From Deltaproteobacteria bacterium (GTDB taxonomy: Bacteria; Myxococcota_A; Polyangia; HGW-17), in the NCBI GenBank assembly GCA_016937155.1, contig JAFGWM010000038.1, positions 62,001 through 126,000 of the forward strand: a stretch of DNA of 64,000 nt, in the 5' to 3' direction. The first letter of the stretch is position 1. Each line of letters opens with the position of its first letter. The notes beneath the pieces were generated by a model. The model searched no databases and was not told where the DNA came from. It saw only the letters and a list, made by a program, of their open reading frames with translations. The position numbers and the translations under genes were made by a program. Positions 1-64,000 of the stretch are shown here, piece by piece.

Positions 1-306
1 CCTTGAAGCAGCGGTCTCCCGCTCAATTACAAGGTTGTTTCTTTTCATTCTGTTTCTGTCAGATCTTATTTTTGAAATCTGAGCAGGTCTGTCACCTGAA
101 AGTGAAAGTTTTGACAGACTTTTTACAATACGGGCATTTTCTGCTCTCAGAGAATCTATCTTCCTGAGTGTTTCCACATATTTTGAAAAATAGTCATGAC
201 CAAGATAATACTGCTTCTGGGCAAACCTTGGTTTTTTACCATCCTCTTCACGACATGAACTCATAATAAAAATAATTGTGGAAATATATAGAAGGTTTTT
301 CATCAT
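1..306 (-). CDS. Partial lipoprotein, runs off the left edge (MMKNLLYISTIIFIMSSCREEDGKK...)
   Basis: Manual reverse-strand translation from ATG at 306; signal peptide with lipobox-like MSSC; open to position 1; not in supplied ORF track because truncated. Confidence 0.65.
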   Translation of the reverse strand, partial: MMKNLLYISTIIFIMSSCREEDGKKPRFAQKQYYLGHDYFSKYVETLRKIDSLRAENARIVKSLSKLSLSGDRPAQISKIRSDRNRMKRNNLVIERETAASR

Positions 307-507
307 AAACTCCATCAGCAGGATTCTATGTCATTAATTCCGTAAGTCAAAAATACGATGGATAAATCTTTCGGTGACCTTTGTTCTTCTGTGCGTTTGC
401 AGTTCCTTTTGGGAATTACTTTCTTCAGGTATGGATTCATAATGAAATTTGGTATTGGAAAATACGGTCTTACGTGAGATAATCCGCCGCTGATAAGGAG
501 TAAAATA

Positions 508-1782
508 ATGATCGATCCCAAATTGCTTGATGATGAATCCCTGAAAACAACTCTGGCCAAAAGAAATGAAAAGTATGCAAAAATGGCAGAAGAGCTATCA
601 CTTATCAATAACCGCTGGAAACTTCTTAAGGCTGAAATAGACAACCTCAGACATGAACAGAAGTCCCGTTCCACTATGATGAGAACTCTAAAAGGTGATG
701 AAGCAGCTTCTCTCAGGGATGAATTAAAAAAACTCAGTGATACCATCAAGGAAAAGTCATCTCTGCTTCTGGTAATTGAAAATGAAAAAATGGAAATGGC
801 ACTGCATATTCCAAATATTCCATACGCCGATACACCTGATGGTGGTGAAGAAAACAATCGCGAGGTCGGCAAATGGGGAAGTATTCCTGAAATAGAAAAT
901 CCTTTACCTCACTGGGAACTGGGTGAACATCTCGGGATACTGGATTTTGACCGTGCTTCAAAAATGTCAGGGAGCCGATTCAGTATTCTTAAAGGTGCAG
1001 GAGCTAAACTTGAGAGAGCACTCATAAATTTCATGCTGGATGAACACACCAGTTCTGGATACACTGAGATGAGTCCACCTCTTCTGGTAAAAAGAGACAC
1101 AATGGTTGGAACAGGTCAACTTCCTCACCTCGAAGAGGATGCTTACAAGACATCAGGAGACGATCCCTATTTTCTCATTCCTACAGCAGAAGTGGTTCTT
1201 GTAAATTCACGGAGAGATGAAATCCTTGAAAATTCAGAGTTACCAGTAAAATATGTTGCAGCCACCACCTGCTTCAGATCAGAAGCCGGGAGTTATGGAA
1301 GAGATGTAAGAGGGCTCATAAGACAGCACCAGTTCTGGAAAGTGGAACTGGTAAAAATAACTGCTCCTGAGGAATCAGAAAACGAACTTATCGAATTAAA
1401 AAACAATGCTGAAGGTATTTTAAAAAAACTGGAACTTCCTTTCAGAACTGTAATGCTGGCCAAGGGAGATATGGGGTTTGCAGCTGCAAGAACATTTGAT
1501 CTTGAAGTATGGCTTCCTTCAGAAAACACATACAGGGAAATATCATCATGTTCAAACTGCACTGATTTTCAGGCAAGAAGAACAAAAATCCGATATCGCC
1601 CGAATACTGGTGATAAACCACAACTTTGTCATACACTTAATGGAAGTGGAATTGCAGTAGGCAGAACACTTCTTGCAATTCTGGAAAACTTCCAGACACC
1701 TGATAAAAACGTTGTTATCCCTCCAGTTTTAAGACCATATCTGGGAGGAAAAGCAATGATAACACCTGAAGGTCTGAAATAA
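508..1782 (+). CDS. serS: Seryl-tRNA synthetase
   Basis: Full length 424 aa; N-terminal coiled-coil; class II motifs (TGQLPHLEEDAYK, CFRSEAGSYGRDVRGLIRQHQFWKVE, GSGIAVGRTLLAILENFQ); upstream AAGGAG. Confidence 0.97.
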   Translation: MIDPKLLDDESLKTTLAKRNEKYAKMAEELSLINNRWKLLKAEIDNLRHEQKSRSTMMRTLKGDEAASLRDELKKLSDTIKEKSSLLLVIENEKMEMALHIPNIPYADTPDGGEENNREVGKWGSIPEIENPLPHWELGEHLGILDFDRASKMSGSRFSILKGAGAKLERALINFMLDEHTSSGYTEMSPPLLVKRDTMVGTGQLPHLEEDAYKTSGDDPYFLIPTAEVVLVNSRRDEILENSELPVKYVAATTCFRSEAGSYGRDVRGLIRQHQFWKVELVKITAPEESENELIELKNNAEGILKKLELPFRTVMLAKGDMGFAAARTFDLEVWLPSENTYREISSCSNCTDFQARRTKIRYRPNTGDKPQLCHTLNGSGIAVGRTLLAILENFQTPDKNVVIPPVLRPYLGGKAMITPEGLK

Positions 1783-1806
1783 CAATTCTCAACAGGGAGT
1801 TTTTTT

Positions 1807-3081
1807 ATGAATTTCAAAAAACGGAAGATGATTGAAATAATAGACCGTCGGTCGTTTTTAATGACTACTTTTGCAGTGTTAGCCGGTTGCAAAACCGGAA
1901 AGAAAACTGAGCATTCTGAAACTGCCGGAAAACCAGGAAAAAACAAAAATATACAGCCACTAAAACCTAATCCATCGTCCAAAACAGAACCTGTAGTAAA
2001 AAATGAAGTTCCGAAAATCAGTTCTTCCTCATCAGAAAAAATTACTGTTACAAAGGATCAGAATGTTTACTTTACCAGAGACCTCACACCCTATGGAGTA
2101 ATGAAAGTCTACAAAAAAATTTCCCATCATGTCCGTGGAAAGATTGGTTTCAAAGTTCATTTTGGAGAGGATGGCAATGTCACATACATCAGACCTGAAA
2201 TGATGAAAAAACTGGTAAAAAAACTCAAGGCAAATCTGGTTGAAACAAATGTCCTTTACGTTGGAAAAAGAAGATATACCAAAAGTCACATAAAACTGGC
2301 GAAGGATCATGGTTTCACATTTGCTCCTATAGATATCCTTGATTCAGAAGGAGATATGGAACTTAAAGTAGATTACAGGCACTATAAAAAAATAAGAATT
2401 GGAAAACATACTGCGAACTATGATATGTTTGTTATTTTCAGCCATTTTAAGGGTCATGGAAGTGCTGGTTTTGGAGGAGCAATTAAAAATGTATCCATGG
2501 GACTGGGGTCAATTGCAGGTAAAATGGCAATGCACGCATCCACCATTCCATCCTATGATCCTAAAAAGTGTATCAGTTGTGGAATATGTGTAAAAAAATG
2601 TCCCGCAAGTGCCATTACTCTCAAGCCGCTGAAAATTGACCCTAAAAAGTGTATCGGTTGTGCTGCCTGTATAGGAGAGTGTCCATACAGGGTGTTCAGA
2701 GTTCCTTTCGGAACCACAGCCCCTAAGGTATTCCATGAAAGACTTGTGGAATATGCAAAAGCGATTTCCGACTACAAACCCTGTGTATACATAAATGTAC
2801 TTGCTAATATTACTCGAAAGTGCGACTGCATGGGATCTCCGCAGAAACCATTCATGGATGATATTGGTATTCTTGCAGGAACAGATATTGTCGCCATGGA
2901 TCAGGCCAGCCTTGATCTGGTAAATAAAAAACACAATTGTAATGATACTTTCCTTAAGGAAAGCAACATGAGTGGAAATCACCAACTGGCTTATGCAGAA
3001 AAAATAGGTCTTGGAAAAAGAAAATACGTTATGCACGACCTTGATATCGAAAGAATTCCCCTGAAAGTTGAAAAAAAATAA
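1807..3081 (+). CDS. DUF362-type protein with two [4Fe-4S] ferredoxin motifs, Tat/lipoprotein-like leader
   Basis: CISCGICVKKCP and CIGCAACIGECP motifs; leader DRRSFLMTTFAVLAGC; FSHFKGHGSAGFGGAIKNVSMG typical of DUF362. Confidence 0.8.
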   Translation: MNFKKRKMIEIIDRRSFLMTTFAVLAGCKTGKKTEHSETAGKPGKNKNIQPLKPNPSSKTEPVVKNEVPKISSSSSEKITVTKDQNVYFTRDLTPYGVMKVYKKISHHVRGKIGFKVHFGEDGNVTYIRPEMMKKLVKKLKANLVETNVLYVGKRRYTKSHIKLAKDHGFTFAPIDILDSEGDMELKVDYRHYKKIRIGKHTANYDMFVIFSHFKGHGSAGFGGAIKNVSMGLGSIAGKMAMHASTIPSYDPKKCISCGICVKKCPASAITLKPLKIDPKKCIGCAACIGECPYRVFRVPFGTTAPKVFHERLVEYAKAISDYKPCVYINVLANITRKCDCMGSPQKPFMDDIGILAGTDIVAMDQASLDLVNKKHNCNDTFLKESNMSGNHQLAYAEKIGLGKRKYVMHDLDIERIPLKVEKK

Positions 3082-3141
3082 AAAATTATGTTCTACACAA
3101 GGAATAAAGGGAAGGCCTGATGTGTTGCACTGATTGTAAGA

Positions 3142-3216
3142 CGTGCGCCCCAAAGAATCTCCTCTTTCTCTCCTCGTCTCAGTTTTTTCATTGTCTCCTC
3201 GTTTGCGGGGCGCGCG
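3142..3216. repeat. GC-rich 10-bp inverted repeat (CGTGCGCCCC / GGGGCGCGCG, one G-T) enclosing a pyrimidine-rich 55-nt loop with three TCTCCTC copies
   Basis: Read directly; arms 3142-3151 and 3207-3216; located between DUF362 gene stop and the 3' end of the FAH-family gene. Confidence 0.6.
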
Positions 3217-3223
3217 GTCTTTG

Positions 3224-4000
3224 TTATCCTACAGTGTTTTTCAGAATACCTATTTCCGAAATAATGACTTCAACAGTATCACCTTTTTTTAAAGGACCCA
3301 CACCACTGGGAGTACCGGTACTGATGACATCATATGGATTCAGAGTCATGACCTTGCTTATAAAACTGATAATTTCCGCTGGAGAAAAAATCATATCTGA
3401 AAGTTGTGATTCCTGCTTGATAACTCCGTTTAGAACAGTTTTTATTTTACTTTTCAGAGGATCAAAATCAGTTACAATTGAAGGTCCAAGTGGAGCAAAT
3501 GTATCAAATCCCTTTGCCCTTGTATAAAGCGTTTCACGCCTTTGAATATCTCTGGCAGTGACATCATTCATAATTGAATAGCCCATAATTCCTGATTGGG
3601 CTTCCTCGACTGAAACGTTTTTCATTTTCCGACCCACAATGACTGCAAGCTCTCCTTCGTAGTGAACTTCATCGCTCATCTCAGGGAGTTCAATAGTTCC
3701 GCCGGGAGATAAAAGTGCACTGGTTGGCTTCAGAAAAATCAGAGGAACTTCTGGAATAGATTTTCCTGACTCTCTTGCATGCAGATGATAATTCAAGCCA
3801 ACACAAATAATTTTAGATGGTGCAACAGGAAAAAGGATTTCACTTTTATCTGAATGTAACTTTTCTATAAGATTCTTCGCCTCCAGTGCCTTTCCCTCGA
3901 GTATGGCCTTCAGTGATTGACTGACACCAACGGGATTACCTTCCGGATTTACCAGTATATAATAATCAATGCTATCATACCTTCTTCGTTGAATTTTCAT
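3224..4000 (-). CDS. Fumarylacetoacetate hydrolase (FAH) family protein
   Basis: KIICVGLNYHLHARESG, PLIFLKPTSALLSPGG, YEGELAVIVGRK, GYSIMNDVTARDIQ, STGTPSGVGPLKKGDTVEV; start refined to ATG at 4000 preceded by AGGAG. Confidence 0.92.
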   Translation of the reverse strand: MKIQRRRYDSIDYYILVNPEGNPVGVSQSLKAILEGKALEAKNLIEKLHSDKSEILFPVAPSKIICVGLNYHLHARESGKSIPEVPLIFLKPTSALLSPGGTIELPEMSDEVHYEGELAVIVGRKMKNVSVEEAQSGIMGYSIMNDVTARDIQRRETLYTRAKGFDTFAPLGPSIVTDFDPLKSKIKTVLNGVIKQESQLSDMIFSPAEIISFISKVMTLNPYDVISTGTPSGVGPLKKGDTVEVIISEIGILKNTVG

Positions 4001-4166
4001 TTTAGAATCTCCTGGAACATTCAGTTGATTTCCTCCACCGGACAATACCAGGAAAGAAAAATGTACTCAAACCCTTTATTTTCGAGTATCTTTTTTGTGT
4101 TAAAACAGACTTGCGTTGTCTGTGAGGGGTTTATTAAGCGGAATTTCCTGATTTCCACAGGGTCAA

Positions 4167-5198
4167 ATGATGAAAAGCAGGCTTCTATTTTTTATAATTC
4201 TGGTCGCGGGAGTAACATCTATTGTGGTAACAACCATGATGCACAGTCCCTCTGAAAATCACACAGTGCCCCTCAGTATTTCCATGAATACACCTTCAGA
4301 ATCCAGTTATAAGCTAAAAATGAGTTTTCCGGATGATGGCTCGCAAAAAAAACATCCTGAAAAATCAGATCTGATGAAATTCATTCCCTGGCAGATGGAT
4401 AATGCCCTTTGCGTAAATCTGAATTCACTCAGAAAATTTCACTGGTCCATATCGCTTTTTAAGAATCTGAAAATTCAGGATATCAAAAGGAGGTTCACTC
4501 CACTTGGGATAAGTATGACAAATATAGACAGTGTATGTCTTGGTTTCAGGGATACTTCTCCTGTTCTTTCTCTATCAGGTAAAGCTCTAAGTCTCATATT
4601 AAAACCCTTGGTTTTTATCCTTAGTGGAGAAAACTCAAGGCTTGAGGCCCTAAAAAATTACTGGAAAAAGGGTCTTGGTGAAAATAAAGTATTTAATCAG
4701 GGTGATTTTCTTATGGGATTCCCAGACAAATCAGATAAAATCGCCGGAGCCTACAAATGTGATATCAAACCTCTGATGCACATGATAAACAAATCCACAT
4801 TCAAATATTCCATATGCCGGGATTCCTTCTGCAAAAACAGCACAATAAAACTTGGTATATTTCCAGATATTTCATACGCATACAGGCCTCAAAAACCACT
4901 GAGATTAACTTCAACTTCAAGAATTGCATCAATTTTTGCGGGAATAGAACTCAATCCGGATGGTTTTATTCTCAGAGTCAGCGTGGAAACAGTTAATTCA
5001 TGCAATGAGACAATTCCACGACTTAAACTCTGGATGGAATCAATATTTTCCAGATACCGTTTAAATACAGGACTTCCTCAACGCATTCAGGCTATGTGCA
5101 ATAATAATTCGCTTCTTATGACACTGACTCTGTCAAGTTCGGAATTCTTCAATCAATTGAAAATAGTAGGACTGATTGATAACGTGTCATTTAACTAA
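4167..5198 (+). CDS. Hypothetical protein with N-terminal signal/anchor
   Basis: 343 aa ORF; hydrophobic N terminus MKSRLLFFIILVAGVTSIVV. Confidence 0.6.
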   Translation: MMKSRLLFFIILVAGVTSIVVTTMMHSPSENHTVPLSISMNTPSESSYKLKMSFPDDGSQKKHPEKSDLMKFIPWQMDNALCVNLNSLRKFHWSISLFKNLKIQDIKRRFTPLGISMTNIDSVCLGFRDTSPVLSLSGKALSLILKPLVFILSGENSRLEALKNYWKKGLGENKVFNQGDFLMGFPDKSDKIAGAYKCDIKPLMHMINKSTFKYSICRDSFCKNSTIKLGIFPDISYAYRPQKPLRLTSTSRIASIFAGIELNPDGFILRVSVETVNSCNETIPRLKLWMESIFSRYRLNTGLPQRIQAMCNNNSLLMTLTLSSSEFFNQLKIVGLIDNVSFN

Positions 5199-5263
5199 AA
5201 TTTTTTTCTTGCGTAATTTATTATAGTAACTGATAATTCACCCAATTGAAAGGAGATGAACAG

Positions 5264-7087
5264 ATGAAAACAAAGATTATTGCACTATCTGTCATTACAG
5301 CTTTTTTTGCTTTTTCCTGTGGTGGGAAAAAAGAAGAAAAAAATGAAGCATCAAAACCCGGAGAAATGAAAGCTCAAGTAGCATCCAAGAAACACATGGG
5401 ACCTCCTAAAAAAGTAGAGGAACCCAAAGTGGAAGAGCCCAAAAAAGTGGAACCGCCCAAAGAAGAACCGGTAAAAATTGTTAAAAATGCACTTCCAGTA
5501 GAAGCAACTATATTTGAAATGGAAGGTACCGTTGAAGTTAAAAAGGCAAACACCGAAGTTTTCGGTCCTGCAACCAAGGATCTTGCCCTGAATGTAGGAG
5601 ATCATGTTCGTCTTACCGGAGAAAACACTATCGCGAAATTGAGACTGTGGGATGAATCAACTGTTGTTCTCGGTACAGGTTCAGAAGTTGTAATCAATCC
5701 GGGTGCTGATCTTGCCGATGGTTCTCCATCAATTACTGTTCTTTCCGGAACTACATCACTTGCTATTGAACCCAGATCTGAAGATCAGAGTGTATTCCGT
5801 GTATACACTCCCAGCGCCATTCTCAGTGTTCTTGGAACCGAATTTGATGTTGGCATCGCCGATACAGGAAGTGTTAAAGTTGGCGTTGAAGAAGGTTTAG
5901 TAGAAGTTGCCGATCAGGAAGGCGTTAAAAAAGTTGAAGTACCCAAGGGAAAACAGGTCGAAGTTGCCCTTGATGGAAAAGCAACTGCAGTAGCTGCATA
6001 CAATCCTGAAACAGAAGACTGGTCAAAATGGTATGAATCAAAAACCAAAGAAGCCGAACAAAAAATTGATGCCCTCGCAAAAACTACTTCAGATAAACTT
6101 GAAGCAATGAAAAAACAGATGGCTCAACTTGAAGAAGGTATCAAAAAGCTGGATTCAAAAGCCAATGAAATGGATACAAAGGTTAACGCTGCAGTTACAA
6201 AAAATGACGTTGCAACCTACAACAAGGAAACAAAACCTTATCAGGATGTTCTTGAAGAAAAACAGGTAACAACCTATGAAGAGCAAAGACTCACTGCAAT
6301 GATGGCTGCCAATGTTTATCTCCTCCGGAGACTTCAGGCAATGGTTAAAGCCGGTATCATAAAACCTTCAGAGGCAAGAGTAAAACTCATGCAGGCCAGT
6401 GTTGCTCCTGTGACAAAATGGATTGATGATGATTATCAGGCAAAAAGATACAATCGTCTTCTCCGTAGACACAGACTTAATCAGAGATGGAAAACCCGTT
6501 ATTACAGACATCATCCACGTGGACGCAAATATGTAAAAACTCACAGAGTTGCGGTACCTGCTTTTTATAAAAAACTCCCTACCGTTAAATATGTAAGACC
6601 AAAAAGATTTAAACCAAAATATGTTACTGGAATTCGTTACACCCCGAATCACAGATACAGAGGAAAAGCCAGACCAAAACGCGTTTCCCCAAAACATTCA
6701 AGAAACTGGTACAGAAATAAAACAGTAAAAGTGGATCCAAGAAAAGCTAAAAAATATGACCGCATTCGCAAAAGAATGAAAAGAAGAGCTCCACGACGAG
6801 TTGTAATTATCCCTGATCGCCCAAGAAGAATGCGTCACAATCGTGGTCATGTTAAAGTAGGACCTAACGGCGCTAAAGTTCATGTTCCCGGTGCAAGAAT
6901 TAAAGTAGGACCTAACGGCGCTAAAGTTCGCGTTCCCGGTGCAAGAATTAAAGTAGGACCTAACGGCGCTAAAGTTCGTGTTCCTGGTGCTCGCGTTATG
7001 GTTGGTCCTGGTAAAAGAGTTCCTCGTGTTCGTCCACGCCTCCACCCCATGGTTAGACCTATGAGAAGAGTAATGAGAAACATGTAA
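5264..7087 (+). CDS. FecR-domain lipoprotein with Lys/Arg-rich C-terminal tail and 16-aa tandem repeats
   Basis: AAAGGAG upstream of ATG 5264; lipobox AFSC; FecR-like LALNVGDHVRLTGENTIAKLRLWDESTVVLGTGSEV...YTPSAILSVLGTEFDV; basic tail. Confidence 0.78.
   Translation: MKTKIIALSVITAFFAFSCGGKKEEKNEASKPGEMKAQVASKKHMGPPKKVEEPKVEEPKKVEPPKEEPVKIVKNALPVEATIFEMEGTVEVKKANTEVFGPATKDLALNVGDHVRLTGENTIAKLRLWDESTVVLGTGSEVVINPGADLADGSPSITVLSGTTSLAIEPRSEDQSVFRVYTPSAILSVLGTEFDVGIADTGSVKVGVEEGLVEVADQEGVKKVEVPKGKQVEVALDGKATAVAAYNPETEDWSKWYESKTKEAEQKIDALAKTTSDKLEAMKKQMAQLEEGIKKLDSKANEMDTKVNAAVTKNDVATYNKETKPYQDVLEEKQVTTYEEQRLTAMMAANVYLLRRLQAMVKAGIIKPSEARVKLMQASVAPVTKWIDDDYQAKRYNRLLRRHRLNQRWKTRYYRHHPRGRKYVKTHRVAVPAFYKKLPTVKYVRPKRFKPKYVTGIRYTPNHRYRGKARPKRVSPKHSRNWYRNKTVKVDPRKAKKYDRIRKRMKRRAPRRVVIIPDRPRRMRHNRGHVKVGPNGAKVHVPGARIKVGPNGAKVRVPGARIKVGPNGAKVRVPGARVMVGPGKRVPRVRPRLHPMVRPMRRVMRNM
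6854..6997 (+). repeat. Three tandem 48-bp units encoding KVGPNGAKV[HR]VPGAR[IV]
   Basis: Copies at 6854-6901, 6902-6949, 6950-6997, near identical at nucleotide level. Confidence 0.92.
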
Positions 7088-7207
7088 AGTTTGTTCCTCT
7101 GACTTTTCCTTCTTGTAAATTTTCCTCTATTTGATAAATAACCTGTACATCCTAAGCAGATCATTTAAACCAATGGTGCGAGACCATCGTCTTGAGGATA
7201 GTGTGAC

Positions 7208-8296
7208 ATGGAAAAACGTGTTAAAGATATTGTTTTCTTCGGAAGCACTTATGAATACAACCTTTTCAGGCAGGGAATTTCAACTCCGGTAGGATATTCA
7301 CTTCGAAAAGTTGAAAACAGTCCACTTGACGAGGAATGTGATCTTCTTGTTACAGGACATATGCTTCCTGAATTCGACAGCAAAGTTATAACTTCCAGTA
7401 GAATTACAGGGAAAGGTCCTGAAAATATCCTTGTTATTGCACATGGTTCCTACCCGATGGAAGGAGCACCCTATCCGGAAGATCCTCATAGTGGCAGTTA
7501 TCACTTCCAGTGGATATCTGATACTGCAATGGCAAAATGGCTTGTCCAGATGGTTGAGGATCAGCAAAATGCACACTACAGCTACAGTGAACTTCACAAG
7601 CGTATTGTTTTGCTGGTGGAGGATGAAATCTCTTTTGCAAGTTACATTATTCCTCTGATAATGGAAGAACTTGAGACTAGAACTCTTTCACTGCTCCCGG
7701 AAGAACAAAAAAATACGGGTGACAAAACCTATAGTGAACGCCCCATTTTACTCGTTGCTGCCAACTATGAACAGGCTGTTAAATATCTGGAAAAATACAG
7801 TGATAGAATGGTGGGCGTTATTTCAAGCCTCGGTTTCCCGAAAGACCAGAAAAATAATCTTGATTCAGGCTTTGATCTTATCAGGAAGGTAAAATCTCTT
7901 CCATTTGGTATACCCGTTGTAATTTTATCTTCACAGGAAAACAAAAGAAAACCCGTAATGGAAATAGGTGGGGCATTCCTTCATAAACACTCACCGGACC
8001 TACTAAAATCACTTAGAAAAGAAATGCTGGATTATTTTGGATTTGGCGATTTTATTTTCAGAATGCCAGCAGATAGTCGTTCAGAGGTTGCAAGAGCCAG
8101 AAATCTGGTTGAACTTAGAAATTGTCTTGAATGGATTCCAATAGAATCATTTACTTTTCATGCTGAAAAAAGGCACTTCAGCAACTGGCTGGGCGTACAT
8201 GGCTATCTGAAGGAAGCTGAAATAATCAGGCCTATATCTCCATCAGAGGGGGAAAAAGCCAGAAAAGAACTGATTTCTCTACTTGAAAAACTTTAG
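7208..8296 (+). CDS. Receiver-like protein with the FGFGDFIFR...HFSNWL module seen in PEP/pyruvate-binding (PPDK_N-type) proteins
   Basis: FGFGDFIFRMPADSRSEVARARNLVELRNCLEWIPIESFTFHAEKRHFSNWLGVHGYLKEAEIIRP; no PPDK_N domain follows. Confidence 0.5.
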   Translation: MEKRVKDIVFFGSTYEYNLFRQGISTPVGYSLRKVENSPLDEECDLLVTGHMLPEFDSKVITSSRITGKGPENILVIAHGSYPMEGAPYPEDPHSGSYHFQWISDTAMAKWLVQMVEDQQNAHYSYSELHKRIVLLVEDEISFASYIIPLIMEELETRTLSLLPEEQKNTGDKTYSERPILLVAANYEQAVKYLEKYSDRMVGVISSLGFPKDQKNNLDSGFDLIRKVKSLPFGIPVVILSSQENKRKPVMEIGGAFLHKHSPDLLKSLRKEMLDYFGFGDFIFRMPADSRSEVARARNLVELRNCLEWIPIESFTFHAEKRHFSNWLGVHGYLKEAEIIRPISPSEGEKARKELISLLEKL

Positions 8297-8297
8297 T

Positions 8298-9224
8298 TCA
8301 TCTTCCAAAAACATAATCTTCACTATAAATTAAATCCTCACAGTTCATCTCATTGGTCACCCTTATCCCATAAAAATTACCTGGAATACCAGGAACCGGA
8401 GATAATACCGGATTTACTTTTCTTACAATATCCAGTTCTGAAGCATTACACAATCGAGGCTCATTCTGACCCAACGGAACAATAGTGCACCCTAAAACCC
8501 TCTGTTCAATACTCCAGTCACTTCTCCCCAAAATAAGATCCTGACTGCCAAAAATAGAATCGGTATTCAAAGTGGCTCTCATCACCATAAAGATAGTTCT
8601 AACATCAATACCAGGAATGTTCTCCGCCTGAAATGTAACCCCTGGAAATCCATCGTTATCCATATCAAAAACACAATCGGTTTCAACTGGAGTAATACAA
8701 TCAGGATAATAATCCAACATAGGATCATTCAGTTTATCCTCTATCTGAATACTAAATACAAAAGGTACTTCAGGAAAACGTATAGCTGCACATGTTTTAT
8801 GTTCAGGTGCATTCAAAACAGTTTTTACAGTTTCCAGCTCAAGGAAAATACTTTCATCCATCAACATCTGTGTAGGCCCACTCTGTCCCGGAATAAAAAT
8901 TGCGGGGATTTTCAGATGACAAAGGCTCAATTCCATTGAGTCAGCATCATCCTTATTAATTCGCATTAAAAGCAACAATCTTGTCATTGCTCTTGTTTCA
9001 ATTATTCCGCTGGAACTTATAAAAACACTTAAATTCACCCTCATAGCAAAGGTGGAATGATCATCTGCATCATCTACCAGTTCAATTGATTCATCACAAA
9101 CCAGGCCGCTGTCGGGATTACTGGAAATCATATTACAGTCATCGACAGATTCAGTGTCATTTCCGTCACACATATATACAGCAAAAGCGAGCTGGATGGA
9201 CATAAGCCAGACTTTTAACATCAA
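8298..9224 (-). CDS. Hypothetical exported protein
   Basis: 308 aa ORF with N-terminal hydrophobic leader; no recognised domain. Confidence 0.55.
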   Translation of the reverse strand: MMLKVWLMSIQLAFAVYMCDGNDTESVDDCNMISSNPDSGLVCDESIELVDDADDHSTFAMRVNLSVFISSSGIIETRAMTRLLLLMRINKDDADSMELSLCHLKIPAIFIPGQSGPTQMLMDESIFLELETVKTVLNAPEHKTCAAIRFPEVPFVFSIQIEDKLNDPMLDYYPDCITPVETDCVFDMDNDGFPGVTFQAENIPGIDVRTIFMVMRATLNTDSIFGSQDLILGRSDWSIEQRVLGCTIVPLGQNEPRLCNASELDIVRKVNPVLSPVPGIPGNFYGIRVTNEMNCEDLIYSEDYVFGR

Positions 9225-9233
9225 TCCACCAGT

Positions 9234-11300
9234 CTACAGCTCACCAAATGGCTGGATGCTTACATTACTGTCAAGTTCCTGATAACTCAAAACCCTTACA
9301 TCGGGAACCTCAATAATAAGTAACTGTCTCAAATATCTTCTCACATCCATGGAACTCACCACAGTCAAAGGTGCCACACCTCCATTTCTTTTCAATTCAA
9401 TGGCCTTTTGCTGTATCTCAGATGCAGCATCGGGATCAACACTCAAAAAACTTCCATGAAGCCCTTTCTGTATACCTGCTCTTATTTCGTCCTCAGTCTC
9501 TTCACTGGCAATATATACACCAAGAAGATTACCATCCGAAAGTGAACCGGAAATCTCCTTTTTTAAATCAATCCTGACATATTCAGTAAGAATAAGAGGA
9601 TCACCCTCACTCTGAAGCCATTTCTTAAGAGAGTACATAATTCTATCAAGAGGACGAATTGAAATACCCTCTTCAAGAAGTCTTTTTAAAATTTCATTTA
9701 GTATAGTAAGGTTTACCGGTGCAGGGTAGCATTCTTCTACAAGAGCACTCTGAGTTTTCTCAAGAGAATTAACCAGTATTCTCGCAGTATCAGGATTCAT
9801 CAGCTCAAAAAGATTTTTTTCAATAACTGCAGCTGAATGCTGGAATATGAATTCATCTGCATCAAGAATTTTGTCTGGGGGCAAACTGGAAAGAATTGAA
9901 TCATCCTTTATTGAGTAAGCCACAAGTTCGGGCAAAGCAAAGTCTACAGACGAAAAAAAAGATGGTGATATATCAAGAGTTGAAACATCACCCAAAAATA
10001 TTATCTGATCCCTGCTGAGAAAACCACCGGCATATCTTTGTTCCCTTATATAAATATTATATTTTCCACTGCCAATTCCGGGAGAATGAATAAGCTTCAC
10101 TGGGGGTATCAGCATTCCATATTTCCAGAAAAGAGTATTTCGCAATTCTGAAAAATACTGTTTTATCATGTCAGAATCAAATACTTCATCCCCGGCACCT
10201 ATTTCCACCATCAGCATTTTAAGGGGAGGAACAAGTGCTCCCTTCTCCACATCAGAATCACCTTCTCTGGTTATAGGAGCTTCCTCTTCTTCATAGCTTC
10301 TCTGAGAATTTTTCCTGAGCCTGAACATTAAAAATACAAGTCCTGATCCCAGAATAAAAAATGGAATTCCCGGCATTCCAGGCACCAGAGCGAGAAGAAT
10401 AAGCAAACCACCGGTATATCCTAATGCAACAGGCTGAGATGTTATCTGTGAAAGTATATCACCTCCAAGTTGAGATCCTTTTTCCTCACTTGCAACTCTT
10501 GTTATTATGAAACCGCTGGAAAGACTTATTAAAAGTGAAGGAATCTGAGAAACCAGACCATCACCAATTGTAAGTACACTATACGTCTGTAGAGCTTCTG
10601 ACGCGGTCATATCCATATAGGCAATACCTGTTCCTAAGCCAGCAAGAATATTAATTGCTGTAATTATAAGACCTGCAATCGCATCTCCTTTTACAAATTT
10701 CATAGCCCCATCCATGGCCCCATACATCTGACTCTGACGCTGTAGATCTGATCGCTGTCTCCGGGCCTGCTCATAACTGATATGGCCACTCCTTAGTTCG
10801 GCGTCAATTGACATCTGTTTACCCGGCATTGCATCAAGGGTAAATCTAGCTGCAACCTCAGCCACTCTTTCCGAACCTTTAGCTATTACCACAAACTGGA
10901 TTATAGTCAGAATTAAAAACACAACTCCGCCCACTATAAGATTTCCTGATACAACAAACTGTCCAAATGAATCAATTACTGTTCCAGCATCTGCATTGAG
11001 GAGTATCAGACGGGTTGAACTGACATTAAGCCCAAGCCTAAACATCGTTGCAATAAGTAGCATACTGGGAAAGGCTGCAATTTTAAGAGGCTCTGTTATA
11101 TGAAGAGCAACCAGCAAAAGTGTGGCACTTATTGCAATATTCAAAGTCAAGAGAAGATCAAGTATAAATGTGGGAAGAGGAATGACCATAAGAATCAAAA
11201 TGGCCATGACAAGACCGGCAACTGCCAGATTACCGAATTTACCTATATGATTAGTTTGATTTCTCAAGCCTGAATACTCCGTAAAGCCCAGGGGATACAA
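9234..11300 (-). CDS. SctV/FlhA-family (FHIPEP) type III export apparatus protein
   Basis: ATMFRLGLNVSSTRLIL, RFTLDAMPGKQMSIDAELRSG, YGAMDGAMKFVKGDAIAGL, LTIGDGLVSQIPSLLISLSSGFIITR, C-term VLSYQEL; the AMKFVKGDAIAG form favours SctV over FlhA; exact start uncertain because the ORF overlaps the upstream gene. Confidence 0.88.
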   Translation of the reverse strand: MYPLGFTEYSGLRNQTNHIGKFGNLAVAGLVMAILILMVIPLPTFILDLLLTLNIAISATLLLVALHITEPLKIAAFPSMLLIATMFRLGLNVSSTRLILLNADAGTVIDSFGQFVVSGNLIVGGVVFLILTIIQFVVIAKGSERVAEVAARFTLDAMPGKQMSIDAELRSGHISYEQARRQRSDLQRQSQMYGAMDGAMKFVKGDAIAGLIITAINILAGLGTGIAYMDMTASEALQTYSVLTIGDGLVSQIPSLLISLSSGFIITRVASEEKGSQLGGDILSQITSQPVALGYTGGLLILLALVPGMPGIPFFILGSGLVFLMFRLRKNSQRSYEEEEAPITREGDSDVEKGALVPPLKMLMVEIGAGDEVFDSDMIKQYFSELRNTLFWKYGMLIPPVKLIHSPGIGSGKYNIYIREQRYAGGFLSRDQIIFLGDVSTLDISPSFFSSVDFALPELVAYSIKDDSILSSLPPDKILDADEFIFQHSAAVIEKNLFELMNPDTARILVNSLEKTQSALVEECYPAPVNLTILNEILKRLLEEGISIRPLDRIMYSLKKWLQSEGDPLILTEYVRIDLKKEISGSLSDGNLLGVYIASEETEDEIRAGIQKGLHGSFLSVDPDAASEIQQKAIELKRNGGVAPLTVVSSMDVRRYLRQLLIIEVPDVRVLSYQELDSNVSIQPFGEL

Positions 11301-11739
11301 TTCTTACGTTTATTTTCGGTCCTCGAAGGAAAGAAATAACCACACCGATAGTACGGGCATCAATAGTGACCCATGCAAGATGAGTAAATAGAGGATCTCC
11401 CTCAAAGCTCATTCCACTCAAGGCATCATTTAAATATTCATGTATTTCCTCTATATCAGCATTTTCTGAAGGAAGAGAAATTACAACAGGATCTTCATCT
11501 GGAATATCAGCACTGCAACTGGGCATATCTGGATTTCTTTCAAATCTGATACTTGCATCCAGAGTAGAACTGCTGACATCTCTAATATCCAGAACAAGTA
11601 CACTGCAGACATCCAGACCTTTTCTGACAAGTCTTGTCTGCTTTATTCCTCCACGCCACTCACCCCTGAATTCTTTTATTTCCTGACATGACGAGAAAAG
11701 AAACAAAATTCCAAGAGAAAAAATTATTGTTCTGAACAT
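11251..11739 (-). CDS. Lipoprotein of unknown function
   Basis: MFRTIIFSLGILFLFSSCQE leader/lipobox; 3' end overlaps the predicted 5' end of the SctV-like gene by ~50 nt. Confidence 0.6.
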   Translation of the reverse strand: MFRTIIFSLGILFLFSSCQEIKEFRGEWRGGIKQTRLVRKGLDVCSVLVLDIRDVSSSTLDASIRFERNPDMPSCSADIPDEDPVVISLPSENADIEEIHEYLNDALSGMSFEGDPLFTHLAWVTIDARTIGVVISFLRGPKINVRIVSPGLYGVFRLEKSN

Positions 11740-11849
11740 TTTTATCACCGAATACAATTTACAATTTAGAAACAAGTGAAATTTCCATTAACTGATGTTA
11801 TACACATACTACTGTATTTTGTAACAGTATTTCTAAAAGGAAATATAGG

Positions 11850-13418
11850 ATGTCAATCCAGTTCTTCACAGTCAACTCTACCACGAACATAAAAGTGATT
11901 CCACCCGGACGGAATTTTTATTTTATATCTCTTTTTGCTCTTATACTGTTTCATGGTTTTGCAGTCTCTGTCAGCGCACAGAATTCCAGCGTAAATGATG
12001 AAAAATCCTTAAAAGCAAACATTCAAAAAACCACTTCTTCCTCTAAATCCATAAATAAGAACTGCAAGTGTGACTGCCCCGGAGCACAAACTTCTGAGCA
12101 TAAAAACCTCTATATCGAAAAAATTCTGGTGGAAGGGTCCGGAAGTAAAAGTTCATCTCTGATAAAAAGAACTATATCAATAAAAGAAGGCACATGGATA
12201 CGTCCGGATGATCCTTCAATAGAACAGAGCAGACTGAAACTATTCGCTCTGGGTTTTTTTGATTCAGTTGATTTCTATTTTAGAAAAGGCTCTTCCCGGG
12301 GAAAAGTAATTCTTGTGATTAATACACGAAAAAGAGGCACCCTTCTTTTAAAACATATATTTATGGGCTCCAGCAGAATTATTCCTTTCTGGCTTGGTCT
12401 GAGTGTGGAAGAAAAGAATTTTTTAAATATGGGAATTACTCTTGGCGGAAGCGTACTTGCAACTACCAAGGCTGATATTATGAATGGAAGATCCCAGTAC
12501 GGAGCTGAAGCTTACGCATTTTTTCCCAGTTTTCTCGGTATTCCTCTATTTTTGGGAACCAGATTCAACTATGGCAGCGAATTTTACAGAATATACGGTT
12601 CCCCCGACAATGGAGATCCTGAAAATTTCCTCTCAATGCCGTATATCAGGGGTGGATACAAACTGGAAACATTTTTTCCTCTTAACTCATTCTGGTTTAG
12701 GGTTTCGTTTAAAAACGATCATTATATTACAAACTTACCTTCTGAAACAATCAGGCATTTTGAAGATGGCACTTCAAAAAAAATTAATTTTGGAATTGAA
12801 GACGGTAATAGCGTGATTGGTTCAATAAATCTTAAACTCATACATGATACAACAGATCGTCCATTTTTACCAACCAGGGGACATTTTTTCAGTATGGGGG
12901 TTAAATTCGGAGCTCCAGTCTATTTTGGTGCATATTCATTCACACGTGGAGAACTCAATTATAAACAGTATTTCAGTTATGAAAAACATATTTTTTCCTT
13001 ACATTTCATGGCTGGAGCCATTGCAGGTAATGTACCGTTGTTTGAAAAATATTATATAGGTGACATTCAGGATCTGGTAGCACCAAGAGCTCTTGAAATG
13101 AATATGAGTGTGGCTCCTACCCCAAATTTCCTGGGCACAAATATTACAGAAACCAGGTGGGGTACAACTGCATTCAAGTTTTGTGTAAGATATGATTACC
13201 CATTTATGGGAAACTGGGGAATAATATACCGGGGCAATGTCTTTATAGGTGCCGGTATCCTAGGCTTGGCAACAGTTTCTCAACTGAAATACAGGGAAAG
13301 CGACTTATGGAGCAGTATTCCCATTGATCTTACTTTTGACTTCGGGATTCATCTTGATACCAGATATGGAATGTTTAAGCTTTCGATATCAAACGCAATA
13401 GGAAGACTCCCCTTTTAG
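11850..13418 (+). CDS. Omp85/BamA-TamA-family outer membrane protein with a single POTRA-like segment
   Basis: POTRA-like IEKILVEGSGSKSSSLIKRTISIKEG...SRLKLFALGFFDSVDFYFRKG; LPTRGHFFSMGVKFGAPV and C-terminal beta-barrel strands. Confidence 0.75.
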   Translation: MSIQFFTVNSTTNIKVIPPGRNFYFISLFALILFHGFAVSVSAQNSSVNDEKSLKANIQKTTSSSKSINKNCKCDCPGAQTSEHKNLYIEKILVEGSGSKSSSLIKRTISIKEGTWIRPDDPSIEQSRLKLFALGFFDSVDFYFRKGSSRGKVILVINTRKRGTLLLKHIFMGSSRIIPFWLGLSVEEKNFLNMGITLGGSVLATTKADIMNGRSQYGAEAYAFFPSFLGIPLFLGTRFNYGSEFYRIYGSPDNGDPENFLSMPYIRGGYKLETFFPLNSFWFRVSFKNDHYITNLPSETIRHFEDGTSKKINFGIEDGNSVIGSINLKLIHDTTDRPFLPTRGHFFSMGVKFGAPVYFGAYSFTRGELNYKQYFSYEKHIFSLHFMAGAIAGNVPLFEKYYIGDIQDLVAPRALEMNMSVAPTPNFLGTNITETRWGTTAFKFCVRYDYPFMGNWGIIYRGNVFIGAGILGLATVSQLKYRESDLWSSIPIDLTFDFGIHLDTRYGMFKLSISNAIGRLPF

Positions 13419-13420
13419 AG

Positions 13421-14041
13421 ATGAAAAACTTTATTTTTGCAATCACATTAATCTCAATCACTGTATTTATGTCAGGCACATCGGCCAAAGAGAGATTGTT
13501 CGAAATAAAAGGGAACAACATTCTGCTTAATTATTCTTTTAAGATTAAAAAGAAAAAATTTATTCTGAAAAAAATGAAATCTGGTATTTCCCAGAGAATT
13601 CTATATTCCATAGGGCTGTTTCAGGCTGGATCATCAAATCCAGTCAGTGCAATTGTACGATTCTGCTCAATCACATATGATTTATGGGATGAAAAATATA
13701 GCGTAATATGTGAGTCTCCAGGAAAAAAATTAAAAACAACCCTTAAAAAAGATAAACAGCTGCTTTACTTTATATCTTCGTTTTCCCGGTTTAAAATAGG
13801 GTTAAAAAATTTTATTAAATCAGACAAAGAATATTATGTTAAGACAACTGTTCAATTGAATCCTGTATCTCCCAAACTTCTGCGAAAAGTCAGGGCATGG
13901 TTGAGGCAGAGTGATCAGAGCAGCTATACAACCAACTATCTTGGTTCTTTCCTTTCACTTTTTGTATCAAAAAATATTGGTGGAAATGATCTGGAATTTA
14001 ATTTCAAAACACCAGCTATGAAAGGAATTCTGATAAAGTGA
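13421..14041 (+). CDS. Hypothetical secreted protein
   Basis: 206 aa with signal peptide; immediately follows the Omp85-like gene and overlaps next start by GTGA. Confidence 0.6.
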   Translation: MKNFIFAITLISITVFMSGTSAKERLFEIKGNNILLNYSFKIKKKKFILKKMKSGISQRILYSIGLFQAGSSNPVSAIVRFCSITYDLWDEKYSVICESPGKKLKTTLKKDKQLLYFISSFSRFKIGLKNFIKSDKEYYVKTTVQLNPVSPKLLRKVRAWLRQSDQSSYTTNYLGSFLSLFVSKNIGGNDLEFNFKTPAMKGILIK

Positions 14042-15558
14042 TCTTTCGAAAGACTATTTCAGGAAAACTTACACTTGCCATTATAACAGCAACTGTAATT
14101 CCCTCTGTGGTGACTATAACCCTACTTTATAATCTTCTCAGTGCTCATGACAGTATGGTAAGAGGACACCTTTCCAATATTTCAAAAAATCGTTCAAGAA
14201 TAATGGATTCTTATAAATCTCTTCTTCTGGAAAAGAAAAAAAGATACAAACATGAATCCACGATTGTTATATCAGAATTTGAAAAAAATATTTCAGAAGG
14301 ATTATCCATACATCAGTCATTCAAAGAGATTATGGATAATTATGAAGAAATCACTCAGTTGGCTCTTTTCAATTCATGGGATAAATCTTCTGACAATACA
14401 TGGTTTATGCACGAAAACACTTCACATATTTCTCTACCTTTTGCTGAAATAACAAAAGATGAGGGATTTAACTATAATTTAAGATACATTTACATCAACC
14501 TTCCCACATCTCTTGGTATGCTGAGAATAGTACTCCACACTGATGAAACCCAGTTGAAGGACTATAAAATACTGGCGGCAATATACTCTGATAACGAACA
14601 GATGTTGAATATTTACAGAGGAATCAGAAAATATTACTGGAGATTTTTCTTTCTGGCAATTCTGATAATTGGAGTATTCTCATACCTGGCTGCTAAACCA
14701 ATTCTTAGAAAAATGATAAATAGAATTTCAATTCTTGCAATGGCAAGCAGAAATGTAGCCAAGGGAGATCTTGATACCAGAGTTCCTGTATCAGGTGGGG
14801 ATGAGATTAGTGAACTTTCCATTGATTTTAATAATATGATTACAGAACTTAATCATTACAGAAATAAAAGCAGATATTTTGAGCGAATGGGAGCATGGCA
14901 GGAGGTAGCCAGAAATCTTGCTCATGAAATAAAAAATCCCCTTACACCTATCTTGCTGGCTGTTGAACAGATTCAGGAGAAAGTTCCTGTACAGGATAAA
15001 AAATTTGCCGGAATGGTTAACACTGCTGTCGAAATAGTAAAAGAGGAAGTTGAAACACTTAGACGTCTTGTGGAGGCATTTGGAAGTCTTGCAAGATTAC
15101 CTGAAAAGCAGAGTAAACCCGTCGTTTTAAATAATTTTATAATGGAAATAAAGGAACTTTCTGCACTGACATGGAGTAACATCAGCATCAAGTTCGATAT
15201 AAGTACTACTTCTGAGCTTTCCATTTTCGGGGATCCCATGCTTTTAAAAAGGGCTATTATGAATGTACTGGAAAATGCTGTTCATGCTACTGGTAACAAC
15301 AAAGAAAATACCGAGATCTCAGTAATTACTCATCATAAGGACAATAAGGTTTTTATTAAAATTACTGATAATGGTTCAGGAATATCAGACAGTGAAAAAA
15401 TTTTTGAACCTTATTTCACTACCAAAGATAAAGGAACCGGACTGGGTCTGCCTCTGGCAAAAAAAATAATGCTGGATATTGATGGTGATCTGACAGCTGA
15501 GATGAATGAAAAAAAAGGTACAACATTTATTTTTGAATTTCCTCTGATTACAAAATAA
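14038..15558 (+). CDS. NtrY-like membrane sensor histidine kinase (HAMP-HisKA-HATPase_c)
   Basis: ERMGAWQEVARNLAHEIKNPLTPILLAVEQIQ H-box; HAMP region; DNGSGISDSEKIFEPYFTTKDKGTGLGLPLAKKI; GTG start overlapping previous stop. Confidence 0.92.
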   Translation: MIFRKTISGKLTLAIITATVIPSVVTITLLYNLLSAHDSMVRGHLSNISKNRSRIMDSYKSLLLEKKKRYKHESTIVISEFEKNISEGLSIHQSFKEIMDNYEEITQLALFNSWDKSSDNTWFMHENTSHISLPFAEITKDEGFNYNLRYIYINLPTSLGMLRIVLHTDETQLKDYKILAAIYSDNEQMLNIYRGIRKYYWRFFFLAILIIGVFSYLAAKPILRKMINRISILAMASRNVAKGDLDTRVPVSGGDEISELSIDFNNMITELNHYRNKSRYFERMGAWQEVARNLAHEIKNPLTPILLAVEQIQEKVPVQDKKFAGMVNTAVEIVKEEVETLRRLVEAFGSLARLPEKQSKPVVLNNFIMEIKELSALTWSNISIKFDISTTSELSIFGDPMLLKRAIMNVLENAVHATGNNKENTEISVITHHKDNKVFIKITDNGSGISDSEKIFEPYFTTKDKGTGLGLPLAKKIMLDIDGDLTAEMNEKKGTTFIFEFPLITK

Positions 15559-15630
15559 CATTTGCAATATTTCCTGATATTGTGAAATAATCAAAACATC
15601 TGATTCGGATGACCCTAAAATGAGGTAAAA

Positions 15631-16248
15631 ATGCTGAAAATAGTTTCCGCGATAGTTTTTGTTTCTCTGCTTTCTTTCTCTCCGGTTGTTGTTGCAACAG
15701 AGAATAACAGTGCAGGTATTGAGCTAAATGGTGGGATAACGGGATGTTTAGGCAGTTACTGTGAGAGTGGAACACCTTTTCTGGGTGGCGGTATTACCCC
15801 TATAGTGAGAACCGGAAAAAATATTGCTCTGGGTTTCAATTTCCAGTATGGAACTTTTAAGGATGACAGTCTTGATTCGGTTTATTACTATTCATTCGGT
15901 CTTGAAGGCCGCTATTACTTCAATTTGACATCTTCAATATCCATCTATACCGGAGCTCAACTTAACTATACAACTCTGATGATTAACGTTGGTGAAGATT
16001 CAGATAAAGATTTCTCTGACCTGAGAGCCACCGGTCCGGGATTCTCAGTACTCGCCGGTCTGGAGTTTGCTGTGACAAAATCTTTTAATGTGGGATTCAA
16101 TCTCAGATATTCCTATCCTATCTGGAGTGAAGCATGCTTCACGGCAGATCAGTTGAGAATCTGCAGAGAACCTCAGGACAGTGATATAAAACTTGAATTA
16201 ATGCCGTTTTTCGCAGGTATTACTTTAAGTTACCTTTTACCTGAGTAA
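15631..16248 (+). CDS. Outer-membrane beta-barrel protein
   Basis: Signal peptide; alternating aromatic/hydrophobic strands (LEGRYYFNLTSSISIYTGAQLNYTTL, FNVGFNLRYSYP). Confidence 0.6.
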   Translation: MLKIVSAIVFVSLLSFSPVVVATENNSAGIELNGGITGCLGSYCESGTPFLGGGITPIVRTGKNIALGFNFQYGTFKDDSLDSVYYYSFGLEGRYYFNLTSSISIYTGAQLNYTTLMINVGEDSDKDFSDLRATGPGFSVLAGLEFAVTKSFNVGFNLRYSYPIWSEACFTADQLRICREPQDSDIKLELMPFFAGITLSYLLPE

Positions 16249-16476
16249 TCAGAGATAAAAAGCATAGGGGGATTCCATCATTTCGAAAGCTGTTTCCTTT
16301 TCATAACTATTTGGCTTTTGGTATTTTCGAAATAATTAAAACTGTAATCCTCATGTTATTTTAAGCTGCATGGGTTTATTCTTTCATGAATCCCAAATTT
16401 ATGATAACCCAGTTGGAGGAATAGAAACTCGAAAGTTAAATCAGTTAAATCTTTTCGGGTGTTTTTTGAGGTTCTT

Positions 16477-16707
16477 ATGAATACAGCTGTATGGACTTTT
16501 CTGGTTATTGTTGTTCTTTTTAGTGTAGGTGGTTATTTCGGACTTAAAAAGTTTTCGATTTATTACGCCAACAAAAAGACAAACAGGATTATTGACGAAT
16601 TCAGAAAATCAAACAATATTGAGGATCCAAGTAAATCCCTGAGCGAAATAGACCGAGAACTTGAAGATGAGGAGAACTCCAGTGTATCCTCACCGGAGAA
16701 AACCTGA
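16477..16707 (+). CDS. Small single-TM protein
   Basis: N-terminal TM helix NTAVWTFLVIVVLFSVGGYFGL; overlaps next gene start by 1 nt (TGATG). Confidence 0.55.
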   Translation: MNTAVWTFLVIVVLFSVGGYFGLKKFSIYYANKKTNRIIDEFRKSNNIEDPSKSLSEIDRELEDEENSSVSSPEKT

Positions 16708-17555
16708 TGGAAAGAATTTTCGGTTTCGCTACATCCAACGGCAATCTTACTGCACACGGCATTTATCCCTACAGAAAGAGTCTTCAACTTTCCGGAGAAA
16801 ATGCTCCCGTTCAGTGTGGCTTTGCATACTTCAAGCCTCAGGATGACGTTATTCTTAAAAGAAGACCATATCATCTGGATTCAGTAAATTTCTGGGAACC
16901 CCTCATTCATAACAATATATCCATGGGAATAGGTAAAATCTCATCTGCATCAAATGGACAGTCTTTGGTAAATACCTGTCCTTTTCGATATCGTAACTGG
17001 TATTTTGCAATGATGGGAAAAAGCAGGAATATATCCAAAATAAATGACTGGCTGATAGGGAGTCTGCCTCCCTACCTGAAGAGGAATATATCAGGGAATA
17101 CTGAAACAGAACATGTATTTCATCTTTTTTTAAGTTATCTTTACGATGGTGGAATAATAAACTCATGGGATTACAACCCTGATTCCATTGCATCTTCACT
17201 AAGAGGTACTCTGGACACATGGAAGCTTTTTGCCAGTGATGCAGGTGAAGATGATATTGATGCCGTTATAATTGCTGGTAACAGCAGGACTCTTATTGCT
17301 GTTTCAACCGGCTCAAACCGCCTGGGCATGAAAAAAATTGATGGAATAACCGGGGAATGTGCCTACTGCAGAGACAAACTTTTTGACGAAAAACCACACC
17401 AGCATCCTGATTTCAACGGAATTTATCTTTTAGCTGAAGCTGGAGATACGCCAGGAGACCATGGTCTATTCACCGTTAATCCTGATGAAATAATTCTCTT
17501 TCAGGAAAATTCTTTTTACAGTTATCCCCCACCGGAAAAAGAAATATCCCGGTAG
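16707..17555 (+). CDS. Class II glutamine amidotransferase-like protein lacking the catalytic Cys2
   Basis: MERIFGFATSNG resembles MCRLFGF...; GIGKISSASNGQSLVNTCPFRYRNWYFAMMGKS resembles HVRxAS...NTHPFxxxxWxFAHNG; second codon GAA (Glu). Confidence 0.5.
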   Translation: MERIFGFATSNGNLTAHGIYPYRKSLQLSGENAPVQCGFAYFKPQDDVILKRRPYHLDSVNFWEPLIHNNISMGIGKISSASNGQSLVNTCPFRYRNWYFAMMGKSRNISKINDWLIGSLPPYLKRNISGNTETEHVFHLFLSYLYDGGIINSWDYNPDSIASSLRGTLDTWKLFASDAGEDDIDAVIIAGNSRTLIAVSTGSNRLGMKKIDGITGECAYCRDKLFDEKPHQHPDFNGIYLLAEAGDTPGDHGLFTVNPDEIILFQENSFYSYPPPEKEISR

Positions 17556-17578
17556 AGTTTTCAACTGAAGGTATCATA

Positions 17579-18163
17579 ATGATTCCATCCCGAAATCTTC
17601 TACTTTTTTTCAGTTTTTTTTTGTTTTTTCTTTCTCTGGGATCAGCAAGATTCAATGAAGGAGAACTTTTTAAAGCGTCGCTTTATTTCCTTTTCTTCAG
17701 TTCAGGATCAATTATTTTTCTGGTTACATCTGTTTTTATTGAAAAAATTAAAAAAGCAAAAAAGATTTTTTCTCTAATTCTGGCTCTGTCAACGCTACTT
17801 CTGTCAATAATTCTATTGAAATTGTTCCCGGGAATTAAACCTCCAGTGCCTGATCCATTTATAACCAGAGACCCGGTGATTTTCAACTGGCACAGCATTT
17901 TGTCAGGTTATTTTCCGTTATCAGGATATATTATAGTTTTTTTATTGAGCATCAGAGAACTTCTAATTCAGTTCACAGAAGAAACTGATATTTATTCTTT
18001 GACATCCGGACTTTCTCTGGTGATATCATTATGGGGTATTTCCAGAGCAATACCTCCGATGGAATTCACCCTCACACTAATTTCAATGTTCTTTTTGGTC
18101 GTTGGGGCTTTTTTAGTAATTTATTTAAAAAGGAAAACCGCGAAAAATCAGGATTCGGAATAG
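17579..18163 (+). CDS. Polytopic membrane protein, unknown
   Basis: Multiple hydrophobic segments. Confidence 0.55.
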   Translation: MIPSRNLLLFFSFFLFFLSLGSARFNEGELFKASLYFLFFSSGSIIFLVTSVFIEKIKKAKKIFSLILALSTLLLSIILLKLFPGIKPPVPDPFITRDPVIFNWHSILSGYFPLSGYIIVFLLSIRELLIQFTEETDIYSLTSGLSLVISLWGISRAIPPMEFTLTLISMFFLVVGAFLVIYLKRKTAKNQDSE

Positions 18164-18396
18164 TCAACAAATTCAGTCATCAGAACTTCATTGGTTATCC
18201 CGGTAGCCATCTGCTCTTTCAAAGCATCGGTGATGGTGAGAATGAACTCATTCAAATCATCATTTGTTTTTAACTTATTTGACAGCTTTGCAGCACTTGG
18301 TGAATTATCAAGCATGGAACGGAATTCTTCAAGATCCAACGCTCCATCAAAGTCAATTATCAAATTTTCAAGAAAATATTCGACTAATTTTTCCAC
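18148..18396 (-). CDS. Small hypothetical protein with a degenerate EF-hand-like DFDGALDLEEF segment
   Basis: GTG start preceded by AGGAG; 82 aa; 3' end overlaps converging gene by 16 nt. Confidence 0.5.
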   Translation of the reverse strand: MEKLVEYFLENLIIDFDGALDLEEFRSMLDNSPSAAKLSNKLKTNDDLNEFILTITDALKEQMATGITNEVLMTEFVDYSES

Positions 18397-18487
18397 GGCA
18401 CACTCCTGATTGAGTTTGAAGTTTCTGAAAAAAAAACTGTAAAAACTTTTTCCAAATTCCTTTTACCATGTAGTTTTTCAAGGTACA

Positions 18488-19891
18488 ATGAAATTTATGA
18501 GAATAGGACATATTTTAATAATCAGTTACAGTGCTTATCCCGCCCCCACAAAACAAAGCAAAATGCTGGGGAATATTATAAAAGCACTTGGCCCCAGATT
18601 TGACGCAGATGTACTCACCATAAGAGAAAGCGATATGGGGTATATTGAAAAAATCAAGAGGAATCGACTTTTGCGTGTCCCCGTAGGAGGAACAGCCGAG
18701 GAACAGATTGAAAGTTTTCAAAGGGCTGTTTCAAGACAGTTGGATAGTGATGAATACGATATAATTCATTTCAGAAGCCCATGGGCCGGTGGAATTATTG
18801 CCCAGAAACTCAAATATCTCGAATCAAAAATCCTGTATGAACCAAGTCTGGGAGTTACAGGAAACGACAATCTGCATCTCAGGGATAAATTTGAGGAATT
18901 TGAACACATTAGTCTTGAAATTTCAGACATGGTTGTAGTTTCCAGTCAGCATCAGAGTGATATTATTCGCAGTAACTACGGAATTTCCAAACCTGTTAAA
19001 ATAATTCCACCTGGAGTTGATGTGGATAGATTTGACTGGGATATTGTGACAGGCCTTCGACAGATGGATATTGTCTGGGTGGATAATTTTACAGATCCGG
19101 ATATCATAACCTGGGTGGTTGATGAACTGTCATCTCTTTGTAAAATAATGCCTGATTTTATAATGGGAATGGTTGGGAATGTTGATCATAACATTGCTCA
19201 GGATGTGGTAAAAATCATTGAGCAAAAAGGACTTTCAGAAAACATTAAATTCTTCGGACCACAGGAGGAAGATGCTATCCCTCTTTTGATAAGCAGAGGG
19301 AAACTCGGCTTTGTAAGTCCTTCGGCTGCTACATCAAGAATAGTTCCCAGATTTGACTGCATAAATATTCTTGAATATATGGCCTGTAAAACTCCTGTGA
19401 TTGCACCGGCGAATCCTTTCGTTATGGAAATAACAAGAAATGGAACTCTGGCTTCGCTTTATAATCCGCAGACTTCAGGCAGTCTCAGGGATACAATTCT
19501 TTCATCACTTGAGAAAACCGAAGAAATGGAAAAGGTATCTGATGAAGCCTACAGTATGGTGAGGAAATATTTTACCGCCAGCGAAATGAGGAGACGTCTT
19601 GTGGATAGCTATGCTGAAATTCTTCCTCCTGCCGCAGTTGAAGTAACTGATGAAGCTTTCAGTAAAGAATCTCAAAGACCTGGTACTATAAGCTGGCAGG
19701 GAAAGAAAACCAGTTCCACAGGTGCAGGAAGCAGGGTTCCTACATCACTCACAAGTGATCACAGTCCAAATGATAATGAAATCCCGCTTGAAGTGGATGA
19801 TATTGAATTTGAAGCTTCAGGAGTATTACTTGGTGTTGACTATACAGATGATTCATCAGAAACAGATCCTTTTCAACCGGCTAGGCCATAA
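18488..19891 (+). CDS. Glycosyltransferase family 4-like protein
   Basis: HFRSPWAGGIIAQKLK, EFEHISLEISDMVVVSSQHQSDIIRSNYGISKPVKIIPPGVDVDRF, NILEYMACKTPVIAP. Confidence 0.82.
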   Translation: MKFMRIGHILIISYSAYPAPTKQSKMLGNIIKALGPRFDADVLTIRESDMGYIEKIKRNRLLRVPVGGTAEEQIESFQRAVSRQLDSDEYDIIHFRSPWAGGIIAQKLKYLESKILYEPSLGVTGNDNLHLRDKFEEFEHISLEISDMVVVSSQHQSDIIRSNYGISKPVKIIPPGVDVDRFDWDIVTGLRQMDIVWVDNFTDPDIITWVVDELSSLCKIMPDFIMGMVGNVDHNIAQDVVKIIEQKGLSENIKFFGPQEEDAIPLLISRGKLGFVSPSAATSRIVPRFDCINILEYMACKTPVIAPANPFVMEITRNGTLASLYNPQTSGSLRDTILSSLEKTEEMEKVSDEAYSMVRKYFTASEMRRRLVDSYAEILPPAAVEVTDEAFSKESQRPGTISWQGKKTSSTGAGSRVPTSLTSDHSPNDNEIPLEVDDIEFEASGVLLGVDYTDDSSETDPFQPARP

Positions 19892-19905
19892 AGTGATATA
19901 TCAAA

Positions 19906-21021
19906 ATGAAAATAATTATTTCTTTACTCCTTATAGTATTAACAGCATGCAACAACCCCAACAATTCTCAGAGTGTAGAGATATGCGACAATGATATTGA
20001 TGATGATAATAACGGATTGATTGACTGCGATGATCCCGCATGTAGCATATACACAATCTGCAGTTTAAAACAGGAAATCTGCAATAATGGTACTGATGAC
20101 GATGATGATGGATTTGTCGACTGTGATGATCAGGACTGTTACTATGATGATGAATGTTATAATCCAGGAGAAATTTGTAATAACGGAGTTGATGATGATT
20201 CCGATGGTGCTGTGGACTGTGATGATCCTGATTGCAGTTCTTTCCCATCATGCACTTATCTGAGGGAAATTTGTGATAATGGCACCGATGATGATGATGA
20301 TGGATTTGTCGACTGTGATGATCAGGACTGTCTGGACTTTGAAGACTGCATAACCGTTGAAATCTGTGACAACAATATTGATGATAATGGAAATGATCTG
20401 GTGGACTGTGATGACCCTGATTGTGATGATTTTTTAAACTGTCAAACCGAAATCTGTGACAACAATATTGATGATAATGGAAATGATCTGGTGGACTGTG
20501 ATGATCCCGATTGTGAAAATCATTCTAACTGTCTGGTGGAAATCTGTGATAATGGAATTGATGATGACAATGACAATTTTACCGACTGTTTTGATCTCGA
20601 TTGTCTAGGTGACAGTTCGTGTTCACTTTCAAATGAGGACTGTGACAACAATATTGATGATGACGGAGATAATCTTATAGACTGTGATGATTCCGACTGT
20701 TCATTTGCGCCCAGTTGCCTCCTTGGAATTGAATGTGATCCGGCAAGTGATTTCGGATGTTCAATTCTAGGCACAGGAAATGATCATTGCTATTTTGATG
20801 AAATCGAAGGTGAAGGATACTGCTACAGTGGTGAAGGCACACTTGATGTAAACGAGAGCTGTAACTCAACAGTTGAATGCGCTCCCGGCCTTATGTGTCT
20901 TGAAGGATTCATGGGCTCCAAATCTTGCAAAAAGATTTGTCATCTCAGTGGAGTCGGTGAGTGTGACGTTCTGTGCTTTGACGCTTTTTCAAATGAAACA
21001 TATGGAGTTTGTCTACCTTAA
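19906..21021 (+). CDS. Lipoprotein with eight tandem E-x-C-[DN]-N-x-x-DD-x-x-[GND]-x-x-DC-x-D-x-x-C repeats (MopE-like/putative metal-binding motif)
   Basis: Lipobox LTAC; eight units from EICDNDIDDDNNGLIDCDDPAC to EDCDNNIDDDGDNLIDCDDSDC; Cys-rich C-terminal domain. Confidence 0.78.
   Translation: MKIIISLLLIVLTACNNPNNSQSVEICDNDIDDDNNGLIDCDDPACSIYTICSLKQEICNNGTDDDDDGFVDCDDQDCYYDDECYNPGEICNNGVDDDSDGAVDCDDPDCSSFPSCTYLREICDNGTDDDDDGFVDCDDQDCLDFEDCITVEICDNNIDDNGNDLVDCDDPDCDDFLNCQTEICDNNIDDNGNDLVDCDDPDCENHSNCLVEICDNGIDDDNDNFTDCFDLDCLGDSSCSLSNEDCDNNIDDDGDNLIDCDDSDCSFAPSCLLGIECDPASDFGCSILGTGNDHCYFDEIEGEGYCYSGEGTLDVNESCNSTVECAPGLMCLEGFMGSKSCKKICHLSGVGECDVLCFDAFSNETYGVCLP
19975..20722 (+). repeat. Degenerate tandem repeat region encoding Asp/Cys-rich modules
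   Basis: Includes two near-identical copies of gaaatctgtgacaacaatattgatgataatggaaatgatctggtggactgtgatga. Confidence 0.85.
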
Positions 21022-21029
21022 ATTAATAA

Positions 21030-21734
21030 TCAGTGGGGCACAAAACTCAGAGTAGCTTTTCCATCTTTAATCGAAATTTTTATCTCCACAGACTCACATT
21101 TATGAGCTTTTTTAACAATAGGAATCTTCTGAACAAGCGTTGCCTGAAATCGTTCAGGAGTGATACCTTCAAGTGACTCTCCTGTTCTAAGCCTTGCTCT
21201 GACAAACGCTTCATAAGCCACACGGATGTAGGGATCTATCCCCTGAGATGGTGTACCGTTGTCATCAGCTACTTTTCTTAATGTAGTTTCAGCAACACCT
21301 TCATAAGTATTATTCTGGCTGGAATTTTCTTCACGCAATCTGGCTAAAGTGGCCATAGCAGCTTCCAGTTCTCCTTTTGTTCTTACATTATCAAGAACAT
21401 CGGGAGAAAGTCCCTCACTTGCAACCTGCCTTTTCAACCTTTTCAACTGCCTGTGATATATCCCCTCTTCAATTTCCCTCAAAACCCTGTTCCAATACTG
21501 CTCATAGGTTTTCATCTTTGTATCAACTTTATTGAGCATAAATTTCTGAGCTGTATTAGTTGGTGGATTATCCCTCATCTGTCGAAGTTCATTTTTTACA
21601 GCTTTTCTGAGGGTAACAGGTTCAAATTTTTCCAGACCCATAAAATACTGCTCATATAAAGCCCTGAGTTTATCAATGGTCTGATCCAGAAGTACTATTC
21701 TAGTCTGAAAATTTTTATTGTCCGCCAGACTCAT
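21030..21734 (-). CDS. MXAN_5187 C-terminal-family-like protein
   Basis: LDQTIDKLRALYEQYFMGLEKFEPVTLRKAVKNELRQMRD...NTAQKFMLNKVDTKMKTYEQYWNRVLREIEEGIYHRQL resembles the Myxococcota family. Confidence 0.5.
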   Translation of the reverse strand: MSLADNKNFQTRIVLLDQTIDKLRALYEQYFMGLEKFEPVTLRKAVKNELRQMRDNPPTNTAQKFMLNKVDTKMKTYEQYWNRVLREIEEGIYHRQLKRLKRQVASEGLSPDVLDNVRTKGELEAAMATLARLREENSSQNNTYEGVAETTLRKVADDNGTPSQGIDPYIRVAYEAFVRARLRTGESLEGITPERFQATLVQKIPIVKKAHKCESVEIKISIKDGKATLSFVPH

Positions 21735-22539
21735 TGTTCACTCTTTCCTTGATTTTTCCCATCTCAAGTTCAACTTCATGCTCTTCACATACTGGAAGAT
21801 GTGGATCACTTGCCAGTTCTCTGGGAAGACCGGCATCAATCACAGCCTTTTCAATAATTTTTTGTCTGTTCCTGTTTTTCTTCTCAACTGCTTCAAGGAA
21901 AAGTGCAAAATATTCCACAGCAGAAAAAAGAGAAAGCACAAGACTGAGATATAAAATATAAAGCCCCATCCGATGAAAATCCAGAATTATATCAGTTCCA
22001 ATAAGGAAATACGGATAATGAACCATAAGAAAAGTTATTCCGGCAAACTGAAAAGCTGTCTTGCTTTTCCCACTTCTGGATGCACTGATAACCACACCCT
22101 CCCCCATTGCAATTGTTCTAAGCCCTGTAATTGCAAATTCCCGAAATAACATTAATATTAAAAGCCAGGCTGGCACACGGTGGGCAATAACAAGATAAAC
22201 CACAATACTCAAAGTGGTCAGTTTGTCAGCTAAAGGATCGAGAAACTGACCTAGTAATGTAACTTTATTAAGTTTTCTGGCAAGATAACCATCTATACCA
22301 TCACTGATTCCTGCAACAACAAAAAGTACACCTGCAATATAACCGGCAACAACACCTGACTGTCTCATAAAATAAAGGATTACAGGAATTAATGCCAGTC
22401 TGGAAACAGTAAAAAGATTCGGAATATTTGTGATTTCATCACCAATACTTTTTATTTTAAAATCCTTAAGTTTCTTCCTTTTAGTGAACCTTAAGCGGAG
22501 AATATTTCTTGTTTCCTGTGGATTGATTTTTGTAGTCAT
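21715..22539 (-). CDS. pgsA: CDP-diacylglycerol--glycerol-3-phosphate 3-phosphatidyltransferase
   Basis: NIPNLFTVSRLALIPVILYFM; CDP-alcohol phosphatidyltransferase motif DGIDGYLARKLNKVTLLGQFLDPLADKL; start refined to MTTKIN. Confidence 0.92.
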   Translation of the reverse strand: MTTKINPQETRNILRLRFTKRKKLKDFKIKSIGDEITNIPNLFTVSRLALIPVILYFMRQSGVVAGYIAGVLFVVAGISDGIDGYLARKLNKVTLLGQFLDPLADKLTTLSIVVYLVIAHRVPAWLLILMLFREFAITGLRTIAMGEGVVISASRSGKSKTAFQFAGITFLMVHYPYFLIGTDIILDFHRMGLYILYLSLVLSLFSAVEYFALFLEAVEKKNRNRQKIIEKAVIDAGLPRELASDPHLPVCEEHEVELEMGKIKERVNNESGGQ

Positions 22540-22541
22540 TT

Positions 22542-23774
22542 TTACCTGGTCAGAAGAATATGGCCTTTTCCGGCAGCATGAATTGTACCCGTTGTCTGGT
22601 ACTGAGCCACAACATATCCATCCCATCCCACCAATCTGTCAATTGGGGCAAGTATCAGTTCCTCATCCGGCATTTCAACACTGTAAAGAGGTCCCTTCAA
22701 TTGTACAAAGACTTTTCCTCTGCCCCTGAAACTGATCATTGCAAGTTTTTGATCCTCCCCCCGCAGCCAACCATTTTCCCATTTAAGATTTCCCTGAAAA
22801 CTTACAATAAGTTCTTCCCTAATATAAAGTGGGGTATTATCAATATCAAAACCGAAAAACCTGCAATCAGGCAAAGGCTGAAGAATTACACTACCCCTGC
22901 CTCTGCATTCAAGAAGACGACCAAGAACCGAATCAGACACAGGGTTTTGAGTAACCTGCCCACGATATCTTTGCGTTGCAAGACTAAAATTAAAATCCAT
23001 AAACCAACACAGAAGATTATTTTCTCTAAGATACCAGGTGGATTCCAGAGGAAGTTTCAAAAATGATGGAGAAAAAGCAAAACTACCATATGTATTCATA
23101 TTTATCTCAAATACATCAGGTTGCTGCTGCCTTTCAGGAGGCTCAGGAAAAAACTCGGTCTGATGAACCGTCTGAGATGAAGTATCAGAAACAGGCCAGT
23201 CAAAACCGCTCTCCATATGTCTCACGAGAACATCACCATCAGGAGTGTTCAAAAAAAACTCCCTCTCCTGATTATTCCCGGTATCAAACTTGACGGATTC
23301 AGAATCACTGACAGAACTTTCTCTGGCGTAATCCTTCACTTTATTAAAAAGTTCTACAAGATCAGGTTCGAGATCATCCTCAGATATGTCTGTGGACTGC
23401 ATAATTCCCAGCTCCTGACCTAAAAGAGCTTTAAATGTACTCCATTTTTCATCCTGGGGTTCAAGACCACTGGCTTGAGCGATCTCTTCAAACCCGATAT
23501 TAAGTTCCCCCATATGGAGATACTCACATCCCTGCATGAAATGCAGTGCCGGTTCATCAGGAAATTCCCTAAGCAACTGGGCATATACTGCGCTGGCTCC
23601 TGCATGATCCGACTGAGCGTTAAGATTATTTGCCAGAAGGGTCAGTGCTCTGGGTTCTCCAGGCTTCCTTGCCAGAGCCTTATCAATCTTTGCTCTGGAT
23701 CGGGCAAGATCCCCCTGAAACAGTAAATCAGTTGCTTCCAATAACAATTTATCAAACGTGACATCCATCGACAT
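22542..23774 (-). CDS. TPR protein with AIM24-like C-terminal domain
   Basis: N-terminal TPR-like region (ATDLLFQGDLARSRAKIDKALARKPGEPRALTLLANNL); LPDCRFFGFDIDNTPLYIREELIVSFQGNLKWENG AIM24-like. Confidence 0.55.
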   Translation of the reverse strand: MSMDVTFDKLLLEATDLLFQGDLARSRAKIDKALARKPGEPRALTLLANNLNAQSDHAGASAVYAQLLREFPDEPALHFMQGCEYLHMGELNIGFEEIAQASGLEPQDEKWSTFKALLGQELGIMQSTDISEDDLEPDLVELFNKVKDYARESSVSDSESVKFDTGNNQEREFFLNTPDGDVLVRHMESGFDWPVSDTSSQTVHQTEFFPEPPERQQQPDVFEINMNTYGSFAFSPSFLKLPLESTWYLRENNLLCWFMDFNFSLATQRYRGQVTQNPVSDSVLGRLLECRGRGSVILQPLPDCRFFGFDIDNTPLYIREELIVSFQGNLKWENGWLRGEDQKLAMISFRGRGKVFVQLKGPLYSVEMPDEELILAPIDRLVGWDGYVVAQYQTTGTIHAAGKGHILLTR

Positions 23775-23791
23775 GAGTGTTATTGTACACC

Positions 23792-23817
23792 AAAAGGGTA
23801 TTCAATTAACCCTTTTT
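23792..23817. terminator. Terminator-like hairpin AAAAGGGT-N9-ACCCTTTT followed by T, in a divergent intergenic region
   Basis: Perfect 8-bp stem 23792-23799/23809-23816. Confidence 0.4.
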
Positions 23818-23852
23818 CTGTTCATTATGAATAAATATTCAGGATTAAATCT

Positions 23853-24275
23853 ATGTATTTGTTAATTTTGCATTTATTAGTAAATTCTCAGTTTTCCATT
23901 GATCCCCTTGGACAAATGGTCGCTCAAAATTTTATGGATCAACTGGCTAATAAAGATCACAAAAAAGCTGCGCTGTTATGCAACACAACTGTTAACTTTG
24001 ACGGTCAGATTATCAGTGGGCAACAAAATATCGAAAAACACTTTGAAACTGTTTTTAAAGCACACAAGGCTCCGATTGTTTTTAAAAAATTTATTTTTCT
24101 AAAAGGTGATGAAATATTAAAAAAACTGGGAAAACTACCTGAACGGCTGGGGACAATCGATTTCGGCAAAACAATACTTATTTTAGGTAGAAGAAAAACC
24201 GGTGGTATTGCTGTCTTTTTACAGGAAGAAAACAATATTTCCGGCAGATACCGGGTAATTGCAATTACCGACTGA
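23853..24275 (+). CDS. NTF2/SnoaL-like protein (tentative)
   Basis: FMDQLANKDHKKAALLCNTTVNFDGQIISGQQNIEKHFETVF fits NTF2-like fold pattern. Confidence 0.45.
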   Translation: MYLLILHLLVNSQFSIDPLGQMVAQNFMDQLANKDHKKAALLCNTTVNFDGQIISGQQNIEKHFETVFKAHKAPIVFKKFIFLKGDEILKKLGKLPERLGTIDFGKTILILGRRKTGGIAVFLQEENNISGRYRVIAITD

Positions 24276-24283
24276 GGCGGAAG

Positions 24284-24961
24284 ATGAGAAAATCAACTTT
24301 ATGCAGTTTTTATAATTCTATATTTTCCAGTGAGGCAACCTCCGAAAAACTTTGTGAAATAACAAAAATAAAAAAATTCGCAAAAGGAGATGTTATATAT
24401 ATCCCTGGTGATATTGCCGGTGATATATATTTTGTTGTAAAAGGCATCATTTCCCTTCTGAGAGTAACCCCAAATGGAAGGGGAGTTTTTCTGGATTTCA
24501 TTGATCAGAACAGGTTTTTTGGGGATGAAGTTCTTTTACCGGAAAATAACGGCCGTATGGAACTTGCCGAAGTCAAAAAAGATGTTCAGTTGGCGGTTAT
24601 AAATGCTGATGATTTTAAGAATTTAAGCTATAGAGATCCTGTAGTTTCAAAGTTTCTCATTGAACAGATTACTCTTCAAAGCAGACAACTGACTGATCGT
24701 CTTGAAATACTTTTACACCGGGAAGTAAAGGTAAGACTTGCAGCTTTGCTTATGGAGCTTTCAAAAACTCACGGAACTATCGGTAAAAAGGGAGTTGTTC
24801 TTAATTTAAACATACCTCACCATGAACTTGCCCGATTCATTGGTGCAACAAGAGAAACGGTCAGTGCAACAATTTCCAGTCTTAAAAATGAGGGGACACT
24901 GTCATCAAATGGTCGCAAACTCATCATCACTGATATGGATGCTCTGGAATGCCTTATTTGA
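24284..24961 (+). CDS. Crp/Fnr-family transcriptional regulator
   Basis: cNMP-binding beta-roll plus HTH IPHHELARFIGATRETVSATISSLKNEG. Confidence 0.92.
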   Translation: MRKSTLCSFYNSIFSSEATSEKLCEITKIKKFAKGDVIYIPGDIAGDIYFVVKGIISLLRVTPNGRGVFLDFIDQNRFFGDEVLLPENNGRMELAEVKKDVQLAVINADDFKNLSYRDPVVSKFLIEQITLQSRQLTDRLEILLHREVKVRLAALLMELSKTHGTIGKKGVVLNLNIPHHELARFIGATRETVSATISSLKNEGTLSSNGRKLIITDMDALECLI

Positions 24962-25115
24962 AAATATTTAGTTCCCGACCTTGATTTTCAATACATAATA
25001 ATTATGAATTATATCCCCACTCATAGGGAATAAAATGATTTTTTATGAGGTTTGGAATATTCCAGCAAAAACGGTTTTGAATTATTTTCCATTTTGAAAC
25101 CACAGGAGATTCAAA

Positions 25116-26072
25116 GTGATAAAAGTTGAAAATGTTTCCAAGTTTTATGGTTCTTTCAAAGCTTTAAACAATATAAGCTTTGAAATCAATTCCGGTGAAG
25201 TGGTCGGTTTTCTCGGTCCCAATGGAGCAGGAAAAACCACAACACTGAAAATACTAACCTGCAATTCACTCCCTCACAGCGGCAGTATTTCTGTTGGAGG
25301 ACATGATGTTCTCACAAGTGAGCGACTGGTACAAAAAGCAATAGGATATCTACCTGAAAGTGCTCCTGTTTACAAAGAGATGCTTGTAAGAGAATATCTG
25401 ACATTCATGGGGCAGGTAAGAGGTCTGAAGGGTAAAAAACTCAGGGAAGCAGTTGATAAAGTCTCCATGGAAACTGGTATCACCGAAAAAATGTCTTCTC
25501 CGGTTGCTCATCTTAGTAAAGGTTACAGACAAAGAGTTGGACTTGCTCAGGCTCTGATTCACACACCGGAGGTATTAATTCTTGACGAACCTTATACCGG
25601 TCTTGATCCAATACAGATCATTGAAATAAGAAATCTGATTAAAAACTATGGGAAAAAACATACTGTTATTCTCTCATCTCACATCCTTCAGGAAGTGGAA
25701 GCCACATGCTCCAGAGTCCTTATTATCAATAATGGGGAAATTGTAGCCGATTCCCCAACGGAGAAATTACTAAGTAAAAATACCGTGATGTCAGGAATTA
25801 TTGGTCCTGATCCTGAAATAAGAAAAGCATTTTCAGAAATAAAAGCAGTAAATTATCTTGGTGATGAAGTTGTATCTGAAAATGAAAAATCCATTCTGAA
25901 AATACGATTGAGTTCAGACACTATTTCAAAGGATGAGTTAAGTGAGCTTGTTTTCAACACCTGTACGAAAAATTCCTGGAAAATGATTTCTCTTGGTGAG
26001 GGCAGAATAACTTTTGAAGATTTGTTTATTTCACTCACTGGAAAATCACAGAAAAAGGGGGCTTCCAAATGA
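25116..26072 (+). CDS. ABC transporter ATP-binding protein (GldA/NosF-like)
   Basis: Walker A GPNGAGKTT, signature HLSKGYRQRVGLAQAL, Walker B VLILDEP; GTG start after CAGGAG. Confidence 0.93.
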   Translation: MIKVENVSKFYGSFKALNNISFEINSGEVVGFLGPNGAGKTTTLKILTCNSLPHSGSISVGGHDVLTSERLVQKAIGYLPESAPVYKEMLVREYLTFMGQVRGLKGKKLREAVDKVSMETGITEKMSSPVAHLSKGYRQRVGLAQALIHTPEVLILDEPYTGLDPIQIIEIRNLIKNYGKKHTVILSSHILQEVEATCSRVLIINNGEIVADSPTEKLLSKNTVMSGIIGPDPEIRKAFSEIKAVNYLGDEVVSENEKSILKIRLSSDTISKDELSELVFNTCTKNSWKMISLGEGRITFEDLFISLTGKSQKKGASK

Positions 26073-26905
26073 GCGAGAAAAAAAATTCAGGTAAAAAAGA
26101 TAACAAAAAAAGCGAGGAAGAATCTGTTGCTTCTTCCGAAAAAGAATCTGTGAAAAATAAATTAAATAATTCTGAAATATCAATTTTATCATCATTCAGA
26201 ATAGTCTGGTTAAAAGAACTGAAGGCCTTTTTCTACAGTCCCACTGCATATGTAATACTGAGTGGTTTTGTACTACTGACTTCATGGTTGTTTTTTGATA
26301 CATTCTGGCTGAGAAATGAGGCATCAAGCAGGCCTCTCTTTGATGCTTTGCCAAAAATCTTTCTTCTGATAACCCCTTTGATAACAATGAAAATGTGGGC
26401 TGACGAATACGCCAGTGGAACACAGGATCAACTATTTTCTCTACCGGTCAGTCTTGGTGTTCTCACAACTGCAAAGCTTGCTGCATGTATTACACTTATT
26501 GCCATCGCACTCGTAATGACCCTTCCTTATCCTTTCATGGCTGAATATTACGGCAATCTAGACTGGGGACCGGTTATTGGAGGGTACACCGGTGCTCTTT
26601 TACTTGGAAGTGCGTATGCGGCAATAGGAATATTCATTTCAAGTCTCACCAGAACCCAGATAGAGGCAGCTTTCATCACTCTTTTTGCAGCAGGTATTTT
26701 CTATTTTATTGGAGAATCCTTTTTCGTGGACAAAATATCCAGTCAGGGGACCCTTTATTTACTGAGTCAGATTGGTCTGGGAGCAAGATTCAGAAGTATT
26801 GCCAGAGGTGTTTTTGATATAAGAGATCTTGTCTATTATCTGAGTTTCACGGCTCTGTTTATCGTACTCAATGTCAGTGTGCTCAGATACAGGAAATGGA
26901 TGTAA
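26069..26905 (+). CDS. ABC-2 permease (GldF-like)
   Basis: LKAFFYSPTAYVILSGFVLLTSWLFFDTF, PLITMKMWADEYASGTQDQLFSLPVS; ATGA overlap with ATPase gene. Confidence 0.88.
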   Translation: MSEKKNSGKKDNKKSEEESVASSEKESVKNKLNNSEISILSSFRIVWLKELKAFFYSPTAYVILSGFVLLTSWLFFDTFWLRNEASSRPLFDALPKIFLLITPLITMKMWADEYASGTQDQLFSLPVSLGVLTTAKLAACITLIAIALVMTLPYPFMAEYYGNLDWGPVIGGYTGALLLGSAYAAIGIFISSLTRTQIEAAFITLFAAGIFYFIGESFFVDKISSQGTLYLLSQIGLGARFRSIARGVFDIRDLVYYLSFTALFIVLNVSVLRYRKWM

Positions 26906-26915
26906 GGATAACATT

Positions 26916-28988
26916 ATGAAAAGAAAGACAAAAGATATAATATCCGTATGGACGACAATTTTACTGGTTGCAGCCAATCTGATTTTTTTCAACATAATTA
27001 TTTCCTCATTTAATAAAGTCAGAATTGATCTGACCCAGTATAGAGAACATTCCCTTTCTCCCCATACCATAAAGGTACTTAATGCTCTTCCTGACAGAGT
27101 AGAGATTCTTGGGGTTTTTTCCACAAATACTCACAGACTGCTCAAACCCCTTATTCCCAGACTGAGAGATTTACTGGAGAATTATGCCAGTCAGAGTAAC
27201 GGGAAAGTTACTGTTGAACTGATGAACCCTTCAAGTGACAAAAAAATTCGTCATCTTTATGAAGAGTATGGCATCAAACCCTTCCCTGTTCCTCTTGAGA
27301 GTAAATATAAAAAAGAAGTAAAAAGTATATATTTCAATCTTATAATAAAATACGGTGATCAGACGGTTAAATACGTACTGGATGATATGATAGACATCAG
27401 TGAGACTGCTGGTGATCTTACTGTTAAACTGAAAGATATGGAGCTTCTTATCACAAGGGGCATCAGGAAAGCTACAACAAGTTTCAACAGCATAGACAGT
27501 GCCATGGCATCTGTATCAGAACCAATTTCAGTTACTTATTATAAATTACCTGTTAAGTTTCTGAAAAACATTGATGATAAAAAGAAAAAAGAACTGGATG
27601 GCGCTATTGCCAAATTAAAAAAAGCAGTAAAAAAATACTCGGAACTCAACAAAAATGCCATTACATTCAAGGAAGTTGATGCTTCTACTGAAGAAAAACT
27701 GTTTACAGTTGAGGTATCCTTTCTTAAAAAAACCGTTCAATTTCCACTCTTCTTTCAACTGGGAGATGTATCCAGAAGTGATGTCAGTGAAAATCTTGAA
27801 GCCGCTCTGAAGAGGGTTCTTCCAGGATTTACCCAAACCATTGGACTGGTCTCACCACTAAGTGATTTTGATCCCCAGATGGCCCGTATGGGAAGACAGC
27901 CTCCCCCTTCGGAATTCGCAGTTCTCGAAAATCTCATGAAAGGTGAATATGAGGTGAAACAGATTGATCTGTCATCAGGAACTCCTCCACTTGATGTGGA
28001 AACACTTATCCTGCTCAGACCGGAAAATTATACAGAGAACCAGCTTTATGCTCTCGATCAGTACATTATGCTTGGTGGAAGAGTTATTATGTTCATGGAT
28101 TCAAGCAAACTTGACCTTAAAGCTCTCGGTGCAGGCAAACTTGCTGTAAAACCCATTTCTTCAGGTATGGAAAATCTGCTTTCCAGTTATGGCGTCAAAT
28201 TATCAACCGAGATTCTGGCAGATAGTTCTAACTTTCCATATCCTCTGCCAAGAGAAATCCAACGCGGACTTGTTGTGGTTGATGAAGTTCCATATCCATA
28301 CTTTGTGAAAATAAAATCCACTGGCAGTCACAGCGCCGTAGCCAATCTTGCAGAACTGTATTTTCTCTGGCCGTCCCACATAACAGTTGAAAAGAAGAAG
28401 GGCATAACCAGTGTTCCCATACTTAAAAGTTCTGCAAATTCTTGGACAGAATCAATTCCAGGAAGTGGACTTGACGTTACACCAAACCCAACACAGAAAA
28501 GCAATTCAAAACCCAAATCCGGGGAAAAAATCCTTGCTCTTGCTTTATCAGGAAGTTTCACTTCAATTTTCAAGGACAAGCCCAATCCACTTGAAAAAGT
28601 TAACAAAGACACTCAGAAAACGGATAACACCAAAAAAGACTCCAAGAGCGGGTCTCTTGTTAAAAAGGATACACCTCAACCTAAAAAGGATAAAAGCCCG
28701 AACACCAGAATTATCATTGTTGCCGATTCAGATATCATAAGCGAAGTTGGAATGAAAATTCTTGAAAATCGTTTTCAGTTCAGTCTTAAATTCCTTCAGA
28801 ATATCATTGAATGGATCCAAAGTGATGATGAAGATTTTAAAACCAGTGCAAAGGGTCTTCCCAGACCTCTTCAGGAAATCTCTGACAGTCAGAAGTCTTT
28901 CATTCAACATATTATATGGATTACTTCCCTGATAATTTTATGGGCTGTATTTCTTGTTATTACCATTTACAGAAGGAGGAAGTCATAA
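26916..28988 (+). CDS. GldG-family ABC auxiliary protein
   Basis: YREHSLSPHTIKVLNALPDRVEILGVF, ETLILLRPENYTENQLYALDQYIMLGGRVIMFMD; C-terminal TM; start refined to MKRK. Confidence 0.85.
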   Translation: MKRKTKDIISVWTTILLVAANLIFFNIIISSFNKVRIDLTQYREHSLSPHTIKVLNALPDRVEILGVFSTNTHRLLKPLIPRLRDLLENYASQSNGKVTVELMNPSSDKKIRHLYEEYGIKPFPVPLESKYKKEVKSIYFNLIIKYGDQTVKYVLDDMIDISETAGDLTVKLKDMELLITRGIRKATTSFNSIDSAMASVSEPISVTYYKLPVKFLKNIDDKKKKELDGAIAKLKKAVKKYSELNKNAITFKEVDASTEEKLFTVEVSFLKKTVQFPLFFQLGDVSRSDVSENLEAALKRVLPGFTQTIGLVSPLSDFDPQMARMGRQPPPSEFAVLENLMKGEYEVKQIDLSSGTPPLDVETLILLRPENYTENQLYALDQYIMLGGRVIMFMDSSKLDLKALGAGKLAVKPISSGMENLLSSYGVKLSTEILADSSNFPYPLPREIQRGLVVVDEVPYPYFVKIKSTGSHSAVANLAELYFLWPSHITVEKKKGITSVPILKSSANSWTESIPGSGLDVTPNPTQKSNSKPKSGEKILALALSGSFTSIFKDKPNPLEKVNKDTQKTDNTKKDSKSGSLVKKDTPQPKKDKSPNTRIIIVADSDIISEVGMKILENRFQFSLKFLQNIIEWIQSDDEDFKTSAKGLPRPLQEISDSQKSFIQHIIWITSLIILWAVFLVITIYRRRKS

Positions 28989-30163
28989 TGAAAAAGACAC
29001 ACATAGTTCTCCTGAGTCTTATTATCATACAGGGAATAGTAATTTTTCTTCTTCCCTCAAGAAACGCTGTTTTTGGAAACAGAAAGATTTCCATTATTAA
29101 AAATGTGAGTTCAAAGGATATAGCCAGCGTAACTATATCAAAACCAGGTACAAATGAAAAAGTTACACTTGTAAAAAACGGTAAAAACTGGGAAATCAAA
29201 GAAGCATTCAATTTCCCTGCAGACCAGAGCAAAATCTATGAAATTCTGGCTGTTCTTCCAAATCTTAAGTCTGCTTCTCTGGTCAGTGAAAACAAGGCAA
29301 TGTTTACTAACTATGAACTGGGTTCTAAGCCCGCCTGGAGACTTGTTTTAAGTGATGCAAATAACCGTGCACTCGTTGATATATTTGTTGGAAAAAGCAT
29401 TGTCAGAGGTACATTTATCAGAAAAGCAAAAGAAAACAGGATTTATCGAATTTCAGGAAGTCTTGGTTCCAATCTCTTTTCCACACCCCGGGAATTTTTC
29501 GAGGATTCAAATCTGAAACTGCCACCATCCAGTGAGCGAAAGGAAATTTCCATAAAGGGTTCCGGTTACAGTTACAGATTGAAAAAAGTTTCTGATGCTG
29601 GAACTACAGTAGGTAGCGATGGTCAGGTTAAAATGACTGAAGAAAAATGGACCCTTGGGGATACTCTGGCAGAAGGCCTCACTGAAGATGCATCTAAAAT
29701 CAGTGAAATTGTTGAATCCTTAAAATCTGTTTCCTTCGAAAACGTTATCGGAACAACTCTAGGAAGTGCAATGGGACTGGAAGAACCCACTCTTTTGTTG
29801 TCAATAAAGGGTCTCAGCAAAACCACCGGTAAAGAAATGATTCTTTCTGTAAAAGTTGGTAATCAGACTGGTGATAAGGATTCACTTGCAAGATATGTTA
29901 TGGTATCGAACAGCAAATTTATCTATACCGTTGATGAAAATACCGTAAAAAAATGGATGACACCATATTCATCTCTTATTAAAAAAGCACCGGAAAAAAA
30001 CCCTGATGAACTAGGTGATAAAATTAAGAAAATGAAACTGCCATCCTCCAGTCTGGACCTGAAGGTTCCTATGCCTGATGCTAAAAATGCAAAGGAATCT
30101 GTTATTTATCCATCAGCACCTTCATCAAAAAATAGCACAGTAGTAAAACCAGATTCAAAGTAA
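28988..30163 (+). CDS. DUF4340 domain-containing protein
   Basis: ASVTISKPGTNEKVTLVKNGKNWEIKEAFNFPADQSKIYEILAVLPNLKSASLVSEN; TAATG overlap with GldG-like gene. Confidence 0.85.
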   Translation: MKKTHIVLLSLIIIQGIVIFLLPSRNAVFGNRKISIIKNVSSKDIASVTISKPGTNEKVTLVKNGKNWEIKEAFNFPADQSKIYEILAVLPNLKSASLVSENKAMFTNYELGSKPAWRLVLSDANNRALVDIFVGKSIVRGTFIRKAKENRIYRISGSLGSNLFSTPREFFEDSNLKLPPSSERKEISIKGSGYSYRLKKVSDAGTTVGSDGQVKMTEEKWTLGDTLAEGLTEDASKISEIVESLKSVSFENVIGTTLGSAMGLEEPTLLLSIKGLSKTTGKEMILSVKVGNQTGDKDSLARYVMVSNSKFIYTVDENTVKKWMTPYSSLIKKAPEKNPDELGDKIKKMKLPSSSLDLKVPMPDAKNAKESVIYPSAPSSKNSTVVKPDSK

Positions 30164-30484
30164 TACCCCGGTATAAAATTAAAATAAATGAAGAATGACA
30201 TGTCAAGGCTTGTACCGCTCAGGGGACTATCTTTAGAAAACAATAAATTCCATTTCAGAAATTCAGGGTTTACCCTTGACACAGGACGTGAAAATTGATT
30301 TTCTCACAGACAGGATCTAGGGAAACTGTGACATCAATGATAAATTATTTTTCTTCGTTTCACCCACAAATGCATTCAGCAGGGGGGGACTGCTATGTCT
30401 CATTTCCTTACTACCATTGGAATGTGTCGATTTATACATCAACAAACAAAAGCCGAAAAGGCTAATCAACCAAGGGAGGCTAAA

Positions 30485-32074
30485 TTGGAAAAACAGAAAG
30501 TTCTTCTTCTAGGTGATGAAGCTATTGCTCAGGGTGCAATTGATGCCGGTGTCAGTGGTTTCTACGCATACCCCGGAACTCCATCAACAGAAATTATGGA
30601 ATATGCTCAGCGTTCCAGGGAAGCAGATGAATTGGGTATTCATCGTCAGTGGAGCGCAAATGAAAAAACCGCAGTTGAAGCAGCTCTTGGTATGAGTTAC
30701 GCGGGAAAACGTGTTATTGCCTGTATGAAACATGTTGGACTCAATGTTGCGGCAGATGCTTTTGTCAACAGTGGAATTACTGGAGCCAATGGCGGACTGA
30801 TTGTTGTCAGTGCAGATGATCCAAGTATGCATTCAAGCCAGAATGAGCAGGACAGCAGATTTTTTGGTAATTTCAGTCTGATCCCTGTTCTGGAACCTTC
30901 ATCCCAGCAGGAAGCATATGATATGATGGCCTATGGGATGGATTACAGTGAAAAATACCGTATTCCCCTTTTAATGAGAATTACAACCAGACTGGCTCAC
31001 AGCAGAAGTGGCGTAGTAAAAAATAAACGCAGAGATCAGAACGAAGTTCATATGCCTGAAGATGGAAGACAGTTCGTTCTTCTTCCTTCAATTTCCAGAA
31101 AAAGGTATAAAGTACTGCTTGAAACACAGAATTCTTTTCTTGACGAATCGGAAAATTCACCATTCAACAGTTATACAGATGGAGCAGATAAATCCATTGG
31201 TATCATAGCCTGTGGTATTGGTTACAATTACTACATGGAAAACTATCCTCAGGGGAGTCCGCATCCTGTAATTAAAATAGGTCAGTATCCTCTACCTGAA
31301 AAGATGATCAAAAAAATGGCTGCTGAGTGCGATAGCATTCTGGTTGTTGAAGAAGGAATGCCAGTTGTCGAGGAAAAACTCCGTGGATTTATGGACGCAC
31401 CCCTTAAAATAAAGGGAAGACTGGACGGAACATTACCCCGGGATGGAGAATTAAATCCAAATATTCTCAGAATAGCCATGGGAATGGATGATCTCACCGG
31501 TGAGAAAACACCCGAAATAGTTAAGCCAAGACCACCGGTTTTGTGTCCCGGTTGTCCTCATATCGATACCTATAAAGCACTTGGTGAAGCTGTCAAAGAT
31601 GTATATGGGGATGGTCATGTATTCTCAGATATAGGTTGTTATACTCTTGGTGCTTATCCTCCATATGAAATTATCAACAGTTGTGTTGATATGGGTGCCA
31701 GTGTTACTATGGCCAAAGGAGCTGCAGATGCAGGTATTTTTCCATCAATTGCAGTAATTGGTGACAGCACATTTACACACAGTGGCATGACTGGGCTTTT
31801 AGATGCTGTAATCGAGAATACTAATATGGTTCTCATTATTCTGGACAACAGCACAACAGCAATGACCGGTGGACAGAAAAGCCACGCATACGGCAGATTA
31901 CACAATATTTGCACTGGACTTGGTGTAGCTCCTGAACATGTGAGAGAAGTTATACCACTTCCAAAAAATCACAATGAACTGGTTAAAATAATCAAAGAAG
32001 AAGTTGAATATCCCGGTGTAAGTGTAATCATTCCTACCCGTGAGTGTATTCAGACCATCGGTAAAAAGAAGTAA
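30485..32074 (+). CDS. iorA: Indolepyruvate ferredoxin oxidoreductase alpha subunit-like (no C-terminal ferredoxin domain)
   Basis: GFYAYPGTPSTEIMEYA, MKHVGLNVAADAFVNSGITGANGGLIVVSADDPSMHSSQNEQDSR, TPP motif GDSTFTHSGMTGLLDAVIENTN; TTG 30485 preceded by GGGAGG is likely start, though the ORF extends to 30395. Confidence 0.9.
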   Translation: MEKQKVLLLGDEAIAQGAIDAGVSGFYAYPGTPSTEIMEYAQRSREADELGIHRQWSANEKTAVEAALGMSYAGKRVIACMKHVGLNVAADAFVNSGITGANGGLIVVSADDPSMHSSQNEQDSRFFGNFSLIPVLEPSSQQEAYDMMAYGMDYSEKYRIPLLMRITTRLAHSRSGVVKNKRRDQNEVHMPEDGRQFVLLPSISRKRYKVLLETQNSFLDESENSPFNSYTDGADKSIGIIACGIGYNYYMENYPQGSPHPVIKIGQYPLPEKMIKKMAAECDSILVVEEGMPVVEEKLRGFMDAPLKIKGRLDGTLPRDGELNPNILRIAMGMDDLTGEKTPEIVKPRPPVLCPGCPHIDTYKALGEAVKDVYGDGHVFSDIGCYTLGAYPPYEIINSCVDMGASVTMAKGAADAGIFPSIAVIGDSTFTHSGMTGLLDAVIENTNMVLIILDNSTTAMTGGQKSHAYGRLHNICTGLGVAPEHVREVIPLPKNHNELVKIIKEEVEYPGVSVIIPTRECIQTIGKKK

Positions 32075-32090
32075 CAGAAAGGATCAGCAT

Positions 32091-32678
32091 ATGAAACGTG
32101 ATATTATACTAGCTGGTGTTGGTGGTCAGGGTATTTTGTCCATTGCAACAGTAATTGGATATGTAGCTGTTCAGGAAGGTCTTTTTCTGAAACAGGCAGA
32201 AGTCCATGGAATGAGTCAGCGTGGTGGAGATGTTCAGTCGAATCTCAGGATTTCCAGTGAACCTATCTTCAGTGATCTGGTAGCTGCTGGCAAAGCAGAT
32301 CTAATAATAAGTGTAGAACCCATGGAATCCATTAGATATCTTCCATTTCTTCACAGGAATGGTTGGCTTATAACTTCCACTACACCATATAAAAACATCA
32401 ATGACTATCCTGGTGAGGAAGAACTTCTCAATGAAATAAAAAAGGTAAAAAATCATGTGGCTATTCCTGCGGAAGCGATAGCCAAAGAACTGGGAAGTGC
32501 AAGATCCTCTAACATCGTGATGTTAGGAGCAGCTTCTGCATATCTGGATCTTCCTTTTGAAAAACTGGAGGATGGTCTTAGAGCTATTTTCGGACGAAAA
32601 GGTGAAAAAATCGTGAACGCTAATATCAGTGCTATTCGTGCAGGACGCGACTTTGCTGCAAAATATCTTGAGAATTAA
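32091..32678 (+). CDS. iorB: Indolepyruvate oxidoreductase beta subunit
   Basis: DIILAGVGGQGILSIATVIGYVAVQEGLFLKQAEVHGMSQRGGDVQSNLRIS. Confidence 0.92.
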   Translation: MKRDIILAGVGGQGILSIATVIGYVAVQEGLFLKQAEVHGMSQRGGDVQSNLRISSEPIFSDLVAAGKADLIISVEPMESIRYLPFLHRNGWLITSTTPYKNINDYPGEEELLNEIKKVKNHVAIPAEAIAKELGSARSSNIVMLGAASAYLDLPFEKLEDGLRAIFGRKGEKIVNANISAIRAGRDFAAKYLEN

Positions 32679-35600
32679 TCTATAAGTTCACTTATTTTCA
32701 TCAACAGATTGTCAGAAGAATATGGTTTGGGAATAAAATCATGACCTGAATCAAGAATTTCTCTAATAGCTGATATCTCCTCAGCATAACCACTCGTGAA
32801 TAGAAAACGGATATCAGGCTGAATTTTTTGCAGTTTTGTATAAACCTCATAGCCATCAAGATCTGGAAGGACAACATCACATAGTGCAAGATCAACCCTT
32901 TTTGTTTCTTCAAGAAATTTTGCCGCAGAAAATCCATCCCTCACTGCAGTTACTTTAAATCCATTTTTTTCCAGAATTCGCCTCGTTATCTGACTAACAA
33001 TATATTCGTCTTCAATAATGAGAATATGTTTTGTTGAATTTTCAGAAATTCCATCTTCGGAACTGCCTATGGAATGATAACTTAGAGGCAGATATATATA
33101 AAAGGAACTCCCCTTTCCAACAACACTTTGAACATCAATTACTCCGTGATGCAATTTGATAATGTTTTTTACACTAAAAAGACCAAGACCGGCAGATTTG
33201 TTATCCACACTGTAAAATGGTTCAAAAATACGCTCTAGTTTATCGCTGTCAATCCCATATCCTGTATCCGAAACAGAAATTTTTACTCCATTTAATCTGG
33301 CACCCTCAAATTCATAGGATTCAAGTAATTCAAGTGATACAGTCAACTCACCTCCTGAAGGCATTGAGTCCCTCGCATTCAGAGCAAGATTTATAAATAC
33401 CTGTTCCAACTGGAGACTGTCACCAAATATCTTCACCTCATCTTTCGTGTTGACCAGTATTTTAATTCGTTCTCCTAAAATTCGTGACAGCATCTGAAAG
33501 ACATGCCTGACTGTCACTGAAAGATCGAACTGCTCCATTTCCGGTTTCACCGTCTTTCCGGAAGAAATCAGTCTTCTTACCAGAGCACTTGCACATTCAG
33601 TACTTTTTTTAATTTCATCAATAGATTCAGAAATATTTACAGTATTTCCCATATCCATAAGTGCCAACTGGGCATTTCCGTGGATACAGGTCAGGAGATT
33701 GTTAAAATCATGTGCGATACCACTTGCGAGAGCTCCGATGGTATCCATTTTCTGTGAATTTAAAAATTGCTTATTCAGTTTTTCAATCTCATTCTTAAGA
33801 CTCTCTTCCGATGTAATATTTCTGCCAATGGCTGTTACAAAATCAACACCGCCATTTTTCTCAAATTCCGGAACAAGCCTCCACTCAATTACTTCACTGT
33901 TTCCCCAACTTCTAAAGGAAATTATGTTTCCTGTCTTAAGAACATCATTAAAAGATTTTTTAAAAATTATACATCCATCACTTGTTATGGATGAATAGTT
34001 ACACAGATCTTCAATCCCGCATGGAAGATGACAATTTCCCAGAGTGGAAAAGACAACAGATCCTGAATTTTCAATTCTTAAAATTTCATCAGGATTTGTT
34101 TCTATAAGATTTCTGTATTTTTCTTCTGAAAGCATCAGAGCAATATCAGATTCATGTTTTTCAGTCTGATCTTCCAGAACGGCAATTACCCTGCCATCTT
34201 CATCCATTGACCTGATAAACTTCACCCGGAACCACCGTTTTTTTTCTCCAGAGATTTCAAAAGAAGCAACTGTAACTTTTTCACGCGATGCATCATTGAA
34301 CGCTCTGAAAAATAATTCCTGTTCACTTTGCGCAAGAAGATTTTTCAAATCATAAATGGATTTGATTTCTTCGGGAAATAGCAGCTTTATTCCGGAAGAT
34401 GAGTATAAAATTTCATCTCCGCCTGATGCAAAAATTATAAAAACTTCATCTATATTTTCGGTAATTTCTGACACTAACTTAAGACTGGCTTTTAATCTGT
34501 TTTCAACGGTAACTCTCGAAGAAATATCAGTACTGAAACCAAGATATCTTGCTTTATCTGTGAATTTATATTTTTTACCACAGCTCCAGATATATCTGTA
34601 TTCTCCCCGACTGTTTAAAGCTCTATAGGTGATATCAATAGTGCCGGTTTTAAGATATTCCTGTGCATTCTCTTTGAAATTATCATAATCCTCATGATGT
34701 ATTATTTTTCTCAGTTCCTCAAAAGTTACATCAGTTGAGGTAAGAAAAGATGTATGTGAATTACCAAAAAAGTGCAGCACACTGTTTTCAAAAAGTTCCC
34801 AGAGTTCAATCGCACTCTCGGAAAGAAGTATTTCAAGTTGTTTCTGATATTCGTTCTTCTGGAGAGTCTCCTGATGCTCCTTTGTAATATCTCTAATAAA
34901 AGAAATTATATAATCCTTTACTCCCTGAGTGGTAACCTGAAAGTAACTGCCCTTATCACCAATTGTTTTCTGAATACTTTCGCCTTCCGTCAGTTTCAAC
35001 TCAGAGTTTGAAAGTATCGATTCAATACCTGAATATTTTCTGCCTTTTTCATTTATATATACTACATCTCCAGCAGTGTTGATTATTTTTACACCATCAC
35101 CCATTGCACCCAAAAGTTCAGTCAGAGTAGATTCGGTCTTATCGAGATCTGACTTAATTCTGGAAGAGTTAAGTCCGCTGCTTGAAATATTTCCAAGTAC
35201 CTTAAAAATTTCAATTTCAGCAGCACTGCAGGTACGTTTTGTGTTAACATCATCAATACCGATAAAACCGTTCCATTTTCCATCTGAAAAAAGTGGAATC
35301 ATAATACAGGTTCTGACCCCCATATCATTAAAAAATTCTTTTTCCATATCAGACATTGTGTCTTCGTTAATATTAATGATGTGATTGTCTTCAAATCTTG
35401 TTATCCACTCATAGCCAAACAACCCGAATGGAATCATGTAAAAATATGGATTACTGATTATCCCTTCAACTTCAGGTGCCGAAGATTCCATATACCGATC
35501 CATGTAAATTTCACCAAGTTCTCCAAAGTGATTCCTCACGATATAAACTCTGGACATCCCTGTAATTTCAAGCATTATTTCAAGAATTTTCTTTAATGCT

Positions 35601-36472
35601 TCTTCTTCCCATCCATTTGAGAGAAGTATCTCAGAAATTGTTGAAATTCCCTTAAGAAGCCTTTCTCTACGCAATTGGGTCATATGCAGTTCATTTTCAT
35701 GAGTTATATCTTCAACACTACATAAAACAACTTTACGATTTTCGTGTTTAAATGAACTCAGATTGACTCTTGCATAGAAATCCTCACCTGTCTTTTTCCT
35801 GTGTATCCATTCAAAAGAGCACTGTCCCTGTGATAAAGCCTGATTTATTTTTTTCTCCGCAAGTCTAAAACTTGATTCTCCCGATAACTGGGTTTCAGGA
35901 GAAATTTCACTGGGATGTAATTCTAAAAATTCTATCTTGTTGCTAAAGTTAAATAACTGAAGCGCTGCACTATTGCAGTCAAAAAAACCGGTTTCATCAA
36001 GTAGCATTAATGCTGTGGGGGAATTGTTAAAAATGCTGTGATATTTTTTACCGTCTTTTTTTGATTGTTCCTCTTTGATGTATCTCATTACATCAAGATC
36101 CATACCTGAAAGCAGCTGCGTTACAAGTGCCGGTGCATTTGACATATCATCAGAAGTAACAACATTATCAACACCCGATTTTACAAGTTTAACAAGCTGG
36201 GAATTATTCAATGTACCGGTGACGCACAAAATAGGTAATTTTACGCTGGCTCTGCGTACCAGTTTTACTATAAAATCGATATCCGTTTCTGACGGTTTAT
36301 ATTCACAAATTAAGATATCCCACCTGCGGACAGCCAGTTCATTTTTTATTTTTTCATAATCAGTACAGTATTCAGAATTTATTTCTTTTTCATTACCAAA
36401 AATCTGAAGAACTTTTTCACTGTCTATAAATCCATCAGGAGAATAAATCAAAACATATAGTAACTTATTCAT
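32675..36472 (-). CDS. Multi-PAS/GAF hybrid sensor histidine kinase with N-terminal receiver-like domain and C-terminal REC
   Basis: MDTIGALASGIAHDFNNLLTCIHGNAQLAL H-box; HATPase DTGYGIDSDKLERIFEPFYSVDNKSAGLGLFSVK; REC LALCDVVLPDLDGYEVYTKLQK...FIPKPYS. Confidence 0.92.
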   Translation of the reverse strand: MNKLLYVLIYSPDGFIDSEKVLQIFGNEKEINSEYCTDYEKIKNELAVRRWDILICEYKPSETDIDFIVKLVRRASVKLPILCVTGTLNNSQLVKLVKSGVDNVVTSDDMSNAPALVTQLLSGMDLDVMRYIKEEQSKKDGKKYHSIFNNSPTALMLLDETGFFDCNSAALQLFNFSNKIEFLELHPSEISPETQLSGESSFRLAEKKINQALSQGQCSFEWIHRKKTGEDFYARVNLSSFKHENRKVVLCSVEDITHENELHMTQLRRERLLKGISTISEILLSNGWEEEALKKILEIMLEITGMSRVYIVRNHFGELGEIYMDRYMESSAPEVEGIISNPYFYMIPFGLFGYEWITRFEDNHIININEDTMSDMEKEFFNDMGVRTCIMIPLFSDGKWNGFIGIDDVNTKRTCSAAEIEIFKVLGNISSSGLNSSRIKSDLDKTESTLTELLGAMGDGVKIINTAGDVVYINEKGRKYSGIESILSNSELKLTEGESIQKTIGDKGSYFQVTTQGVKDYIISFIRDITKEHQETLQKNEYQKQLEILLSESAIELWELFENSVLHFFGNSHTSFLTSTDVTFEELRKIIHHEDYDNFKENAQEYLKTGTIDITYRALNSRGEYRYIWSCGKKYKFTDKARYLGFSTDISSRVTVENRLKASLKLVSEITENIDEVFIIFASGGDEILYSSSGIKLLFPEEIKSIYDLKNLLAQSEQELFFRAFNDASREKVTVASFEISGEKKRWFRVKFIRSMDEDGRVIAVLEDQTEKHESDIALMLSEEKYRNLIETNPDEILRIENSGSVVFSTLGNCHLPCGIEDLCNYSSITSDGCIIFKKSFNDVLKTGNIISFRSWGNSEVIEWRLVPEFEKNGGVDFVTAIGRNITSEESLKNEIEKLNKQFLNSQKMDTIGALASGIAHDFNNLLTCIHGNAQLALMDMGNTVNISESIDEIKKSTECASALVRRLISSGKTVKPEMEQFDLSVTVRHVFQMLSRILGERIKILVNTKDEVKIFGDSLQLEQVFINLALNARDSMPSGGELTVSLELLESYEFEGARLNGVKISVSDTGYGIDSDKLERIFEPFYSVDNKSAGLGLFSVKNIIKLHHGVIDVQSVVGKGSSFYIYLPLSYHSIGSSEDGISENSTKHILIIEDEYIVSQITRRILEKNGFKVTAVRDGFSAAKFLEETKRVDLALCDVVLPDLDGYEVYTKLQKIQPDIRFLFTSGYAEEISAIREILDSGHDFIPKPYSSDNLLMKISELID

Positions 36473-36736
36473 TTTTACACCGAAAATCCCTGAACTAACT
36501 ATTGATATAACTTATCTACGGCAGATTTCAGTCTACCTTGAATAAAACATACAATTCCGGTGAAATCCCCAACAGTACTCACCATCAAATTACAACCTGA
36601 ACCGTATCAATTTATATTTCGATAAATCTAGCAAAACTCGAAGAAATGATAAGTAAAATATATTCGATAAAAATTAATATAAAGCTGGTCGATTCTAACA
36701 ATTTGAACATATTGTAATTTATCTGATCAGAATTTC

Positions 36737-38104
36737 TTAAAAAAAAGTCAGTTTAGATGTTTCCGATATGGATTCATTTAATAATCTAATCATATTTTCA
36801 GGAGTTTTCACCCTGATTACCTCCCCTGATTCAATAAGATCCAACATATACTCTATACCTGGCAGATCTGCTATAAATATTTTACAGCCAAACCCCAGCG
36901 CCTCAAAAAGAGCAGTAGAAAAAACCCCAAGAGTAATCTCCGATTCGGCAAAAAACTGATAAAGTGGTGTGTCACTTGAATCTACAACAATAAAATTATT
37001 TAACTTAAGACCTTCACTTAGAATTTTATAATCTTTTTTCCATAGGGAATATTCACCAGGATGAAGTTTATAAATAATCCTGAAGTCTGGTAATTTTCGG
37101 GCCAGACTTACTGCAAATTCCGACAATTCCTTTCCAATAGCCCCTTGAGAAATTACAAGAATCTGATTCGGTATCCTGTTAATTCCCTGATAATTATTCT
37201 TCTGACTTCTAAAATGTGAAAAACCTTTAACAACAATGTCTTCAGGTCCAATAGGAAAATCCGCCGCAGTATTCCAGTAACTGCCAAAAGAAAAGAATTT
37301 ATCGGGAAAGTGTTTAATTTTTTTTATTTTTCCAGGGAAACTGTATCCGAGATGATAGCGACTCAGAGTTCCATGCTGGAGTTCCACTGTCTGAATGCCC
37401 AAATCCTTTGCAGCTCCTATTAACGATTTTTTATAGAATGAATACGAAACCACCAGATAAATAACTGAGGGTTTCTTAATATCAAGTAGTTTTCTATAAT
37501 AACTGTAATTGATCCTGTAGGCTGTAATCTCTTTGGCCAATAACTTTTTCAGATTAAATTCAATTCCAAAATGCTCATTGATCTCTTTTTCAACAATCCC
37601 AAGAGTTGCATTTTCATCCGGTTTGAATCTGTAGGGGACAATATTCATGATCCCGTGTGAAACCAGGGTAATATAATCAAGATAGTGTATATTTTCAGCA
37701 GGTCTGGAAAGATGCTTTCCCTGATAAGCACTCTCAAATACTTCCCAGTTTGAGTCTTTAAAAGAATCCGTCAAATATTTTGTATATATATCAATATATT
37801 CCCCATCAATCGGAATTTTTCTTGCGTGGTCGAAAACTAAAATGTCCGTTTTTTTGAAATTGCCAAATGGATTGGACAACAAATTTTTTCCAAATGAAAA
37901 AACAGATTTAATCCTGTCTACATGGGGAATTTTCTCGCTGTGAGGAGTATGAAATGTTCCTGTTTTTGAAGCAATGGCATAATAGATATTCATCCTAGTG
38001 ATCTGCCAGGCTAAAACCCCCCCTGCTTCAAACTCAAGCAGGTGATATTGATCTTCCAGTTCCCAGATTTTTTCACAAATGTCCTTTATGCTGAATAAAG
38101 TCAA
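36737..38104 (-). CDS. Capsule/surface polysaccharide glycosyltransferase-like protein
   Basis: QTVELQHGTLSRYHLGYSFPG, FRIIYKLHPGEYSLWKKDY, GVFSTALFEALGFGCKIFIADLPG; within glycan operon. Confidence 0.6.
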   Translation of the reverse strand: MTLFSIKDICEKIWELEDQYHLLEFEAGGVLAWQITRMNIYYAIASKTGTFHTPHSEKIPHVDRIKSVFSFGKNLLSNPFGNFKKTDILVFDHARKIPIDGEYIDIYTKYLTDSFKDSNWEVFESAYQGKHLSRPAENIHYLDYITLVSHGIMNIVPYRFKPDENATLGIVEKEINEHFGIEFNLKKLLAKEITAYRINYSYYRKLLDIKKPSVIYLVVSYSFYKKSLIGAAKDLGIQTVELQHGTLSRYHLGYSFPGKIKKIKHFPDKFFSFGSYWNTAADFPIGPEDIVVKGFSHFRSQKNNYQGINRIPNQILVISQGAIGKELSEFAVSLARKLPDFRIIYKLHPGEYSLWKKDYKILSEGLKLNNFIVVDSSDTPLYQFFAESEITLGVFSTALFEALGFGCKIFIADLPGIEYMLDLIESGEVIRVKTPENMIRLLNESISETSKLTFF

Positions 38105-39528
38105 TTTAACACCTCTTCAGGGGTATCAGAGTAAATAAAAATATAAAAAGAAACTGCTGTAATAATGAACTTAACGGGTAACTGGAAATACCAGTGATTA
38201 ATTTTAACCAATCCATACATATAAATCGCAGCAATAGCAAACAGGATAAAAAGATGGGGTAAAAGAACCATGAGGGGTATTGTTTTTTCTTTTAAAATAT
38301 ATTTCGCGTTAATAAAGTGCAGAGAAAAAAGAAGTATATAAGAAAATAAAGTGGTGTGAGCAGCAACTTCATATCCAAAAATTGGTATGAGCCAATAGTT
38401 TAGCCCGATATTTACAAACCCCGCAATAAATGTATTGAGAGATATTAATTCAGTTCTTTTCCTGTAAGAAGCATATTGAAAATAAAGTGTATATAGAAAA
38501 ACAAATACGTAACCCATAACAATAACGGGAACTATTCCGATAGCATGATAGTACTGAGAATCAGCCAGAATATGAATTACTTCCGAACTGAATAAAATAA
38601 TAATAACTGCAGCAAAATAGATTTTTTTTGCATAACCCTTAACCATACGGTTAATTTTATCTGTATTCCTCTCATTGTATTCCTGAAAAAAAATAGGATG
38701 CCAGGCTTTGGTGGTTGCCATGACTATTACATTCATTGCCATACCAACATCATATGCAAATGAATATATTCCAGTGTTCAGTTTGGTGGATAACTGATTG
38801 ATTATTATTCTGTCAAAGTATCCAAGAATAAACATGGACATTGCGTGGGGAATTAAGGGGATAGAAAACCTGAGAGTATATTTCACATGTTTCCAGTCAA
38901 ATGAAAATTTTGCAATTTTCACAAGCATATAGAGTGAATATCCGGATAATAGCAAAGTAACAACAAATTCTCCGTATATTTTGCCAAAATATCTGTTTTC
39001 CTTCATCAAAAGCATCAGGCCTATTGAAGAAAATAGTATAAGACCGGATCTCACAACTGAGAGAATGCTATATACGGATGACTGCTGACTTCCATTCAGA
39101 TATCGCAAATATATCTCAAGACTTACCATGGTACAGGAGATAATAGCAGCATATACAAAAACCTTTTCATCAATGTTTAAAAACAACGAAATTCTTGTTT
39201 TAAAAATCATAAGTAAAATTAAAACAACAATACTGAATGAAATTATGAACAGGAGATTACTTCCCAAAGCTGCTTCAAAATCATTCTTTTCATTGTCCAG
39301 ATAATAACGGCCTATTCCTCCCCTGAAATTCAATCCAAAAATTATCGGAAGAAGAGTAAGTAGAGAATTGAAAATACTTAAAACACCGTATCCGGATGGA
39401 AGAAGCAGTCTTGTAAATATCGGAATTGTAGCTGCAACCAGCAGATACTGCACCAGAGATCCGGACAGATAATTCCGGCTGTGCCGCATCAATTCCTTAT
39501 TTTCTTTACGTATCAGACGATTAAACAT
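38101..39528 (-). CDS. Polysaccharide flippase (Wzx/MATE-type)
   Basis: Multi-TM; SRNYLSGSLVQYLLVAATIPIFTRLLLPSGYGVLSIFNSLL typical N terminus. Confidence 0.88.
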   Translation of the reverse strand: MFNRLIRKENKELMRHSRNYLSGSLVQYLLVAATIPIFTRLLLPSGYGVLSIFNSLLTLLPIIFGLNFRGGIGRYYLDNEKNDFEAALGSNLLFIISFSIVVLILLMIFKTRISLFLNIDEKVFVYAAIISCTMVSLEIYLRYLNGSQQSSVYSILSVVRSGLILFSSIGLMLLMKENRYFGKIYGEFVVTLLLSGYSLYMLVKIAKFSFDWKHVKYTLRFSIPLIPHAMSMFILGYFDRIIINQLSTKLNTGIYSFAYDVGMAMNVIVMATTKAWHPIFFQEYNERNTDKINRMVKGYAKKIYFAAVIIILFSSEVIHILADSQYYHAIGIVPVIVMGYVFVFLYTLYFQYASYRKRTELISLNTFIAGFVNIGLNYWLIPIFGYEVAAHTTLFSYILLFSLHFINAKYILKEKTIPLMVLLPHLFILFAIAAIYMYGLVKINHWYFQLPVKFIITAVSFYIFIYSDTPEEVLN

Positions 39529-39552
39529 ACATAGCCATATTACACTGATGTT

Positions 39553-40680
39553 TTAGGGAAGTGAATTTATAAATTTTTTCATAATATTAAAGTGTTCATC
39601 AATAATCACTGGGAATCCCGTATACCGTTTGAATCCATTTTCCAGCTCATTATCGAGAAACATTGAAGTTCTCCCCACACTAAGAGTATCTGCTTTAATA
39701 ATATCTCTGACACCCCTCAATGCTCTGGAAATTTCATGAACCGGAACTTTTTCAATCAGGGATGAAAAAAATCTTCTCTGAAAACCATCTATACCCATAA
39801 GATTCAGTGATTCACTGACACCCCTTCCACGCCCATCCTCATGAATTAACAGTGAAGGTACACGTCTGGAAATGAAATGCAGATGTGCATGTACACGATA
39901 TCCCACATGCAGATCACAAGTATTATAGAAATCTATATTTTTAAGATCCCATGCACCATCCACAATAGTAAAACCCATTTTTTCAACTTTATTTCTTATA
40001 TAATTATCATTTTTCTCATTGGATCTTGGAGTAAATTCATCATCTGCATTCAACCCCCTGTGGAAACAACAGAAAAGTTCACTTTCTGGAAACTTTTTTC
40101 TCAGCATTGCTGCCATATCAATACTCTGATCTCTAAAAAGATGTTTCTGGGCAGGAGTATATACAAGTTTCCTGATTTTTTCCGGAGGATAAAACTTCCT
40201 GTTTATTGAGGGAAGATGGTACCACACCGGGCATCCAGTCATGAGAGCATTCTCTATCCCATTCCTCTTAAGAATTTCCAGAGTATGGTAATCCCGGCAT
40301 GAAACAAACTCAGATTCTCTGGATATTCTTTTCAGAAGAGTCATTGAATCAGAAGTGAAGTTATAATTTCTAATCGTTGCAAAATCACCAGGCTCACCTT
40401 TCCATCCAAGACCCATTGGTATAATTGGAACCCTGATTTTACTGGTATCAGGAACAAACTTGTAAACCCCTGGATAAAAGTGTGGCTGAAATCCTGGGCC
40501 ACCAAGAATTATTACTGCTGAAGACCTGTTAATAATCTCAAGATGAGGCTCCAGATTTTCCCATGAAGGAAGCTGGACATGTTCATGTTCCGGCCTGAAA
40601 TGAGAAAGTAATTTTCTGGCTCTATCAGTTATAAGAAAATCCCCAATATTTTTTTTTGCACCACTTAGAACTATATACAT
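39553..40680 (-). CDS. Polysaccharide pyruvyl transferase family protein
   Basis: NIGDFLITDRARKLL, SSAVIILGGPGFQPHFYPG, CDLHVGYRVHAHLHFISRRVPSLLI. Confidence 0.78.
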   Translation of the reverse strand: MYIVLSGAKKNIGDFLITDRARKLLSHFRPEHEHVQLPSWENLEPHLEIINRSSAVIILGGPGFQPHFYPGVYKFVPDTSKIRVPIIPMGLGWKGEPGDFATIRNYNFTSDSMTLLKRISRESEFVSCRDYHTLEILKRNGIENALMTGCPVWYHLPSINRKFYPPEKIRKLVYTPAQKHLFRDQSIDMAAMLRKKFPESELFCCFHRGLNADDEFTPRSNEKNDNYIRNKVEKMGFTIVDGAWDLKNIDFYNTCDLHVGYRVHAHLHFISRRVPSLLIHEDGRGRGVSESLNLMGIDGFQRRFFSSLIEKVPVHEISRALRGVRDIIKADTLSVGRTSMFLDNELENGFKRYTGFPVIIDEHFNIMKKFINSLP

Positions 40681-40695
40681 GTTGATCCCTTCAAC

Positions 40696-41760
40696 CTAAA
40701 GATGTTCCCAGGTTAAAAATTCATCTTCAGGAAGGTTCTTTTTCAGTTTTCTCCCAAGAACCTTTTCCAGTTCCCCCGGAGAAATTCCTGCTCCCGGTCT
40801 TTTAAAAGTAACCATATCTTTTGAAAGAATCTCTCCCTCATTCAAATTTCTTACAGCTACAATACTTCTTCTGGCCTGTTTTCTGGAACCGGTCTCACAT
40901 GCCAGAGGCTCTTTTCTGTACTGTCCGTTAATTTCCTTTATCATTTTACAATTATTTACAAATATTTTCAGGTCATCAGGATCCATGGCATGATAATGAT
41001 CATTTCCCTTAAGGGTTTTATCCAGAGTGAAATGCTTTTCAATAACCTGTGCACCGTAGAGCCACGCAGTAGTAAGCACCATCATTGAAAAATCAGGTCT
41101 GGTATGATCACTGTATCCGGAAATGTAATCTGGAAAAACAGCCCGGAGATGCTTGATCATATTCAGGTTCGCATCCTCAAACATAGTAGGATAAGATAAA
41201 ACACAGTGCATAATACATATCCTGGTGTTTCCGGTTTCTTCAACTGCGGCAACAGCACGTTCAATTTCCCCGATTGTAGAAGCCCCTGTGGACAGCAGCA
41301 CCGGCTTTCCTTTTTCTGATATATGTCTGATAAAGGGTAAGTTTGTAATGTCAGATGAGGATATCTTATAAAAAGGCATTAACTCTTCAAGATAGTCAGC
41401 AGAACCGAAATCAAAGGGGGTGGAGCAAAATATTCCACCTGTTTTTTCAGTAAACCTGGCCAGTTCCCTGTACTCCTCTTCACCAAAATGATCAAATTTT
41501 TTAAAGAGTTCATACTGTGAATTTGTTGGTTCTTCAGTCTGATCCCAGTATGCAGGTGAATTTTTTGAAGCAATCTTGCCAGCCTTGTATGACTGAAACT
41601 TAACAGCGTGAGCCCCACTTTCCAGAGCACTTAATATCATTTTTTTTGCTGCTTCAATTACAGATATTCCATATTTTTCTGCAATATCATAGTAATTAAC
41701 TCCTATTTCAGCAATAATGAAGGGATTGGCTTCACCAGATAATTCTTTTAAAAAACTCAT
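40696..41760 (-). CDS. N-acetylneuraminate/pseudaminate synthase family protein with C-terminal SAF domain
   Basis: PFIIAEIGVNYYD, AVKFQSYKAGKIAS, FYKISSSDITNLPFIRHI, GYSDHT, VIEKHFTLDKTLKGNDHYHAMDPDDL, RRSIVAVRNLNEGEILSKDMVTFKRPGAGI. Confidence 0.88.
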   Translation of the reverse strand: MSFLKELSGEANPFIIAEIGVNYYDIAEKYGISVIEAAKKMILSALESGAHAVKFQSYKAGKIASKNSPAYWDQTEEPTNSQYELFKKFDHFGEEEYRELARFTEKTGGIFCSTPFDFGSADYLEELMPFYKISSSDITNLPFIRHISEKGKPVLLSTGASTIGEIERAVAAVEETGNTRICIMHCVLSYPTMFEDANLNMIKHLRAVFPDYISGYSDHTRPDFSMMVLTTAWLYGAQVIEKHFTLDKTLKGNDHYHAMDPDDLKIFVNNCKMIKEINGQYRKEPLACETGSRKQARRSIVAVRNLNEGEILSKDMVTFKRPGAGISPGELEKVLGRKLKKNLPEDEFLTWEHL

Positions 41761-41765
41761 TGTAA

Positions 41766-43430
41766 TTATTTCCTCTCTATTGCTCTTTTTTCAAATTCAC
41801 CCAGAATTAAACCGAGAACATTTTCAAATCCGGATCTTAAATCATTCTGAAGCATCAGTGTATGGCACTTTTTCCTTAACTCCAGATTGGTTATAAGTTC
41901 CATTGCTGTGTCAGAAAGTTCCTGTATGCTGACCTCTGTTCCCAGACCGAGATTAATAATTCCATTCTCACTTCTGGCAAAGGTATGCTTTAGTTCCCTA
42001 TTGTTCTGAGCCATAATTATAACTGGAGTTCCCAGAGAAGCTATTTCATATACCGTTCTTCCTGCACTGGCAAAAATAAGATCCGCCTGATACATGAATT
42101 TACTAATATTTTTAATATCCTGTAACAAATGAATATCAAGGTAAGAGTCCTTGATTCTGGATTTTAATCGTTCGATATGCTCATACCCCAAACCAAGCAC
42201 TATAGTGATAGTGATATTTTCCATTTTCAGAATTTCAAGGGCATTTATCACTTTTTCTGTGTAGTTGTGCTGATCTGTACCTCCAAAAGTAATAAGGATC
42301 TCCCTAACCTCACTGGATACATCACGTGGATTTAACATGAAAAATTCATCCCTCAGGAGATACCATTCTTTTCCGAAATAGTGATTCTTAACCGGATATG
42401 ATTCCTCGTAAAGTGCATTTATCACAATATCAGCTACTTTGGAACCATTTCCCATATCTTCAAAATTTACACAGAAGTAATTATCTTTTTTGAGTTTTTC
42501 CATATAATCAGAAGAAGTATCCAGTATATCATTTATAACTATATCAGGTTTAAATTCGTCAACTATCCTGAATAGTTCTTCTTCATTTGTAAATGTCCTG
42601 TAAGGATAAAAGGAGGATGCAATTTTATCCACACCAAGGGAATGATTTTTGTCTGATACAAATAGCAACTCATGATCAATGAGCCTGGTGGCCAGCAAAA
42701 GCGTCCGGTAAACATGCCCCATCCCGATTCGATTGTATCCATCAACTCTGAAAAGAATTTTCTTTCTTTTCATAAGTTTTTCACAAACCCACCAGTCCAC
42801 ATAATGATCAATATCAATGGACTCGCTGGACTCTACTTCGAAAAGATCCACAATCTCTCCAAACCTCGAATCCGGTGTTACACAACTTCTTTTTGTAATT
42901 ACAAAACCCCCGGTCTCCCGGAATTTAGGTGGCAGGTATTGTCTGTTAAGTCGCTTCTCATACTCCGGAACAAACTTTTCATTTCTGACGGTCCAGGTAA
43001 GATGCCTGTCATCAACAGCACTTAAAACCGTATCGGAGTTCTTTTCAAAAAACCGTTCAATCGCACTATCGATTGTTTCGCTCTTCAAAAGGGGACTTGT
43101 GGGCTGAAGAGTAATTACCACATCATATTTTTCATTAAATTTTTTCTCACAGAATTTAACAGCATGAAATATCACCGGGTCAAGAGGAATACTATCAAGA
43201 GCAAGATTCTCAGGTCTCATAACAACATCACAACCAAAGGATTCCGCCACATGTTCAATTTCCTCATCATCAGTTGAAACCACCACATGATCTATTAAAC
43301 GGCTGGTTTTTGCATTCCCTATGGCCCAGGCAATAAGAGGTTTTCCATTCATATGTCTGATATTTTTTCTAGGTATACCCTTGGATCCGCCCCTGGCCGG
43401 TATGACAGCAATAATTTTTTTTATCGGCAT
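41766..43430 (-). CDS. Fusion: N-terminal CMP-nonulosonate cytidylyltransferase (NeuA/PseF-like) + C-terminal PseG-like hydrolase domain
   Basis: N-term IAVIPARGGSKGIPRKNIRHMNGKPLIAWAI and LQPTSPLLKSETIDSAIE; from ~aa 220 ILFRVDGYNRIGMGHVYRTLLLA, ILITFGGTDQHNYTEKVINAL, ADLIFASAGRTVYEIASLGTPVIIMAQNNREL. Confidence 0.88.
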   Translation of the reverse strand: MPIKKIIAVIPARGGSKGIPRKNIRHMNGKPLIAWAIGNAKTSRLIDHVVVSTDDEEIEHVAESFGCDVVMRPENLALDSIPLDPVIFHAVKFCEKKFNEKYDVVITLQPTSPLLKSETIDSAIERFFEKNSDTVLSAVDDRHLTWTVRNEKFVPEYEKRLNRQYLPPKFRETGGFVITKRSCVTPDSRFGEIVDLFEVESSESIDIDHYVDWWVCEKLMKRKKILFRVDGYNRIGMGHVYRTLLLATRLIDHELLFVSDKNHSLGVDKIASSFYPYRTFTNEEELFRIVDEFKPDIVINDILDTSSDYMEKLKKDNYFCVNFEDMGNGSKVADIVINALYEESYPVKNHYFGKEWYLLRDEFFMLNPRDVSSEVREILITFGGTDQHNYTEKVINALEILKMENITITIVLGLGYEHIERLKSRIKDSYLDIHLLQDIKNISKFMYQADLIFASAGRTVYEIASLGTPVIIMAQNNRELKHTFARSENGIINLGLGTEVSIQELSDTAMELITNLELRKKCHTLMLQNDLRSGFENVLGLILGEFEKRAIERK

Positions 43431-43570
43431 TAAAAACTCCTGATAAAACCAAGTTCCGCAAATTACACTTTAGGATATTGCCCTGAAACAGAGAATCCCA
43501 ACTGTAGTGCAACACTACTTTTCAGGAGTTTACAAGTCAACTTTTATAATGATTCTGTATTATGGAATTT

Positions 43571-44026
43571 TCAGTTCCCGAACTGAAGTACAATCATAAA
43601 TTTCCGGTCATCAAAATCAATAACTCTGCTTAGTACAGTGTTTCTTTTAAAAACATTTATCTGATGATCCATCCCATATATAATTGATGGAAGTGAAATT
43701 GTAAAATCTTTACCATCCAGTTGAAACCATGTCTTCAATTGACCTGCTACAATATTCACCATTTCCCCAACTCCGTCACCAAGACTTTCTTCATCCACTT
43801 CATCAGTTTGAATTCCCAGCATCAGAGACACAAGATGTTTACCAGTGTCTTCCGGGAATTGAAGTGAGACCTGACCATTTATTTCACCATGTCTGAATGT
43901 GATAATACCGCTGACGAATACAGAATCCGTACTTGAATCAACAATGTTCAGGCTGTCATCGATCCCCATCATCATAGAAAGCATTTCCCTGGTTCCTGTA
44001 ACAGCAGCATCCATATACTCATTCAT
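43571..44026 (-). CDS. CheX-like chemotaxis phosphatase/CheC-CheX family
   Basis: MDAAVTGTREMLSMMMG, DSVFVSGIITFRHGEINGQVSLQFPE, GDGVGEMVNIVAGQLKT. Confidence 0.8.
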   Translation of the reverse strand: MNEYMDAAVTGTREMLSMMMGIDDSLNIVDSSTDSVFVSGIITFRHGEINGQVSLQFPEDTGKHLVSLMLGIQTDEVDEESLGDGVGEMVNIVAGQLKTWFQLDGKDFTISLPSIIYGMDHQINVFKRNTVLSRVIDFDDRKFMIVLQFGN

Positions 44027-44115
44027 GTCATCACCTCCAAACTAACTATGATCAGAATCGTATGTTTTTTTTTAAATGTTAGATCTTTTTCAATTTTTTT
44101 CCTGTAATTTTAATA

Positions 44116-44215
44116 TTCTGTTGAAGCCTTTGAGCATACATAAATTTGCTTTGGGAAAAATATAGTTCTGTTGAAGCCTTTGAGCATACATAAATTTGCT
44201 TTGGGAAAAATATAG
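44116..44215. repeat. Perfect tandem duplication, 2 x 50 bp (ttctgttgaagcctttgagcatacataaatttgctttgggaaaaatatag)
   Basis: Copies 44116-44165 and 44166-44215, no spacer. Confidence 0.95.
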
Positions 44216-44330
44216 TATTGAGCGTTCCGGGGACTGTAATAAACAGTAAAAATCCCTTGATAAAAAAGAAACAATGGAGGACAAAGAATAGGATATATCG
44301 TAGCAGATAACCGAAAGGAGATTTCATAAA

Positions 44331-45422
44331 ATGACAAGAAAACATAATTTCTATGCTGGTCCCGCTGTATTACCTGTATGGGCAGTTGAAAAAGCACAGT
44401 CTGCACTTATGGAATATATGGACAGCGGAGTAGGTATCACTGAGATGAGTCACAGAACCACTTATTTCGATGATATACTGAATGGGGCAATTGCCTCCGT
44501 AAAAAAACTTTATAAACTGAGTGATGACTATCATGTTCTTTTCGTGCAGGGTGGAGCATCCATGGTTATGGCTATATCAGCTCTGAACTTCTGTCGTGAG
44601 GGGAAAAAATCTCAGTTTGTTGATACAGGTACCTGGTCCAGAAGAGCAATTCTTGAATCATCCAGAACCAGTGCAGTCACAGATGTTATCTGGAGTGGTA
44701 AGGACGTTAACTACAGTCATCTTCCGGATATTGACAGTCTCCAGTTTGATGATGATGCTTCATTTGTGCATATCACAAGCAACAATACAATAGCAGGAAC
44801 TCAATATAAAAAGTTTCCATCTACAAAAGCCCCTCTTTTTGTGGACATGTCATCTGATTTCTTTTCCCGTCCTGTTGATGCATCACAGTTTTCATTAATT
44901 TACGGTGGACTTCAAAAAAACCTCGGACCAGCAGGAGCCGCAATGGTTATTGTTCACAAAGATATGCTGGAAAAAATACCACAGGGTCTTAGTGAAATGC
45001 TGGATCTTGGGGTTTATGCCAAGAAAAACAGTATCTACAACACCCCTCCTGTGTTTACAATTTTTGTGACACATCTCGTGCTCCGATGGATTGACGAAGT
45101 AATAGGTGGTCTTGAAAACATGCACAATCATAACCTGAAAAAAGCCGCTTACATATATGATGCCATAGATGAGTCCAATGGATTTTATTCAGGTGCTGTT
45201 GATGTTAAGGATGATAGAAGTCTTATGAACATCACTTTCAAATGTAAAAATGAAGAACTCGACAAGTTGTTCCTCAAGGAAACAACAGCTCTTGGATTTA
45301 TGGGACTAAAAGGACATCGAAGTGTTGGTGGTTTGAGAGCCAGCACCTACAACTCCTGCCCTATGGAAAGTGCAAATGCACTGGGAAGTTTTATGACTGA
45401 TTTTGCTAAAAAACATGGCTGA
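44331..45422 (+). CDS. serC: Phosphoserine aminotransferase
   Basis: HNFYAGPAVLPVWAVEKAQ, GITEMSHRT, VLFVQGGASMVM, FVDMSSDFFSRPVDASQFSLIYGGLQKNLGPAG; upstream AAAGGAG. Confidence 0.96.
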   Translation: MTRKHNFYAGPAVLPVWAVEKAQSALMEYMDSGVGITEMSHRTTYFDDILNGAIASVKKLYKLSDDYHVLFVQGGASMVMAISALNFCREGKKSQFVDTGTWSRRAILESSRTSAVTDVIWSGKDVNYSHLPDIDSLQFDDDASFVHITSNNTIAGTQYKKFPSTKAPLFVDMSSDFFSRPVDASQFSLIYGGLQKNLGPAGAAMVIVHKDMLEKIPQGLSEMLDLGVYAKKNSIYNTPPVFTIFVTHLVLRWIDEVIGGLENMHNHNLKKAAYIYDAIDESNGFYSGAVDVKDDRSLMNITFKCKNEELDKLFLKETTALGFMGLKGHRSVGGLRASTYNSCPMESANALGSFMTDFAKKHG

Positions 45423-45429
45423 TTAAATC

Positions 45430-45864
45430 ATGGAACTTGATCCAAGACTGATTCAGAAAGCAATTCATTTAAAAAACTCTGATTTTTTCTCTGGATTAAG
45501 TATTGAAATTCTTATTGAAATAGCAAAGTTATGTCAGGAAATAAATCTAATCAAAGGGGATATCCTTTTCAATCAGGGTGATATAGCTGATGGACTCTAT
45601 TTTATTCTCGACGGTTCGGTGGATGTTGTAATTGGAGGAAACCCTGTCAATACCATGTCCAGCGGAGAAGTCCTCGGAGAAATTGCACTTATTGACTCAG
45701 GAACGAGAAGCGCTACTATAAGGGCATCCTCATCCACTTCAATTTTAAAAATTTCTCCTGATCTTTTTGATGAAATACTTGAGGATTTCTCTGATGTGGC
45801 AAAACAGACTATGACCACACTTGTTAAAATAATCCGAACAATTAGAAAACGTATGAACGACTAG
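45430..45864 (+). CDS. Cyclic nucleotide-binding domain protein (stand-alone)
   Basis: KGDILFNQGDIADGLYFILDGSVDVV...SSGEVLGEIALIDSGTRSATIRASSST; no HTH. Confidence 0.85.
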   Translation: MELDPRLIQKAIHLKNSDFFSGLSIEILIEIAKLCQEINLIKGDILFNQGDIADGLYFILDGSVDVVIGGNPVNTMSSGEVLGEIALIDSGTRSATIRASSSTSILKISPDLFDEILEDFSDVAKQTMTTLVKIIRTIRKRMND

Positions 45865-46499
45865 GTTCTTAAAGTCAACAGTTCCAGAGGGTTATCCAGA
45901 AGTATATCAGATGACAGTTTTTCCAACTGAGGTCGGCTCCTGAACCCCCAACTCACCAGACAACTTTTCAATCCAGTGTTTTTTGCGGTTTGATAGTCGA
46001 TTTCTGTATCCCCTATCATTACTGAATCTCCAGCTTTCTGTCCCAGTTTCTCCAGAGCTCTTTCACAACCATAGGGATGAGGTTTTGACGGATTTACCTC
46101 GGAAGCACTGTACACAAAATCAAAATACTTTTTCAAATCCAGTATATTCAGGGTTTCTTCAGTATATACAGGAGTTTTATTTGTAACAATTGCCTTTGGT
46201 ACATCGGAAAATTCTTCCAGAACCTGCAGTATTCCAGGATAAAGTACACTTTCGACTACAATATTATTCAGATATACTTCAGAAAAATACTTTTGTGCTT
46301 TTTTATAGAGTTCCTCATTAAATTCATCTCCAAGACAATCCAGAATAAGTTTTCCCGGACCTTTTCCAAGATATGACTTAACTTTTTCTCCCCCTGGAAA
46401 TTCAAGACCCAGAAAAAACATTGTCTTTTCAACAGCATTGATTATATCAGGACTGGTATCCACAAGTGTACCATCCAAATCAAAAAGTAAAGCACCCAT
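45861..46499 (-). CDS. HAD hydrolase, phosphoglycolate phosphatase-like
   Basis: GALLFDLDGTLVDTSPDI, KAIVTNKTP, MIGDTEIDYQTAKNTGLKSCLVSWGFRS. Confidence 0.88.
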   Translation of the reverse strand: MGALLFDLDGTLVDTSPDIINAVEKTMFFLGLEFPGGEKVKSYLGKGPGKLILDCLGDEFNEELYKKAQKYFSEVYLNNIVVESVLYPGILQVLEEFSDVPKAIVTNKTPVYTEETLNILDLKKYFDFVYSASEVNPSKPHPYGCERALEKLGQKAGDSVMIGDTEIDYQTAKNTGLKSCLVSWGFRSRPQLEKLSSDILLDNPLELLTLRT

Positions 46500-46531
46500 G
46501 TTATCTCTTTTCTTTGCTGTCACAACGGATT

Positions 46532-47041
46532 TTAGAATGGAGCAAATCCACTGTCAGCCCAGTAGATATTTTTAATTGAGTTGAGTTCATTGGAAAGATA
46601 GTCATAATGGGTTTTCTCCCAGTCAACCATATTTCCAAAAAAAGATTTTACCGTAATATCATCCGTAGACTCAAACAATTTTCTATAGTGTTCAATTGTG
46701 GATAATTCCAGTTGAAGTCCGATGGAGAGAGCACTCATTTCATAGTGCGCCTGAGCTGCCCTTTTTGTAAATTCAGGAGTAAAAAATGTCTTATCATTTT
46801 CCATCTCAGGAATTACTAATTTCTCCTCAGAAAAAACTCCTTTTTCAGCCAGACTTTTATACTGCAAAATAAGAAGTTCTTCGTGTTTTTTCTCTTCCTC
46901 AGCAAGTTCACGAAAAGTTGCTTTTCCCTGAACATCATCGGTCATGGAGCTGGCCATCATATAAAAATTATAGCCATCACGCTCAATCATTATACCTCTG
47001 GCTAATCCTTCGAGAATTTTTTTCTTTATTTCTTCCAGCAT
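46532..47041 (-). CDS. Ferritin-like domain protein (no rubredoxin domain)
   Basis: ERDGYNFYMMAS...FRELAEEEKKHEELL and ELSTIEHYRKLF...DWEKTHYDYL ExxH pairs. Confidence 0.8.
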   Translation of the reverse strand: MLEEIKKKILEGLARGIMIERDGYNFYMMASSMTDDVQGKATFRELAEEEKKHEELLILQYKSLAEKGVFSEEKLVIPEMENDKTFFTPEFTKRAAQAHYEMSALSIGLQLELSTIEHYRKLFESTDDITVKSFFGNMVDWEKTHYDYLSNELNSIKNIYWADSGFAPF

Positions 47042-47052
47042 TTCAGCCTCCT

Positions 47053-47571
47053 TTAATCAAGGTGTGGATGTTCATGCTCTAAAAACCATGCTGCAGGATC
47101 TGTATAGAAACTTTGCATATCAGTCAGTACAGAGTGGTGTTCCTTCTCTTCTTCAATCATTTTAAGAATAAATGCTTTTTCTTTTTCTTCAGTGGCCATT
47201 GAAAGGTATTTTTCATAGTATTTTACTGCTGATGATTCAAACTCCACTCCGACTTCCAGAGCTTTAAGTTCATCACTTGAATCCGAAATCTGATCCTTGT
47301 GCTTTTTAGCAAGCTGTCTGAATATTTCACTTAAAGACGACTGTTTGTGGGATGGAAGATTATCAAGATCAACAGACCAGTCCTCTTTGTTTGTAATTGC
47401 AGAATAAATTTCCTTTATTCTTTCAATATGAACGAGTTCATCATCCCTGAGCATAGTAAATACTGTTTTCCCTACTTCATTGGAAACTTTTTCAACTATT
47501 TCTGAATAAAATTTATAGCCCTTTTCTTCCAGAGTAAGGGCTGCTGATAACATTTCACCAAGTTTTTCCAT
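47053..47571 (-). CDS. Ferritin-like domain protein (no rubredoxin domain)
   Basis: EEKGYKFYSEIV...LRDDELVHIERI and EFESSAVKYYEKYL...EEEKEHHSVL. Confidence 0.8.
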   Translation of the reverse strand: MEKLGEMLSAALTLEEKGYKFYSEIVEKVSNEVGKTVFTMLRDDELVHIERIKEIYSAITNKEDWSVDLDNLPSHKQSSLSEIFRQLAKKHKDQISDSSDELKALEVGVEFESSAVKYYEKYLSMATEEKEKAFILKMIEEEKEHHSVLTDMQSFYTDPAAWFLEHEHPHLD

Positions 47572-47594
47572 TTAAAACTCCTGAACAAAAAGTA

Positions 47595-48170
47595 TTAATA
47601 ATTCAAAGCCTCAATTTCGTAATAACCCTGTGGGTGCTGACAAACAGGACAAATCTTTGGAGCTTCTTTTCCTTCAAAAATAAAACCACATTTGATACAG
47701 GCCCATCTCTGAGGTTCATCTCTTTTGAAAACCTGCTCTTTCTCTATATTTTCAAGCAACTTCAGGTATCTCTTCTCGTGCTCAGCTTCAACTTTGGCGA
47801 GATTTCGATAGAAAAGAGCGATATCCTTAAAGCCCTCTTTTTCGGCAGTATCTGCGAATTCCGGGTAGAGTACACTCCATTCTTCATTCTCACCCATAGC
47901 TGCTGCCTTGAGATTCTCAGATGTTGTACCGATCCTCCCTGCGGGATATGAAGCTGTAATTTCCAGATCTCCACCCTCAAGCCACTGAAACATTCTTTTG
48001 GCGTGCTGCTCTTCATTCATGGCTGTTTCCATGAAGATTGCACTTATTTGTTCATAGCCTTCTTTTTTTGCAGTTTTAGCAAAAAATGTGTAACGATTCT
48101 TTGCCTGAGATTCTCCTGCAAAGCTTTTCAACAGATTTTTTTCGGTTTCAGTTCCTTTTACACCTGACAT
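47595..48170 (-). CDS. rbr: Rubrerythrin
   Basis: Ferritin-like N-terminus (ESQAKNRYTFFAKTAKKEGYEQISAIFMETAMNEEQHAKRMF) plus rubredoxin-like WACIKCGFIFEGKEAPKICPVCQHPQGYYE. Confidence 0.93.
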   Translation of the reverse strand: MSGVKGTETEKNLLKSFAGESQAKNRYTFFAKTAKKEGYEQISAIFMETAMNEEQHAKRMFQWLEGGDLEITASYPAGRIGTTSENLKAAAMGENEEWSVLYPEFADTAEKEGFKDIALFYRNLAKVEAEHEKRYLKLLENIEKEQVFKRDEPQRWACIKCGFIFEGKEAPKICPVCQHPQGYYEIEALNY

Positions 48171-48358
48171 ATTATCCTCCGTTTTGAGTTAAGGTATTCA
48201 ACATGGCGCTTACATTAGTAAAAACATGCACTGGTTACAAGGTTAAAAATTCGGATATTTTTTCCATTATTACTATCTAACCTTCAACCCGTGTTTGCAC
48301 TTTGAATTTTCGGTAGTATGATATTACGTCACACACAATAATCCCAAAGGAGTTATAC

Positions 48359-49384
48359 ATGAAAAAGTTCTTATTATTCATCGCCATTACACAGATCTTA
48401 GCAAGTTGTGATGATTCGGAGACAAAAAACAACATTAGAGATGATCATTGTGATAACAGTACTGAAATTATTTGCGATACATCAGTACCTCAGTGTGGTG
48501 AGGACACTATCTTAGCCTACATTGATGGATGCTATGAGTGCGTCAATCCTGAAACATGCCTGCCTCCATGGGAGGAACCAGTTGTTTGTTATGGTGATGA
48601 CGAATGCGAATACAATGAATGGTGCAACCCATGTGGAGGATCTTCATGTGAAAACTGTGAGGACTGCGTTAGCACATGTACTGCCCACAGCTGCACTACT
48701 CAGACTCCAGAGGAACTGGAGTGCTATATGACCAGGCCTGAATGCTCAGAAAATTATACGGCAATTATTGAGGATGGCTGCTATCTGTGTATAGACCCCG
48801 TTACATGTGAAACCTCAACAACTGACTGTATTTATGACTCTGATTGCGATACCGATCAATACTGTGGTTCAGATGGCATATGTACTTTAAACCCCTGTTC
48901 TACTGATGAAGAACTCAATTGTTATGCCGAAAGACCTGAGTGCGGACCTGGCAGGACAGCCCTTGTAATCAACGGCTGCTGGCGGTGTGCCTGGCTTGAT
49001 GGATGTGTTATCGACAAGGATGAGGACTGCAATGATGGCACACAGGCGCTCTGTGATATGATGGAACCTGTTTGTGAAGCAGGGGAAATTCTCGCTGTTC
49101 AGAACTACTGTTATGCTTGTGTAAACCCTACCACATGCATGGGCTGGGGTGATAACGAATGTTTATCAGATGAAGATTGCAGTCCTAACAAATACTGTAA
49201 TGGCTGTGCAACATCTTCATGTCCTGATTGTGATGACTGCATTGGAGCGTGTATTGAACATGAATGTCCCACTGAGTATTTCCTCACATGTTCAGAGGAT
49301 CGTCCTGATTGTGATACCGGAGAATTTGCGGTTATTGAAGAAGGCTGCTGGAGTTGCACTTCAGAGGAGATGTGTATAAACTGA
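48359..49384 (+). CDS. Modular Cys-rich lipoprotein
   Basis: Lipobox LASC; five C-x7-P-x-C-x(n)-C-[YW]-x-C-x(5)-C modules interleaved with CxxDxxC...YC modules; AAAGGAG upstream. Confidence 0.72.
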   Translation: MKKFLLFIAITQILASCDDSETKNNIRDDHCDNSTEIICDTSVPQCGEDTILAYIDGCYECVNPETCLPPWEEPVVCYGDDECEYNEWCNPCGGSSCENCEDCVSTCTAHSCTTQTPEELECYMTRPECSENYTAIIEDGCYLCIDPVTCETSTTDCIYDSDCDTDQYCGSDGICTLNPCSTDEELNCYAERPECGPGRTALVINGCWRCAWLDGCVIDKDEDCNDGTQALCDMMEPVCEAGEILAVQNYCYACVNPTTCMGWGDNECLSDEDCSPNKYCNGCATSSCPDCDDCIGACIEHECPTEYFLTCSEDRPDCDTGEFAVIEEGCWSCTSEEMCIN

Positions 49385-49386
49385 TC

Positions 49387-50313
49387 CTACCCGATAACGG
49401 GATATTTCCTCTCTGAGTGGAGTTTTTGAATCAGATTATTCATCGTTGTGCTGAATCTGGCATGACATTTTTCCACAACATCATCATCTTCCCATAAATC
49501 AAAATACTGATTCCAATAGATTGGTTTGGAAAATTCAATGACTATTTTAGAAGGTGCGGGAATATATGGAAAAAATCCACTTGTTATTCCCCAGGGTAAA
49601 GCTGCCACAACAGGGAATGTTTCTGTTCTGAGGATCTTTTTAAGTTTAAGAGCTGCTGCCAGTTTAGTTCCGCTGGAAAGTACATACCATACTTCATGAG
49701 CACCACAGCTTGCTACTGGAATTAGCGGTATACGGTTTTTCAGTACAAGTCTTATAAACCCTTTTCTTTTTCCTGTAATAATTTCATCTCTCTTCCCCCA
49801 TGGTTTAAAAGTATCAATATCTCCTCCAGGATAAACAAGCACTGAGCTATCCATATCAAAAGCTTTTTCTGCAGCTTTATGAGAAGCCTTAAGACCTCCA
49901 ATTTTCTCTACCAGGTTGATAAAAGACGGCTCTTTGAAAATATAATCATGCATTAGTGCATGAACAGGAACATCTCTTCCAAGAACTTTTATCATTTTGC
50001 CAGCCGTAATAACGCTGTCCACTGGCTGCAATCCTCCATTATGATTCCCTACATAAAGAGCTCTACCCTTTTTTATATTTTCAATTCCCCTGTATTCAAC
50101 TCTGAAGTATTTTTCAAGAATCGGCAGGGAAAACTCACTGAGATTATATGCAAATTCGCCATCTCTTAACTGAGGATTATATCCAACCTGAGGGTCAATG
50201 TTATTTTTACCTGTCAGTATTCTTCCATACCGATAAATACTCAGGGGAAAAACACTGTAAGTTGCAAGGGCATTAACCAGAGTCAGAACCTGGGATGTTG
50301 TCAGTCTACTCAT
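49387..50313 (-). CDS. PlsC/DAGAT-like acyltransferase
   Basis: ALYVGNHNGGLQPVDSVI, SVLVYPGGDIDTFKPWGKRDEIITGKRKGFIRLVLKNRIPLIPVASCGAHE. Confidence 0.8.
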   Translation of the reverse strand: MSRLTTSQVLTLVNALATYSVFPLSIYRYGRILTGKNNIDPQVGYNPQLRDGEFAYNLSEFSLPILEKYFRVEYRGIENIKKGRALYVGNHNGGLQPVDSVITAGKMIKVLGRDVPVHALMHDYIFKEPSFINLVEKIGGLKASHKAAEKAFDMDSSVLVYPGGDIDTFKPWGKRDEIITGKRKGFIRLVLKNRIPLIPVASCGAHEVWYVLSSGTKLAAALKLKKILRTETFPVVAALPWGITSGFFPYIPAPSKIVIEFSKPIYWNQYFDLWEDDDVVEKCHARFSTTMNNLIQKLHSERKYPVIG

Positions 50314-53300
50314 CTTTATTCAAGATCCTCTTTATTGCTGTGGCCAGCTCCCCTATATTGTAAGGTTTTGCAATAAAATTATGATTTTCAGGTATGCGAT
50401 CCCGATTTTCCAGAAAAGATTCACTGTAACCGGATGAAAAAAGTATTCGTATTTCACTGTTTTTTTGTCTTATACGCTCAGCCAGTTCAATACCACTCAT
50501 TTCAGGCATTACAATATCCGTAAGAAGAAGATCCACATTTCCATTATGCATTTCATATCTGATGAGTGCTTCTCCACCATTGGATGCAGTAATCAGATTA
50601 TATCCCAGCCTTTTAAGGAGTTTGGAAACTACATTAATTATACTTTTATCATCCTCCACTAAAAGAATTGTTTCTCTTCCGTGTGGCATAAAATCCAGTC
50701 TGGATGCTCCCACTTTATATTCCGGTTTACCAAAATGAGATGGGAAAAATATTTTAAATGAAGTTCCCATCATGGGCTCTGACTGTACGTGAATGTGTCC
50801 ACCATGCTGTTTGACAATTCCATATGTGGTGGCAAGCCCAAGACCACTGCTCTGTTCAGGAGATTTTGTGGAAAAAAACGGCTCAAAAATCTTTTTCTGA
50901 ACCTCTGAATCCATACCCTCTCCGGTATCCCTTACTGTAAGACATACATAATCACCCATATTCACTCCGGGATTATACTGGATGTAATACTCATCCAGAT
51001 AGTGATTGGATGTCTCAATGGCAAGCATTCCTCCCTGAGGCATAGCTTCTCTTGCGTTTACAACAAGATTAATAATTATCTGCTCAATCTGTGAAGGATC
51101 AGCCATTACAGGACGCAATTCAGAATCAAAATTTGTCTGTAATTCTATATCCTCACCAATAATTCTGGAAATCATGTTCTTGAAATTATCGATTAAATAG
51201 TTCAAATCCAAAAGTTGTGGCTGTATTATCTGTTTTTTTGAGAAACTTAAAAGCTGTCTTGTAAGTCGTCCGGCTCGCTCCGATGTTTCCACAATTTCCT
51301 TCAGATTTTCCACAAGAGGATCATTCTCCGGAGTGTCCATCAAGACTAAAGAAGCATTACCGGTTATTGTGGTGATAATATTGTTGAAATCATGAGCAAT
51401 TCCCCCTGCAAGCCTCCCGATGGCTTCCATTTTCTGACTTTGAAACAACTGAGCTTCAAGCCTCTTTCTCTCATTTTCAGTTTCCAACATCAATGTGTTA
51501 TCCTCAACAATAACCTGTGCACCGTAAATTGTATTTGTCTGATCAAAAAGTGGAGAAATTGTATACCTGAGATTAAGAATTTTACCCCATTTGCTTACAT
51601 AGGGCGTTTCAGAAAACACAAGTTCACCCGTATCAAAACACTGTCTGAATTTTGCTGAAATACCGGACTTAATCAAAGGAGGAAATTCAAGAATATTAAG
51701 ACTCATTGTAGCTTCTTTTGAAGGTGAACCCAGAATTTCAATTATTGAATTGTTTACACTGATTATTTTTCCTTCAATATCAATAGAAAGAATACCAACA
51801 GGAGAATATTCAACAAGATCTCTGTATTTTCTTTCACTTTCCTTTAAGAATTTTTCCATCTGAACTCTTGCTGTAATATCCCTGACAAATCCTTCAATAA
51901 AATCTATTTTATGATATCTGTCAAAAACAGCATTAGCGCTCACACTTGCTATAAAACTGGTCCCATCTGATTTTTTGAACTCAGTTTGAAAATCAAAAAT
52001 TTTTCCATCTGATTTTATTATTTCTTGAATAACAACATCTCTATGAAAAGGATCCACATAAAAATCTGTGGCAATATCAGAGATTGATGAAACCATTTCC
52101 TCCCTTGAGTTAAATCCCGCAAGTTTAGCAAGAGCATAATTGACATCAATAAATCTGCTTCCCCTTGATTTGAAAATACCTATAGAGGCATTTTCAAAAA
52201 TTGTTCTGTATCTGTATTCACTGAATTTGAGTTCTTCATCCTTTATTTTTCGCTGAGTTATATTTCTAAGTACAGCCAGAAAGTATGTCCGCGAATTCTG
52301 GCTAAATGCACTTAATGTAACTTCACAATAGAGTTTCTCGGATTGATTTGGAGAAACAAATTCCCACTCAAAACATGCTTTTCCTTCTTCTTTAACCTGT
52401 CTTCTGTAGTCATTTACTTTCTTTTCGATATAATCCCTATCTCCTCTGGAAAAATCTGCATAATTTCTGCCTATTATTTCTTCTCTTTTCATTTGAAATA
52501 AATCACAACCAGCGGAATTAACCTCAGTTACAGTTCCATTGAAAAGAGTGAATATGGCATCTCCCGCATTTTCAAAAAGAACTTGATAACGATTCTCCCG
52601 CTCCAGACGATCCAATTCATCTTTAATTCTATCAGAGAGATCTGTAATAACCCCCATTATCGCCACCTGATTATCAATCATTACAATATTGATAGATACC
52701 TCCACATTAACATCATGGCCGTTTTTATGAACAAGTCTCATGTTGTAATGTTTTGGAACATCTTCACCCAAGGCTCTTGCCATGGCATAACTTTTCACAA
52801 ACTCTCTGTCACCGGAATGGACAAAATCAAAAACACTTACTCTATTCTTATGACTAAAAGCGCTTATATCCTCTGAGTTGTAACCAAGGATCCTGTACAG
52901 ACTCTTATTTGCAAAAATCAGATTCCCATTCTGATGTAAAAATATCCCATAGGGTGTAGATTCCACCAGAGTTTTAAACTTGGTTTCACCATCTGTTATC
53001 TGTTGGGTCATTTCAACAAGTTTAAAAATTTCTGAAATAAACGACCAGATTATTTTTAAAAGTTCAAAATTATTGGCATCGGGCTTGAAACCATGAAGAA
53101 AACATAAACCGGTAACTTCATCATTTCTGTTTTTAAGACAGAACGCCCCACATGTGGGAAAAGCATAATCAGTATAGCCACTGCAATAAAAATCTGTTTC
53201 CGTAATGTCTTCAATCAACAAAGAAGTTTTTTCATTTATCACTGTCCAGCTTACTGTTTCCTCAACTGAAATATCCAGCACCTGTGGTAAAAATCTTTTT

Positions 53301-53392
53301 TTCTCGATAGAACCTGAAAGTACGTATTCATTTCCTTTCAGAAGATAAAAACTCCCCCCCGGAATTTCAAAAACTTCCCTGAAAATATCCAT
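50306..53392 (-). CDS. Hybrid multi-PAS sensor histidine kinase with C-terminal REC domain
   Basis: MEAIGRLAGGIAHDFNNIITTITGNASLVLM; DTGEGMDSEVQKKIFEPFFSTKSPEQSSGLGLATTYGIVKQ; REC LLLTDIVMPEMSG...FIAKPYN. Confidence 0.92.
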   Translation of the reverse strand: MDIFREVFEIPGGSFYLLKGNEYVLSGSIEKKRFLPQVLDISVEETVSWTVINEKTSLLIEDITETDFYCSGYTDYAFPTCGAFCLKNRNDEVTGLCFLHGFKPDANNFELLKIIWSFISEIFKLVEMTQQITDGETKFKTLVESTPYGIFLHQNGNLIFANKSLYRILGYNSEDISAFSHKNRVSVFDFVHSGDREFVKSYAMARALGEDVPKHYNMRLVHKNGHDVNVEVSINIVMIDNQVAIMGVITDLSDRIKDELDRLERENRYQVLFENAGDAIFTLFNGTVTEVNSAGCDLFQMKREEIIGRNYADFSRGDRDYIEKKVNDYRRQVKEEGKACFEWEFVSPNQSEKLYCEVTLSAFSQNSRTYFLAVLRNITQRKIKDEELKFSEYRYRTIFENASIGIFKSRGSRFIDVNYALAKLAGFNSREEMVSSISDIATDFYVDPFHRDVVIQEIIKSDGKIFDFQTEFKKSDGTSFIASVSANAVFDRYHKIDFIEGFVRDITARVQMEKFLKESERKYRDLVEYSPVGILSIDIEGKIISVNNSIIEILGSPSKEATMSLNILEFPPLIKSGISAKFRQCFDTGELVFSETPYVSKWGKILNLRYTISPLFDQTNTIYGAQVIVEDNTLMLETENERKRLEAQLFQSQKMEAIGRLAGGIAHDFNNIITTITGNASLVLMDTPENDPLVENLKEIVETSERAGRLTRQLLSFSKKQIIQPQLLDLNYLIDNFKNMISRIIGEDIELQTNFDSELRPVMADPSQIEQIIINLVVNAREAMPQGGMLAIETSNHYLDEYYIQYNPGVNMGDYVCLTVRDTGEGMDSEVQKKIFEPFFSTKSPEQSSGLGLATTYGIVKQHGGHIHVQSEPMMGTSFKIFFPSHFGKPEYKVGASRLDFMPHGRETILLVEDDKSIINVVSKLLKRLGYNLITASNGGEALIRYEMHNGNVDLLLTDIVMPEMSGIELAERIRQKNSEIRILFSSGYSESFLENRDRIPENHNFIAKPYNIGELATAIKRILNKDE

Positions 53393-53904
53393 AACTTCAT
53401 GAGATGTTTCTTCAGGTGAAGAGAGTAAACCAATATCCTCAAATAAATTTTCAATCTTTCCAAGTGCTTTTGAGACTTCTCTGACATCCAGTGTTTTTTA
53501 ACCAGAGCATCCTCAAGACGCTGAGTATATTTTTTCTCAATACTGAGAATTTTCAGTGCGTTGATTGAGTATTCCAGTGCGTGAGCCACCTCATCTGAAA
53601 CCAGACGACTGGCTTTCAAAACACGACCATTAACCAGTTCCGGTAAAATATGCAGTGTTTCATCATTATATAAAACCAGAAAGTACACCAAATCAATATG
53701 TTGAATAATCAGATCAATTATTCCTTTATTTTCAATTTCTGCAGTCAGTATTACCAGCGAATAACTTTTTATTTTTTCTAAAAAGCTATCATCATTAAAA
53801 TCTAAAGGCTGGACAACTACTTCAGATGAAAACCCGGTTTCACAACTTTTCAACAAACTGATATTTTCTGAGCTAAAATTATCCGGAAAATACAAATAAA
53901 TCAT
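53338..53904 (-). CDS. Receiver-like N-terminal fragment, apparently out of frame with the downstream kinase
   Basis: MIYLYFPDNFSSENISLLKSC...ILTAEI... receiver-like; the part after the A6 run (53494-53499) looks out of frame, while the kinase frame is open back to that run. Confidence 0.5.
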   Translation of the reverse strand: MIYLYFPDNFSSENISLLKSCETGFSSEVVVQPLDFNDDSFLEKIKSYSLVILTAEIENKGIIDLIIQHIDLVYFLVLYNDETLHILPELVNGRVLKASRLVSDEVAHALEYSINALKILSIEKKYTQRLEDALVKKHWMSEKSQKHLERLKIYLRILVYSLHLKKHLMKLWIFSGKFLKFRGGVFIF

Positions 53905-54037
53905 AAAACACCTGTCTTTTTTCTTTCTCAGAATACCCCATCGGAAAATAGTTTTCTTCCATTATTAAAATTTTTTTCTTAACCACAAATTATGAATATC
54001 CAAGAAGGGATAAAACTGAAACCGGTCTTTTAAGTGA

Positions 54038-55444
54038 CTATAGAATTTTTCTTCGCAGAAGAATCAGCATACCGAAAAGAAAAATAGAGAATACAGGAAC
54101 AAACCCTGTTTGACCAGGAGTGGAACAGCCACATCCAGAATCCGAGGGTTCGCTGAATGGGTCATCAGTGTTATTATTGTTGTTGTTATTTTCAGTACCC
54201 GAACCATCACATTCTATTACCCCATCTGGAGAAACCTCTTCAGGTTCTAGTGCACTATAAGACAGCAACATCATCTGTTCGCCACCTATGAAACCCTTGT
54301 TGGGAGTCGGAAAACCCATAACATTCAGCATTGACATTATTTTTGCCCCTGCCATCATTGTTCCCCAGTTATTCATCACTTCCTCATAGTGCTGATCCAT
54401 CTCCCATGTTTCACCTGCGTCGTAGGTTCGTAAAAACATGGTAACATAAGATGGGTCTGTTTCTTCAGTAGAAGGTACACAATCAGAAATGCAGCAGACA
54501 CCCAGAGCAACTCCCCTTTCACAGTCGAAAAACCTGATGCCTGCAATACCTGTAATTGTTGCTGGTTCAACAGTTTGTGTAAATTTAAAAGGCAGTTCTA
54601 TTTCCACATCAAAACCTGGATGCTGTGGTAAACTCTGAGATATCCAGGTCTGCCCACCATCCTCTGTTGCATAAATATAAGCCTGATTGGCATCATAACC
54701 GCCGATCCAGCCATAATCACTGTTTAGAAAATAAACACTGGTGACATTGAAATTCAGGTTTGATGAAACTGTCCTGAAGCTTTGCCCACCATCCTCGGTA
54801 ATCATAACAAAACCGCTTCCAGGTTGCTGGGAAGGATTTTCTTCATCCCATGAAATTCCGCCACCAATAAATCCGATTTGATTTGTTATCATTTGAAGTG
54901 TATTAATATTTCCTGTGAATTCAGGAAGTTCGCCGGTTGAAAAAGTCGTACCGTTAAAAATATAAAAATTATTTTCTGAAATACCAAAAAGTTCGCCGGT
55001 TGAAAAAGCCTGCACCTTTGTTATCAGTTCTTCAAGAGTATCATCCAGTATTTCCCAGCTTGCACCACCATTGGTCGTTTTCCAGACAACATATGTTTCG
55101 AGATCAAATAAATCCTTGAATGGCATATCAATATCCATGCCTGTGAGATAACCTGTATTCGAATCAACAAATGACAAGTCCAAGAACATTACCATTCCGG
55201 CACTGGTTGGAAGAAACATCTGACTGAAACTGCTTCCATTAGTAGTTTTGTAACCTTTAAGCTGGGTATTGCCAGAACTACTGTCAGCAGCTATAAACCA
55301 TGCTGTGGATTCATCCAGAACATTCAGTGCAAGGATCTGATTATCATCACCTTCCTGATCAAAAACTCTCTCCCAGGTCTGATTTGCATCAACCACCAAA
55401 GGAATAAACCAGACTAAAACCAACACTGCAAAAAAACTCTTCAT
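54038..55444 (-). CDS. YCF48/BNR-like beta-propeller protein with MYXO-CTERM-like C-terminal tail
   Basis: Repeated VWKTTNGGASWE, VMITEDGGQSFRTV, IYATEDGGQTWISQ; C-term SGCGCSTPGQTGFVPVFSIFLFGMLILLRRKIL. Confidence 0.8.
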   Translation of the reverse strand: MKSFFAVLVLVWFIPLVVDANQTWERVFDQEGDDNQILALNVLDESTAWFIAADSSSGNTQLKGYKTTNGSSFSQMFLPTSAGMVMFLDLSFVDSNTGYLTGMDIDMPFKDLFDLETYVVWKTTNGGASWEILDDTLEELITKVQAFSTGELFGISENNFYIFNGTTFSTGELPEFTGNINTLQMITNQIGFIGGGISWDEENPSQQPGSGFVMITEDGGQSFRTVSSNLNFNVTSVYFLNSDYGWIGGYDANQAYIYATEDGGQTWISQSLPQHPGFDVEIELPFKFTQTVEPATITGIAGIRFFDCERGVALGVCCISDCVPSTEETDPSYVTMFLRTYDAGETWEMDQHYEEVMNNWGTMMAGAKIMSMLNVMGFPTPNKGFIGGEQMMLLSYSALEPEEVSPDGVIECDGSGTENNNNNNNTDDPFSEPSDSGCGCSTPGQTGFVPVFSIFLFGMLILLRRKIL

Positions 55445-55463
55445 TTTTTACTCCATGGGATTT

Positions 55464-56270
55464 TTATTCGTTCCAGCAAACACCATATTCAGACTCACTT
55501 GATATCTCCACACAATAATCTATTCCACAGTCATACTCACTGTTTTCAGTAGTACAAAGTGCATGACATGTTTCTTCCTGATAAGGACCAAAACAGGTAT
55601 GTTTCGGAGCACAATCATCCGGCTGCTCACATGAACTACCCTTGAGAAGACCATTTGCAGGAGTGGGCAAACAGGTGGTAATTCCGCCGGAATTTAAAAG
55701 GAGATAGCAACTTTCCCCCGCATCACACCCGGTGTTAAAATATGGATCACAATCATCAGTTGGCTCACACAGATAAGCACTGCCCACACCAAGGTCCAGT
55801 TCAATACCGCAAATTCCGTTGTCTCTACACGGGGTATAAAGATCATAGCAGAATTCTGTACACTGACCGGGATCTGTAGGATCAGAAGAACTTGAGTAAC
55901 AGAATGAACCCACCGGACACCCATCCTGAGTCTGCCCGGAGGATACTACTGAGCAGGCATCTCCCAGACTCAATGCACCATATTCAACACAGCCAATAGT
56001 ACCGGTCACGGTAGTAATCGTGCACTTGTATCCGGGATTACACTCAGTTTGTATTGAAAGATCATTTACGCTGCATGTACCAGGAGTTGTATTATTGGTG
56101 GAGTTATTAGTGGTGGTATTGTTTGAGGTATTATTAGTAGTGTTATTAGTAATGTTGTTGTTGGTATTGTTGGTACCATTGTTCATGGTGTTATTATCAG
56201 AATTCTGCTCAATTGGATCACATGAAACAGCCATGAATAACAATGCAAAAAAAACGAGTTTTACCTTCAT
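55464..56270 (-). CDS. Cys-rich lipoprotein with Asn/Thr-rich linker
   Basis: MKVKLVFFALLFMAVSCDP lipobox; NNTMNNGTNNTNNNITNNTTNNTSNNTTTNNSTNNTTPGTC linker. Confidence 0.72.
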   Translation of the reverse strand: MKVKLVFFALLFMAVSCDPIEQNSDNNTMNNGTNNTNNNITNNTTNNTSNNTTTNNSTNNTTPGTCSVNDLSIQTECNPGYKCTITTVTGTIGCVEYGALSLGDACSVVSSGQTQDGCPVGSFCYSSSSDPTDPGQCTEFCYDLYTPCRDNGICGIELDLGVGSAYLCEPTDDCDPYFNTGCDAGESCYLLLNSGGITTCLPTPANGLLKGSSCEQPDDCAPKHTCFGPYQEETCHALCTTENSEYDCGIDYCVEISSESEYGVCWNE

Positions 56271-56438
56271 CTGAAACTCTCCAATATCCCCAGTAGGGGA
56301 AGTTACCGGTTAATACAGCAGTTAATTCTTACAAGTAATAAATACTTTATTGAAAAAAACAAGTTACCCAACAATAAACTGCTGTGAGTTTATAGCATGA
56401 TAACTTTATTTTTTCACGTTTTTTGATATGTAATATTT

Positions 56439-57953
56439 TTAAAATGCGAAAGCGATACCGGCACTGAGATCAATGTGGAAGGTGGATTGTTCCGGGAAAA
56501 TACCAAAGGCATCAACATTGAAATAAAAAGAAACCGTGGGTGAACCAACCAAAAATCCCAAGGAACCACCAAGCATTACGTATCCATGGGCAAAGGCATC
56601 AACAACCTCAACTCCTGAATCTTCACTGTTTACAATCCAGGAATGCCACATTTTTCCACCACCCAGAACACCACCGAAGTAAGGCCTGAATGCACCACTG
56701 GTAATTGGATAATAAAGTATCTTTCCAAGTCCACTGAAACCAACAGCCTGACTGGAAGTACCTTCTCCTCCTGTATTTTCAGTGAAAACCAGACCTACCT
56801 TGGCATCAAGACCCATTGAAAGTGAGGGTGAAATAAAATAATGAAATCCCAGTTCACCGCCCATTTCACCAGTTACAAGCCCTGCTGTAACCAGTTTTAC
56901 TCCCTGCCCGCCGCAGGATGTTGCACTCTCCGGATCTCCCACATAGCTGTATGAACACATTGAAGTGGAAACATAACCGGTACCAAAACGACCACCAAGT
57001 TTAAGCATGAGTTTTTTAAATTTTGGTGAATCATCAGGTATCTTTTCTCCACCATCCTTTTTATTGTTGTCCGAACCGTGATCAAGAGGATCTTCTCCAT
57101 CCACCTTTGTTGTTCCAGTTTTTGGTTTTGTAATGGATATAATATTCGGAGCACCACTTTGACCATTTGCCATAATTGGCTTTCCACCATTTCCCAGAGC
57201 AACTATATAATACTGAAAAACCGCACCGTTTACATCAGAAGGAGAAATAGTCGCCTTCCATGTGTAACCGTTTACAAAATTCATTTCCACTGCAGTATAA
57301 TCAGACTGACCGGGTTTACGATAATACACAACCATTTTTGAAATTCCCTTTTTGGGAGCCCGGCATTTAAGTGTAAGTGTTTTTCCCCCGACGGCCTCAT
57401 CCGGAACACTGTGTTCAATTCTTTGAGGTTCCGGCCCGGTGTCCTCTGTAGAACCACCGTTTGAAACCACAGTAGTAGTGTTATTATTTGTGGTGTTATT
57501 ATTTGAAGTATTGTTTGATGAAGATCCCTTGCATTTAACGCCGCTCCGTCTCCTGACATCATCAAGAATCTTCTGTAATTTTGGTGTCTTAAGAGACTTA
57601 GTAATCTGGGCACAGCCGTTAACCCTGAGAGCTTTCTTAAACATCAGCCGACCCCTGTTTTCATCAGGGTTATCGGTATCAGTAATGTAGATTATACCCA
57701 GATCCACAAGAATATTCGCATATTCCAAAGAAGCATCACAGCCCTCTCTTCTGGCAATACTTATAGCATCCTGAAGAGTTTTCCTTGCGCTGGTGAATTC
57801 CATCTGATCATAATCTTCCATTGCTGTTTTATGCAGACGTTTCAACCGTTTTTCCACTTTAACAGTACAGTCATCCGCCAAAGCATCCGTGGACCATACA
57901 AACATTAGTGCCAATACAGTCAGCGTAATATAAACTATAGACTTCATTTCCAA
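56439..57953 (-). CDS. Exported protein: N-terminal TPR-like region, Asn/Thr linker, C-terminal beta-barrel-like domain
   Basis: Signal peptide; KGSSSNNTSNNNTTNNNTTTVVSNGGS linker; glycine/aromatic barrel-like C-term ending SAGIAFAF. Confidence 0.62.
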   Translation of the reverse strand: MEMKSIVYITLTVLALMFVWSTDALADDCTVKVEKRLKRLHKTAMEDYDQMEFTSARKTLQDAISIARREGCDASLEYANILVDLGIIYITDTDNPDENRGRLMFKKALRVNGCAQITKSLKTPKLQKILDDVRRRSGVKCKGSSSNNTSNNNTTNNNTTTVVSNGGSTEDTGPEPQRIEHSVPDEAVGGKTLTLKCRAPKKGISKMVVYYRKPGQSDYTAVEMNFVNGYTWKATISPSDVNGAVFQYYIVALGNGGKPIMANGQSGAPNIISITKPKTGTTKVDGEDPLDHGSDNNKKDGGEKIPDDSPKFKKLMLKLGGRFGTGYVSTSMCSYSYVGDPESATSCGGQGVKLVTAGLVTGEMGGELGFHYFISPSLSMGLDAKVGLVFTENTGGEGTSSQAVGFSGLGKILYYPITSGAFRPYFGGVLGGGKMWHSWIVNSEDSGVEVVDAFAHGYVMLGGSLGFLVGSPTVSFYFNVDAFGIFPEQSTFHIDLSAGIAFAF

Positions 57954-57958
57954 ATTCC

Positions 57959-59137
57959 TTACTGATGAGTAATTACAAACTCAACCCTGCGGTTTTTATC
58001 TCTTCCCTTACTGTTATCATTGGAGGCTATCGGTTTTGACAGACCATAGCCCTGACTGACCATTCTGGAAGGATCAATTCCCTTTTTAATGAGGTACTGC
58101 CTGACACTTCTGGCCCGTCTTCTCGACAGCTTAAGATTATAGCGTCTGCCACCCCTGTTATCAGTATGACCTTCTATTCTGACTGTCATGGTCTTTCTTG
58201 ATTTCATGACTTTAACGATTTCATTCAGGAGAGCAAAACTCTTAGATTTTATTTTTGCTTTGTTGTAATCAAAGAATATCTTTTGTTTAAGCTCAATCTT
58301 CTTGACTGTAACCTTGATTAACTTCAATTCATCAGGGCAGCCATCTTCATCCATATAACCGTTTTTAGTCTCAGGTTCATTCGGGCATTTATCCTTGACA
58401 TCGGGAATACCATCTTTGTCATTATCAAAATCAGGACAGCCGTCGTCATCTTCAAAGCCATCAATATCCTCTTTGGTATCTTTGAAGTTATTGGCTTTGT
58501 CTGCATCCTTGCCGGGACACTTGTCAACCTTGTCAGAAAGTCCATCTGAGTCGTTATCGTTATCCGGGCAGCCATCTTCATCTTCAAAGCCATCTTTATC
58601 TTCCTTGGTATCTTCAAAATTGTTGGCTTTATCTGCATCTTTGCCAGGACACTTGTCTTTTGTATCTTCTACCCCATCAGCATCATTATCCTTATCAGGG
58701 CAACCGTCGGAATCTTCAAAACCGTCCTTATCCTCAGGATCATTTGGACATTTGTCCTTGTCGTCAGGAATTCCATCACCATCAGTATCAAGTATTTTAA
58801 CGGTCAGTTTTATGGGAGCTTTTTTGGGTGTAGTATCCACAACTACTTTTTTGGCACATCTTTCAGGGGGACTTTTTTTGATAGCCTCTCTTGCAGCTTC
58901 CCCTGAAATTTCAAGAAGTTTTTGTGCTTCATGATATTTGCCCTGACTCATTTCATCCTGACTGAATTCATAGTGAGTTCTGGCTCTGGCAAGTTCCTTT
59001 GGAGCACAGGTGTATGCACCATTCTCCTGTGCAGTTTCAATCAGTTTCTTTATTATTGAACTTTTTCCCTGAAGTTCCACTCCGGAACAGGAGAACAATG
59101 TCATTACACTTAAAAGATAAACAATAACTATCCTCAT
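57959..59137 (-). CDS. OmpA-family protein with thrombospondin type-3-like repeats
   Basis: DTDGDGIPDDKDKCPNDPEDKDGFEDSDGCPDKDND repeats; OmpA domain VRIEGHTDNRGGRRYNLKLSRRRARSVRQYLIKKGIDPSRMVSQGYG. Confidence 0.92.
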   Translation of the reverse strand: MRIVIVYLLSVMTLFSCSGVELQGKSSIIKKLIETAQENGAYTCAPKELARARTHYEFSQDEMSQGKYHEAQKLLEISGEAAREAIKKSPPERCAKKVVVDTTPKKAPIKLTVKILDTDGDGIPDDKDKCPNDPEDKDGFEDSDGCPDKDNDADGVEDTKDKCPGKDADKANNFEDTKEDKDGFEDEDGCPDNDNDSDGLSDKVDKCPGKDADKANNFKDTKEDIDGFEDDDGCPDFDNDKDGIPDVKDKCPNEPETKNGYMDEDGCPDELKLIKVTVKKIELKQKIFFDYNKAKIKSKSFALLNEIVKVMKSRKTMTVRIEGHTDNRGGRRYNLKLSRRRARSVRQYLIKKGIDPSRMVSQGYGLSKPIASNDNSKGRDKNRRVEFVITHQ

Positions 59138-59535
59138 TTTGCTGCCTCATTTTTCTTTATTATGAGAACCTGAGGCTTTTTATCCTGCTCCACTGAAGGA
59201 TCTTTCTTTTCAGTGTCACTTTTACCGAGATCCACATCAACTTTCATTCTGTTAACACTTATCTTCTGAGCAGTATCACTCATTTTTTGAGATTTTTCAC
59301 CATATCTTACAGCATCCTGATAGTCACCATAACCAGCTTTATGCCTTGCTCTTCCAAGATAATAAAAAGCCGACCAATACTCATATGGACTGTATTTTTC
59401 GGCCTTGGCTTCCTTTGCACCAGAAAATTCCCTGTTGGCTTTAAGGCCAACCTGGCTCATATACTCAATTGGGCCACATCCTGCAGCGCCAATTACCATT
59501 AAAAAAAATAAAATCTTAAGTTCAGGTCGTATCAT
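59134..59535 (-). CDS. Lipoprotein, DUF4398-like
   Basis: VIGAAGCGP lipobox; AEKYSPYEYWSAFYYLGRARHKAGYGDYQDAVRYGEKSQKMSDTA; overlaps OmpA-like gene start by 4 nt. Confidence 0.62.
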   Translation of the reverse strand: MIRPELKILFFLMVIGAAGCGPIEYMSQVGLKANREFSGAKEAKAEKYSPYEYWSAFYYLGRARHKAGYGDYQDAVRYGEKSQKMSDTAQKISVNRMKVDVDLGKSDTEKKDPSVEQDKKPQVLIIKKNEAAK

Positions 59536-59606
59536 TTTATCAGGATCCTACCAGTGTAACATTATATGTACCAGTTTAAGGTACGGCAAATTTATCAGTT
59601 TTCCTG

Positions 59607-60098
59607 TCATGTGACAAGGTACTTTTCCCCATCAAGAATACCGCAAAACTCGGGATTAACAATGGACATAAGTTCCAGTTCCTTTGTTTTCATCATCAGA
59701 GCATTTTCTTCCGAGTCATGATCATATCCTAAAAGATGAGCAATACCATGAACAAAAAGCCTCGCAAGACTATATTGAATGTCCCCGGAATTCTCTCTCT
59801 CCAACCATTGCAGATTTATTACAATATCACCAAGAGGTGGTGGGATCTCGCCTGAGACATCAGGATTTCTCACCTCTGATGGATCACTTGCGGGAAATGA
59901 CAGAACATCAGTTGTGGTTCCTATGTTTCTCCACAGAGTATTAAGTCTGGTGATATATTCATCATCACAAATTGTAATGGAGAGATCACTTCTTTGCAGT
60001 TGGAGTTTCCTGAGAACCTTTTCGGCTTTCCTTCGGAGCCACTCTCTCCTTGTCCGGTTCGACAACCGGGAGGGCTGATGAGTTACGGCGATTGGCAT
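59607..60098 (-). CDS. ybeY: Endoribonuclease YbeY
   Basis: DDEYITRLNTLWRNIGTTTDVLSFP, GDIVINLQWLE, FVHGIAHLLGYDHDSEENALMM. Confidence 0.92.
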   Translation of the reverse strand: MPIAVTHQPSRLSNRTRREWLRRKAEKVLRKLQLQRSDLSITICDDEYITRLNTLWRNIGTTTDVLSFPASDPSEVRNPDVSGEIPPPLGDIVINLQWLERENSGDIQYSLARLFVHGIAHLLGYDHDSEENALMMKTKELELMSIVNPEFCGILDGEKYLVT

Positions 60099-62460
60099 TT
60101 CTATCTCCCTGACCAGGGTAAGCGACCCTTTCATGATGCATGGAACTAAGAGTTGCAATAAAACTGCTTGCAATAATGCTTAGATCTCTCAGTGTCAATT
60201 CACATGCATCCAACTGGCCATCTGTAAATTTTTTATTTATTATAGAAAGAACTGTTTCCTTAATTGTATTGACATCAAATTTGGAATTACGACCACTATT
60301 CTGAAGGTTGACAACCTTACTTTTTACCGCAGCTTCAACAGTATCAGCAAGCATCAGTATACCTGCCTCTCTGGTCTGTGGTATCGGTCCCGGATATCTG
60401 TACTCATCTTCACTGACAACTTCCTCAGGACCTGCATTTTCCTTTGCTCTGGAATAAAAATACTCGATTAATGTACTTCCATGATGGGAAGTTGCAGTAT
60501 CGATGACTGCCATAGGAAAACCTGCTTTTTCTAGTATTTCCCTGCTATCCTTCACATGGTTTTTAATCACCAGTGCACTCATTGAAGGCTTGAGTTTATT
60601 GTGGGGGTTATCACCAGCCTGATTCTCAATAAAATATTTCGGCTGTCTGGTTTTTCCTATATCGTGATACATTGCTGCAATTTTAACAAGCAAGCCATTT
60701 GCTCCAACCCTTTTTGCAGCAGAAAATGCAAGTTCACTGACCTGCTGGGAATGCTGAAAAGTACCACTTGCTTTCTCTCTGAGTTCAACAAGTAAAGGGT
60801 GCTCGGTATTGGCAAGTTCCAGCATCTTAATATCAGTGATATAATCTCCCAGATGCTCCACCAGGGGAAGAAGGGCTGATAGAATTACACTTAAAATAAC
60901 TCCACCGATCCCAACGGCCAGAAAATATCTGAAAGAATCCACCTGAAAAAGCTCACCCGATACAAGTCTGTATAGACCCATGACAAGCAGTCCCGATACA
61001 ATAATACCAAGGCCGGCTTTCCAGAGGACATATCTGTGTTCAATTTTTGACGCCATTCCCGATGAAATAAGACCGGTTATAAAATAATAAAGAGCAAGAT
61101 GAACCTGTCCCTGAATACCCCATGTTGCCAGAAAACTTACAGCAATAATGAAAAACACACTCATTCTTGCGCCCATAAGTACCCTGACCAGAATTGCACT
61201 TCCAGCAGCAGGGAAAATAGCAGGAATAATCACGGGATCAGCATTCTGATAAACAGCACCTGAAATAAAAACTGCAGTCTTAACCAGAGAAAGTACAAGA
61301 ATAATCAACAGACCTGCGACTACAAAATCCTTTGGGGATCCTCTTTTTCCACCAAACTGCAATGTGGCAGACCACCCTATGAGGGCAAAAAACATGGTGA
61401 TAATTCCGAAATACCCTAAAAACCAGAGAATTCTTTCCCATAGTGGTGCAATCATGGAATTCTGAATTTTTACAGTTTCCAGAGTTACCCTTTCCCCCGA
61501 CTTCAGAATAACACTTCCCTTAAAAAATTTTCTTGAAGAAGTTGTATAATTTCTTCTAATTTCTTTTCTTCTTTTTTCAGTAAGTTCAGGACGGCTTTCA
61601 ATACCCAGTGCAAAACGTTTTCCGGATCCGTTAAGATGAGATTTTATAAAACTCAGCGCCAGAATAAGCAGCGCTCTTCTGGAATCCCTGTCGAGGCTTT
61701 CCTTATCACCCAATGCAAATCTGGTTTCAATTTCACTTTCGAAAAGAGCACTGAGTTTTTTCAGGTCTACAACCTCCTTGTAATCCGGACCAATATCCAC
61801 TTTTACAACCCTGTCTAAAGTTTCACTGTCTCTTGAATAACTGAGTACTTCCACTCCCTTTGGGTGCTTTTTTTTAAGAGAATCTCTATCTTCTACCAGA
61901 ATAAGATCCTTCAGAACACTGCTGTACAGGATTCTGAGATTCTGCTTCACCCTTGTCATTCCTATGGTGTTATAAAGTGACCAGAAAGTCAGTCCTTCAA
62001 GTTTGGTGCCGGCAAGACTGTTGAAACGCTCTCTTGCAAGTTCATCTTTTCCTCTGAAAATTGGATCATTCAATGCTCTGAAGGCAAATTTAATGTCACT
62101 GTTCCACAGATCCAGCCATGCATTTCTTCTGATACTGAAAACAGGTTTTACGCTTTTTGCCTCTTCCTCACTTTTTATTCTTATAAGTTCAGAATCTGGG
62201 ACAAAGGTAAACTCCCGTTTTGAGATAATAGGTTTTACAGCTTTTTTCCCAATATCACCACGTTTCAGCGTATCCGGAAAAAGATCTGAAATATTAACTA
62301 CCAAAGCAGTTACAGCAGCTGTGAACGATAGAAAAATTATAATCCAGGAGGACAGGGGTGTTCTTTTCCCCCCATTCGAATCAACAACAGGATTGTCAAT
62401 GGCGCTTTCAGTGTTTCTGGAAACAAGTTTCAGTGTATTTCTAGCATTCATATAAAGCAT
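59986..62460 (-). CDS. 7TM-HD family HDIG-domain phosphohydrolase, PgpH-like
   Basis: Extracellular 7TMR-HDED-like N-term, multi-TM, HD domain GTFQHSQQVSELAFSAAKRVGANGLLVKIAAMYHDIGKTRQPKYFIENQ, SHHGST. Confidence 0.92.
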   Translation of the reverse strand: MLYMNARNTLKLVSRNTESAIDNPVVDSNGGKRTPLSSWIIIFLSFTAAVTALVVNISDLFPDTLKRGDIGKKAVKPIISKREFTFVPDSELIRIKSEEEAKSVKPVFSIRRNAWLDLWNSDIKFAFRALNDPIFRGKDELARERFNSLAGTKLEGLTFWSLYNTIGMTRVKQNLRILYSSVLKDLILVEDRDSLKKKHPKGVEVLSYSRDSETLDRVVKVDIGPDYKEVVDLKKLSALFESEIETRFALGDKESLDRDSRRALLILALSFIKSHLNGSGKRFALGIESRPELTEKRRKEIRRNYTTSSRKFFKGSVILKSGERVTLETVKIQNSMIAPLWERILWFLGYFGIITMFFALIGWSATLQFGGKRGSPKDFVVAGLLIILVLSLVKTAVFISGAVYQNADPVIIPAIFPAAGSAILVRVLMGARMSVFFIIAVSFLATWGIQGQVHLALYYFITGLISSGMASKIEHRYVLWKAGLGIIVSGLLVMGLYRLVSGELFQVDSFRYFLAVGIGGVILSVILSALLPLVEHLGDYITDIKMLELANTEHPLLVELREKASGTFQHSQQVSELAFSAAKRVGANGLLVKIAAMYHDIGKTRQPKYFIENQAGDNPHNKLKPSMSALVIKNHVKDSREILEKAGFPMAVIDTATSHHGSTLIEYFYSRAKENAGPEEVVSEDEYRYPGPIPQTREAGILMLADTVEAAVKSKVVNLQNSGRNSKFDVNTIKETVLSIINKKFTDGQLDACELTLRDLSIIASSFIATLSSMHHERVAYPGQGDRNANRRNSSALPVVEPDKERVAPKESRKGSQETPTAKK

Positions 62461-62781
62461 CCAAATTTTAAAACAACAGCAGACACCGCCCTAAAATATA
62501 ATAATAGAGATTAAAAATCCATTACTAATGACCTGATACTGTCCCAATTCACAGTAAAATCAAAATTACCTGTAAAAAAACCAGTGGATATAGTTTTCTT
62601 CAAAGAATTTTATCTCTGTCTTTTCAGGATTTTTAACGGAATTATCAATACAGAGGGAATTGGGAAAAATAATCGTGGGTTATATATTGATTGTTATGCA
62701 TAATTCTGATAATTTTCGCCCCGTGCTTTTTAAGTACCACTTAATGACTGTAAGTTATGTATTGATAATATGGAGTTTAGC

Positions 62782-63843
62782 GTGGCAAAAAAGAAAAAAC
62801 ATGTAATGAGCAAAGAAGAACTTAGACAACCTGACGTTATTTCAGGTTTTTTCATTAATCAATGGAAATGGATAAATAGCCACTGGAAGGGTATCGGACT
62901 TGGCATAGCAGGTGTTGGTCTCGTTGCTCTGGGTATTGCCATTTACGTATGGTATGCACATGGAAGAGATGAAAAAGCTTCCAGAGCACTTGATAAAAGT
63001 ATCGACAGTATTTTAAGACCCGTCGATGAAAACTCCGTTGAAGAAAAACCGATGAAGGGTCAAAGGAAAGCTGTAAAATCCTTAAAGGATCTGTTTGAAA
63101 ACTCAGATAAAATACTCACCCAATCCCTTAAGGAATGTGGAAGCAGTGATGTCTGCAGTTTCATTCGTTCACTTCGTGGAAGAGTTTCTTTTGAAATGGC
63201 TTTCATTGATAAAGCAAACAAGGAAAAACATCTTAAAGCAGCCATTTCTGACCTTAAAAAAGCTTACAGCGGTATAACAGGCTTTGGATGTGCCAGCTCA
63301 CTTGAAGCACTTGGAATGGCAAAAGAAACCCTTGGGGATTTTAATGGGGCTCTAAAGGTTTACAGAGAACTTACAACTGCTGCAGGAAATGCATATGCAG
63401 GACAGGCCCTCATTCATCAGGGAAGGATTCTGGAACTTCAGGGAAAAATCAAGGAAGCAAAAGATCTCTACAAGGATATCGTAAAAACAAAAACAACGGG
63501 TTCTCTAGAAGCACAGGAAAAACGTCTGAAAGGCCAGTTATCCTATCTCAAGGCAATCTCTCAGATTTCAGGTGGAAATAATGAGAAGCAGATGCAGCAA
63601 CTGATGGGATATTTCAGGAATGCTCAGGCCAGTCTTCAGAATCTTAGAGCCACTGCATCAATTTCCGACCCCGGTTATTATGCAAAACAAAGACTTGCAT
63701 TTCTTGATCTCGGACTTTCATATGAAAGTCAGGAGAAAAAATTAGCAGATCAGCTACCACCAACTGACAACAAAAATCAACCACCTGCAAAAAATTCTGG
63801 AAAGAACGATCGCAAATCTGGAAAAACTCCTGTTGTTAAGTAG
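62782..63843 (+). CDS. Membrane-anchored TPR protein, YfgM-like
   Basis: N-terminal TM GIGLGIAGVGLVALGIAIYVWYAHG followed by TPR-like helices; GTG 62782 with GGAG upstream is a plausible start (ORF extends to ATG 62770). Confidence 0.65.
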   Translation: MAKKKKHVMSKEELRQPDVISGFFINQWKWINSHWKGIGLGIAGVGLVALGIAIYVWYAHGRDEKASRALDKSIDSILRPVDENSVEEKPMKGQRKAVKSLKDLFENSDKILTQSLKECGSSDVCSFIRSLRGRVSFEMAFIDKANKEKHLKAAISDLKKAYSGITGFGCASSLEALGMAKETLGDFNGALKVYRELTTAAGNAYAGQALIHQGRILELQGKIKEAKDLYKDIVKTKTTGSLEAQEKRLKGQLSYLKAISQISGGNNEKQMQQLMGYFRNAQASLQNLRATASISDPGYYAKQRLAFLDLGLSYESQEKKLADQLPPTDNKNQPPAKNSGKNDRKSGKTPVVK

Positions 63844-63851
63844 GAAATTTT

Positions 63852-64000
63852 ATGAAACTTATTGTCGTCCTCTTTTCTCTCGCTGCAGTATCGTGTACCT
63901 CTCCAACTCACAGGGCTATTTCTACGGGTAACGGCCCAACATCTGAAGTGTTCCGCCCCAAGTGGGAAAAAAAACTGATCAAAAACGTCAGATTTTCATC
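63852..64000 (+). CDS. Partial lipoprotein, runs off the right edge (MKLIVVLFSLAAVSCTSPTH...)
   Basis: Manual translation from ATG 63852; lipobox AVSC; not in ORF track. Confidence 0.65.
   Translation, partial: MKLIVVLFSLAAVSCTSPTHRAISTGNGPTSEVFRPKWEKKLIKNVRFS

Follow-up and report, generated by a model that had tools for sequence, protein, structure and literature searches.

A NeuA-like cytidylyltransferase fused to a PseG-like hydrolase and paired with a NeuB-family synthase in bacteria and archaea

In the 64,000-nucleotide stretch of DNA analyzed here (the window), a single open reading frame joins a NeuA-like cytidylyltransferase to a PseG-like GT-B hydrolase, and a gene for a NeuB-family synthase lies directly downstream (Table 1). 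Two domains with intact motifs, a linker of constant length, the pairing with NeuB and a set of recurring partner genes are all evident at the level of sequence. The fused enzyme is very likely bifunctional. Together with NeuB, it probably converts a UDP-hexosamine to a CMP-nonulosonate, and a mono-amino sugar, leading to a Neu-like product, is its most likely starting point, as opposed to the diamino sugar of pseudaminate.

The reading frame encodes 554 amino acids on the minus strand (43430..41766), begins with ATG and contains no internal stops. A first-pass annotation had described it as a fusion of a cytidylyltransferase and a PseG-like hydrolase, and this description was upheld by Pfam, NCBIfam and structure matches, which divide the protein at about residue 221 (~1-221 and ~222-554). 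Motifs found in the reading frame include PARGGSKGIPRKN, RVDGYNRIGMGHVYRTL, GGTDQHN and SAGRTVYEIASLGTP. The N-terminal half matched Pfam CTP_transf_3 over residues 7-139 with 107.8 bits (cut-off 22.6); it has the NeuA fold and carries the ARGGSKGIPRKN and DxD motifs, and its best alignments were to solved CMP-NeuAc synthetases, the closest structure being NeuA 6ifd. The match of residues 7-219 to NCBIfam PseF (130.9 bits) was far under the cut-off of 205.7. In an alignment of 51 homologues, the cytidylyltransferase residues R13, S16 and K22 were invariant, and D206-x-D208 corresponds to a metal-ligand-type motif.

Table 1. Coordinates of the fusion domains, their module neighbors and other nonulosonate genes of the host.
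Feature	Position	Strand	Evidence
N-terminal domain, NeuA-like CMP-nonulosonate cytidylyltransferase, residues 1-221	42768..43430	-	Pfam CTP_transf_3; Foldseek 6ifd; conservation over 51 homologues
C-terminal domain, PseG-like GT-B UDP-sugar hydrolase, residues 222-554	41766..42767	-	NCBIfam PseG; 3hbm alignment; Foldseek; H239 conservation
NeuB-family nonulosonate synthase with SAF domain, fusion partner	40696..41760	-	Pfam NeuB and SAF
Polysaccharide pyruvyl transferase-family protein, recurrent partner	39553..40680	-	Pfam PF04230
Wzx-type flippase	38101..39528	-	Pfam Polysacc_synt
Candidate nonulosonate transferase, 455 aa, GT-B	36737..38104	-	Predicted fold; invariant His348-Pro349, Ser396-Thr397
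Host pse-type cluster	L038 (G000 C43:42000-60000), 7362-13266		
Third host NeuB and PtmE-like nucleotidyltransferase, C36	L155 6438-7475 and 5351-6412		
Host NeuC-like gene, C72	L156 5949-7103		

For the C-terminal half, the top-scoring family was NCBIfam PseG (residues 224-479, 148.8 bits, and 151.2 in a genome scan, slightly below the cut-off of 153.55), and the closest solved structure was PseG of Campylobacter jejuni (3hbm), with the histidine of GxGH and the GGTD motif aligned. It has a GT-B fold, GxGH with a catalytic-type histidine (H239, window ~42714-42716) and GGxD, present here as GGTD, as well as SAGRT and QNxRExxH. An AlphaFold model computed from an alignment of 51 sequences had a mean pLDDT of 94.7 and a pTM of 0.89; sequence and fold together assign both domains with confidence. 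Foldseek matched its first half to NeuA 6ifd (TM 0.89 by target) and its second half to both MurG (3s2u, TM 0.77 by target) and PseG (3hbm, TM 0.75 by target).

The nearly equal fit of MurG raises the alternative that the C-terminal domain is a MurG/GT28-like glycosyltransferase, in which case the fusion would couple CMP-nonulosonate synthesis to glycan transfer. A match to Pfam Glyco_tran_28_C (20.9 bits, slightly under the cut-off) points the same way. This GT28 match is weak beside the 148.8 bits obtained with PseG, however, the PseG GxGH motif and its histidine are retained, and the module already contains dedicated transferase candidates. We consider a glycosyltransferase very unlikely.

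Similar fusions occur well beyond the host. Within the same phylum, 284 genomes were searched and five further full-length fusions recovered (58-40% identity), one of which contains an in-frame TAG. A single-protein scan of genome contigs found none, but a profile built from the alignment added about 50 more from GTDB species genomes. Archaeal carriers are Methanobrevibacter, Methanohalophilus, Methanocalculus and haloarchaea; bacterial carriers belong to Bacillota, Bacteroidota, Pseudomonadota, Campylobacterota, Chloroflexota and Desulfobacterota-type genomes. In a sample of the genus Methanobrevibacter, matches were present in 66 of 67 genomes and full-length fusions in 61, making the fusion a near-core gene of gut Methanobrevibacter. 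Since full-length homologues are found in more than 50 other genomes, chance or the joining of two reading frames by an assembly error is excluded as the source of the window sequence.

The spacing between D208 in the first domain and G236 in the second is 28 residues in all 51 aligned fusions. Catalytic-type residues are retained in nearly all of these proteins, with H239 present in 50 of 51. The exceptions are few. Among full-length fusions, L076 carries H239R, and L074 carries D206N together with an altered D208; one half of each may be inactive. In a copy from the genus Methanobrevibacter (L154 3386-5052, G342), the halves lie in overlapping reading frames and the RGGSKG and GxGH motifs are gone, so that it looks like a decaying fusion. 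Such members could be taken to mean that the fusion arose by chance or by misassembly and that one of its domains is idle. Full-length proteins occur in more than 50 independent genomes, however, with the linker unvaried in length and both domains keeping their conserved residues, which makes that explanation extremely improbable.

When 51 fused cytidylyltransferase domains were placed on a tree with 37 unfused ones, the fused label required only two changes, and 50 of the 51 fused domains grouped together at an SH-aLRT of 90. The fused domains form essentially one clade. The simplest reading would be a single origin followed by broad horizontal spread, and the fusion looks either ancient or widely transferred. 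A standalone hydrolase of the fusion subfamily, with NDILNT and NFEDLG motifs, was found in Nitrosopumilaceae (L093 3393-4412) and could represent a pre-fusion or a split form. Two other candidates were rejected. The apparent triple fusions of L006 and L007 (1174 and 1100 aa) reflect the long open frames of GC-rich DNA, and NeuB lies in a different frame; a phage origin is not supported, a phage collection having given two weak, partial matches.

The first-pass annotation had also pointed out that the fused activities bracket a separately encoded NeuB step, and this holds. The neighboring NeuB, on the same strand, passes both of its Pfam cut-offs (PF03102, 255.3 bits; SAF, 49.5 bits) and falls below those of two more specific models, NeuB_NnaB (306 bits, cut-off 399.65) and PseI (226 bits, cut-off 340.25). 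Of 53 fusion loci, at least 50 have a NeuB gene within eight genes. The three exceptions include L035 and L036, which are attributable to a gene-caller effect in GC-rich DNA, since NeuB does stand next to the fusion in L006 and a NeuB search also detects it. In most fusion genomes the linked NeuB is the only one, and each of seven Methanobrevibacter genomes searched encodes a single NeuB.

From this arrangement we infer both activities and the order of the steps. The PseG-like domain would hydrolyze a UDP-linked hexosamine to the free sugar, the adjoining NeuB would condense the freed sugar with phosphoenolpyruvate to form a nine-carbon nonulosonic acid, and the N-terminal domain would couple the product to CMP. 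The flippase, the pyruvyl-transferase-like protein and the GT-B transferase encoded alongside would then use the CMP-nonulosonate for a surface glycan. UDP-GlcNAc or UDP-ManNAc is the predicted origin of the starting sugar, which would then be mono-amino and give a Neu-like product.

The partner genes recur with the fusion. Neighborhoods were compared with 25 loci of unfused cytidylyltransferases from the same scan, which serve as a contrast set and not as a random sample: relatives of the pyruvyl-transferase-like protein were present at 20 of 53 fusion loci vs. none of the 25 unfused loci, and relatives of the 455-aa gene at 22 of 53 vs. 3 of 25. Flippases were found near 28 of the 53 fusion loci. 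The 455-aa protein, which accompanies the fusion in both archaea and bacteria, had no match in a Pfam scan. Its model has a GT-B fold that matched NeuC, TagF, WaaA and, further down, a polysialyltransferase. A His-Pro and a Ser-Thr pair are invariant in this protein and its 19 relatives, and the former resembles the HP motif of bacterial sialyltransferases, which binds CMP-Neu5Ac (PMC2169525). The 455-aa protein is therefore described here as a candidate nonulosonate transferase, possibly representing a new family.

Elsewhere in the window, by-eye reading identified three adjacent rubrerythrin/ferritin-like genes on the minus strand (46532-48170) and a lipoprotein-like protein of 341 aa with repeated Cys-rich segments (48359-49384).

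The module had at first been assigned to pseudaminate synthesis, a label that the present data do not support for the fusion. On that assignment the hydrolase substrate would be UDP-2,4-diacetamido-2,4,6-trideoxy-altrose and the CMP domain would activate pseudaminate, with PseB, PseC and PseH encoded elsewhere in the genome; a variant would have legionaminate made by a UDP route with SpsG/SpsE/SpsF-like proteins. The top score of PseG among the families matching the C-terminal half is consistent with such a pathway, as is the closest solved relative of the window synthase, Bacillus subtilis SpsE, which belongs to a UDP-linked legionaminate pathway (PMC7439481). The host also encodes PseB and PseC on contig C43. 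Nevertheless, the PseF, PseG and PseI cut-offs were all missed, and annotated PseI proteins form a clade that excludes the window NeuB but holds the host's own second NeuB copy. The window's module contains no PseB, PseC or PseH, and DegT/PseC-type aminotransferases accompany the fusion less often (4 of 53 loci) than the unfused cytidylyltransferase (9 of 25). Fusion hydrolases share the motifs NDILDT, NFEDLG, SAGRT and QNxRExxH; in standalone PseGs, DSY stands in place of NDILDT and NQ in place of QNxRExxH. One other fusion (G288) exceeds the PseG cut-off, with 154.8 bits, and the window protein stays under it.

The genes on C43 constitute a separate pse cluster comprising PseB, an SpsF-like cytidylyltransferase, PseG, a formyltransferase-like gene, PseI and PseC, the last scoring over its model cut-off. 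This composition suggests that the cluster makes N-formylated pseudaminate. Its PseB and PseC could possibly share a UDP-sugar pool with the fusion module. PseG and PseI of the cluster are copies distinct from the window genes. The host may also have a third, legionaminate-type system, to which a third NeuB and a PtmE-like nucleotidyltransferase (both on C36) and a NeuC-like gene (on C72) would belong.

Genomes that carry the fusion and lack upstream genes are the most informative. A full-length DegT/PseC-type (nonulosonate-type) 4-aminotransferase was absent from 11 fusion genomes when searched with a PseC model at 1e-30 and with Pfam DegT at 1e-8, which returned weak matches only (36-55 bits). 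Four of these are apparent isolates (Halorientalis regularis, Aerococcus kribbianus, Methanohalophilus euhalobius and Pseudomonas alcaligenes), and M. euhalobius encodes the NeuB nearest to that of the window (64% identity). NeuB is single and fusion-linked in 10 of the 11; in the remaining genome, G316, it spans two contig fragments. Without a 4-aminotransferase, the 7-amino nonulosonates pseudaminate and legionaminate could not be made in these genomes by known routes. PseC-like matches in two Methanobrevibacter genomes (G285 C7 and G290 C24) were rejected as a linked pseudaminate pathway, as their neighbors are unrelated and do not include PseB.

A mono-amino substrate is harder to reconcile with an archaeal report. 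Pseudaminic acid has been reported from Methanobrevibacter smithii (Lewis 2009, cited by PMC6137143), a member of a genus in which the fusion is near-universal, and this speaks for the pseudaminate assignment; if that sugar comes from a fusion module, the substrate there would be diamino, and the substrate range within the fusion family may vary. Weighing these points, we regard a pseudaminate or legionaminate role for the window enzyme as unlikely, and a mono-amino sugar is the favored substrate on the pattern of genes and motifs.

The source of a mono-amino precursor was considered in the same genomes. No UDP-GlcNAc 2-epimerase was found in six of the 11 aminotransferase-less genomes, no AGE (PF07221) in any of 14 genomes searched, which included all 11, and NanE was seen only in G329 and G316 among the genomes searched. 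Five genomes (G293, G297, G302, G312 and G326) were without 4-aminotransferase, 4,6-dehydratase, UDP-GlcNAc 2-epimerase, AGE and NanE alike, although four of the five are MAGs, in which absence could reflect incompleteness. Halorientalis regularis provides the strongest case for missing upstream genes. A tentative possibility is a widespread two-gene route, in which the fusion and NeuB alone would start from a sugar nucleotide commonly used for cell walls, UDP-GlcNAc (or UDP-ManNAc, given a 2-epimerase), and convert it to a CMP-sialic-acid-type donor, the PseG-like domain replacing NeuC and perhaps acting as a hydrolyzing 2-epimerase.

Each half of the fusion has well-characterized relatives. 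Like the C-terminal half, C. jejuni PseG (3hbm/3hbn) has a GT-B fold, the GxGH histidine, GGTD and a role before a NeuB-family synthase; the fusion hydrolase differs in sitting behind a cytidylyltransferase and exceeds the C. jejuni chain by ~50 residues. The N-terminal half shares its fold, the RGGSKGIPRKN loop and DxD with NeuA of Vibrio cholerae (6ifd) and Neisseria meningitidis (1eyr), which lack the additional C-terminal UDP-sugar hydrolase. In NeuA fusions known so far, the added domain is instead an esterase or a HAD phosphatase. In the PseG-PseH fusion (e.g. Parabacteroides, L121), a PseG domain is likewise joined to an enzyme of the same pathway, but the partner is an acetyltransferase and the surrounding pse cluster is complete, its PseF being standalone. 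SpsE, SpsF and SpsG of B. subtilis fill the same three roles of NeuB-type synthase, cytidylyltransferase and PseG-like protein, but as three separate chains and with SpsM, SpsC and SpsD for a diamino precursor (PMC7439481); the window module is without such genes.

Sequences of the fusion are surely already in databases. Our search of open-access literature, outside which most subscription journals fall, found no paper describing a cytidylyltransferase-PseG fusion, and in published work on the nonulosonates of Leptospira, Vibrionaceae and Clostridium, any fusions described were of other types.

If the proposed function is correct, a single-protein NeuA-hydrolase biocatalyst would be at hand and easy to test, and the automatic annotation of fusion-module genes as "pseudaminate" would need to be viewed in this light. 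A compact fused enzyme would serve to make sialic-acid-type sugars in many bacteria and archaea, almost every sampled Methanobrevibacter among them, and the precursor of these sugars would bypass the known PseB/PseC and NeuC routes. The finding would also be relevant to the dispute over whether the nonulosonate of M. smithii is Neu5Ac or pseudaminate.
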